Origin: Streptomyces coryli
Lineage (GTDB): Bacteria; Actinomycetota; Actinomycetes; Streptomycetales; Streptomycetaceae
Assembly (NCBI RefSeq): GCF_011044975.1
Contig: NZ_JAAKZV010000078.1
Coordinates: forward strand, 1 to 32,022
DNA: 32,022 nucleotides
Reading direction: 5' to 3'
Every line of letters starts with the position of its first letter. Position 1 is the stretch's first letter. Below are positions 1-32,022 of this stretch, piece after piece. The position numbers were made by a program, and so were the translations under genes. A model generated the notes under the pieces. It was given only the letters and a program-made list of their open reading frames with translations, made no database searches and was not told the origin of the DNA.

Positions 1-120
1 GAGCCCACCCCGCTCACCCACCTCCGCCTCCGGGCGCACGCCACCAATGGCGCGCCGCGAGCCCACGTCATCTCCCTTCGCGCCTACGCCCGTACCACCG
101 ACTCCCAGGAGAACGAGTGA
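1..120 (+). CDS. C-terminal end of an upstream protein, function unknown (partial)
   Basis: The first frame is open from the window edge and stops with TGA at 118-120, giving the last 39 residues of a protein whose start lies outside. Codons carry the G/C-rich third positions of a real gene. The stop overlaps the GTG start of the next gene in a GTGA arrangement, so the two are probably co-transcribed and translationally coupled. The tail ends in TTDSQENE and has no motif I recognise. By context it may belong to the same sugar-acid pathway as the downstream dehydratase, but that is only inference. Confidence 0.6.
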   Translation, partial: EPTPLTHLRLRAHATNGAPRAHVISLRAYARTTDSQENE

Positions 121-1412
121 CCGCGCACGACCCCCACCAGCTGCTCGACGCCGCGGGCGGACTGCCCGAGGCCGCGCCGCCGTGGACCGGCCGCGACCGG
201 CTGCGGATCACCGCGGTCCGGGCCATCGTGACGGCGCCCGAGGGCATACCGCTCGTCGTGGTCAGGGTCGACACGTCGGAGGACGGCCTCTACGGACTGG
301 GCTGCGCGACCTTCACCCAGCGGTTCGCCGCGGTCGTGGCGGCGGTGACCGAGCATGTCGCGCCGCTCGCGATCGGACGGCATCCGGCCGACATCGAGGA
401 CCTCACCCGCCTGGTGCACTACTCCTCGTACTGGCGCGGCGGGCCGGTGCTGAACAACGCGCTGTCCGGGCTCGACCAGGCGCTGTGGGACATCGCGGGC
501 AAGCGGGCCGGGATGCCGGTGCACGAGCTGCTCGGCGGCCGCAGCCGCGCCGGCGTCGAGGTCTACACCCACGCCTCGGGGCCGTCCATCGACGCCACCC
601 TGGCGCAGGCCGAGCAGCAGATCGCCGCCGGCTACCGCAACATCCGCCTCCAGGTCGGCGGCAAGGGCCTGGGCACGTACGGCGCCCCCGGCACGCGGAA
701 CGGCTACCCGGGCACGCCGCACCCCGACGGCTGGGATCCGGAGGAGTATCTGCGCACGGTGCCGCGGCTGTTCGAGGCGGCGCGGGAGCGGCTGGGCGAC
801 AGCGTCAATCTGATGCACGACGTGCACAGCCGCCTGACACCGAAGCAGGCGATCGTGCTGGCGCGGGCGCTGGAGCCGTATCACCTGGCGTTCCTGGAGG
901 ATGTGATCGCGCCGGAGTTCTACGACCGGCTGCCCGAGGTGCGCGCGGCGTCGCCGGTGCCGATCGCGGTCGGCGAGCAGGTCGGGTCGGTGACGGGCGC
1001 CGCCCGGCTGATCCGCACCGGCGCCGTCGACCTGCTCCGCCTGCACACGTCGGCGATCGGCGGCCTGACGCCCACCCGGAAGGTCGTGGCGATGGCCGAA
1101 CTCTCCGGCGTCCGCACCGCGTTCCACTCGCCGGGCGACATCACGCCGGTCGGGGTGGCCGCCAACCTCGCGGTCGACATCTCCACCCCGGCCTTCGGAT
1201 ACCAGGAGTCGCACGAGTACAACGACGCGACGCACGAGGTCTTCCCCGGCACGCCGGTGGTCTCCAGCGGCTATCTGCATCCCAGCGACCAGCCCGGCTG
1301 GGGAGTGGACCTCGACGAGCGGGCGGCGGCCGGGTTCCCGCCGACGTACCAGCTGTTCGAGCGCTGGGCCGCGCAGGTGCGCAAGCCCGACGGCGGGCTG
1401 GAGGCGCCGTAA
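117..1412 (+). CDS. Enolase-superfamily sugar-acid dehydratase (mannonate dehydratase/RspA-like)
   Basis: A 431-residue enzyme of the mandelate racemase/muconate lactonizing group. It has an N-terminal capping domain to about residue 140 and a TIM barrel after it. The metal ligands are visible: Asp235 in LMHDVHSRLTP, Glu261 in FLEDVIAPE and Glu287 in AVGEQ. His337 in FHSPGDITP matches the catalytic His of the ManD/RspA family, and GYLHPSDQPGWGVDLDE is the family C-terminal signature. Members dehydrate D-mannonate or D-gluconate to a 2-keto-3-deoxy acid, but many are weak or inactive, so the substrate is not assigned. GTG at 117 was chosen because AGGAGAACGA precedes it and it overlaps the upstream stop. 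The stop lies 4 bp from the end of the convergent TetR gene, leaving no room for a terminator. Confidence 0.85.
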   Translation: MTAHDPHQLLDAAGGLPEAAPPWTGRDRLRITAVRAIVTAPEGIPLVVVRVDTSEDGLYGLGCATFTQRFAAVVAAVTEHVAPLAIGRHPADIEDLTRLVHYSSYWRGGPVLNNALSGLDQALWDIAGKRAGMPVHELLGGRSRAGVEVYTHASGPSIDATLAQAEQQIAAGYRNIRLQVGGKGLGTYGAPGTRNGYPGTPHPDGWDPEEYLRTVPRLFEAARERLGDSVNLMHDVHSRLTPKQAIVLARALEPYHLAFLEDVIAPEFYDRLPEVRAASPVPIAVGEQVGSVTGAARLIRTGAVDLLRLHTSAIGGLTPTRKVVAMAELSGVRTAFHSPGDITPVGVAANLAVDISTPAFGYQESHEYNDATHEVFPGTPVVSSGYLHPSDQPGWGVDLDERAAAGFPPTYQLFERWAAQVRKPDGGLEAP

Positions 1413-1415
1413 CGG

Positions 1416-2018
1416 TCAGCCTGTGACTTGCGCCAGCAGGTCGTCGTAGCCCTTCTTGATACGGGCCACGCTCATGCCGCGGGTCCGGCGCTGGTAGCGG
1501 TAGAGGTTGGCGGCCAGCGGCGCCAACAGGGCGTCGGAGAGATAGGCGGCGTCGGCGTCCGGGCGCACCTCGGACAGCAGCAGGGTGAGGTGCTGCTGGT
1601 AGAGGGCGTACGAGCCCTCCTTGAAGCGCGCGTCCGCGGAGTCCATCTCCGCCATCAGCAGCAGCTCCAGCTGCTCCTCGGTGCGGTCCACGAGCGCGTG
1701 CAGGAACGCCCGGATCCGGGCCCGCGGCTCCGCGCCGGGCCCGAGCGGTGCGGGGCCGCCGAGGAAGGCGGCCTGGAAGTCCCGTTCGCGGGCGTCCACC
1801 ACGGCGTACACGAGCGTGGCGCGGTCGCCGAAGCGGCGGTAGACGGTGCCGACGCCGACGCCCGCGGCGCGGGCGACCTCGTCCATGGACAGCGCCTCGA
1901 CGCCGCGTGCCTCGATCAGCTCGGCGGCGGCCGCGAGGATCTTGCGGCGGTTCTCGGCGGCGTCGGCGCGCTCCGGCGCCTGGCCGCCGTCCGCCACCGG
2001 GAGGGTCTTGCGGGGCAT
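1416..2018 (-). CDS. TetR/AcrR-family transcriptional repressor
   Basis: A 200-residue regulator with an N-terminal TetR helix-turn-helix at about residues 24-70 (RRKILAAAAELIEARG, then the recognition helix in VGVGTVYRRFGDR) and a C-terminal all-helical ligand domain of normal length. It is divergent from the SDR and SMR genes, with 124 bp between them that hold two related palindromes, so it most likely represses that operon and itself. On the minus strand TATCCT (2025-2030) lies six bases before the ATG, which fits a leaderless transcript. The ligand is unknown. The SMR exporter next door suggests a cationic or toxic compound, but that is inference. Confidence 0.9.
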   Translation of the reverse strand: MPRKTLPVADGGQAPERADAAENRRKILAAAAELIEARGVEALSMDEVARAAGVGVGTVYRRFGDRATLVYAVVDARERDFQAAFLGGPAPLGPGAEPRARIRAFLHALVDRTEEQLELLLMAEMDSADARFKEGSYALYQQHLTLLLSEVRPDADAAYLSDALLAPLAANLYRYQRRTRGMSVARIKKGYDDLLAQVTG

Positions 2019-2041
2019 GGCCGAAGGATAGGCGACGGAAT

Positions 2042-2100
2042 GAAGCGGAGAGCTCTCCGGTTATGCTGGGCGACAAGGTAAGCGGAGGATTCTCCGTTTA
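2042..2100. promoter_or_regulatory. Twin palindromic operators between tetR and the SDR-SMR operon
   Basis: Two copies of AGCGGAG-N3-TCTCCG-N-TTA lie 37 bp apart (2044-2063 and 2081-2100). The first contains the perfect 14-mer CGGAGAGCTCTCCG (2046-2059). The second has 9-base arms (2079-2087 and 2092-2100) around GATT with one mismatch. CGGAGA/TCTCCG half sites are typical of TetR-family operators. The first copy sits over the expected -35 region of the tetR promoter. TATGCT at 2062-2067 is a candidate -10 for the SDR operon and lies between the two copies. Binding by this TetR is inferred from position. Confidence 0.7.
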
Positions 2101-2142
2101 CTGCCTCGACCGCGTTCGGCACACGACCCCGGGAGCACAGCC

Positions 2143-2898
2143 ATGCACGCAGACACCCCCGTCGACCTCACCGGCAAGGCCGCCCTCGTCACCGGCGGCA
2201 GCCGCGGCATCGGCGCCGCCATCGCCCGGCGCCTCGCCGAACAGGGCGCCGACGTGGCCCTCACCTACGCCCGCTCCGCCGACCGCGCCGCCGAGGTGGT
2301 CCGCGACATCGAGGGCGCCGGCCGCCGCGGGCTCGCGCTCCGCGCCGACGCCGCGGACGCGGACGCGATCCGCGAGGCGGTGGACACGGCGGCGCGGCGG
2401 CTCGGCCGGCTGGACGTCCTCGTCGGCAACGCCGGCATCGGTCCGTACGGCCCGCTGGCGGAGGTGACCGCGGACGAGGTCGACCTCGCGCTCGCCGTGC
2501 ACGCCCGTGCCGCCTTCCTCACCGCGCAGGCCGCCGCCCGGCACCTGGGCGCCGGCGGGCGGATCATCACCATCGGCAGCAGCCTCGCCGAGCGGGTGCC
2601 GTATCCCGGCTGGACGCTCTACTCGATGAGCAAGTCCGCGCTGGTCGGCCTCACCAAGGGCCTGGCCCGCGACCTCGGGCCGCGCGGGATCACCGCCGTG
2701 CTCGTCCAGCCCGGCTCCACCGACACCGAGATGAACCCGGCGGACGCCCCGGAGGCCGCCGCCGAGCGGGAGTTCACCGCGCTCGGGCGGTACGCGCGGC
2801 CGGAGGAGATCGCGGCCGCTGTCGGGTATCTGGCCGGGCCCGGCGGGGCGTACATCACCGGCACGACGATCACCGTCGACGGCGGCGTCACCGCCTGA
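2143..2898 (+). CDS. SDR-family NAD(P)-dependent oxidoreductase
   Basis: A 251-residue classical short-chain dehydrogenase. The cofactor motif TGGSRGIG is at residues 17-24, NAG at 96-98, the catalytic Ser at 147 and the YSMSK motif gives Tyr160 and Lys164. The C-terminal GTTITVDGG is typical of the FabG-like branch. All catalytic residues are present, so it should be active as a ketone/alcohol oxidoreductase; the substrate cannot be read from sequence. It is the first gene of a two-gene operon with the SMR exporter and sits behind the twin operators opposite a TetR repressor. An inducible detoxification role (reduce, then export) is a reasonable inference. Confidence 0.9.
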   Translation: MHADTPVDLTGKAALVTGGSRGIGAAIARRLAEQGADVALTYARSADRAAEVVRDIEGAGRRGLALRADAADADAIREAVDTAARRLGRLDVLVGNAGIGPYGPLAEVTADEVDLALAVHARAAFLTAQAAARHLGAGGRIITIGSSLAERVPYPGWTLYSMSKSALVGLTKGLARDLGPRGITAVLVQPGSTDTEMNPADAPEAAAEREFTALGRYARPEEIAAAVGYLAGPGGAYITGTTITVDGGVTA

Positions 2899-2925
2899 GT
2901 CGCCTTATGGCGGAAAGGAGTCTCC

Positions 2926-3243
2926 ATGCCCTGGGTCCTGCTCGTGGTCGCCGCGCTGCTGGAGCTGGTGTGGGCGAGCGCGCTCAAGCAGTCGGAGGGC
3001 TTCACCCGGCTGCTGCCCACGCTGATCGGCGTGCCGGTGTGCCTGCTCAGCGTCGTCGTCCTGACCGTGGCGCTGCGGCAGTTGCCGGTCGGCACCGCGT
3101 ACGCCGTGTGGGTCGGCCTCGGCGCGCTCGGCGTCGCGGTCGCCGGGATCGTGGCCCTGGGGGAGAGCGCGTCGCCGGCGCGGCTGGCCTGCCTCGGGCT
3201 GATCCTGGCCGGGGTGATCGGATTGAAGGTGGTGGAGGGGTGA
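2926..3243 (+). CDS. Small multidrug resistance (SMR) exporter, Gdx/SugE type
   Basis: A 105-residue protein with four membrane helices, the normal SMR length. Glu13 in ALLELVWA is the proton/substrate-coupling acid. Trp16, Lys21, Ser42, Tyr59 and Trp62 match positions conserved in guanidinium exporters of the Gdx (formerly SugE) subtype, and PVGTAYAVW and GESAS are subtype signatures. It should act as a dual-topology homodimer in the cytoplasmic membrane, exchanging protons for guanidinium or small quaternary ammonium compounds. AAGGAG lies just before the ATG, 27 bp after the SDR stop, so the two genes form one operon. I see no guanidine riboswitch upstream; control appears to be through the TetR. 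Confidence 0.88.
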   Translation: MPWVLLVVAALLELVWASALKQSEGFTRLLPTLIGVPVCLLSVVVLTVALRQLPVGTAYAVWVGLGALGVAVAGIVALGESASPARLACLGLILAGVIGLKVVEG

Positions 3244-3302
3244 GGTCGCGGGCCCGTGCTCATACGTAGAAGCACCAGTTTCACTTTCGCCTGCAGCAGG
3301 GG

Positions 3303-3337
3303 TTGACGTATGCACAATGTGCTTGAAGCATGCGCAT
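3303..3337 (+). promoter_or_regulatory. Possible promoter and operator upstream of the GH9-like gene
   Basis: TTGACG at 3303-3308 is a good -35 hexamer, but no convincing -10 follows at the usual distance. Immediately after it lie GCACAATGTGC (3312-3322, five-base arms around a central A) and ATGCGCAT (3330-3337, self-complementary). Clustered palindromes at a promoter for a secreted hydrolase suggest a local repressor site, for example LacI- or GntR-type, but none of those consensus sequences is met fully. Confidence 0.3.
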
Positions 3338-3376
3338 CGTGAAATTCCGTTGCGCGTCAGCGAGTTGGAGGCACGT

Positions 3377-5368
3377 ATGAAGGTCCGGGCACTCATCGTC
3401 ATCGGTGCGCTCTGCCTGGGGGCCGTCCCGGGGACCGCGGTCGCGGCGACGGCGGATCCGGCCGCCGTCAGCGCTGTGGCTGCTCCCGGCGATCCGCGGG
3501 CCGCGCAGCCGGTGCTGCTGAATCAGAGCGGGTTCGGGCTCGGTGAGCCGAAGCGGTTCAGCGCGCCGCGGGCCGAGGACGGCGCGGTCTTCACGGTCAG
3601 CGACGCGGCCGGGAAGGTCAGGTACCGGGGCAAGGTCACCGGCGGCGTGGGGGACTTCACGGCCTTCGATCCGCGCGACAGCGGGGACTTCACCGTCACC
3701 GTCAAGGGCCAGGCCGGGGAGGGGGCTTCGGTGCCGTTCGGCATCGGGGCGTACTGGATCGACCGGGTGTCCTATCGCCGGGCGATCGAGTTCATGTCGG
3801 GCAGCCGCTGCTACTTCGGCGACTTCACGCGCAAGGCGGAGGGTCCTGGCCTGGTCAGCGACGAATACGGGCATCGCGAGTGCATGAAGGCGGTGACCTG
3901 GCGGGACGGGGCGCACTACTCGAAGGAGATCCAGACGCTCGTCGACCTGTATCTGGCGAACCCGAGCGCCTTCGAGCAGATCAAGGTGGACGGCGCGGTC
4001 TACAAGGGGCTGCCGGTCACGCTCCCCGAGGACACCCCGGAGATCGTGCGGCTCATCCACTGGGGCGTCGAGCTGCTGCTCGAGGCCGAGGTCAACGACC
4101 CCCAGCTCAAGGAGCAGCTCGCGGCCTTCGTCTACGCCTATCCGCAGCTCGACGATTACATCCCGGCCGATGTCTACGAGCGCGCCCGCGACCACCTCTT
4201 CGCCACCTGGGGCGGCCCGGAGCGCGACCGCTACTACTGGCAGGCCTTCACCCCGCACACCGGGGATCTGTTCCAGACGTACACCGAGGTCGGCACCGGA
4301 AAGGGCGAACTCGCACCGGGCCACTCGGTGTGGCCGAACCTGATGATGTACGAGGTCGCCAAGCGCGAGGGCCGCGCCGACGCGCCGCGCTATCTGCGCG
4401 CCGCGCAGGACCAGGCCGCCTGGCTGATCGGCAACCTCGACCTCGACGACCCGCGGACCACCAAGGGCCAGCGGATGAGCGAGCATGTGCTGATCACCGG
4501 TCTGGTGCAGTTCGCCGAGACGTATCCGGACCAGGCGCCCGAGGGAATCGAGGGCTTCGTCCGCGACTGGGCGCGGACCATGACCCAACGCTCCGACAAT
4601 CTCTGGGACTTCCGCCGCTACTCCGACGACCGCTGGACGATCCCCGCCTTCACCGGTGGCGGCGCCGACGACCCCAACGAGACCGGCAATGTCGCCGGCT
4701 TCGCCGCCCCGGCGCTCGCCGCGGCCCGGCTGCTCGGCGACGACCCGCTGTCCGGCCGGCTCCGCGAGCTCGCCGCGGCACATGTCGACAACATCTTCGG
4801 CCGCAACCCCACCGGCCGGCACGCCTCCTTCGACGCCCCCAGTGCCACAGCCGGCTTCGAGGGCGTGGAGCGCGGCTGGTTCTCCGAATACAAGGGCGGC
4901 GCGGGCCTGCTGGAGGACCTGCCCGGCGTCCTCGACGGCAGCCCGAAGAACGGCCACTACCCCTTCAACCCGGACCAGGGGAACATCGGCCACACCGAGG
5001 GCTGGGTGGCGTTCAACAGCGCCTGGAACGCCTCCCTCGCCTGGCGCGCCGCCGACCAGACCCGTATCGGGGTGCGCACCCGCGACGGCGGCGCCGCCCG
5101 TACGGTGGCCCGCGACGCGAAGGTCACCGTGGAGCTGGCGGCACCGCTGAACCTGGACGCCGGCGCCGTCGACCGCGGCACGGTCGAGGTGCGGGTGGGC
5201 GACGGCGCCGCCACGCCCCTGACCGTCACCCAGACCGGGCAGAACGCCAGGACGTTCCGCGCGACGCTCGATCTGGGTGAGCTGCGGGCACGTGGCGGAG
5301 ACAAGGTCACGGTGTCGTACGGGCACGGGCCGTTCGCGGTCTCCTACTCCTTCACCGCGGAGGCCTGA
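3377..5368 (+). CDS. Secreted glycoside hydrolase family 9-like protein with Ig-like N-domain
   Basis: A 663-residue secreted protein. ATG at 3377 follows GGAGG and starts a clean signal peptide (MKVRALIVIGALCL to GTAVAA). Residues from VLLNQSGFG to about 110 form the Ig-like domain (CelD_N) that precedes GH9 catalytic domains. A long alpha-helical region of the six-hairpin type follows and ends in HTEGWVAFNSAWNASLAW, which aligns with the GH9 motif carrying the acid Glu. The upstream motif is WRDGAHY where active cellulases have WYDAGDH, so one Asp is kept and the usual base Asp appears to be missing. The last ~90 residues look like a beta-sandwich module. It is monocistronic and convergent with the next gene. 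It may be a divergent enzyme or a non-hydrolytic relative. Confidence 0.65.
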   Translation: MKVRALIVIGALCLGAVPGTAVAATADPAAVSAVAAPGDPRAAQPVLLNQSGFGLGEPKRFSAPRAEDGAVFTVSDAAGKVRYRGKVTGGVGDFTAFDPRDSGDFTVTVKGQAGEGASVPFGIGAYWIDRVSYRRAIEFMSGSRCYFGDFTRKAEGPGLVSDEYGHRECMKAVTWRDGAHYSKEIQTLVDLYLANPSAFEQIKVDGAVYKGLPVTLPEDTPEIVRLIHWGVELLLEAEVNDPQLKEQLAAFVYAYPQLDDYIPADVYERARDHLFATWGGPERDRYYWQAFTPHTGDLFQTYTEVGTGKGELAPGHSVWPNLMMYEVAKREGRADAPRYLRAAQDQAAWLIGNLDLDDPRTTKGQRMSEHVLITGLVQFAETYPDQAPEGIEGFVRDWARTMTQRSDNLWDFRRYSDDRWTIPAFTGGGADDPNETGNVAGFAAPALAAARLLGDDPLSGRLRELAAAHVDNIFGRNPTGRHASFDAPSATAGFEGVERGWFSEYKGGAGLLEDLPGVLDGSPKNGHYPFNPDQGNIGHTEGWVAFNSAWNASLAWRAADQTRIGVRTRDGGAARTVARDAKVTVELAAPLNLDAGAVDRGTVEVRVGDGAATPLTVTQTGQNARTFRATLDLGELRARGGDKVTVSYGHGPFAVSYSFTAEA

Positions 5369-5379
5369 AGCGGCGGCGC

Positions 5380-5925
5380 TCACAGCAGGAAGACGAGCTC
5401 CACGGCGACCAGGATGTCGATCACCCCGCACCACTCCGCGTACGACCGGACCACCACCCGGTCCCGGTACAGGTGGACGAAGTCCCAGACGCCGTGCAGG
5501 AGCCAGCCGGCGGCGACCACGTACCGGCCGGCCTCGGCGTCGATGACGAGGCCGGTGAGGGCGAGGGCGCCGAAGGCGACCATGCCGAGCGCCTGCAGCC
5601 CGAACTCGTCGCGGCGGTTCAGCTCGCCGCGTACGGCGCCCCAGACCAGGACGGCCAGGGCGAGGGCGGCGAACACGGCGGCCGGCGCGGGTACTTCGGC
5701 GAAGCCCAGGCCCACGACGGCCGCGAGGGAGACGGCGAGGATCGGCCAGGCCGCCCGGGGGTTGTGGAGCCGGGCGGCGGTCAGATAGAGCAGCGGCAGG
5801 ATCAGCAGCGCCTCGCCGTAGCCCGCCGTCTTGGCTTGCAGGTCGGTGCCGCCGAAGGTCGCGGCGGCCATGCCCACGGCCAGGGCGGTGGGCCAGCGGC
5901 GGAGCACGTGGAGGAGAGCGGTCAT
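5380..5925 (-). CDS. Multi-pass membrane protein, function unknown
   Basis: A 181-residue, very hydrophobic protein with about six predicted membrane helices (for example LLILPLLYLTAARL, VFAALALAVLVWGAV and GMVAFGALALTGLVI). The C-terminal part HGVWDFVHLYRDRVV...YAEWCGVIDI is distinctive and resembles the remnant at about 25.2 kb. It begins 6 bp after the stop of the other small membrane protein, so the two form an operon transcribed away from the histidine kinase pair. No enzymatic motif is visible. A role in membrane composition or stress under the adjacent two-component system is inference from position. Confidence 0.75.
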   Translation of the reverse strand: MTALLHVLRRWPTALAVGMAAATFGGTDLQAKTAGYGEALLILPLLYLTAARLHNPRAAWPILAVSLAAVVGLGFAEVPAPAAVFAALALAVLVWGAVRGELNRRDEFGLQALGMVAFGALALTGLVIDAEAGRYVVAAGWLLHGVWDFVHLYRDRVVVRSYAEWCGVIDILVAVELVFLL

Positions 5926-5931
5926 GGCGGC

Positions 5932-6342
5932 TCAGCCTCCGTACTCGGAGCGGCGGCGCAGCATGAGGACGAACATCAGCGGGAGCATCACGACGTGCTC
6001 CAGCAGCATCAGCGCGTCCCCGGAGATGGCGCCCAGCCACAGCAGCGGGAGAAGCGCGAGCGCCGGGGCGAACATCGCGGCCGTCATCTCCAGCGTGGCC
6101 GGCCAGCCGTGCCGGCGGTGGCGCATCCACAGCACCATGCCCGCTGACATGGTGAAGGCCATCTCCAGGACGGCGAGTTCGGGATGCGCCGATGGTTCGT
6201 ACGGCAGGCCGGTGACCGACGCTAGGCCGCGCAGCAGCGGGATGAGGACCAGCATGCCGGCGAGCATGGCGACGAGCATCTCGGCGTAGTGGCGCAGGAA
6301 GTGCCTGCCGATGCGGGCGGGGTGCTTGGCGGTCGCGTTCAT
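5932..6342 (-). CDS. Small membrane protein, function unknown
   Basis: A 136-residue protein with about four hydrophobic helices (AEMLVAMLAGMLVLIPLL, MAFTMSAGMVLWM, MFAPALALLPLLWL and HVVMLPLMFVLML) and a short basic C-terminal tail. The frame stays open further upstream to 6468, but the ATG at 6340-6342 is the likely start because AAGGAG precedes it at normal spacing and the upstream residues have poor character. It is the first gene of the operon with the 181-residue membrane protein. A few hydrophobic stretches can attract a FliP-type name; nothing here supports a flagellar role. Confidence 0.72.
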   Translation of the reverse strand: MNATAKHPARIGRHFLRHYAEMLVAMLAGMLVLIPLLRGLASVTGLPYEPSAHPELAVLEMAFTMSAGMVLWMRHRRHGWPATLEMTAAMFAPALALLPLLWLGAISGDALMLLEHVVMLPLMFVLMLRRRSEYGG

Positions 6343-6447
6343 GAGGTTCGCTCCTTCGGATACGGGGGCGGGGTATCGCCGTATCCCAAGGCTCGTGGCC
6401 GCACGGCGGCCGCCGTAGTGCCGGATGTGCATCGCCGGGCGTGGCGG

Positions 6448-6474
6448 TGTCACGGGAATCCGTGACATCTGTCA
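6448..6474. promoter_or_regulatory. Palindromic operator between the membrane operon and the two-component genes
   Basis: TGTCACGG (6448-6455) and CCGTGACA (6460-6467) form a perfect inverted repeat around GAAT. TGACATCTGTCA (6463-6474) adds a second, overlapping palindrome, so the TGTCA unit occurs three times. The site is about 60-87 bp upstream of the predicted kinase transcription start, the normal place for a NarL/DesR-type response regulator. A second repeat, GGATACGG (6358-6365) and CCGTATCC (6379-6386), lies close to the start of the membrane-protein operon. Binding by the adjacent response regulator is inferred. Confidence 0.55.
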
Positions 6475-6522
6475 TCCGCGCAGGTCGCGCGCAAGTACCG
6501 GTCTGTGCGGCGCCGTTGCTGC

Positions 6523-6528
6523 GACAAT
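6523..6528 (+). promoter_or_regulatory. -10 element for a leaderless histidine kinase transcript
   Basis: GACAAT is followed after six bases by the GTG at 6535. This is the usual spacing from -10 to transcription start, so the mRNA would begin at the start codon. No good -35 hexamer is visible, which fits an activator-dependent promoter with the palindrome at 6448-6474. Confidence 0.45.
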
Positions 6529-6534
6529 GACCCG

Positions 6535-7698
6535 GTGCAGGCCCAGGGGGTGGAACCGGGGGCGGCGGGCCTTTCGGGCTTCCGCCGCTACACGTGGTGG
6601 AGCCTCGAGGTCACCGTCACCCTCTCGCTGGCCCTCTTCACCTTCCCCTGGCTGCTCGACCCCGACGTGCCGGTCCTCGCCCGCGGCGTCGCCGCGCCCG
6701 CGCTGGCCGTCGCCGTCGCCGCGGTCGCCGTGCTGCTGAGCCGGCGGCTCGACTCGACCCGGCTGCCGGTGGGTTGGTCGGTCGCCGGGTGGACGGCGGC
6801 GGCCGTGCTCGGTGCGGTGGTGCTGGCCGAGCGCGATTACGGGCTGTGGGTGCTGCCGCCCGCGACGATGGTGGCGGTCGCGGCGACCTACCTGCCCGCC
6901 CGGCGCCGCTGGTGGCTGATCGGCGCCGCGGTCGTCGGGTCGGCCGCGCTCGGCGGGACCGTGGGGGCGGCGACGGGGGACGGGGTGGCGTACGCGGCCG
7001 GCTTTCCGGCCGGGATGGTCGTCTTCGTCGCGTGGGTGACGCTCGGCATGCTGTGGTCCTGGGAGGTCGCCGGCCGCCTGAACGCGGCCCGCGCGCTGGC
7101 CGCCGAGCTGGCGGTGAAGGACGAACGCCTGCGGTTTGCCGCCGACTTGCACGACATCCAGGGGCACCACCTGCAGGTGATCGCCCTCAAGAGCGAGCTC
7201 GCGGCGCGGCTCGCGGTGGCCCAGCCGGACCGGGCCGCCGCGGAGATGAAGGAGGTGCAGCGGCTGGCCACGGACGCGCTCACCGACACCCGGGCGGTGG
7301 TGCAGGGCTATCGCCGCACCACGCTGGACGCGGAGATCCGCAACGCCACGCGGGTGCTCGCCGCCGCCGGCATCGACGCCCGCATGCGCCTGGCCCCCGC
7401 CACCGACCGCCTCCGCGAGCCCGCCCGGCACCTCCTCGGGCTGGTGATGCGCGAGGCCACCACCAACATGCTGCGGCACAGCCAGGCGGTGGAGGCGGAG
7501 ATCGGCTTCGGTTACGAGGACGGGCGGGCCCGGCTCCGTATCTCCAACGACGGTGCCCCGCCGCCCGGCGGCGACGGCACCGGCCTCGCCGGCCTGGCGC
7601 AGCGCCTGGAGGCGGCCGGCGGCGACCTGGCGTGGGAGCACGCGGACGGCACCTTCGCGGTGACGGCGACGCTGCCGGTCGGGGAGGTGCGCGGATGA
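6535..7698 (+). CDS. DesK-type sensor histidine kinase
   Basis: A 387-residue membrane kinase. The first ~180 residues contain about five hydrophobic helices, followed by a coiled segment and the HisKA_3 dimerisation domain. The phospho-acceptor is His206 in FAADLHDIQGHHLQV, which matches the DLHD motif of DesK-like kinases. The ATPase domain shows the N-box in LVMREATTNMLRHS and a G-box in GDGTGLAGLAQRL. There is no separate extracellular sensor domain, so the signal is probably sensed in the membrane. GTG at 6535 was preferred over GTG at 6505 because of the leaderless -10 spacing. The stop overlaps the response regulator start (ATGA), so the pair is translationally coupled. Confidence 0.88.
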   Translation: MQAQGVEPGAAGLSGFRRYTWWSLEVTVTLSLALFTFPWLLDPDVPVLARGVAAPALAVAVAAVAVLLSRRLDSTRLPVGWSVAGWTAAAVLGAVVLAERDYGLWVLPPATMVAVAATYLPARRRWWLIGAAVVGSAALGGTVGAATGDGVAYAAGFPAGMVVFVAWVTLGMLWSWEVAGRLNAARALAAELAVKDERLRFAADLHDIQGHHLQVIALKSELAARLAVAQPDRAAAEMKEVQRLATDALTDTRAVVQGYRRTTLDAEIRNATRVLAAAGIDARMRLAPATDRLREPARHLLGLVMREATTNMLRHSQAVEAEIGFGYEDGRARLRISNDGAPPPGGDGTGLAGLAQRLEAAGGDLAWEHADGTFAVTATLPVGEVRG

Positions 7699-8330
7699 CG
7701 CCCGTGGACGGGACCGCCGCACCGGTGATCCGGCTGCTCCTCGCCGACGACGAGGACCTGCTGCGCGACGCCCTGTCCGCCCTGCTCGAACTGGAGCCGG
7801 ACCTCACCGTCACCGCCGAGGCCGCGACCTCCACCGACGCGGTGCGGCTGGCCCGCGAACACCGGCCGGACATCGCCGTACTGGACCTGGAGATGCCCCC
7901 GGCCGACGGGCTGGAGGCGGCGGCGCGGATACGGGCCGAGGCGCCCGGGATCAAGGTGGTGCTGGTGACCCGGCACGCCCGGCCCGGGGTGCTGCGGCGT
8001 GCCCTGGCGGCGGGCGTGAGCGGCTTCGTACCCAAGACCACGCCCGCCGCCCGCCTCGCCGAGATCATCCGCGATGTCGCGGCCGGCCGCCGCTATGTCG
8101 ACCCCGACATCGCCGCCTCCGCCCTCACCGAAGGCGCCTGCCCGCTCACCGACCGGGAGGTGGAGGTCCTCCGCGCGGCCCGCACCGGCGCCTCGGTGGC
8201 GCAGATCGCCGACCGCGTCCACCTGGCCCCGGGCACCGTCCGCAACTACCTCTCCGCCGCCATGTCCAAACTCGGCGTCACCACCCGCCACGCGGCGGCC
8301 CATCGCGCGTGGGAGGAGGGCTGGATCTGA
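7695..8330 (+). CDS. NarL/LuxR-family response regulator (DesR-like)
   Basis: A 211-residue regulator. The receiver domain has the acidic pair Asp18/Asp19, the phospho-acceptor Asp64 in IAVLDLEMP and Lys114 in FVPKTT. The C-terminal LuxR helix-turn-helix spans about residues 148-205 (LTDREVEVLRAA to APGTVRNYLSAAMSKLGV). It overlaps the kinase gene by 4 bp and is surely its partner. The palindrome cluster at 6448-6474 and the divergent membrane operon are the obvious first targets, by position only. Confidence 0.92.
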   Translation: MTPVDGTAAPVIRLLLADDEDLLRDALSALLELEPDLTVTAEAATSTDAVRLAREHRPDIAVLDLEMPPADGLEAAARIRAEAPGIKVVLVTRHARPGVLRRALAAGVSGFVPKTTPAARLAEIIRDVAAGRRYVDPDIAASALTEGACPLTDREVEVLRAARTGASVAQIADRVHLAPGTVRNYLSAAMSKLGVTTRHAAAHRAWEEGWI

Positions 8331-8342
8331 CGGGCCGGCAGG

Positions 8343-8636
8343 TCAGTCGTCCGTCCCGAAGAAGACGGCGTTGGCCCTGGAGGCGGAGTGGCGCAGCTTC
8401 TTCCAGTCGCGGTAGTCGGGGGAGTCGTACCAGCGGTGGGCGGTGGCGAGGTCGGGGAATTCTATGAGCACCGGATAGCCGACGATGGGCTCGCCCTCGA
8501 CGGTGTCGACCTTGCCGCCGACCGAGAGGTAGCGACCGCCGTATCGGTCGACGACCTCGGCGACGCCGGCCGCGTAGGCGGCGAGGGCCTCGGCGTCGGT
8601 GACCTCGACGTTGTCGAACAGGGCGTAGGCAGGCAT
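8343..8636 (-). CDS. DUF1330 family small protein
   Basis: A 97-residue protein with the ferredoxin-like dimeric alpha-beta barrel layout of the DUF1330 family: MPAYALFDNVEVTD at the start, GGRYLSVGGKVDTVEG in the middle and the signature FPDLATAHRWYDSPDYRDWKKLR. The biochemical role of the family is not established. It lies 27 bp downstream of the alpha/beta hydrolase on the same strand and is probably its operon partner. Its stop is 12 bp from that of the convergent response regulator. Confidence 0.88.
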   Translation of the reverse strand: MPAYALFDNVEVTDAEALAAYAAGVAEVVDRYGGRYLSVGGKVDTVEGEPIVGYPVLIEFPDLATAHRWYDSPDYRDWKKLRHSASRANAVFFGTDD

Positions 8637-8663
8637 GGGTTGGTCCTTTCGTGATGGCCGGGC

Positions 8664-9455
8664 TCAGGCCGGGTCGGTGGTGAGGAAGTCCTGGACGAGC
8701 TTGACGACGGGGGTCGGGTCGGTGAGCCAGTCCAGGTGGCCGGCGCCGTCGATCTCGGCCAGCCGGCTGCCGGGGATGGCGGAGTGCAGCAGGTGAGACT
8801 GCTCGATGGGGGCGATCTGGTCGGCGCCGAGCCCGATCACCAGCGTCGGGACCTGGATCGCCGGCAGCAGCTCGCGGATGTCGATACGGGCGGCCAGGTC
8901 GATCTGGCGGCGGGTGCCGGGCGGCCAGGTGTCCGTCTTCAGCGACCAGGCGAGACCGTCGTGGCCGAACCCGTCCAGCACCGCGGGGGAGAAGCCCTGG
9001 AGCGCCGCGAAGCGCTTGAACAGCTCGAAGTCCGTGGCGGCCAGATCGCGCCAGAGACCGAAGCCGAGCCCGGCCCGGGGCCCGGTCATGTCGGCGACGC
9101 CGCCGAGCAGGATGAGCCGGCGCACCAGGCCGGGGTGCGTGGCCGCGGTGGCGGCCGCGACCGCCGCGCCGAGCGAGAAGCCGAACAGGTCCACGGGGCC
9201 CGTAACGGCCGCGCGGGTGGCCGCCTCGACCTGCCCGACCAGCGCCGGAAGGCTCAGCTCCGCGCCGTCGTCGGTGGTGCGGCCGCTGCCGCTGAGGTTC
9301 GGCCGCACCACCGTGTGCTCGCCGCTGAACTGGTCCACGACATTGCCGAAGACCTTCTGGGCGTCGCCGCCGACGCCGTGCACCAGCACCAGGCCGGGCC
9401 CGTCGCCGTCGATCTCGTAGTGGACCTGGCCGGTGTCCGTGGAAACGAAGGGCAT
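8664..9455 (-). CDS. Alpha/beta-fold hydrolase
   Basis: A 263-residue hydrolase with the classic fold order: oxyanion motif LVHGVGG near residue 25, nucleophile Ser94 in GFSLGAA, an acid Asp in GLGADQIAP and the catalytic His in GAGHLDW. All members of the triad are present. The frame is open to 9506, but ATG at 9453-9455 has GAGGAG at good spacing and is the better start. The substrate is unknown; such enzymes cleave esters, lactones or C-C bonds. It is first in an operon with the DUF1330 gene, and the XRE regulator just upstream on the same strand may control it. A CCCGCCGG/CCGGCGGG stem-loop (9482-9502) lies in its 5' leader. Confidence 0.88.
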   Translation of the reverse strand: MPFVSTDTGQVHYEIDGDGPGLVLVHGVGGDAQKVFGNVVDQFSGEHTVVRPNLSGSGRTTDDGAELSLPALVGQVEAATRAAVTGPVDLFGFSLGAAVAAATAATHPGLVRRLILLGGVADMTGPRAGLGFGLWRDLAATDFELFKRFAALQGFSPAVLDGFGHDGLAWSLKTDTWPPGTRRQIDLAARIDIRELLPAIQVPTLVIGLGADQIAPIEQSHLLHSAIPGSRLAEIDGAGHLDWLTDPTPVVKLVQDFLTTDPA

Positions 9456-9599
9456 GGCTGACTCCTCGGGCTTATCGGTGTCCCGCCGGCCGGTCCGGCG
9501 GGGCACTGTCCACCCTGGAGCGGGACCTGATCAGCAACCAGTTCCCGGCCCTGCGTACGCATCGATTGAGCAGGCTCGCGGCGGCAGGTGCGCGGCGCT

Positions 9600-10472
9600 T
9601 CAGCCGAGCTCGGCACTCGCCTTGCGGTCGCTCTCCGCGATCAGCCGGTGCAGCCCGGCCGCGGACGGCGAGCCCGGCTCGGCGACGAGGAGCTCCAGCT
9701 CGCTCAGCTCCGCGTCGGCGGGCAGCAGCATGGTCTCCCCGCTGAGCTCGAGCCGGCCGACCACGGGGTGCGTGAACACGTAATCCCGGCCGCTCCAGGT
9801 CGACACGCTCTGCTCGCCCCACACCTGCCGGAAGTCGGCGCTCGCGGTCCGCATGGCCGCGATGTGCGCCTGCAGCCGGGCGTCGCCGGGATTACGGGCC
9901 AGCAGCACCCGCAGATACGAGACGTGCGCCCGGGCGAACTCGGCCCAGCCGTCGCCGAGCATGCCCTTGAAGTCCGCGCTCAGGAAGACCTGGTGCGACC
10001 AGGTGCGCCGGCCCGCCGGCACGGCGGCGAGATCGAGCAGGGCCGCGGCGGCCCGGTTCCAGGCGACGATGTCGGTGTGGTGGCCCAGGACGAACACCGG
10101 CGTCCGGTCCAGGGAGTCCAGCATCCGCTGCAGCCCCGGCCGGAGCCGGATGGCGGCCGCCGCTGCCGCCGGACGCGAGGGCCGGGAGCCCGCGGCGGCG
10201 TGGGCAAGCCGGTGCAGATAGGCCCGCTCGTCGTCATCGAGCCGCAGGGTCCGCGCGATCGCGTCGAGGACATCGGCGGAGACATTCTCGGTGTGCCCCT
10301 GCTCCAGCCGCGTGTAATGCGCCACGCTGACCCCGGCCAGCAGCGACAGCTCCTCCCGCCGCAGCCCCGGTACCCGCCGCTGCCCGGCATACCGCGGCAG
10401 CCCGACATCCTCGGGCCGCAGCCGGGCCCGCCGCGACTTCAGAAACTCACTCAGCTCACCACGCACGTCCAC
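9600..10472 (-). CDS. XRE-family regulator with MmyB-like ligand domain
   Basis: A 290-residue regulator. The N-terminal helix-turn-helix covers about residues 5-70 (RGELSEFLKSRRARL, then VPGLRREELSLLAGVSVAHYTRLEQG). The C-terminal part is the MmyB-like ligand-binding domain, with WNRAAAALL and HPVVGRLEL segments. Members often control a neighbouring oxidoreductase or hydrolase gene. The frame is open from TTG 10490, but TAGGGT (minus strand, 10481-10486) lies 8 bases before GTG 10472, which suggests a leaderless start there; GTG 10466 is the alternative. The hydrolase 144 bp downstream is the most likely target. Confidence 0.85.
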   Translation of the reverse strand: MDVRGELSEFLKSRRARLRPEDVGLPRYAGQRRVPGLRREELSLLAGVSVAHYTRLEQGHTENVSADVLDAIARTLRLDDDERAYLHRLAHAAAGSRPSRPAAAAAAIRLRPGLQRMLDSLDRTPVFVLGHHTDIVAWNRAAAALLDLAAVPAGRRTWSHQVFLSADFKGMLGDGWAEFARAHVSYLRVLLARNPGDARLQAHIAAMRTASADFRQVWGEQSVSTWSGRDYVFTHPVVGRLELSGETMLLPADAELSELELLVAEPGSPSAAGLHRLIAESDRKASAELG

Positions 10473-10495
10473 GCGCAGCGACCCTAGCAACGCGA

Positions 10496-10684
10496 TCAGC
10501 GGTCTTGCTCACCTCCCGCGGGCCGCCCCCTCGGTGTCTCCCGGCCCTGCTCGCGCCACTGCTGCATCAGCCGGGCATACACCGGCGACTCCGCCTCCAG
10601 CCAATACCTGCCGGTCGCCGCGGCCGGCGCCTCCGACACCGCCGGCTCCCGTCCCGCACCTGTCTGCTGAGTCACATGCTCCAT
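10496..10684 (-). CDS. Possible small protein of 62 residues, function unknown
   Basis: An open frame starting MEHVTQQTGAGREP and ending PRGRPAGGEQDR, with a plausible helix YWLEAESPVYARLMQQWREQ in the middle. GAAGGGGGC sits just before the ATG at 10682-10684, a good ribosome binding site. It lies 90 bp downstream of the phosphatase gene on the same strand and could be the last gene of that operon. I do not recognise the family. Composition and RBS favour a real gene, but it is short. Confidence 0.45.
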   Translation of the reverse strand: MEHVTQQTGAGREPAVSEAPAAATGRYWLEAESPVYARLMQQWREQGRETPRGRPAGGEQDR

Positions 10685-10774
10685 GCCCCCTTCAACGACC
10701 CCACCGCCGACGGCACACGGACAATCGCCACAAGTCACCTGCACCCGCGCATCTTCGAACTTCCGGTCGACAGG

Positions 10775-11401
10775 TCAGTTCAAGTGATGGGTGTCGTTCA
10801 GGGCCCGCACCGTGGCGGTGCCGTCCTTCTCGTACGTGACCGTCGACAGGGAAGCCGCCGCGACCTCTATGCGGAACAGGCTGTGCGGCGGTGCCTGCAG
10901 GGCGAGGCGGATCAGCGTTCTGAGCGGTCCGACGTGGGAGACGACCAGCACCGTGGCCCCCGCATACCGGACCGTCAACCCGTCCCGGACGGCGGTGACC
11001 CGGCCGGCCACCTGCCGCATGGTCTCGCCTGCGCCCGAGGGTGGCATCTCGGGCGAGGCGAGCCATGCGTCCAGGTCGTCCGGGTACCGGGCGCGGACTT
11101 CGGCGAAGGTCAGGCCTTCCCAGGTGCCGAAGTCCGCTTCCCGCAGGTCCCGTTCGACCTGGAGGCTCAGGCCGAGGCGCGTGGCCACGGCCTGAGCGGT
11201 CTCGCGGCAGCGCCGCATCGGTGACGTGACGACCGCGTCGATGCCGCCGCGGCGGGCGAGGGCGTCCGCCGTCGCCGCGGCCTGGCGGCGGCCGGCCGGG
11301 GAGAGGCCCGGGTTGGTTCCGCCGCTGCCGGAGAGCCGCCGCTCGGGGGTGAGCAGGGTTTCGCCGTGCCGCAGCAGGACGAGGGTCGTCACGTCGCTCA
11401 C
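10775..11401 (-). CDS. Histidine phosphatase family protein (phosphoglycerate mutase-like)
   Basis: A 208-residue enzyme of the branch-1 histidine phosphatase fold. LLRHGET carries the phospho-accepting His, TSPMRRCRETA the second phosphate-binding Arg, EADFGTWEG the acid and SHVGPLR the second His. All catalytic residues are present, so it should be a cytoplasmic phosphatase or mutase. GTG at 11399-11401 overlaps the stop of the SRPBCC gene (GTGA), showing translational coupling. Within this operon it may remove a phosphate from an intermediate, but its substrate cannot be assigned; a cobalamin or sugar-phosphate phosphatase role is equally possible from sequence alone. Confidence 0.88.
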   Translation of the reverse strand: MSDVTTLVLLRHGETLLTPERRLSGSGGTNPGLSPAGRRQAAATADALARRGGIDAVVTSPMRRCRETAQAVATRLGLSLQVERDLREADFGTWEGLTFAEVRARYPDDLDAWLASPEMPPSGAGETMRQVAGRVTAVRDGLTVRYAGATVLVVSHVGPLRTLIRLALQAPPHSLFRIEVAAASLSTVTYEKDGTATVRALNDTHHLN

Positions 11402-11883
11402 CGCGCGGTCGCGGGCTGCGCGAAGTGGTCGCGTACGGCGTCGGTCTGCTTCTCCATGATGGCGACGATGCCCTCGACCACGGTCAGGTCGGCGTCCTCG
11501 GCGATCTCCAGGGTCCGGGACCAGTCGAAGAAGCTGCGGGCCGGGTCGTTGGTGATGGGGAAGACCCGGATGGTGGCCTCGTAGCTGGCGACGCCGCTGG
11601 TGGGCGCGACGGCCCGGTAGGACTGGGTCCTGTTGATCTCGTCGCGGGCGGCGATCTCCTGCTGGACGACCTTGCCGCTGAGCGTGAGCTTGAAGTCGTA
11701 GCGCGCCGGGACCGTTTCGACCGAGCCGCCGTCGACCCAGCTGGTGTCCCGGTGGACGTCGAGGTCGCCGGGGGACACGATCTCCAGGATCTTCATGGCG
11801 TCGCGGATGGTCGCCCACACGGTGTCCGGGTCGGCGTCGAGGATGGTCGAGTGGTACATGGTGTGCTTGCGCTGGATCGGCAC
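11398..11883 (-). CDS. SRPBCC (START/Bet v1-like) family protein
   Basis: A 161-residue protein. YHSTILDADPDTVWATIRD is the usual opening of an SRPBCC domain (strand, then helix), and the final helix is in IVAIMEKQTDAVRDHF. The fold forms a deep hydrophobic pocket, used by aromatase/cyclases, lipid carriers and ligand binders. GTG at 11881-11883 follows AAGAAGGAG and was chosen over the longer open frame. It sits between the carbamoyltransferase (29 bp upstream) and the phosphatase (4 bp overlap). In this operon it may hold or shape a pathway intermediate, including a Pictet-Spengler-type step since some SRPBCC proteins do that chemistry; this is inference. Confidence 0.85.
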   Translation of the reverse strand: MPIQRKHTMYHSTILDADPDTVWATIRDAMKILEIVSPGDLDVHRDTSWVDGGSVETVPARYDFKLTLSGKVVQQEIAARDEINRTQSYRAVAPTSGVASYEATIRVFPITNDPARSFFDWSRTLEIAEDADLTVVEGIVAIMEKQTDAVRDHFAQPATAR

Positions 11884-11912
11884 GGGTGCTCCTTCTTCTG
11901 GAACGCGCTTTT

Positions 11913-13712
11913 CTAGGAGGCGCTCTTGGCGACGAGGTGGTTGCCGAGGATCAGGTAGTCGATCTCGGTGCCCAGGAAGCAGTTCAGGGCGTCGGCGGGA
12001 GTGCAGACGATCGGTTCGCCGGCGACGTTGAACGAGGTGTTGATCAGGCACGGGGTGCCGGTCAGTTCGGTGAACCTCCGCAGCAGGGCCGTAAGCCGCG
12101 GGGTGCCCTCGTCGGTCAGCGTCTGGATGCGGGAGGTGCCGTCCACGTGTACGGCGCCGGGGATGCGGTCCCGGTATGCGTCGCGTACAGGGAAGACGAA
12201 CGTCATGTACGGGGAGCTGGTCTTGCGCCCCATCTCGAAGATCTCCGGCGCCCGCTCCTCCAGGACCAGCGGAGCGAACGGGCGGAACGGCTCGCGGTGC
12301 TTGACCCGGGTGTTGATGATGTCCTTGATGTCGCTGAAGCCGGGGTTGGCGAGGATGCTGCGATGGCCCAGCGCGCGCGGCCCGTGCTCGATGCGCCCTT
12401 CGAACCAGCCGATGACGACCTTCTCCGTGAGCAGCTTCGCCACCTGCTCGACGACCTCGTCGTCGTCCAGGCGCGTGACGGTGACGCGGCCGGCGAAGGC
12501 GGCGAGGGCTTCCTCGATCGCTGCCTCGTCGTAGGCCGGTCCCAGATACGGGGAGACGGGCGCGGCGGCGGCGTGGATGTCCGCGGGTCCTGTGCCGGGA
12601 TCGTTGAGCCAGGCGTGGGCCGCGGCCCCGATGGTGATGCCGGTGTCGGAGGCGCCGAAGCTGACCTGCATGTCCGTAAAGCGGGAGCCCTCGAACAGCG
12701 GGGTGTTGTTGAGGCAGTTCAGGGCGACGCCGCCCTCGAACAGCAGCCGGTCGAGATCCGTCCGCTTCTCCAGATGGCGCACCTGGTGGGCGGTGGCGGC
12801 ATTCAGCATCTGCTGGGCCGCGGCGGCCACCCGGGCCTTGTACTCGAGGGTGTCCTCGAAGGGCCCGAAGTACTCCTCGAACAGGGCGTCGTGGCTGTGC
12901 AGATGGTCCGTCTGCAGCGGCCTGGTGAAGGTGTAGCGGCCGTCGTCGTGCAGCACCAGCAGGCGCTCGACGAACGGGTTCGGGGCCGGCGGCGCGGTGT
13001 ATCCGGCCAGGCCCATCACCTTGTACTCGTCGTTGTTGGGGACGAAGCCGAGGAAGCGGGTGATGGCGGAGAACAGCGTCCCGATCGAGAACCGGGCGCC
13101 GGTGACGGTGTCCTCGAAGACGGTGATCCGGCCGTCACGTATCTCGCCCGTCAGGGTCGAGAAGCGCTCGGCGCGGCCGTCGCTGACGAGGAAGGCCGAG
13201 TCCTTCATGCCGCCGAGGTAGTAGCCGGTGGTGGCATGGGCGAGGTGATGCGGTACGAAGCGGACCTTGGCCGGGTCCGGCCGGTGCCCGGTGCGGGCCT
13301 CGAAGTCCGCGAGCATCGCCTCGTGGCTGACCACCTCGTCGAACAGGTCGACCATGTCGCCCATGAGCCGGGTCTTCGCCGGCTGCGGCATCGGCGCTAC
13401 GCGGATGCCGTCCAGGATCTCGTCCAGCGTCCCGGCGGACCAGTTCCAGGGAAAGGCGAACAGGTCGACGTCGTCGTACGTGATCCCGGCTTCCTCCAGG
13501 CACCAGTTGACCGCGTTCGCGGGGAAGTCGGTGGTCTTCTTCTCCCGGTTGAGCCGCTCTTCCTCCACCGCGGCGACCAGGCGGCCGTCCACCAGCAGCG
13601 CGGCGGCGGCGTCGTGGCCCAGGAGGTAGTGCTTGTTGATGCCGGTCGCGCCGAGGCGTTCGGAGAAGAACTCCGACACCCGGCTGAAACCATTACATCC
13701 GAGAACGATCAC
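11913..13712 (-). CDS. Carbamoyltransferase, NodU/CmcH/TobZ family
   Basis: A 599-residue enzyme of normal length for the family. The N-terminal Kae1-like half has GHDAAAALLVDGRLVAAVEEER, the metal-binding HHLAHA motif (His155 and His159) and NNDEYKVMGLAGY. The C-terminal carbamoyltransferase domain begins near VVIGWFEGRIEHGPRALGHRS and runs through FRPFAPLVLEE to CLINTSFNVAGEPIVC. These proteins convert carbamoyl phosphate and ATP to carbamoyl-adenylate and move the carbamoyl group to a hydroxyl (or rarely an amine) of a small molecule. They are nearly always tailoring enzymes in antibiotic or Nod-factor synthesis. It lies 22 bp after the flavoenzyme gene in the operon, which marks this locus as a probable natural-product pathway. 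Confidence 0.95.
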   Translation of the reverse strand: MIVLGCNGFSRVSEFFSERLGATGINKHYLLGHDAAAALLVDGRLVAAVEEERLNREKKTTDFPANAVNWCLEEAGITYDDVDLFAFPWNWSAGTLDEILDGIRVAPMPQPAKTRLMGDMVDLFDEVVSHEAMLADFEARTGHRPDPAKVRFVPHHLAHATTGYYLGGMKDSAFLVSDGRAERFSTLTGEIRDGRITVFEDTVTGARFSIGTLFSAITRFLGFVPNNDEYKVMGLAGYTAPPAPNPFVERLLVLHDDGRYTFTRPLQTDHLHSHDALFEEYFGPFEDTLEYKARVAAAAQQMLNAATAHQVRHLEKRTDLDRLLFEGGVALNCLNNTPLFEGSRFTDMQVSFGASDTGITIGAAAHAWLNDPGTGPADIHAAAAPVSPYLGPAYDEAAIEEALAAFAGRVTVTRLDDDEVVEQVAKLLTEKVVIGWFEGRIEHGPRALGHRSILANPGFSDIKDIINTRVKHREPFRPFAPLVLEERAPEIFEMGRKTSSPYMTFVFPVRDAYRDRIPGAVHVDGTSRIQTLTDEGTPRLTALLRRFTELTGTPCLINTSFNVAGEPIVCTPADALNCFLGTEIDYLILGNHLVAKSAS

Positions 13713-13734
13713 GGCTTTCTTTCCTGTTCTGGGG

Positions 13735-14781
13735 CTACGTGACGATCAGCAGGTCGCGGAGCCGCTCCCCGGCCGCGGGCGCCTGGCACAGGCCCGCGCC
13801 GGTGAAGCCGGCCGCGTACAGGAAGCGTCGGGTGGGGTGCTCGCCGATGAAGGCGGCGTTACGGGGGCTGGCGTCGAAGTCGCCGGTCCACGCGCGATGC
13901 AGGCCGATGCCGTCCAAGGCGGGGAAGAGGGTGCCGAGATGACCGGCGATGCGGCCGAGCCAGGCTTCACGCACCTCGCCGGCCTTGGGCGCGCCCATGG
14001 CGAGCAGGATGCGGTCCTTCCACGACCGGATCCGCAGCCCGGAGGCGGCGTGCATCGTCATCGGCAGATCGGGATGCGGGACGGGCGGCACGTCGGTGAA
14101 CAGCATCTCGATCGCGTGCGGAGCCAGCGGCAGCTCGACCGCCGCCATCGCCGCCACCTCGCCGGACCAGGGCCCGGCCGTGCACACGATGCTGTCCGCC
14201 GCGATGCTGCCCTGCGGCGTGTGGACGGTGTTGTCGTCGTCGATGCGTACGACGGGGGTGTGCGTGAACAGGCGGGCGCCGTGATTACGGGCGGCGGCCG
14301 CATAGCCGCGCACGATGTCCAGACCGTCCACGTGATACGCCTCGGGCGACCAGGCGGCGCCCAGCACGGCGCGCTCGTTGACCAGCGGGTTGAGTTCGTA
14401 CGCCTCGCGGGCGCTGATCAGGCCGACCTGGACCCCGGCGTCCTGCTGGGCCTGCCGCCCGGCCTCGAAGTCGGCGATCTGCTGCTCGTCGGTGAACAGC
14501 ACCAGGAATCCGAGCTGTTTCAGCGCGAGCGGGGCCGCGGTGTGGCGGGCGAAGTCGCGATAGGCCCGCAGGCTGCGTACGGCCCGGCGCCCCGTCTCCG
14601 GGTCGCCGGGGAAGTAGCTGCGGACCATGCCCGCCGTGTGCGCGGAGGCCCCGCCGCCGAGGCTTCCGCGTTCCAGCAGCACGGTGTTCACGCCGGCTTC
14701 GGCGAGGTGGTACGCGGCGGAGGTGCCGATCACTCCGCCGCCGATGACGACGGCGTCGGCGCGGGCAGGCAGAACGCTCAA
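13735..14781 (-). CDS. FAD-dependent oxidoreductase (DadA/glycine oxidase-like)
   Basis: A 348-residue flavoprotein of the D-amino-acid-oxidase superfamily. The dinucleotide-binding motif VVIGGGVIGTSAAYHLAEAG starts near residue 11, GGGASAHTAGMVR is the second FAD contact, and FLYAAGFTGAGLCQAPAAGE is the C-terminal FAD motif. Relatives oxidise glycine, sarcosine or other secondary and primary amines to imines. It starts with TTG at 14779-14781, two bases after the stop of the upstream gene, so start and coupling are both inferred; no ATG or GTG is available before the FAD motif. In this operon it could oxidise an amino-acid-derived ring or the amine substrate. Confidence 0.88.
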   Translation of the reverse strand: MSVLPARADAVVIGGGVIGTSAAYHLAEAGVNTVLLERGSLGGGASAHTAGMVRSYFPGDPETGRRAVRSLRAYRDFARHTAAPLALKQLGFLVLFTDEQQIADFEAGRQAQQDAGVQVGLISAREAYELNPLVNERAVLGAAWSPEAYHVDGLDIVRGYAAAARNHGARLFTHTPVVRIDDDNTVHTPQGSIAADSIVCTAGPWSGEVAAMAAVELPLAPHAIEMLFTDVPPVPHPDLPMTMHAASGLRIRSWKDRILLAMGAPKAGEVREAWLGRIAGHLGTLFPALDGIGLHRAWTGDFDASPRNAAFIGEHPTRRFLYAAGFTGAGLCQAPAAGERLRDLLIVT

Positions 14782-14783
14782 GG

Positions 14784-15746
14784 CTACGCGCCCGCCTTGA
14801 CGCCCTGCTGCTGACGCAGGTGGTCTCCGGTGTCCCACGGGTACAGCTGGAGGTTCCAGCCGCCGAGGCAGTTGATGTAGAGGGCCAGTTGGCTGGTGAC
14901 CGCGTAGAAGTCGTCGCGGTCGAGCCGGTCGACGACATCGAGGAAGCGCTGGGTGAACGCCCACAGCGGCTCCAGGCCGCAGTAGCCGAGGAACTCGGCG
15001 GGGACACCGACCAGCAGCCGCGCCATGTGGACGAGGGAGTCCATCGGCATGCCCTGGACGGCGGCCCGGACCAGCCCGCCGTAGGCGGCGTAACCCAGCG
15101 GCCGGGTCTCGCCGTTGACGAACAGCAGGGTGGGCAGGACGGTGCCGAAGTTGCCCGCCTGCGAGGGGATGATGCCCTGGTGGAGGCCGTCCAGCTCGAC
15201 CGGCGGCGCGAGCCAGATCTTCTCGGTCTCGGCGGCGACGTCGGCGATCAGACTGCTGGCGTCCGCGTCGGTGGCGCCGAGGACCGGGATGCGATGGCCG
15301 CCCGCCTCGCCCGCGCGCCGGACTTCGGCGACGATCTGCTTCTTCGTGGAGTAGACGGCATCCCAGATGACGCCTCCGGCCTCCCGCAGCGCGGGCAGGT
15401 CCGCCTCCCGGATCCGGCCGACGGGGTTGGCGGGCATCGGCTCGGTCAGGGTGCCGTACTTGATGCCCAGGTGCTGCAAGCCGGAGCAGAACACGGTGCC
15501 GTCGGGGGCCTCGCGCCGGTCGGGGATGCGGGTGGTGTGCGGGGTGTGCAGCAGCTTGGGTATCGGCGCTACGTGGTAGAGGTGTTCCCCCGCGATGAGG
15601 GCGTGTCCCTGAAGGCTCCGGTAGGGCAGGGAATCCCAAAGGGCGTCGGCCAGCGCCGGGTTGCGGTCGTCAAGGTCGGCGGTGACCATGAGACCGAGGT
15701 CGGGCCACGAGATCTCGATCTGACGGCGAGACTGCTTCTCAGACAA
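14784..15746 (-). CDS. Cucumopine-synthase-like protein (cyclophilin-like fold plus helical bundle)
   Basis: A 320-residue protein. Residues 8 to about 110 (IEISWPDLGLMVTADLDDRN, then ALADALWDSLPYRSLQGHAL and GEHLYHVAPI) have the pattern of the small cyclophilin-like fold. A segment TVFCSGLQHLGIKYGTLTEP, then MPANPVGRIREADLPALREAG, leads into an all-helical C-terminal half. This order resembles cucumopine synthase of Agrobacterium, which condenses histidine with 2-oxoglutarate to a tetrahydro-imidazopyridine by a Pictet-Spengler-like reaction. The match is from memory of the fold pattern, not an alignment. TTG at 15744-15746 with GGGAAAG ahead is the preferred start; ATG at 15824 is in frame but has no ribosome binding site. 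It heads the tight operon with the FAD enzyme and carbamoyltransferase. Confidence 0.6.
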   Translation of the reverse strand: MSEKQSRRQIEISWPDLGLMVTADLDDRNPALADALWDSLPYRSLQGHALIAGEHLYHVAPIPKLLHTPHTTRIPDRREAPDGTVFCSGLQHLGIKYGTLTEPMPANPVGRIREADLPALREAGGVIWDAVYSTKKQIVAEVRRAGEAGGHRIPVLGATDADASSLIADVAAETEKIWLAPPVELDGLHQGIIPSQAGNFGTVLPTLLFVNGETRPLGYAAYGGLVRAAVQGMPMDSLVHMARLLVGVPAEFLGYCGLEPLWAFTQRFLDVVDRLDRDDFYAVTSQLALYINCLGGWNLQLYPWDTGDHLRQQQGVKAGA

Positions 15747-15840
15747 GGCTTTCCCGTTCGTTGGTTCGGCTTGCCCGAGGAGTACATCGCCGGTGAGCGG
15801 CCTGCGGCCAGGCGTCAAAGACATGAAACGGGAGCGGGCT

Positions 15841-15876
15841 GGGGCCCCAAGTTCGTATCTTTCTACGAAAGTTGGC
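15841..15876. terminator. Long imperfect hairpin between the hydrolase and the operon
   Basis: TTCGTA (15852-15857) and TACGAA (15864-15869) pair perfectly around a six-base loop. The stem extends outward through CCAA/TTGG and GGCC/GGCC blocks with small bulges, to about 15841 and 15876. It overlaps the stop codon of the hydrolase gene. There is no T run, as is common in streptomycetes. It may end or attenuate transcription before the cucumopine-synthase-like gene. Confidence 0.5.
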
Positions 15877-16741
15877 CCCCCTGGACCATGTTCAATGACC
15901 CGAAGAAGCCGGCCAGCGCGCGGGCGATGCGGTCGGGGGCGTTCTCGGTGGGGATGTGGTCCGCTTCCGGGATGCGTACGAGCGTGGTGTGCGGGATCTC
16001 CGCGGCGAACCGCTCGGCGTACTCGACCTTTTCGTGGGCGTCGTCCTCGCCCCAGATCAGCAGCTTGGGGATGGTGGAGCGCCGCAGCGCGGGCACGAGG
16101 TCGAGGGTGTAGCGGCTGTCGGCGGCGCCCGCCAGTGCCAGCCAGGAGCGGCGGACCCGCGGGTCGGTCCACGGGTCGAGATACTCCGCGACGAGTGGCT
16201 CGGTGGCGGCGCCGGCCAGCGCGTTGGTGACCGCCTGCCGGCGGGCGGCGAGCACGCCCTCGGTCGCGTCCGTGGCCGGGTCGGGGCCCGGGTCCGGGTC
16301 CCGGAACCGGGCCACGTGCGGCGCCGGCCAGGAGTCGTAGAGGACCGAATTGGCCAGGGCCAGCCGGGAGATCTCCAGTTGGCCGTGGACGAGGAGATGC
16401 TGGGATACGGCGCCCCCGATGTCGTGCCCCGCCAGCGCGACCGGCCCGGAGATGCCCAGCGCCGACGCGAATCGCCCGACCCAGTCCGCGAGGGCCGGGA
16501 CCGTCGCCGTCTCCGGGGTGAGCTCGCCGCCCGAGCGTCCCAGTCCGGGGAGATCGACCGCGACGGGCCGCAGCCCCGCCCCGGCGAGGCGGCCCAGCAC
16601 CGGGAGCCAGACCCGGCTCCAGTACGTGCCGTGCAGCATCAGCACGACGGGCCCGTCCGCCCCCGCGGTCAGGTAACTGGCCGCTTCGCCGTCGACCACG
16701 ACTTCGGTCCTGAGCACTGTGGTGTCGGTGGTGTGCGTCAT
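15863..16741 (-). CDS. Alpha/beta hydrolase with Asp nucleophile (epoxide hydrolase-like)
   Basis: A 292-residue hydrolase. The oxyanion motif is HGTYWSRVW, the nucleophile elbow is AGHDIGG with Asp107, the acid is in WGEDDAH and the His in EADHIPTEN. An Asp rather than Ser at the elbow is typical of epoxide hydrolases and haloalkane dehalogenases. The ATG has no clear ribosome binding site, so the start is less certain. Its stop is 38 bp from an in-frame ATG and 116 bp from the likelier TTG of the cucumopine-synthase-like gene on the same strand, with a hairpin between, so it may or may not belong to that operon. Upstream it faces the remnant of a GlxA-type regulator, which may once have controlled it. 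Confidence 0.85.
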   Translation of the reverse strand: MTHTTDTTVLRTEVVVDGEAASYLTAGADGPVVLMLHGTYWSRVWLPVLGRLAGAGLRPVAVDLPGLGRSGGELTPETATVPALADWVGRFASALGISGPVALAGHDIGGAVSQHLLVHGQLEISRLALANSVLYDSWPAPHVARFRDPDPGPDPATDATEGVLAARRQAVTNALAGAATEPLVAEYLDPWTDPRVRRSWLALAGAADSRYTLDLVPALRRSTIPKLLIWGEDDAHEKVEYAERFAAEIPHTTLVRIPEADHIPTENAPDRIARALAGFFGSLNMVQGGQLS

Positions 16742-16812
16742 GGGACCACTGTGGCCGGGGTGCAGCCCTCCGATCCAGAGTCCAGAAAGACATCCTTGGG
16801 TAGATTCTTGCC

Positions 16813-17185
16813 ATGACCCCGCATCGCGGGGTGGCCGTGCTCAGCCCGCCGCAGTCGCCCTTCGAGCTCGCCTGCGCCGAGCGCCCCGGCACCCTGCGGA
16901 CCATTGCCGGCTTCGCGATGCTCGTCGACGACGGGCTTGCGGCGCTACGGGAGGCGGACACCGTGATCGTCCCCGGCTGGCAGGGAGGCGGGGCGCCGGT
17001 GCCACCGGCCGTCACCGAGGCGCCGCGGGCCGCCCACCGGCGCGGGGCACGGATCGTCGCCATCCCTGGCGCGGGCGGTCGCCGCCCAGGTCGGACTCGC
17101 CTCAGCGGTCAACCTGCGCCGCCACTTCCACGCCCACCTCGGCACCACGCCCGGCGCGTACCGCCGCACCTTCGGCGAAGCCTGA
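16813..17185 (+). pseudogene. Internally deleted GlxA-type (DJ-1/PfpI plus AraC HTH) regulator
   Basis: The frame from ATG 16813 encodes the first third of a DJ-1/PfpI domain (RGVAVLSPPQSPFELACA, then ADTVIVPGWQ and RGARIVAI). It then runs into nonsense. In another frame, from about 17073 to TGA 17183-17185, lies the end of an AraC helix-turn-helix (ARAVAAQVGLASAVNLRRHF, then TTPGAYRRTF). In intact GlxA-like regulators about 170-200 residues separate these parts. The simplest reading is one internal deletion with junction near 17070 that also shifted the frame. The regulator is therefore dead. It is divergent from the epoxide-hydrolase-like gene, a common arrangement for this family. Confidence 0.8.
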
Positions 17186-17207
17186 CGGGGCGCTCGCTCG
17201 GCGGCAC

Positions 17208-17263
17208 TTGACTTCCCAAGACCCTCGCGCAACATTCCCTGACGCAGCATCAGAAATGCTGCG
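17208..17263 (+). promoter_or_regulatory. Promoter and palindromic operator of the KstD-like gene
   Basis: TTGACT (17208-17213) and AACATT (17231-17236) are spaced by 17 bases and form a plausible promoter. Directly downstream, CGCAGCAT (17243-17250) and ATGCTGCG (17256-17263) form a perfect eight-base inverted repeat around CAGAA. Its place at about the transcription start fits a repressor operator; the cognate regulator is unknown. Confidence 0.55.
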
Positions 17264-17312
17264 ATCGGCTCCCTTCGCCGTACTTCCCCGCCACTCGCAG
17301 GAGCGATCCGTC

Positions 17313-19112
17313 ATGCCCAAAAACTCCGCGTCAGCAGACCCTCCGAGACCCAGATCCAGACCCGGAACCGCCCGCCCCTCGCGCCGCCAGGTCATCGGCA
17401 CCACCACCGCCGCCCTCGCCATCGCCGGGCTCCCCACCGTCGCGGCCGGAGCCGAGCTGCCCGTCCTCGGCGAGTACGACGTCGTGGTGGTGGGCGCGGG
17501 AGCGGCCGGCATGACCGCCGCGCTCACCGCGGCCAAGCGCGGGCTGAGCTGCGTGATCGTCGAGAAGGCGGGCACCTACGGCGGCTCGGCGGCCCGCTCC
17601 GGCGCCGGGATCTGGATACCCAACAACCCGGTCATCCTGGCCGCGGGCGTACCCGACACCCCCGCCAAGGCCGCCGCGTATCTGGCGGCGGTCGTGGGCG
17701 ACGAGGTGCCCGCGGCACGGCAGCGAGCGTTCCTCGACCACGGGCCCGGCATGCTCTCCTTCGTCATGGCCAACAGCCCGCTGCGGTTCCGCTGGATGGA
17801 CGGCTACAGCGACTACTACCCCGAGCTGCCCGGCGGCCTCCCCGGCGGCCGGTCCATCGAACCGGCCCAGCTCGACGGGAACATCCTCGGCGCCGAGCTC
17901 GCTCGCCTCAACCCGCCCTATCTGCCCGTCCCGGCCGGCATGGTCGTCTTCAGCGCCGACTACAAGTGGCTCGCCCTGTCCGCGGTGAACGCCAAGGGCA
18001 CGGCGGTCGCGACCGAATGCCTGGCCCGCGGCACCAAGGCCGCGCTGCTCGGCCAGAAGCCCCTCACCATGGGGCAGTCCCTGGCGGGCGGGCTGCGCGC
18101 GGGACTGCTCGCCGCCGGCGTACCGGTGTGGCTCAACACCCCGCTCACCGACCTGCACTTCGAAGGCGGGGCCGCCCGGGGAGTCGTCGTCACCCGGAAC
18201 GGCGCCGCCGGCCTGGTCCGGGCCCGCCGCGGCGTGATCGTCGGCTCGGGCGGGTTCGAGCACAACGCGGCCATGCGCGCCCAGTACCAGCGCCAGCCGA
18301 TCGGCACCGCCTGGACCGTGGGCGCGAAGGAGAACACCGGCGACGGCATCCGCGCGGGCGCCCGGGCCGGCGCCGCCCTCGCCCTGATGGACGACGCCTG
18401 GTGGGGCCCGGCGATCCCGACGCCGGGCGAGCCGTACTTCTGCCTGGCCGAACGCACCCTGCCCGGCGGCCTGATGATCAATCAGGCCGGGGCCCGCTTC
18501 GTCAACGAGGCGGCGCCCTACAGCGACGTCGTCCATGTCATGTACGACAAGAATCCGACGGCGCCGGACATCCCCGCGTGGCTCATCGTCGACCAGAACT
18601 ACCGCAACCGGTATCTGTTCAAGGACATCACGCCGACGTTCCCCTTCCCTGGCTCCTGGTACGACTCCGGGGCCGTGAAAAAGGCCTGGACCCTGGACCA
18701 GCTCGCCACCGCGACCGGCGTGCCCGCGGCCGCGCTCAAGGCCACCGTCAACCGCTTCAACTCCCTGGCCAGGGGCGGAAAGGACACGGACTTCCAGCGC
18801 GGCGACAGCGCGTACGACCACTACTACACCGACCCCGCGATCACCCCGAACTCCTGCCTGGCCCCGCTGTGGCTCGCCCCCTTCTACGCCCTGAAGATCG
18901 TGCCCGGCGACCTCGGCACCAAGGGCGGCCTGCTGACCGACGCCCGCGCCCGCGTCCTGCGCCCCGACGGCACGCCGATCCCCGCCCTCTACGCCGCCGG
19001 AAACGCCAGCGCCGCGGTGATGGGTCACAGCTACGCGGGCGCGGGCTCGACCATCGGCCCGGCCATGACCTTCGGGTACATCGCAGCGAACGACGTCGCA
19101 GACCTGCGATGA
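17313..19112 (+). CDS. Tat-exported FAD-binding dehydrogenase, 3-ketosteroid 1-dehydrogenase-like
   Basis: A 599-residue flavoprotein. The N-terminus carries a twin-arginine signal (SRRQVIG, Arg24-Arg25, then AALAIAGLPTVAAGA), so it is predicted to be exported folded. The FAD motif is VVVVGAGAAG near residue 57. The KstD features are clear: SDYYPELPGG with the expected Tyr, PYFCLAERTLPGG, and near the C-terminus MGHSYAGAGSTIGPAMTFGY, whose Tyr574 and Gly578 match the catalytic Tyr/Gly pair. KstD removes hydrogens from C1-C2 of 3-ketosteroids. ATG 17313 was chosen for its GGAG and because it begins the signal peptide. No steroid-degradation genes are nearby, so the substrate may be another 3-keto compound. 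Confidence 0.85.
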   Translation: MPKNSASADPPRPRSRPGTARPSRRQVIGTTTAALAIAGLPTVAAGAELPVLGEYDVVVVGAGAAGMTAALTAAKRGLSCVIVEKAGTYGGSAARSGAGIWIPNNPVILAAGVPDTPAKAAAYLAAVVGDEVPAARQRAFLDHGPGMLSFVMANSPLRFRWMDGYSDYYPELPGGLPGGRSIEPAQLDGNILGAELARLNPPYLPVPAGMVVFSADYKWLALSAVNAKGTAVATECLARGTKAALLGQKPLTMGQSLAGGLRAGLLAAGVPVWLNTPLTDLHFEGGAARGVVVTRNGAAGLVRARRGVIVGSGGFEHNAAMRAQYQRQPIGTAWTVGAKENTGDGIRAGARAGAALALMDDAWWGPAIPTPGEPYFCLAERTLPGGLMINQAGARFVNEAAPYSDVVHVMYDKNPTAPDIPAWLIVDQNYRNRYLFKDITPTFPFPGSWYDSGAVKKAWTLDQLATATGVPAAALKATVNRFNSLARGGKDTDFQRGDSAYDHYYTDPAITPNSCLAPLWLAPFYALKIVPGDLGTKGGLLTDARARVLRPDGTPIPALYAAGNASAAVMGHSYAGAGSTIGPAMTFGYIAANDVADLR

Positions 19113-19127
19113 AGCCCCAGGCGCCCC

Positions 19128-19904
19128 TCACTGCTGCGGGATGTCGATCCCGGCCGCGCGCAGCTTCGCCTCGATGAGCGTGTTCAGCCGGGCGATGGAC
19201 GGTGCCTGGTCCTCCCGGTGGTGGTTGACCATTCCGTACCGGGACGAGGCGTCGGACTGGTCCTGGAATCCGGCCGGCATCTCCAGCAGCGTGCGGTCGG
19301 CCAGCAGCTTGTCGGCCAGCGTGGACGCCAGTTCCTCGATCCGCGGGTCGTCCGGATCCCAGGACCTCGCCGCCAGGCCGCGCTTGGTCGCCTCGACGAA
19401 CTCGGGGTCGTCCAGCCAGTGTTCGAGCCGCACCAGGAAGCTGTCGAAGATCTCCGGGACCAGCGCCCGGGTCAGTACCAGAGCTTCCCGCTGCCCGGAT
19501 ACGTAATCGGGGCTGAAGCCGAGGTCGTCGAGCCGGGCCAGGACGGCGCAGGCCCGGTCGGGCAGTATGGCGCGGTCGCCGTGGTCGAGACGGTGCAGTC
19601 GGTCGCGGCGTGCGGTCAGCTCCGCGATCTTCTCGGTGAGCCGGCGGTGGACGTCGTCCAGGGTGGCGGCGAACCGCTCGGGACCGGCGTCGAGCAGGCC
19701 ACCGATCTCGGCCAGCGGCACGCCGGCCCCGGCCAGGGTCCGGACCTGGACCAGCCGGTACAGGTCGGCCGACCGGTACCGGCGGTAGCCGGAAGCGTCG
19801 CGTTCCGGCTCGTCGACCAGGCCGAGCCGGTGATAGTGCCGCACCGTCTTGATCGTGACCCCGACGAACGCGGCCGCCTGCCCGATCGTGAGTCCGTCCG
19901 CCAT
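19128..19904 (-). CDS. MerR-family transcriptional regulator
   Basis: A 258-residue regulator. The winged helix-turn-helix is at residues 4-75 (LTIGQAAAFVGVTIKTVRHY, then SGYRRYRSADLYRLVQVRTL), followed by a coiled-coil dimer helix (about 85-115) and a C-terminal helical domain of ~140 residues that would hold the effector site. There is no Cys pair as in metal-sensing members, so it probably senses an organic ligand. It is divergent from the beta-lactamase-fold hydrolase, with a MerR-like operator between, and convergent with the KstD-like gene (15 bp between stops). Confidence 0.92.
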   Translation of the reverse strand: MADGLTIGQAAAFVGVTIKTVRHYHRLGLVDEPERDASGYRRYRSADLYRLVQVRTLAGAGVPLAEIGGLLDAGPERFAATLDDVHRRLTEKIAELTARRDRLHRLDHGDRAILPDRACAVLARLDDLGFSPDYVSGQREALVLTRALVPEIFDSFLVRLEHWLDDPEFVEATKRGLAARSWDPDDPRIEELASTLADKLLADRTLLEMPAGFQDQSDASSRYGMVNHHREDQAPSIARLNTLIEAKLRAAGIDIPQQ

Positions 19905-19964
19905 CAGCCCAGCACACCTCCGGATCGCAGTGAGCGTAACGCGCCTCGACGCGCCTCGAGCCGA

Positions 19965-19987
19965 CTTGACCTTGACCTTGGGTCAAG
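19965..19987. promoter_or_regulatory. MerR-type operator between the regulator and the serine hydrolase gene
   Basis: CTTGACC (19965-19971) and GGTCAAG (19981-19987) form a perfect inverted repeat with a nine-base centre. A second CTTGACC overlaps at 19971-19977. The dyad includes TTGACC, a good -35, as in promoters where a MerR protein sits in an overlong spacer. No strong -10 follows at 19-20 bases. Confidence 0.55.
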
Positions 19988-20029
19988 CCTGCAGGCTCGT
20001 CCTACGTCAACGCTGTGAACAGGAGATCC

Positions 20030-21262
20030 ATGATGGGGACAAGCAAGAACGGCTTCTCCGAGGCAGGGCTGCGCCGCCTGCGCGAGGTGCTCGCGCGGCA
20101 TGTCGAGTCCCAGAAGATCCCCGGGCTCGTCGCCCTGGTCAGCCGCGGCGGCCGGACGCACGTCGAGGCGATGGGGACGATGCGCGCCGACGGCGGTGCG
20201 CCGATGCGCCGGGACACGATCTTCCGGATGGCGTCGGTGTCCAAGCCGGTCACGACGGCGGCGGCGATGGTCCTGCTCGACGAGTGCCGACTGCGGCTGG
20301 ACGAGCCGGTGGACCCGTGGCTGCCCGAACTCGCCGACCGGCAGGTGCTCAAGCGGCCCGACGGCCCGCTGGACGACACCGTCCCCGCCAACCGGCCGAT
20401 CACCGTACGCGACCTGCTGACCTGCACGTTCGGGCTCGGCATGGATTTCGACCTGATGGCCTCCCCGATCAGGGCCGCGACATTCGAGCGGCTCGACTAC
20501 AGCGTCGACTCCGGTCCGGCGCCCGAGCCGGACGAGTGGATGCGCCGCCTCGGTGAGCTGCCGCTGTCGTACCAGCCAGGCGAGCGGTGGCAGTACGACC
20601 TCGGCAACGAGGTCGCCGGCGTGCTGGTCTCCCGGGTCACGGGCCGGCCGCTGGAGACCTTCCTGCGCGAACGCGTCCTGGATCCGCTGGGGATGAAGGA
20701 CACCGCCTTCCACGTCCCCGCCGGCAAGCTCGACCGGCTGCCGACCTTGTACGGGCCCGACCCGCAGACGGGCGAGTTCCACGTGTGGGACGAGGCGGAA
20801 GGCGGCAGATTCAGCCGCCCGCAGAAGTTCCAGGGCGCCGGCGGCGGGCTGGCCTCCACGGTCGACGACTACCACGCCTACTTCCGGATGCTGCTGAACG
20901 GCGGCATGCACGGCAGCGAGCGGATCCTGTCCCGGCCCGCCGTAGAGCTGATGACCACCAACCGCCTCACGCCCGAGCAGCAAGCCGCCCGCACCGCCAT
21001 GTACCGGCGCATCGCCCATCTTGCCCCCGGTCAGGGGCAGCACGGCGGCTGGGGTTTTGGCATGGGGGTGCGCACCTTCCGCGGGGACTACGCGCCCGTC
21101 GGCCAGTTCGGCTGGGACGGCGGCACCGGCACCACCGCCTACGCCGACCCGGGCCATCAGCTCACCGGATTCCTGTTCACCCAGACCGGAATGTCCACCC
21201 CCGACTCGATGCATGCCATCCACGATTTCTGGACGACCCTCTACCAGGCCATCGACGACTGA
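20030..21262 (+). CDS. Serine hydrolase, class C beta-lactamase/family VIII esterase fold
   Basis: A 410-residue enzyme. The SxxK motif is SVSK (Ser69, Lys72), the second-motif Tyr lies in RWQYDLGNEVAG, and WDGGTGT replaces the KTG box, as in family VIII esterases and related transesterases. There is no signal peptide, so it acts in the cytoplasm, which argues against a role as a true beta-lactamase. AGGAGA at 20021-20026 sets the start at ATG 20030 or ATG 20033; the GTG at 20015 lies upstream of that site. It is divergent from the MerR gene and probably its target. The substrate, an ester or lactone, is unknown. Confidence 0.88.
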   Translation: MMGTSKNGFSEAGLRRLREVLARHVESQKIPGLVALVSRGGRTHVEAMGTMRADGGAPMRRDTIFRMASVSKPVTTAAAMVLLDECRLRLDEPVDPWLPELADRQVLKRPDGPLDDTVPANRPITVRDLLTCTFGLGMDFDLMASPIRAATFERLDYSVDSGPAPEPDEWMRRLGELPLSYQPGERWQYDLGNEVAGVLVSRVTGRPLETFLRERVLDPLGMKDTAFHVPAGKLDRLPTLYGPDPQTGEFHVWDEAEGGRFSRPQKFQGAGGGLASTVDDYHAYFRMLLNGGMHGSERILSRPAVELMTTNRLTPEQQAARTAMYRRIAHLAPGQGQHGGWGFGMGVRTFRGDYAPVGQFGWDGGTGTTAYADPGHQLTGFLFTQTGMSTPDSMHAIHDFWTTLYQAIDD

Positions 21263-21379
21263 CCGGCAATCCGCGTCACTCGATCAGCCGATCCCAGCCG
21301 CTCATGCATTCCCGCACCTGGCTACGGTGAATGAAATCGAAACGACCGTTCGCATGGCCGCGTGAATCCCGGAAGGTGC

Positions 21380-21883
21380 GTGATCAGTGTGGCCCGCAAC
21401 CGCTGCCTGATCCTCAGCTCACCGTCCGAGGTCTGGGGCCTGCTGTCCGACGGCCACCGTTACGGGGAATGGGTGAGCGGAACCCAGTCGGTGCTGTTCG
21501 CCGACCCGAAGTGGCCGGACGTGGGCGCCCGCCTGAAATTCCGCTTCGGCGCCGGCCCGCTGACCCTCGACGACACATGCGTCGTCCGTATCTGCGAACC
21601 GCAGCGCCGCTTGGAACTGGAAGCAAAGGCAGGGCCGTTCGGCGCCGCCCGCATTGCCATGAACCTCACCCCGTGGGGCGAGCACACGCTCTTCATCCTC
21701 GAATGGCACCCCCTCCGCGGACCGGGCAGCCGTATGCACGGGCTCCCGGTGGATTACGTCGTCGCCGTCCGTAACGGCATGATGCTGACGAAACTGGCCC
21801 GGATCGCGGTACGCGAGCACGGCGGCACCGCCGGAGCGGCGGGTGCGGGTGCAGGGGCAGGTGCGGGGCAGGAAGCCGCATGA
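21380..21883 (+). CDS. SRPBCC family protein
   Basis: A 167-residue protein. RNRCLILSSPSEVWGLLSDGHRYGEWVSG is the first strand and helices of an SRPBCC domain; the long final helix is YVVAVRNGMMLTKLARIAV. The C-terminus is a Gly/Ala low-complexity tail. GGAAGG (21371-21376) precedes GTG 21380, the chosen start; GTG 21389 and GTG 21362 are in frame. Its stop overlaps the ATG of the permease gene (ATGA), so the two are coupled. A ligand-binding role alongside arginine transport and breakdown is suggested only by this position. Confidence 0.8.
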   Translation: MISVARNRCLILSSPSEVWGLLSDGHRYGEWVSGTQSVLFADPKWPDVGARLKFRFGAGPLTLDDTCVVRICEPQRRLELEAKAGPFGAARIAMNLTPWGEHTLFILEWHPLRGPGSRMHGLPVDYVVAVRNGMMLTKLARIAVREHGGTAGAAGAGAGAGAGQEAA

Positions 21884-23331
21884 CGAGCACCGAGCCGGAC
21901 ACGGCGGCGCCCGCCGGAGGCGACAGCAAGGCCGCCAAGCTGACGCTGCCCACCCTGACGGCGATGGTCGTCGGGTCGATGGTCGGCGCCGGGGTGTTCT
22001 CGCTGCCGCGGCGGTTCGCCGAGGAGACCGGCGTCAGCGGTGCGCTGATCTCCTGGGCCATCGCGGGTGCCGGCATGCTGATGCTGGCGTTCGTCTTCCA
22101 GATGCTGGCCATGCGCCGGCCGGACCTGGACGCCGGTGTGTACGCCTACGCCAAGGCCGGCTTCGGCGAATACCTGGGCTTCTTCTCGGCATTCGGCTAT
22201 TGGGCCAGCGCCTGCGTCGGCAATGTCACCTACTGGGTGCTCATCATGTCCACCGTCGGCGCCATCTGGCCGGCGCTCGGCGAAGGCGACACCCTGCTGG
22301 CGGTGGCACTCTCCTCGATCGGATTGTGGGCGTTCTTCCTCCTCATCCGCCGGGGTGTGAAGGAAGCCGCGGCAATCAACAGGATCGTCACGGTGGCGAA
22401 AATCGTGCCGATCCTGATCTTCATCGTGCTGGCGCTCTTCTACTTCAAATGGGATGTGTTCGCCGCGAATTGGGGCGGCGCCGACTACGCGGGATCGCTC
22501 TTCAATCAGGTGCGCGGCACCATGCTGGCGACGGTCTTCGTCTTCCTCGGGGTCGAGGGCGCCAGCGTGTACTCCCGGCACGCCAAGCGCCGCGAGGATG
22601 TCGGACGCGCCACGGTGCTCGGCTTTCTGTGCGTCTTCGCCATCTTCGCCTCGGTGACGATCGTCTCGTACGGGATCATGCCGATGAGCGAGATCGCCGA
22701 GCTGCGGCAGCCGTCCATGGCCGCGGTGCTGGAGCACGCCGTGGGCACCTGGGGACAGGTCTTCATCAGCGTCGGCCTGATCGTCTCCGTCCTCGGCGCC
22801 TATCTGGCCTGGACGCTGATGGCGGCGGAGGTGCTGTTCGTCGCCGCCAAGGACGAGGACATGCCGCGCTTCCTGGCCCGGTCCACGAAGGACGATGTGC
22901 CGGTGGCCGCGCTGGCGCTGTCCACGCTGCTGTCCCAGGTCGTGCTGATCGTCACGCTGCTCTCGGACGACGCGTTCAACTTCGCGCTGAACATGACCAG
23001 TGCGCTGTCGCTGATCCCGTTCCTGCTGGCGGCGGCGTACGCGGTCAAGGTGGTGCGCAGCCAGAGCGTGGACGGCGGCGGCCAGGGCCGCGACCTGGTC
23101 GTGGCGGTGCTCGCGACGCTCTACACCGCGTTCCTCATCTACGCGGCCGGCGCGAAGTACCTCCTGATGTCCTTCATCGTCTACGCCCCGGCCACGATCT
23201 TGTTCGTCATGGCCCGGCGGGAGCAGGGCCGACGGCTGTTCTCGCCGCGGGAGTTGGTCATCCTCGCCGTCTCGGTCGCCGGGGCGGTAATGGGCGTGAT
23301 CGCACTGGCCGCGGGGTGGATCAGTCTGTGA
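21880..23331 (+). CDS. APC-family basic amino acid antiporter (ArcD-like)
   Basis: A 483-residue membrane protein with about 12 helices. GSMVGAGVFSLPRRF at residues 32-46 is the APC substrate-binding motif of helix 1, and VFLGVEGASVYSRHAKRREDVGRAT is the conserved helix 6 and following loop of the basic amino acid/polyamine antiporter branch. The gene lies between an SRPBCC gene (4 bp overlap) and arginine deiminase (52 bp downstream), so arginine/ornithine or arginine/citrulline exchange across the cytoplasmic membrane is the likely job. The exact counter-substrate is not readable from sequence. Confidence 0.88.
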   Translation: MTSTEPDTAAPAGGDSKAAKLTLPTLTAMVVGSMVGAGVFSLPRRFAEETGVSGALISWAIAGAGMLMLAFVFQMLAMRRPDLDAGVYAYAKAGFGEYLGFFSAFGYWASACVGNVTYWVLIMSTVGAIWPALGEGDTLLAVALSSIGLWAFFLLIRRGVKEAAAINRIVTVAKIVPILIFIVLALFYFKWDVFAANWGGADYAGSLFNQVRGTMLATVFVFLGVEGASVYSRHAKRREDVGRATVLGFLCVFAIFASVTIVSYGIMPMSEIAELRQPSMAAVLEHAVGTWGQVFISVGLIVSVLGAYLAWTLMAAEVLFVAAKDEDMPRFLARSTKDDVPVAALALSTLLSQVVLIVTLLSDDAFNFALNMTSALSLIPFLLAAAYAVKVVRSQSVDGGGQGRDLVVAVLATLYTAFLIYAAGAKYLLMSFIVYAPATILFVMARREQGRRLFSPRELVILAVSVAGAVMGVIALAAGWISL

Positions 23332-23383
23332 TGCCTGTGACCGCCTCCCGGATCCGTAGGACCGCACTGAGAAAGGGCCGATC

Positions 23384-24646
23384 GTGACGAGCCACGACAC
23401 CGCAGCCGGGCAGCGCCTCGGCGTCCACTCCGAGGTCGGCAGGCTGCACAAGGTGCTGGTCTGCGCGCCCGGCCTGGCCCACCGCAGGCTGACCCCCACC
23501 AACGCCGACGACCTGCTCTTCGACGACGTCATGTGGGTGGAGAACGCCCAGCGTGACCACGCCGACTTCGTCAACAAGCTCACCCAGCGCGGCGTCGAGG
23601 TCGTCGAGCTGCACGAGCTGCTGGCCGAGACCATGGCCATCGGCGCGGCGAAGGCCTGGCTGCTGGACCGCAAGATCACCCCGAACCAGGTAGGCCTCGG
23701 CCTGGTCGACGACACCCGCGCCTACCTGGAGTCGCTCGAACCCCGCCGGCTCGCCGAGTACTTGATCGGCGGCCTGGCCACCAACGACCTCCCGGACGAC
23801 TACCGCTCGGAGTACCTCAACCTCGCCCGCGAGTCCCTCGGCGCGCGGGAGTATCTGATGCCGCCGCTGCCCAACACCCTCTACACCCGCGACACCACCT
23901 GCTGGCTCTACGGCGGCGTGACGCTGAACCCGCTCTACTGGCCCGCCCGGCACGACGAGACCCTGCTGATGAAGGCCGTCTACACCTTCCACCCGGACTA
24001 CCGGGACGCCACCGTGTGGTGGGGCGACCCCGAACAGGACTGGGACCAGGCCACCTTCGAGGGCGGCGACATCATGCCCGTCGGCAACAAGGTGGTGCTG
24101 ATGGGCATGAGCGAGCGCACCTCCCGCCAGGCCGTCACCCAGGTCGCCGCCGCGCTCTTCGCGCAGGGCGCGGCCGAGCGCGTGGTGGTGGCCGGCATGC
24201 CGAAACTGCGCGCCGCGATGCACCTGGACACGGTCTTCACCTTCGTCGACCGCGACGTCGTCACCCTCTACCCGAAGATCATGGACAACGTGCACACCTT
24301 CTCGCTCCGCCCCAGCGACACCGCCCCCGGCCTGGAGGTCACCGACGAGGGCTCCCGCCCCTTCACCACGGTCGTCGCCGAAGCCCTAGGCCTCCCCGAC
24401 CTCCGCGTGATCGAGACCGGCGGCGACGAATACGCCTCCGAACGCCAGCAATGGGACAGCGGCAACAACGCCGTCGCCCTGGAGCCGGGCGTGGTCTTCA
24501 CGTACGACCGCAACACCCAGACCAACACCTCCCTCCGCAAGGCCGGCATCGAGGTCATCACCATCGTCGGCGCCGAACTGGGCCGCGGCCGCGGCGGCGG
24601 CCACTGCATGACGTGCCCACTGGTCCGCGAACCGGTGGCGTACTGA
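23384..24646 (+). CDS. arcA: Arginine deiminase
   Basis: A 420-residue enzyme that hydrolyses L-arginine to citrulline and ammonia. All catalytic motifs are present: FEGGD (guanidinium-binding acid), MHLDTVF with the catalytic His, and the nucleophile Cys408 in [10 protein letters not shown] near the C-terminus. The length is normal. GTG at 23384 follows GAGAAAGGG. It lies 52 bp after the ArcD-like antiporter. In the full pathway ornithine carbamoyltransferase (arcB) and carbamate kinase (arcC) make ATP from citrulline. Neither is in this operon or elsewhere in the window, so the local role may be ammonia or citrulline production, or arginine supply control, unless those genes lie elsewhere. 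Confidence 0.96.
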
Positions 24647-24655
24647 GCGTCGGCC

Positions 24656-24745
24656 TCAGCCCAGCGTGTCGTCGCGTTGGGCAGGCCTGGTGGCGTTGCT
24701 GTTGAGGCGGTAGAAGAGGTCGCATACGGCGTAGCGGCGCGGACC
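24656..24745 (-). pseudogene. Short C-terminal gene remnant
   Basis: On the minus strand a frame reading RRYAVCDLFYRLNSNATRP and ending QRDDTLG then stop (24656-24658) has nearly pure G/C third positions, unlike the sequence just before it. It looks like the last ~28 codons of a gene whose body is gone. I do not recognise the family. Confidence 0.3.
24659..24682 (+). terminator. Hairpin after arcA
   Basis: GCCCAGCG (24659-24666) and CGTTGGGC (24675-24682) pair over eight positions with one G-T wobble, 13 bp after the arcA stop. No T run follows. It is well placed to end the permease-arcA transcript. Confidence 0.45.
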
Positions 24746-25049
24746 AGCCCCGGCGGGTCCGGCGGACAGCCGTCCTGGGCGGCGGCCCTGATCGGGGCTG
24801 GACCCTACCGCTCGGGCTGGGCCTGTCGCTGCATGGCGGGGCGCGCAGCAAATCTCGCCCCTTCAAGATGATCAACAGCGCCGCCTTCATCATTGACGCT
24901 CAGCTGCAGCTCCGCGAGCCGTCCGGATCGCGGAGCGCGGATGAGACGGAGGAGAGATGACCAACGGAAGGCAGCGCGTCCGGTCACGGTCTGGGGGGGC
25001 TGATCAGGCCGGTCCCTGTGGGTGAAGTGGCCCGGCCTGGGCTGGCGCT

Positions 25050-25290
25050 ATGCGAAAGCGACTCCAGCGGGCGCCATGGGCGGCCGGGCTGACGGTCGCT
25101 GCCGGGATCTACCCACTGGCGCGGCGGAGCCCGGCCCGTAACGTCGGCGAGTGGGCGACCCTGAGTGCAGCGGTCGGCGTCTCCGGCGCCGCACTCGCAG
25201 TCCCGGATCCCGTCCTGGTACCCCGCATTCTGCGCCGGATACGACGTCGCGGCGGCCACGCTCGTCGCAGGCGAGGGCACGGAGTGCCGG
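25050..25290 (+). pseudogene. Remnant of a small membrane protein with an internal deletion
   Basis: One frame reads APWAAGLTVAAGIYPLARR then NVGEWATLSAAVGVSGAALAV (25070-25203), a membrane-protein-like stretch. A neighbouring frame continues with RIPSWYPAFCAGYDVAAATL (from about 25205). The second piece resembles the end of the intact 181-residue membrane protein at 5380-5925 (RSYAEWCGVIDI). Between the two pieces the family would have about 20 more residues, so a small frame-shifting deletion near 25200 is the simplest reading. The 24.75-25.05 kb stretch before it contains no other gene I can support. Confidence 0.4.
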
Positions 25291-25356
25291 CAGGTGATGC
25301 GCGCCCACCAGGCTCGGGGCCAGTGCCCTCGCCTTGACTGGGCCGTTGATCACGGT

Positions 25357-25842
25357 GTGAGCCAGGGTGCAAAGAGCGACAGCGCGGCGTGCGAGCCGAT
25401 CGAATGGTCGTTACGCCAGGCGGAGGCGTCCGACCTCGAGTTGATCGTGGACCTGCAGGCCGTCGTGGTGCGTGACGACCTGGAGCGGCTGGGAGCATTT
25501 GATCCGCACGAGCTGCGGCGGTATCTGTATGCGACCTTCAGTCCGCAGCACATGTGGATCGTCATGGTCGACGGCGCTTTCGCGGGATGCGCGGCGCTCG
25601 TGCCGGTCCCGGCCGGCTGGCGGATGCGGCACTTCTACCTCCGTCCGGAGCTCCACAACCGCGGCGTCGGCACGGCCGTACTGCGCACGCTGCTGGAGCG
25701 TGCCGATCGGGCCGGGGTCACGGTAGAGCTGGCGGTATACCGAGGCAGCGCGGCCCAACGACTGTACGAGCGACATGGCTTCACGGTCGTTGGCCAGAGG
25801 GAACGGGCGGTTGAGATGGTGCGCCCGGCGACCACTCCGTGA
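25357..25842 (+). CDS. GNAT-family N-acetyltransferase
   Basis: A 161-residue acetyltransferase. The domain starts at WSLRQAEASDLELIVDLQ. Motif A, the acetyl-CoA site, is HFYLRPELHNRGVGTAVLRTLLERA, and motif B ends in LYERHGFTVVGQRERAVEM. The frame is open from 25165, but the upstream part belongs to the membrane-protein remnant in composition and GTG 25357 is the better start; it has no clear ribosome binding site. The substrate is unknown. It appears monocistronic, with a hairpin 14 bp after its stop. Confidence 0.82.
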   Translation: MSQGAKSDSAACEPIEWSLRQAEASDLELIVDLQAVVVRDDLERLGAFDPHELRRYLYATFSPQHMWIVMVDGAFAGCAALVPVPAGWRMRHFYLRPELHNRGVGTAVLRTLLERADRAGVTVELAVYRGSAAQRLYERHGFTVVGQRERAVEMVRPATTP

Positions 25843-25855
25843 GGGGCGTCCGTTC

Positions 25856-25873
25856 GCAGCGCATTCGCGCTGC
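25856..25873 (+). terminator. Hairpin after the GNAT gene
   Basis: GCAGCGC (25856-25862) and GCGCTGC (25867-25873) pair perfectly around ATTC, 14 bp after the GNAT stop codon. It is short and GC-only, without a T run. Confidence 0.45.
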
Positions 25874-25966
25874 TTGCGGAGTGATGGGCGGACCACGGGG
25901 CGGGTCTTGACCGATTCGCCGGACGGCTACGTGCGTCGGGGACGTCCCTCGTGGGTGTGGTTGTCC

Positions 25967-25992
25967 GGGGCGGTGCCGTGTGGCGCCGCCCC
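25967..25992 (+). terminator. Stem-loop upstream of the acyltransferase gene
   Basis: GGGGCGGTGCC (25967-25977) and GGCGCCGCCCC (25982-25992) pair over 11 positions with one G-T wobble around GTGT, followed by TTT. It looks like an intrinsic terminator, 81 bp before the acyltransferase start. It could end read-through from the GNAT side or act as a leader attenuator. The rest of 25843-26072 shows no gene. Confidence 0.5.
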
Positions 25993-26072
25993 TTTGCCGG
26001 GTGCGGTGCGGTAGCTGATCGGTGCGGCGGGGCGGATGACGGGCCTCGGCCGAGCCGATCGAGGAGCCTGGC

Positions 26073-28187
26073 GTGCGTGTGCGGTACCGGTCCGATGTCC
26101 AGGGGCTGCGTGCCGTGGCCGTGCTGCTGGTGGTGTGCGGGCATCTGTTCGCCTGGCCCGCGGGCGGGTTCATCGGCGTGGATGTCTTCTTCGTCATTTC
26201 CGGGTTCCTGATCACGCAGCTGCTGCTGCGTGAGTACGAGCGGACCGGGCGTATTTCCCTCGGTTCCTTCTACGCGCACCGGGCCCGGCGGCTGCTGCCG
26301 AATGCCGCGCTGGTGCTGGTCGCCGTGCTGGTGGCGGCGTGGGCGTTCCTTCCACTGCTGCGGGCGCGGCAGGCGGCGGTGGATGTCGTGTGGGCGCAGC
26401 TGTTCGCGGCGAACATCAACTTCGAGCGGCAGCAGGCCGATTACTTCCAGCGGGAGTTGCCGCCGTCGCCGGTGCAGCACTTCTGGTCGCTGTCGGTGGA
26501 GGAGCAGTTCTACTTCGTGTGGCCGGTGCTGCTGCTGGCCGTCTGCCTGACGCTGACCAGACGGCGGGCGCGTGCGGGGGCACTGGCCAAGGTGCTCGCG
26601 GTGATCGTCGCCGCGCTGCTCGGCTGGGCGTTCCTGGCCGCCGGGGACGTCGAGCCCGGCCGGTACTTCTCCGCCCTGTGCCGCGGCTGGGAGCTCGGCG
26701 CGGGGGCGGTGCTGGCCGCGGCCGCACCGGCCTGCCGGCGGCTGACCGGGCGCGGCCGCCATGTCCTGCTGGTGCTCGGCCTGGCCGGGATCGCCGCGGC
26801 TGCCGTGTGGACGCCGCCGGAGGTGGCCGGTCCGAGAGCGGTGGCCGTCCCGGTGCTGGCCACGCTGTGCGTCCTGGCCTCCGGCACGGCGGGCGCCCCG
26901 CCGCTGCCGCGCCTGCTGGGCAACCGGGGCATGGTCTACATCGGGGGCGCCTCGTACGCGCTGTATCTGTGGCACTGGCCGGTGATCGTCATCCTGGCGG
27001 CGCAGCTCGGCGAGGGCAGCGCGGCGCACCTGACCTGGTGTCTGGTGCTGATCCCGCTGCTGGCGCTGTCCTCGTATCACCTGGTGGAGCAGCCGCTGCG
27101 CGTCTCCGCCAACAGGCGCTCGGACGGCCACCGGCGCGGCCGCACCGGCCCGCGGCAGGTCTCGACCGCCCGCGCACGGGCGGCCACGGCAGGCCTGGTC
27201 GTGGCGAGCTTGCTCGGCTCGTTCCTCGTCGTACGCGGCAGCGACGCCTCGATCGCGGCGCTGGAGAGCCGGGCGCAGCGGGCCGACCCGGCGGCCGCCC
27301 GGAGCGACGGCAAGGAGCGGGAGGTCCCGGCGGCGGGCGCGGGGGAGATGAGCGCCCGGGCGCGTACGAGCGCGGTGCGGCGGGCCCTGGCCGCCCGCTC
27401 CTGGCCGGACCTCAATCCCCCGGCCGAGCTGGTGGGCGCCCAGCGGCCGCCGGAGCAGAAGCAGGGCTGTCAGCGCACCGCCGTCGCCGACCCCACTGCC
27501 TGCAGCTTCGGCCCGCGCGGCACCCCGCGCTCCCGGACCGCGGTCGTGGTGGGCGACTCGGTCGCCATCGCCTGGCTGCCGGGCATCCGCCGGGCGCTGC
27601 AACCCGCCGGATGGCGGGTGCGCGGACTGACGCTGGAGGGCTGCCCGCAGACCGACATCACCCTCAGATGGATGGCCGGCGAAGGCCCCGACGGCTACTG
27701 CACCGGCCACCGCCGCCAAGCCCTCGCCGAGGTCCGGCGGATGCGCCCCGGCCTGGTGATCCTCTCCGACTCCGCGGCCAACCTCACCCGGCTCGCCCCG
27801 GCCAGCCGCCCCTGGCCGGACGCCGCCCACCGCACCTACCGCGCGCTGCGCGCGGCCGCCGGCCGGGTCGTCGTGCTGGCCCCGCCGCCGCAGGGAATCG
27901 ACCCGCAGGAATGCGCCACGCGCACCGACGACCCCGGCGACTGCGTCAGCGACATCACCTCCGCCGCCCGCGAGGTGGCCGCCATCTCCCGGCGTACGGC
28001 CCGGGCGACGGGTGCCGAATACGCCGAGACGCTCCCCTGGTTCTGCGCCGCCGGCCGCTGCCCGATGTTCGTCGGCACCACCCTCGTACGACGCGACTAC
28101 CTGCACCTCACCCCGACCTACTCCCGCCAACTCGCCCCGGACCTGCGACGCGTACTACTGCCTCCTGAACATGCCGGAAACAGCTAG
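26073..28187 (+). CDS. OafA/YrhL-type membrane acyltransferase with C-terminal SGNH domain
   Basis: A 704-residue membrane enzyme. The N-terminal acyltransferase-3 domain covers about residues 1-340 with ten helices. It has the hallmark RYRSDVQGLRAVAV, His24 in CGHLF and the GGFIGVDVFFVISGFLIT signature, then HFWSLSVEEQFYFVWP. The C-terminal ~250 residues form an extracytoplasmic SGNH domain with the GDS Ser in VVVGDSVAIAW and the catalytic pair Asp675/His678 in RDYLHLT. Such two-domain proteins carry acyl groups across the membrane and put them on cell-surface polysaccharide or peptidoglycan. GTG 26073 follows GAGGAG at good spacing. No polysaccharide genes are adjacent, so the acceptor is unknown. 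Confidence 0.92.
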   Translation: MRVRYRSDVQGLRAVAVLLVVCGHLFAWPAGGFIGVDVFFVISGFLITQLLLREYERTGRISLGSFYAHRARRLLPNAALVLVAVLVAAWAFLPLLRARQAAVDVVWAQLFAANINFERQQADYFQRELPPSPVQHFWSLSVEEQFYFVWPVLLLAVCLTLTRRRARAGALAKVLAVIVAALLGWAFLAAGDVEPGRYFSALCRGWELGAGAVLAAAAPACRRLTGRGRHVLLVLGLAGIAAAAVWTPPEVAGPRAVAVPVLATLCVLASGTAGAPPLPRLLGNRGMVYIGGASYALYLWHWPVIVILAAQLGEGSAAHLTWCLVLIPLLALSSYHLVEQPLRVSANRRSDGHRRGRTGPRQVSTARARAATAGLVVASLLGSFLVVRGSDASIAALESRAQRADPAAARSDGKEREVPAAGAGEMSARARTSAVRRALAARSWPDLNPPAELVGAQRPPEQKQGCQRTAVADPTACSFGPRGTPRSRTAVVVGDSVAIAWLPGIRRALQPAGWRVRGLTLEGCPQTDITLRWMAGEGPDGYCTGHRRQALAEVRRMRPGLVILSDSAANLTRLAPASRPWPDAAHRTYRALRAAAGRVVVLAPPPQGIDPQECATRTDDPGDCVSDITSAAREVAAISRRTARATGAEYAETLPWFCAAGRCPMFVGTTLVRRDYLHLTPTYSRQLAPDLRRVLLPPEHAGNS

Positions 28188-28717
28188 GACGGAACGGCCA
28201 TACCCCACGGCGCTCAGCTCGCTCCCCCCTCCAACACAGCCGCGGAGTGTGACGGCGACACCTGACTCCTCACCCGCGGCGCCGGGCCGCCAGAACGGCG
28301 CGTCACCATCGGCGGCCGTACGGTTCGGCGCCCGCTCGCTCGCACCTCGGCGAGTTCTGTCAACCCCGTGTCGCTCTGCACCGCGTCGTCCAGGCCTGTG
28401 CGTTTCGCGTACCCGCCATCGGTGAGCCCGGACGTCGGGCCGAGCAGTTCAGCCGTGGAGTACTCCGGGGGCGAACACGCACGGGGGAAGGGCGAGTCCG
28501 GTACGCCGCGTGGCGGGGAACATGTCCCTCTTCGCACCATGCCGCGCGCCGCCGAACCGGAACAGCATCCCCGCACCGGTGGCACGCATCGAGCCCACTC
28601 GCGGGACATGCACCGATCCGGGGGAAGGAATACACCACTCAGCGTGGAGCGCCCCAAACGGCCATGCAGGCCACCGTGCCTGTAGGGCGCTGCGGTTCGC
28701 CGATGACGGGCAGCTGT
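28188..28717. other. Stretch of about 530 bp with no supportable gene
   Basis: The only candidate is a minus-strand frame 28214-28657. Part of it (AELLGPTSGLTDGGYAKRTG, then LDDAVQSDTGLTELAEV) has G/C-rich third positions, but its N-terminal half is low quality, no ribosome binding site supports a start, and I know no family that fits. It may be a gene fragment. No tRNA or riboswitch pattern was recognised. Confidence 0.35.
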
Positions 28718-28747
28718 GCCGGCGATCGCCGGCGCCGTCTCCGACGG
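28718..28747 (-). terminator. Paired palindromes after the L,D-transpeptidase gene
   Basis: CCGTC and GACGG (28735-28747) form a small stem, and GCCGGCGATCGCCGGC (28718-28733) is a perfect 16-base palindrome. Both lie directly after the stop at 28751 in the direction of that gene. They are likely transcription ends. Confidence 0.4.
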
Positions 28748-28750
28748 TGG

Positions 28751-29517
28751 TCAGCGGGGTTTACGGCCGTAGATGAAGACGCGGGTGCCCTTGCGTGCCG
28801 CTGTCCACGGGGCCTTGGCATCGGCGACGCGCATGTTGACGCAGCCGTGTGAGCCCGGGGGTGCGTACATCGAGCCGTGGTGGCCGTGGAAGGCCTGGCC
28901 GCCCGAGAAGAACTGGCTGTGCGGCATTGGGGCGTTGTCGTAGAGCGAGGAGCGGTGGTGGCGGTCGCGGAGGTAGACGCGGTGCCACCCGATGCGGGTC
29001 GGGTAGCCCGGGGCGCCGGAGCGGATCGGGCGGGCGTGCAAGGTCACCTTGCCCTCGCGCTGGACCAGAGCAGCTGGCGGGTCAGGTCGACGCAGATCAC
29101 AGGGCCGGCGGTGCGCGGGCAGCGGCCGGCGCGGTTGGGGTGGGCCCGCTCGGCGAGCAGGACCGCTGTGCCGCGGGTGACGCGGCCCGCGTAGCCGATC
29201 GCGTGGCGGATGCCGTGGCGCTGCTGGAAGGACTGGATGGCCGCGCAGTCCGCGTGGGACTGCACGCCGTCGACCGGCAGGCCGAGATGGCGCTCCAGCT
29301 GCTTCTGGTACGGGCCGGACTGCTCGGTGCAGAACGGCGGGCGTTTCGCCTTCTCGTACGGCGGCGACTCCTCCCGGTCCGGGACCGTCAGCCGCGGGGC
29401 AGCGGCATGCGGCTCGGCCGTCACCGCGCCGCCGGCCGGGATGAGGGCGGCCGCCAGGGCCAGGAAAAGGGCGCGGAGTACCGGCAGTTGGCGCGCGCTG
29501 CGCAGGCTCGGGCCCAT
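28751..29517 (-). pseudogene. Secreted L,D-transpeptidase (YkuD) broken by a one-base loss
   Basis: ATG 29517 follows AAGGAGAC and starts a signal peptide (LPVLRALFLALAAALIPAGG). Next comes a peptidoglycan-binding-like region (YQKQLERHLGLPVDGVQS, then AIQSFQQRHGI) and the first strand of the YkuD domain, VICVDLTRQLLW. There the frame breaks at about 29064: CTC TGG TCC AGC leads to an early stop, whereas inserting one G (TGG GTC CAG) restores VQREGKVTLHARPIRSG and the catalytic GSHGCVNMR motif through to TGA 28751. The intact enzyme would make 3-3 cross-links in peptidoglycan outside the membrane. Either the gene is dead or a base is missing from the assembly. Confidence 0.85.
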
Positions 29518-29705
29518 GAACTCGTCGTCTCCTTGGTGAAGAGATCCATTGCTGTCCTGGAGAAGCCTCTCGCCGCGGGGCGCGGAAACGCGGGCACTTG
29601 CCCGGGTGTCGGATAAACGGCCCTGCGTTGATCAGCTGAACGAGTGTTTCGGGGCGCTTCAGCCACCGCGTCAACCCGGTCCGCGGGGTCAAAGCCCTGA
29701 TCCTG

Positions 29706-30401
29706 ATGGCCAGGGAAATCAGAAATATCGCTTCCGCGGGCATCGCGGGCATCGCCGGACTCGTACTGGCCGGAGCACTCGCTCCGGCCCCTGCCTTCGC
29801 CGCCACGTCGGCGCCCGCGGACGACAAGCCGCAGGAGAATACGTCGCGCTTCGGTCCGGGCCCGGGCAGCCCCCTGGACTGCGAGGAGTGTCTGGAGAAG
29901 AACCTCGAGCGGTACCTGGACGCGCTCCTGCAGAAGGACCCGGACAAGTACCACAAGATGTTCAAGGGCGAGAAGGGCGAGCCCGGCACGCCGGGTGGCC
30001 CGGCCGGTCCGGAGGGCCCCCAGGGCCCCGAGGGCAAGCAAGGCCCCGAAGGTAAGCAGGGCCCGGAAGGCAAGCAGGGGCCCGAAGGCCAGGAGGGCCC
30101 CGAGGGCAAGCAGGGGCCGAAGGCCACGACCGAAGAGGTCGCCACGGCCGTCGGCGACAGCATGTACACCCGCACGAGCATCGTGAAGAAGGTGCCGGCC
30201 CAGCAGGAGGCCGGCGCCACTGCCCGCTGTGACGACGGAGACAAGGCCACCGGCGGCGGCGTGTGGACCTCGGGCAACCCTCAGATGTACGTCAACGGCA
30301 GCCGGCCCTCGGCTGATCTGCAGACGTGGGAGGGGTCCGCCTACGACATCACCACGAATGAACACACGATGCAGGCCTACGTGATCTGCATCAAGCAGTA
30401 G
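29706..30401 (+). CDS. Secreted collagen-like protein
   Basis: A 231-residue protein. A signal peptide (residues 1 to about 32, ending APAPAFA) is followed by a short region with a Cys-x-x-Cys pair (DCEECLEK). Residues 88-139 form 16 Gly-X-Y triplets with one interruption. The C-terminal ~90 residues (ARCDDGDKATGGGVW to QAYVICIKQ) form a small globular domain with two Cys residues, of a type seen at the end of other actinobacterial collagen-like proteins. It should be an extracellular trimeric rod. ATG 29706 has no strong ribosome binding site, but it begins the signal peptide well. It is divergent from the L,D-transpeptidase gene. Function is unknown; adhesion or matrix roles are possible. 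Confidence 0.85.
   Translation: MAREIRNIASAGIAGIAGLVLAGALAPAPAFAATSAPADDKPQENTSRFGPGPGSPLDCEECLEKNLERYLDALLQKDPDKYHKMFKGEKGEPGTPGGPAGPEGPQGPEGKQGPEGKQGPEGKQGPEGQEGPEGKQGPKATTEEVATAVGDSMYTRTSIVKKVPAQQEAGATARCDDGDKATGGGVWTSGNPQMYVNGSRPSADLQTWEGSAYDITTNEHTMQAYVICIKQ
29967..30122 (+). repeat. Gly-X-Y collagen repeat tract
   Basis: Triplets GEK, GEP and GTP, one extra Gly, then GPA, GPE, GPQ and alternating GPE/GKQ units. The GPE-GKQ pair repeats in near-identical 18-base DNA units, so copy number may vary between strains. Neighbouring Glu and Lys at X and Y positions can form the salt bridges that replace hydroxyproline in bacterial collagens. Confidence 0.85.
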
Positions 30402-30419
30402 CAGCAGGGCATTGCACCG

Positions 30420-30455
30420 GACCGGCCCTTGGCAGATGCCTGCCAAGGGCCGGTC
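30420..30455. terminator. Strong bidirectional terminator
   Basis: Perfect 16-base arms, GACCGGCCCTTGGCAG (30420-30435) and its complement (30440-30455), enclose ATGC. It lies 18 bp after the collagen-like gene stop and at the end of the convergent M60 gene, so it can end both transcripts. Confidence 0.8.
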
Positions 30456-31393
30456 ACTTGGCCGGACTGGAAGGTCCGGCAAGCCGGCGAAGCCCCCGGC
30501 TGGTCGAGGGAGGCGATTGCCCGGCGGGTGTCTGCGGTCGGGCGGAGGCCCCAGGCGGTGAAGTAGTCGGTGAGGTCGTGTTGGGCGGCCTTGCTCGCCT
30601 CGACCATGAAGAAGTGTCTTCTGGCGGCGTCGTTGCCGGCCGTCTTGTCGGTCGCGGGACGGGCGGCCGCGTGCAGGCGGTGGTAGAAGTCGTCGCCGAA
30701 CAGGACCCGCATCACTGCCGTCGAAGTTCCGGTCCTGGGGCGGCAGCTGCAGGTAGCGCTGGGCCGGCTCCCAGCCGGGGCGGCCGCCGTGACCGGTGGC
30801 CGCGGGGTCGGTCTTGAAGTGGCGTTGGGCGGCGAGGGAGTTGATGTTGACCGTCTGCTCGGTCACCGCGCTCCATTCCCATTTCGCCTGCTGGCGCTGG
30901 TGGCCCATCTCGTGCCACATGCCCCAGGCCCGCCGCAGGCCCTTCGGGGTCAGGAGGTGATCGAGCGGGAACTCGTCGGGATGCCGATGCAGTCGTGGGT
31001 GGCGTGGGCGGTGAAGCCGGTGCGGTATTCGACGATCTGCTGGAGGAGCGGGGTCGGTTTCATGTCGCCGTCGCCTCCGCCGATCTTGTCTTCCTCGGCG
31101 GCCACCTCGCCGTAGGCCTTCAGGAGCTCGTCCTGCTCGGCTTCGGCGTGGCGGCAGGCGGTGGTCAGCGGGACCGTGAGCTGGACGCGGGCGGTGCGCA
31201 GCTGGGCGTACAGGGCTTTGGCCGACTTCAGCATGCGCTGCCGGCCGTCGTGGTCGGTCTTGCCAAGGACGTAGAGCGGTATCGGCTGCGCCGCCTCACC
31301 GAGCTGCACCGTGGTTCTGGTGTGCTCGGCGCGGGGGCGGACGTCGAGGTGGCGGAGGTTGATCGGGCCGCCGCGGCGGGCTGACCGGGGCAC
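30454..31393 (-). pseudogene. M60-type zinc metallopeptidase broken by frameshifts
   Basis: Three consecutive frames together read as one M60-like protein. Frame one (31393 to about 30978) has TTVQLGEAAQPIPLYVLG and LLKAYGEVAAEEDKIGGG up to GFTAHATHDCIGIP. Frame two (about 30977-30715) continues DEFPLDHLLTPKG, WHEMGHQRQQAKWEW with the zinc motif HEMGH (30900-30914), and VTEQTVNINSLAAQRH. Frame three (from about 30715) gives VMRVLFGDDFYHRLH and AAQHDLTDYFTAWGLRP. The first break is explained by one lost base (ATC CC-GAC GAG); the second needs one extra or two lost bases. The N-terminus and any signal peptide upstream of 31393 are not recognisable, so the gene is probably also truncated. Intact relatives cleave mucin-type glycoproteins. 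Confidence 0.8.
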
Positions 31394-32022
31394 CCCGATG
31401 CCTTGCGGGCGGGGTCGCGCAGGCCGTGGTTACCGCAGCAGCGGCCACAGTCCTACCCCTAACGTCCGTGCACCCATCGCCCCCATCCGCGACTCGGCAC
31501 ACCGAGCGTCCGAGCCCGCAAGTCCTGCGATCCGCACGACCTGATGCTCGACGGCGCGCCCGGCCACTGCTGACTCCCCGGCCGCGACGGCCGCAATGCG
31601 CGACACGCGCCCCAGTCACCCTTCTGTATGGCGCCCACGGCAGGAGCCGAAGACAAGGGCTGGTCGGGGCGGTGGGGCCGTGACCGGCGGTGATGTGCTG
31701 GTGGTGCGGATGTCGGGGTGGTTGCCGAAGACGCGTGCCGTCTGATCACTAGCGGTGGGGTGCGGGTGTTGTCAGCGTGCGTGCGAGCACACGTTGGGTC
31801 GCTCCCGGGAGCGACAGGGGGGGGCAGACGGGCCCACAGCGGCGCCGAGTTGGCGCATGAGTCGGACATGTGAACCGGTCCGAACGGGTGCCGTCACCAA
31901 CCTGGCCACCGGGCAAGCCCCGGCTGCTACCGGCAGTGAGGATGCGACGAACTACTCGAGCTTTAGCCGCAACGGAGGGAGGCATTGACGGCGCGCTGTC
32001 CGCTGACCTGTGACTATGGGGG
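31394..32022. other. Stretch of about 630 bp with no supportable gene
   Basis: All open frames here are short with poor codon character. The sequence just upstream of the M60 remnant does not continue that protein. At 31977-31983 GGAGGGAGG precedes TTG 31985, whose frame is open to the window edge (about 12 codons), so a gene may begin there. No tRNA was recognised. Confidence 0.35.
31798..31815. repeat. Perfect 18-base palindrome
   Basis: GTCGCTCCCGGGAGCGAC is fully self-complementary with no loop, followed by a run of eight G residues. A gapless dyad of this length suits a dimeric protein-binding site better than a terminator. Nothing nearby identifies the protein. Confidence 0.5.

Follow-up and report, generated by a model that had tools for sequence, protein, structure and literature searches.

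What does the compact operon at positions 10775-15746 of the window (the whole stretch of Streptomyces coryli DNA analysed here, 32,022 nucleotides) make, and when would its product be made? On balance we favour the reading that it directs the synthesis of a carbamoylated beta-carboline and belongs to the purine-catabolism regulon. Reading of the open reading frames confirmed the compact operon first proposed, with five intact minus-strand genes and no internal stops, and a promoter-like element was found in front of them:

15766..15871, minus strand: promoter-like element of the 107-bp type, here 106 bp long, with three conserved boxes; it stops 19 bp short of the first start codon
14784..15746, minus strand: McbB-type Pictet-Spenglerase, 320 aa, TTG start; PF18631 Cucumopine_C, 6.6e-48
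13735..14781, minus strand: FAD amine oxidase of the sarcosine/glycine oxidase family (DAO), TTG start; PF01266 DAO, 4.2e-60
11913..13712, minus strand: NodU/TobZ-type carbamoyltransferase, 599 aa, GTG start; PF16861, 1.3e-67, and PF02543, 9.5e-35
11398..11883, minus strand: SRPBCC (Bet v 1/START-like) protein, 161 aa, GTG start; PF10604, 9.4e-11
10775..11401, minus strand: histidine phosphatase (branch 1), 208 aa, GTG start; PF00300, 2.4e-56; 4-bp overlap with the SRPBCC gene

The Pfam matches agree with the five families named in the original prediction. The spacing given there (-4 to 29 bp) holds. The first gap is 2 bp and not -4, because the codon at 14787 is GTA; with this start the gaps are, in operon order, 2, 22, 29 and -4 bp. 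The start position of the Pictet-Spenglerase is TTG in 15 of 16 aligned sequences, the window included, and ATG in the other. A longer protein beginning at the in-frame ATG at 15824 was rejected because an extra base in other loci breaks this frame and the TTG position is kept. Two neighbouring genes were also discarded after comparison with the 80 related loci described below: the alpha/beta hydrolase encoded at 15863-16741, as a possible sixth member (found in none of the 80, with a conserved element lying between it and the operon) and the MmyB-like protein at 9600-10490 as the cluster regulator (near only one, L059, at 36% identity).

The Pictet-Spenglerase and its partner enzymes

A cyclophilin-like domain joined to a helical bundle had been suggested for the 320-aa protein, and this was borne out by Pfam, the structural model and Foldseek. 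Aligned along its full length, the protein shares 46% identity with McbB of the marinacarboline pathway (PDB 3x27, 'McbB in complex with tryptophan'; phmmer E 5.7e-84, covering 7-311), and its AF2 model (pLDDT 89.1) matches McbB in Foldseek with a TM of 0.91. Both have the N-terminal cyclophilin-like domain followed by the C-terminal helical bundle, full-length and collinear. Moreover, residues R77, H92 and E102, invariant in 39 of 39 alignment rows, are the equivalents of the catalytic residues R72, H87 and E97 of McbB. Judged by this identity and the modelled fold, the enzyme is a McbB-type tryptophan Pictet-Spenglerase and not one of the histidine-using cucumopine kind, and turnover of tryptophan is predicted. 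The cucumopine analogy of the original prediction, in which histidine and 2-oxoglutarate would yield an imidazopyridine, has in its favour the name that Pfam gives to the C-terminal domain, Cucumopine_C. Against it, identity to the DUF3830 proteins of Agrobacterium and Rhizobium plasmids, which include the opine synthases, is only 26-27%, a value that does not indicate close kinship to plasmid-borne cucumopine synthases, whereas the match to the tryptophan-using McbB is much closer in both identity and fold. This chemistry was dropped, and such a product is very improbable.

We know of no carbamoyl step in the McbB/marinacarboline pathway, nor of any carbamoyltransferase associated with StnK2/StnP2 of streptonigrin, where a Pictet-Spenglerase adjoins an FAD oxidoreductase as in the window. 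McbB also differs in its side-chain aldehyde, which is derived from oxaloacetate according to PMC7148486. The substrate of StnK2/StnP2 is given as beta-methyltryptophan (PMC4742848), and Table 4 of PMC7955054 lists 49% identity between StnK2 and the enzyme of the pyridindolol type. KslB (PDB 9ns6, 9k0a) belongs to the same family and shares the tryptophan chemistry by its PDB titles, although its sequence match has the reversed domain order, with about 28% identity over about 147 columns.

The gene for the FAD oxidoreductase, whose best PDB match is a sarcosine oxidase (1y56_B, 1.4e-33), adjoins that of the Pictet-Spenglerase in nearly all relatives. The carbamoyltransferase has the two Pfam domains (PF02543 and PF16861) and the PHHxAHA motif of the NodU/TobZ/GdmN O-carbamoyltransferases, the motif being present in 34 of 34 loci of the window's type. 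Its top PDB match is 7xb6 (7.9e-207), with GdmN and TobZ ranking below; this nearest solved protein is labelled just 'Carbamoyltransferase', and the target of O-carbamoylation given below is a proposal. The model of the SRPBCC protein (pLDDT 88.9) finds Bet v 1/PYL/norcoclaurine-synthase folds in Foldseek. The nearest PDB entries to the histidine phosphatase are small-molecule phosphatases, and its RHG motif occurs in 34 of 34 loci.

Co-conservation and the pyridindolol-type clusters

Related loci came from a single scan, seeded with patterns from the Pictet-Spenglerase of the window itself; the best 80 of 94 were kept, so that distant kinds are missing from the set. By tblastn, 34 of these 80 loci carry the complete set of five genes, in five arrangements and within 4.9-9.0 kb, the hosts being Streptomyces and kin, plus Nocardia. 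This grouping is beyond chance and upholds the co-conservation on which the original prediction depended. The 34 loci are called type A (the window type); the others include a pyridindolol-like type B (n=9) and a P450 type (n=35; L045-L054, L056-L080). The carbamoyltransferase and the SRPBCC protein are present in every type-A locus and in none of the 46 others, while the histidine phosphatase is found in 34/34 type-A, 9/9 type-B and 0/35 P450-type loci. A tree was built from 79 Pictet-Spenglerase rows, without three type-B loci and some others whose calls were trimmed. In it, types A and B form one clade (100/100), with B placed inside A beside type-A rows from Nocardia.

The combination of Pictet-Spenglerase, adjacent FAD oxidoreductase and histidine phosphatase seen in the window has a published counterpart, a putative pyridindolol cluster reported from Streptomyces sp. 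ID38640 and S. alboverticillatus, the latter a pyridindolol producer with a cluster of the B kind (PMC7955054). The assignment is a hypothesis of that paper itself, which leaves the role of the phosphatase open and describes the cluster as absent from antiSMASH output. The claim that no described cluster has this set thus holds for all five genes, within the literature searched, but not for the three-gene core. Pyridindolol-type clusters also have an AMP-ligase, an aldehyde dehydrogenase and an F420-type oxidoreductase; the nine type-B loci examined have neither carbamoyltransferase nor SRPBCC protein nor the purine element described below, whereas the window operon has all three. The AMP-ligase and aldehyde dehydrogenase pair, looked for as a means of carboxyl reduction, is absent from the window and present in three of the 34 type-A loci (L022, L028 and L035).

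The nesting of pyridindolol-type clusters within the window type provides a concrete and testable scaffold, and can explain the phosphatase whose role PMC7955054 leaves open. Alkaloid clusters of this size that contain neither PKS nor NRPS are missed by the common cluster-detection programs.

Proposed pathway and product

From these families we infer the following substrates, order of steps and product. The Pictet-Spenglerase would join L-tryptophan to a phosphorylated short aldehyde, giving a 1-substituted tetrahydro-beta-carboline-3-carboxylate. Glyceraldehyde 3-phosphate is the most likely aldehyde by analogy with a published and unproved proposal. The sarcosine-oxidase-like FAD enzyme would then oxidise the ring amine to the aromatic beta-carboline, the histidine phosphatase would remove the phosphate, and the carbamoyltransferase would O-carbamoylate the freed hydroxyl. 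For the SRPBCC protein, binding of an intermediate in the carbamoyl branch is the probable role, and the least certain part of the scheme. An example product would be the carbamate of 1-(1,2-dihydroxyethyl)-beta-carboline-3-carboxylic acid, C15H13N3O5, with [M+H]+ of 316.09 by hand calculation; the diol acid before carbamoylation, at 273.09, is 43.01 lighter. Where a relative has the AMP-ligase and aldehyde dehydrogenase, as a few do, the acid would undergo the reduction proposed for pyridindolol, for which the calculated [M+H]+ is 259.11 (m/z 259.1089 in PMC7955054) and that of its carbamate 302.11. As originally foreseen, the most likely product is thus a small heterocycle, carbamoylated and derived from an amino acid, that requires neither PKS nor NRPS.

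The aldehyde might instead be unphosphorylated (an alpha-keto acid or oxaloacetaldehyde, as with other Pictet-Spenglerases), with the phosphatase serving another step. The KslB structures, which by their PDB titles hold tryptophan products with 2-oxoglutarate or succinic semialdehyde, are consistent with this, as is the retention in the window enzyme of those McbB residues that handle the aldehyde. Nevertheless, the phosphatase tracks types A and B and is missing from the P450 type, and pyridindolol, the putative type-B product, has a dihydroxyethyl side chain (PMC7955054). The phosphorylated aldehyde is also favoured by the Nonomuraea beta-carbolines (nonocarbolines), whose plain acyl side chains (PMC7148486) require no phosphate. 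We thus consider an unphosphorylated aldehyde rather unlikely and retain the phosphorylated one.

A probable link to guanine breakdown

The operon is also tied to guanine breakdown, a connection which was not visible to the original prediction and which we judge the more interesting part. The 107-bp element precedes the operon in all 34 type-A loci and in the window, and was not found in 45 of the 46 other Pictet-Spenglerase loci. It also precedes guanine deaminase genes, even where the operon is missing. Profile R1 was built from 45 copies of the element and matches those 45 by construction; support from outside this training set comes from a profile of 16 operon leaders alone, which finds the guanine deaminase promoters, and from separate matches for pucR. 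The latter lie in the pucR/xanthine dehydrogenase intergenic region (pucR intergenic in 13 of 14 second-tier places fetched) and are weak, with per-genome E of 1e-6 to 0.016 at largely orthologous places; the TIGR02965-type xdhABC operon has no clear copy. From the position of the pucR-side copies we infer that PucR probably reads the element and controls the operon. Since the operon would be transcribed from an element that also serves guanine deaminase and is probably recognised by PucR, the alkaloid would be made during guanine breakdown.

A structured RNA such as a purine riboswitch, in place of a DNA operator, is an improbable identity for the element. RNAalifold gave -24.5 kcal/mol on 34 divergent copies, and the best helix scored 23.6, above the maxima of 12 column shuffles (12.7-20.4). 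Yet as few as 4 of the 34 sequences pair at a position of that helix, the length is nearly fixed (104-110 bp except for two copies of 96 and 97) with ungapped conserved boxes, and the sole Rfam match, on the opposite strand at E 4.5, is not meaningful.

Independent of the element, the operon occurs together with the purine genes. Guanine deaminase and xanthine dehydrogenase are both present in 12/12 Streptomyces genomes with the type-A carbamoyltransferase (150 surveyed), against 11/138 and 30/138, respectively, without it; in Nocardia (148 genomes) the values are 11/11 against 7/137 and 18/137. Fisher tests on these counts ignore kinship, and seven Streptomyces and five Nocardia carbamoyltransferase matches with 52-58% identity were left out of the counts as presumed members of other clusters. 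In all 23 operon genomes both purine genes are present and often adjacent. The associated deaminase is nearest to the B. subtilis-type guanine deaminase (1wkq, 1.9e-41), and its gene lies between those of the carbamoyltransferase and the SRPBCC protein in five of the 34 type-A loci. Neither purine gene was found within the 32 kb of the window, though both are predicted elsewhere in its genome, and in some genomes (e.g. G063) they lie far from the operon.

Location and borrowed regulation could also produce such a pattern, if the operon had been inserted beside the deaminase and dehydrogenase genes and had adopted a duplicate of the deaminase promoter, with a product unrelated to purines. Guanine deaminase and xanthine dehydrogenase do occur as neighbours at loci that lack the operon (L081, L082 and L084-L092, except where cut), and genomes with the operon are not distinguished by the sequences of these two enzymes, the identities of the xanthine dehydrogenases overlapping. 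The association persists, though, in both genera across different arrangements, with the deaminase gene inside the operon in some, and also where the genes are distant from one another or on separate contigs. In addition, xanthine dehydrogenase of a second and unrelated kind stands in for the first or accompanies it, and the element is kept in all 34 type-A loci. Mere borrowing is thus unlikely, if less so than an unphosphorylated aldehyde. If the purine wiring is true, a specialised metabolite would be tied to nucleotide recycling through a promoter in two genera, an unexpected link. More tentatively, and with less confidence than in the wiring itself, the carbamoylated beta-carboline may be a working part of actinobacterial guanine breakdown and not a bystander: it would be made only by cells able to turn guanine to urate, on the same PucR-type signal, and would either act on purine metabolism (their own or a competitor's) or be built from or finished by it.

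The two different kinds of xanthine dehydrogenase at type-A loci both exceed the NCBIfam cut-offs, and since they score as ordinary xanthine dehydrogenases a dedicated alkaloid enzyme of this kind is disfavoured.

The Pictet-Spenglerase and its operon

The five minus-strand genes at 10775..15746 are confirmed and intact, and family scans place them in the same families that the original prediction had read from motifs. The FAD gene is present as predicted but its start had to be corrected to TTG at 14781. The supposed cucumopine-synthase-like enzyme groups instead with McbB, the tryptophan-using Pictet-Spenglerase of the marinacarboline pathway, both by sequence and by model. Residues 7-311 match PDB 3x27 in a sequence search (5.7e-84; 140 identities over 304 aligned residues), and the AlphaFold2 model (pLDDT 89.1) has 3x27 ('Structure of McbB in complex with tryptophan') as its best Foldseek fit (TM 0.91). 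KslB chains rank after it, over about 147 aligned columns, and in the sequence match KslB-type chains carry their two domains in reverse order relative to our enzyme. The Agrobacterium and Rhizobium plasmid proteins of the family reach 26-27% identity, no more. R77, H92 and E102, the equivalents of R72, H87 and E97, which we take to be the catalytic residues of McbB, are the same in all 39 relatives aligned.

Searching 84,980 species genomes with the Pictet-Spenglerase yielded 94 relatives, and the following counts (tblastn) concern the loci of the best 80 of these 94. The expected co-conservation of the five genes was found in 34 loci (type A), the genes occurring always as all five or not. 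The carbamoyltransferase and SRPBCC genes are in 34/34 type-A and 0/46 other loci, the phosphatase in 34/34 and 9/46, and the FAD enzyme in 34/34 and 45/46. The type-A loci come from Streptomyces, Streptacidiphilus and Nocardia, and their five genes span 4.9-9.0 kb (median 5.0). Five arrangements occur: Pictet-Spenglerase, FAD enzyme, carbamoyltransferase, SRPBCC, phosphatase in 24 loci, SRPBCC first in seven (mostly Nocardia), and three others in one locus each. L038, L039 and L055 fall outside types A, B and C, the last two types being:

Type B (n=9; L020, L021, L024, L026, L027, L029, L030, L031, L034): AMP-ligase, aldehyde dehydrogenase, phosphatase and F420-type oxidoreductase
Type C (n=35; L045-L054, L056-L080; Nonomuraea, Actinomadura and kin): Pictet-Spenglerase and FAD enzyme with P450 and/or acyl-CoA ligase; phosphatase found in none of the 35

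Proposed chemistry and ancestry

The type-B gene set has already been published as a putative pyridindolol cluster, for which tryptophan and a C3 unit, possibly glyceraldehyde (phosphate), were proposed as substrates and oxidoreductases as aromatising enzymes; in the part of that paper available the phosphatase is given no explanation (PMC7955054). A phosphorylated triose as the aldehyde partner would account for it, because all A and B loci have the phosphatase and no C locus does, and because the beta-carbolines of Nonomuraea have plain acyl chains, nonocarboline A being 1-hexanoyl-beta-carboline-3-carboxylic acid (PMC7148486). Type C might make these acyl beta-carbolines and is a candidate source of nonocarboline-like compounds. 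The FAD enzyme is closest to the amine-oxidising sarcosine, dimethylglycine and glycine oxidases. The carbamoyltransferase has a complete domain pair, with the PHHxAHA motif in 34/34 type-A loci, and its target would be the hydroxyl released by the phosphatase. The SRPBCC protein, whose occurrence strictly follows the carbamoyltransferase, is modelled with a Bet v 1-like fold (pLDDT 88.9); Foldseek gave PYL receptors, Bet v 1 and norcoclaurine synthase similar scores, with no preference between carrier and enzyme.

In a maximum-likelihood tree of 79 Pictet-Spenglerases, A and B form one clade (100/100) separate from C, and B is a single group within A, beside Nocardia type-A rows (enclosing group 98/89). 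L039 also falls in the A/B clade, its C label having come from a weak P450 hit. Since B is nested in A, and L022, L028 and L035 (3/34 type-A loci) hold the carbamoyltransferase branch plus the AMP-ligase/aldehyde dehydrogenase pair, pyridindolol-type clusters look like relatives from which the carbamoyl branch was lost, and the first biosynthetic steps are probably common to both. No carbamoyltransferase was found alongside in the McbB and Pictet-Spengler literature, and no such cluster among the papers listed on carboline/carbamoyl/Streptomyces/xanthine dehydrogenase or cucumopine synthase/Pictet-Spenglerase, in both cases mostly non-subscription sources.

Association with guanine breakdown

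The operon is a probable beta-carboline cluster, a variation on a known kind, tied unexpectedly to guanine breakdown; the tie is well repeated and was observed in relatives, the window's own purine genes being unseen. A carbamoyltransferase of type A is present in 12 of 150 surveyed Streptomyces genomes (68% identity or more, leaving aside seven hits of 53-58%), and deaminase and xanthine dehydrogenase are both in 12/12 of these, against 11/138 and 30/138 of the remainder (Fisher 7.8e-12 and 6.4e-8, kinship ignored). One of the 12, G044, gave no Pictet-Spenglerase match at the threshold used. Among 148 Nocardia genomes the carbamoyltransferase is present in 11 (at least 71% identity; 5 hits at 52-56% set aside), with both enzymes in 11/11, against 7/137 and 18/137 (2.5e-12 and 2.7e-9, kinship ignored). 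A separate 28-genome set has both in 22/22 type-A genomes, which overlap with the 12+11 survey genomes; its six type-B/C genomes gave 0/6 for deaminase (best E 1e-28) and 1/6 for xanthine dehydrogenase. Neither was found in two surveyed type-B genomes (G025, G088).

At the best 80 of 94 loci, the sequence fetched includes a deaminase of 167-189 aa in 28/34 of type A and in 1/46 others (L038). Its nearest match is guanine deaminase 1wkq (1.9e-41), guanosine and tRNA deaminases ranking below. In L014, L017, L033, L040 and L043 the deaminase gene is inside the operon, with the carbamoyltransferase gene on one side and the SRPBCC gene on the other; measured between match ends, the gap to a neighbour is 16-52 bp. 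xdhABC is also in about 20/34 type-A loci; in L001 the large subunit (TIGR02965) and accessory protein (TIGR02964) score above NCBIfam cut-offs and the small subunit slightly below (431.9 vs 467). A different kind, PucD-type xanthine dehydrogenase (TIGR03196, above cut-off), occupies the corresponding position in L032 and L095, and its family is also in L038 and L097, both with the operon partly gone. Three decayed or partial copies, flanked by xanthine dehydrogenase and guanine deaminase genes, suggest that the purine genes were once part of the unit:

L083 (Nocardia): Pictet-Spenglerase pieces and SRPBCC gene between xdhABC and deaminase
L097: short FAD gene, PucD-type enzyme, deaminase and phosphatase remain
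L038: Pictet-Spenglerase the only operon gene left, with both xanthine dehydrogenase kinds and deaminase

A shared promoter-like element and neighbouring genes

Alignment of operon leaders revealed a conserved block directly ahead of the start codon. A profile built from 16 operon leaders and nothing else also matches 19 places upstream of deaminase genes (E 6.6e-17 to 4e-5), some in genomes without the operon. Among 14 fetched deaminase regions from operon-less genomes (L081, L082, L084-L092, L098-L100) the element is in 10 (nine with this profile, L087 at 2.3e-13 in a further search) and was not found at L086, L088, L100 and L092, the contig of the last starting about 160 bp before the deaminase. 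The 45 aligned copies of this 107-bp element are of almost constant length, with three boxes, TTGTAGAAnTCTACGAA, TTTCATGTCTTCCACCCCTGGCTGA and GGCTGTGTACTCCTC. A riboswitch was tested as an explanation and is unsupported, although one helix score topped the shuffles.

R1, a sequence-only model of the element, gave 46 matches with E no higher than 1.5e-10 in the window and the best 80 of 94 loci. They precede the operon in 34/34 type-A loci and in the window (66.9 bits), the others being a second copy in L032, nine ahead of deaminase genes and one in L038; the other 45 loci have none at this level, and two weaker matches (0.002-0.006) are in L038 and L011. In 24 whole genomes R1 has 23 matches with E no higher than 4e-14; judged by position, 12 precede the operon, 10 the deaminase and one an operon remnant. 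Fifteen weaker matches (1e-6 to 0.016) form a second tier, and 13 of the 14 places fetched from it adjoin a pucR gene, identified by Pfam in three cases and by BLAST to L101 in the others. What lies divergently is a PucD-type xanthine dehydrogenase operon in 10 of the 13, only a xanthine/uracil permease in two, and an 8-oxoguanine deaminase, above its NCBIfam cut-off, in L110 (Nocardia). At the fourteenth, L114, no pucR or such purine gene was found. PucR may read the element. The weaker copies in the pucR intergenic regions of L101-L113 are a candidate operator for actinobacterial PucR. No clear copy was found at the xdhABC operons of type-A loci. In S. coelicolor, according to a review, xanthine dehydrogenase is tied to antibiotic control via another regulator, XdhR (PMC6627660).

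Four further genes flank the operon in the window:

9600-10490 (-): MmyB-like regulator (PF17765), downstream of the operon
10496-10744 (-): small 82-aa gene, before the MmyB-like regulator
15863-16741 (-): alpha/beta hydrolase, immediately upstream of the operon at a distance of 116 bp
17208-19112 (+): FAD_binding_2 oxidoreductase (flavocytochrome/fumarate-reductase-like), divergent to the hydrolase

The hydrolase was found in 0/80 relative loci (best 80 of 94) and is thus window-specific; the regulator has a weak relative in 1/80. A distant Pictet-Spenglerase, 48% identical to that of the window, lies between two DAO-type FAD genes in another Streptomyces genome (G103, locus L096).
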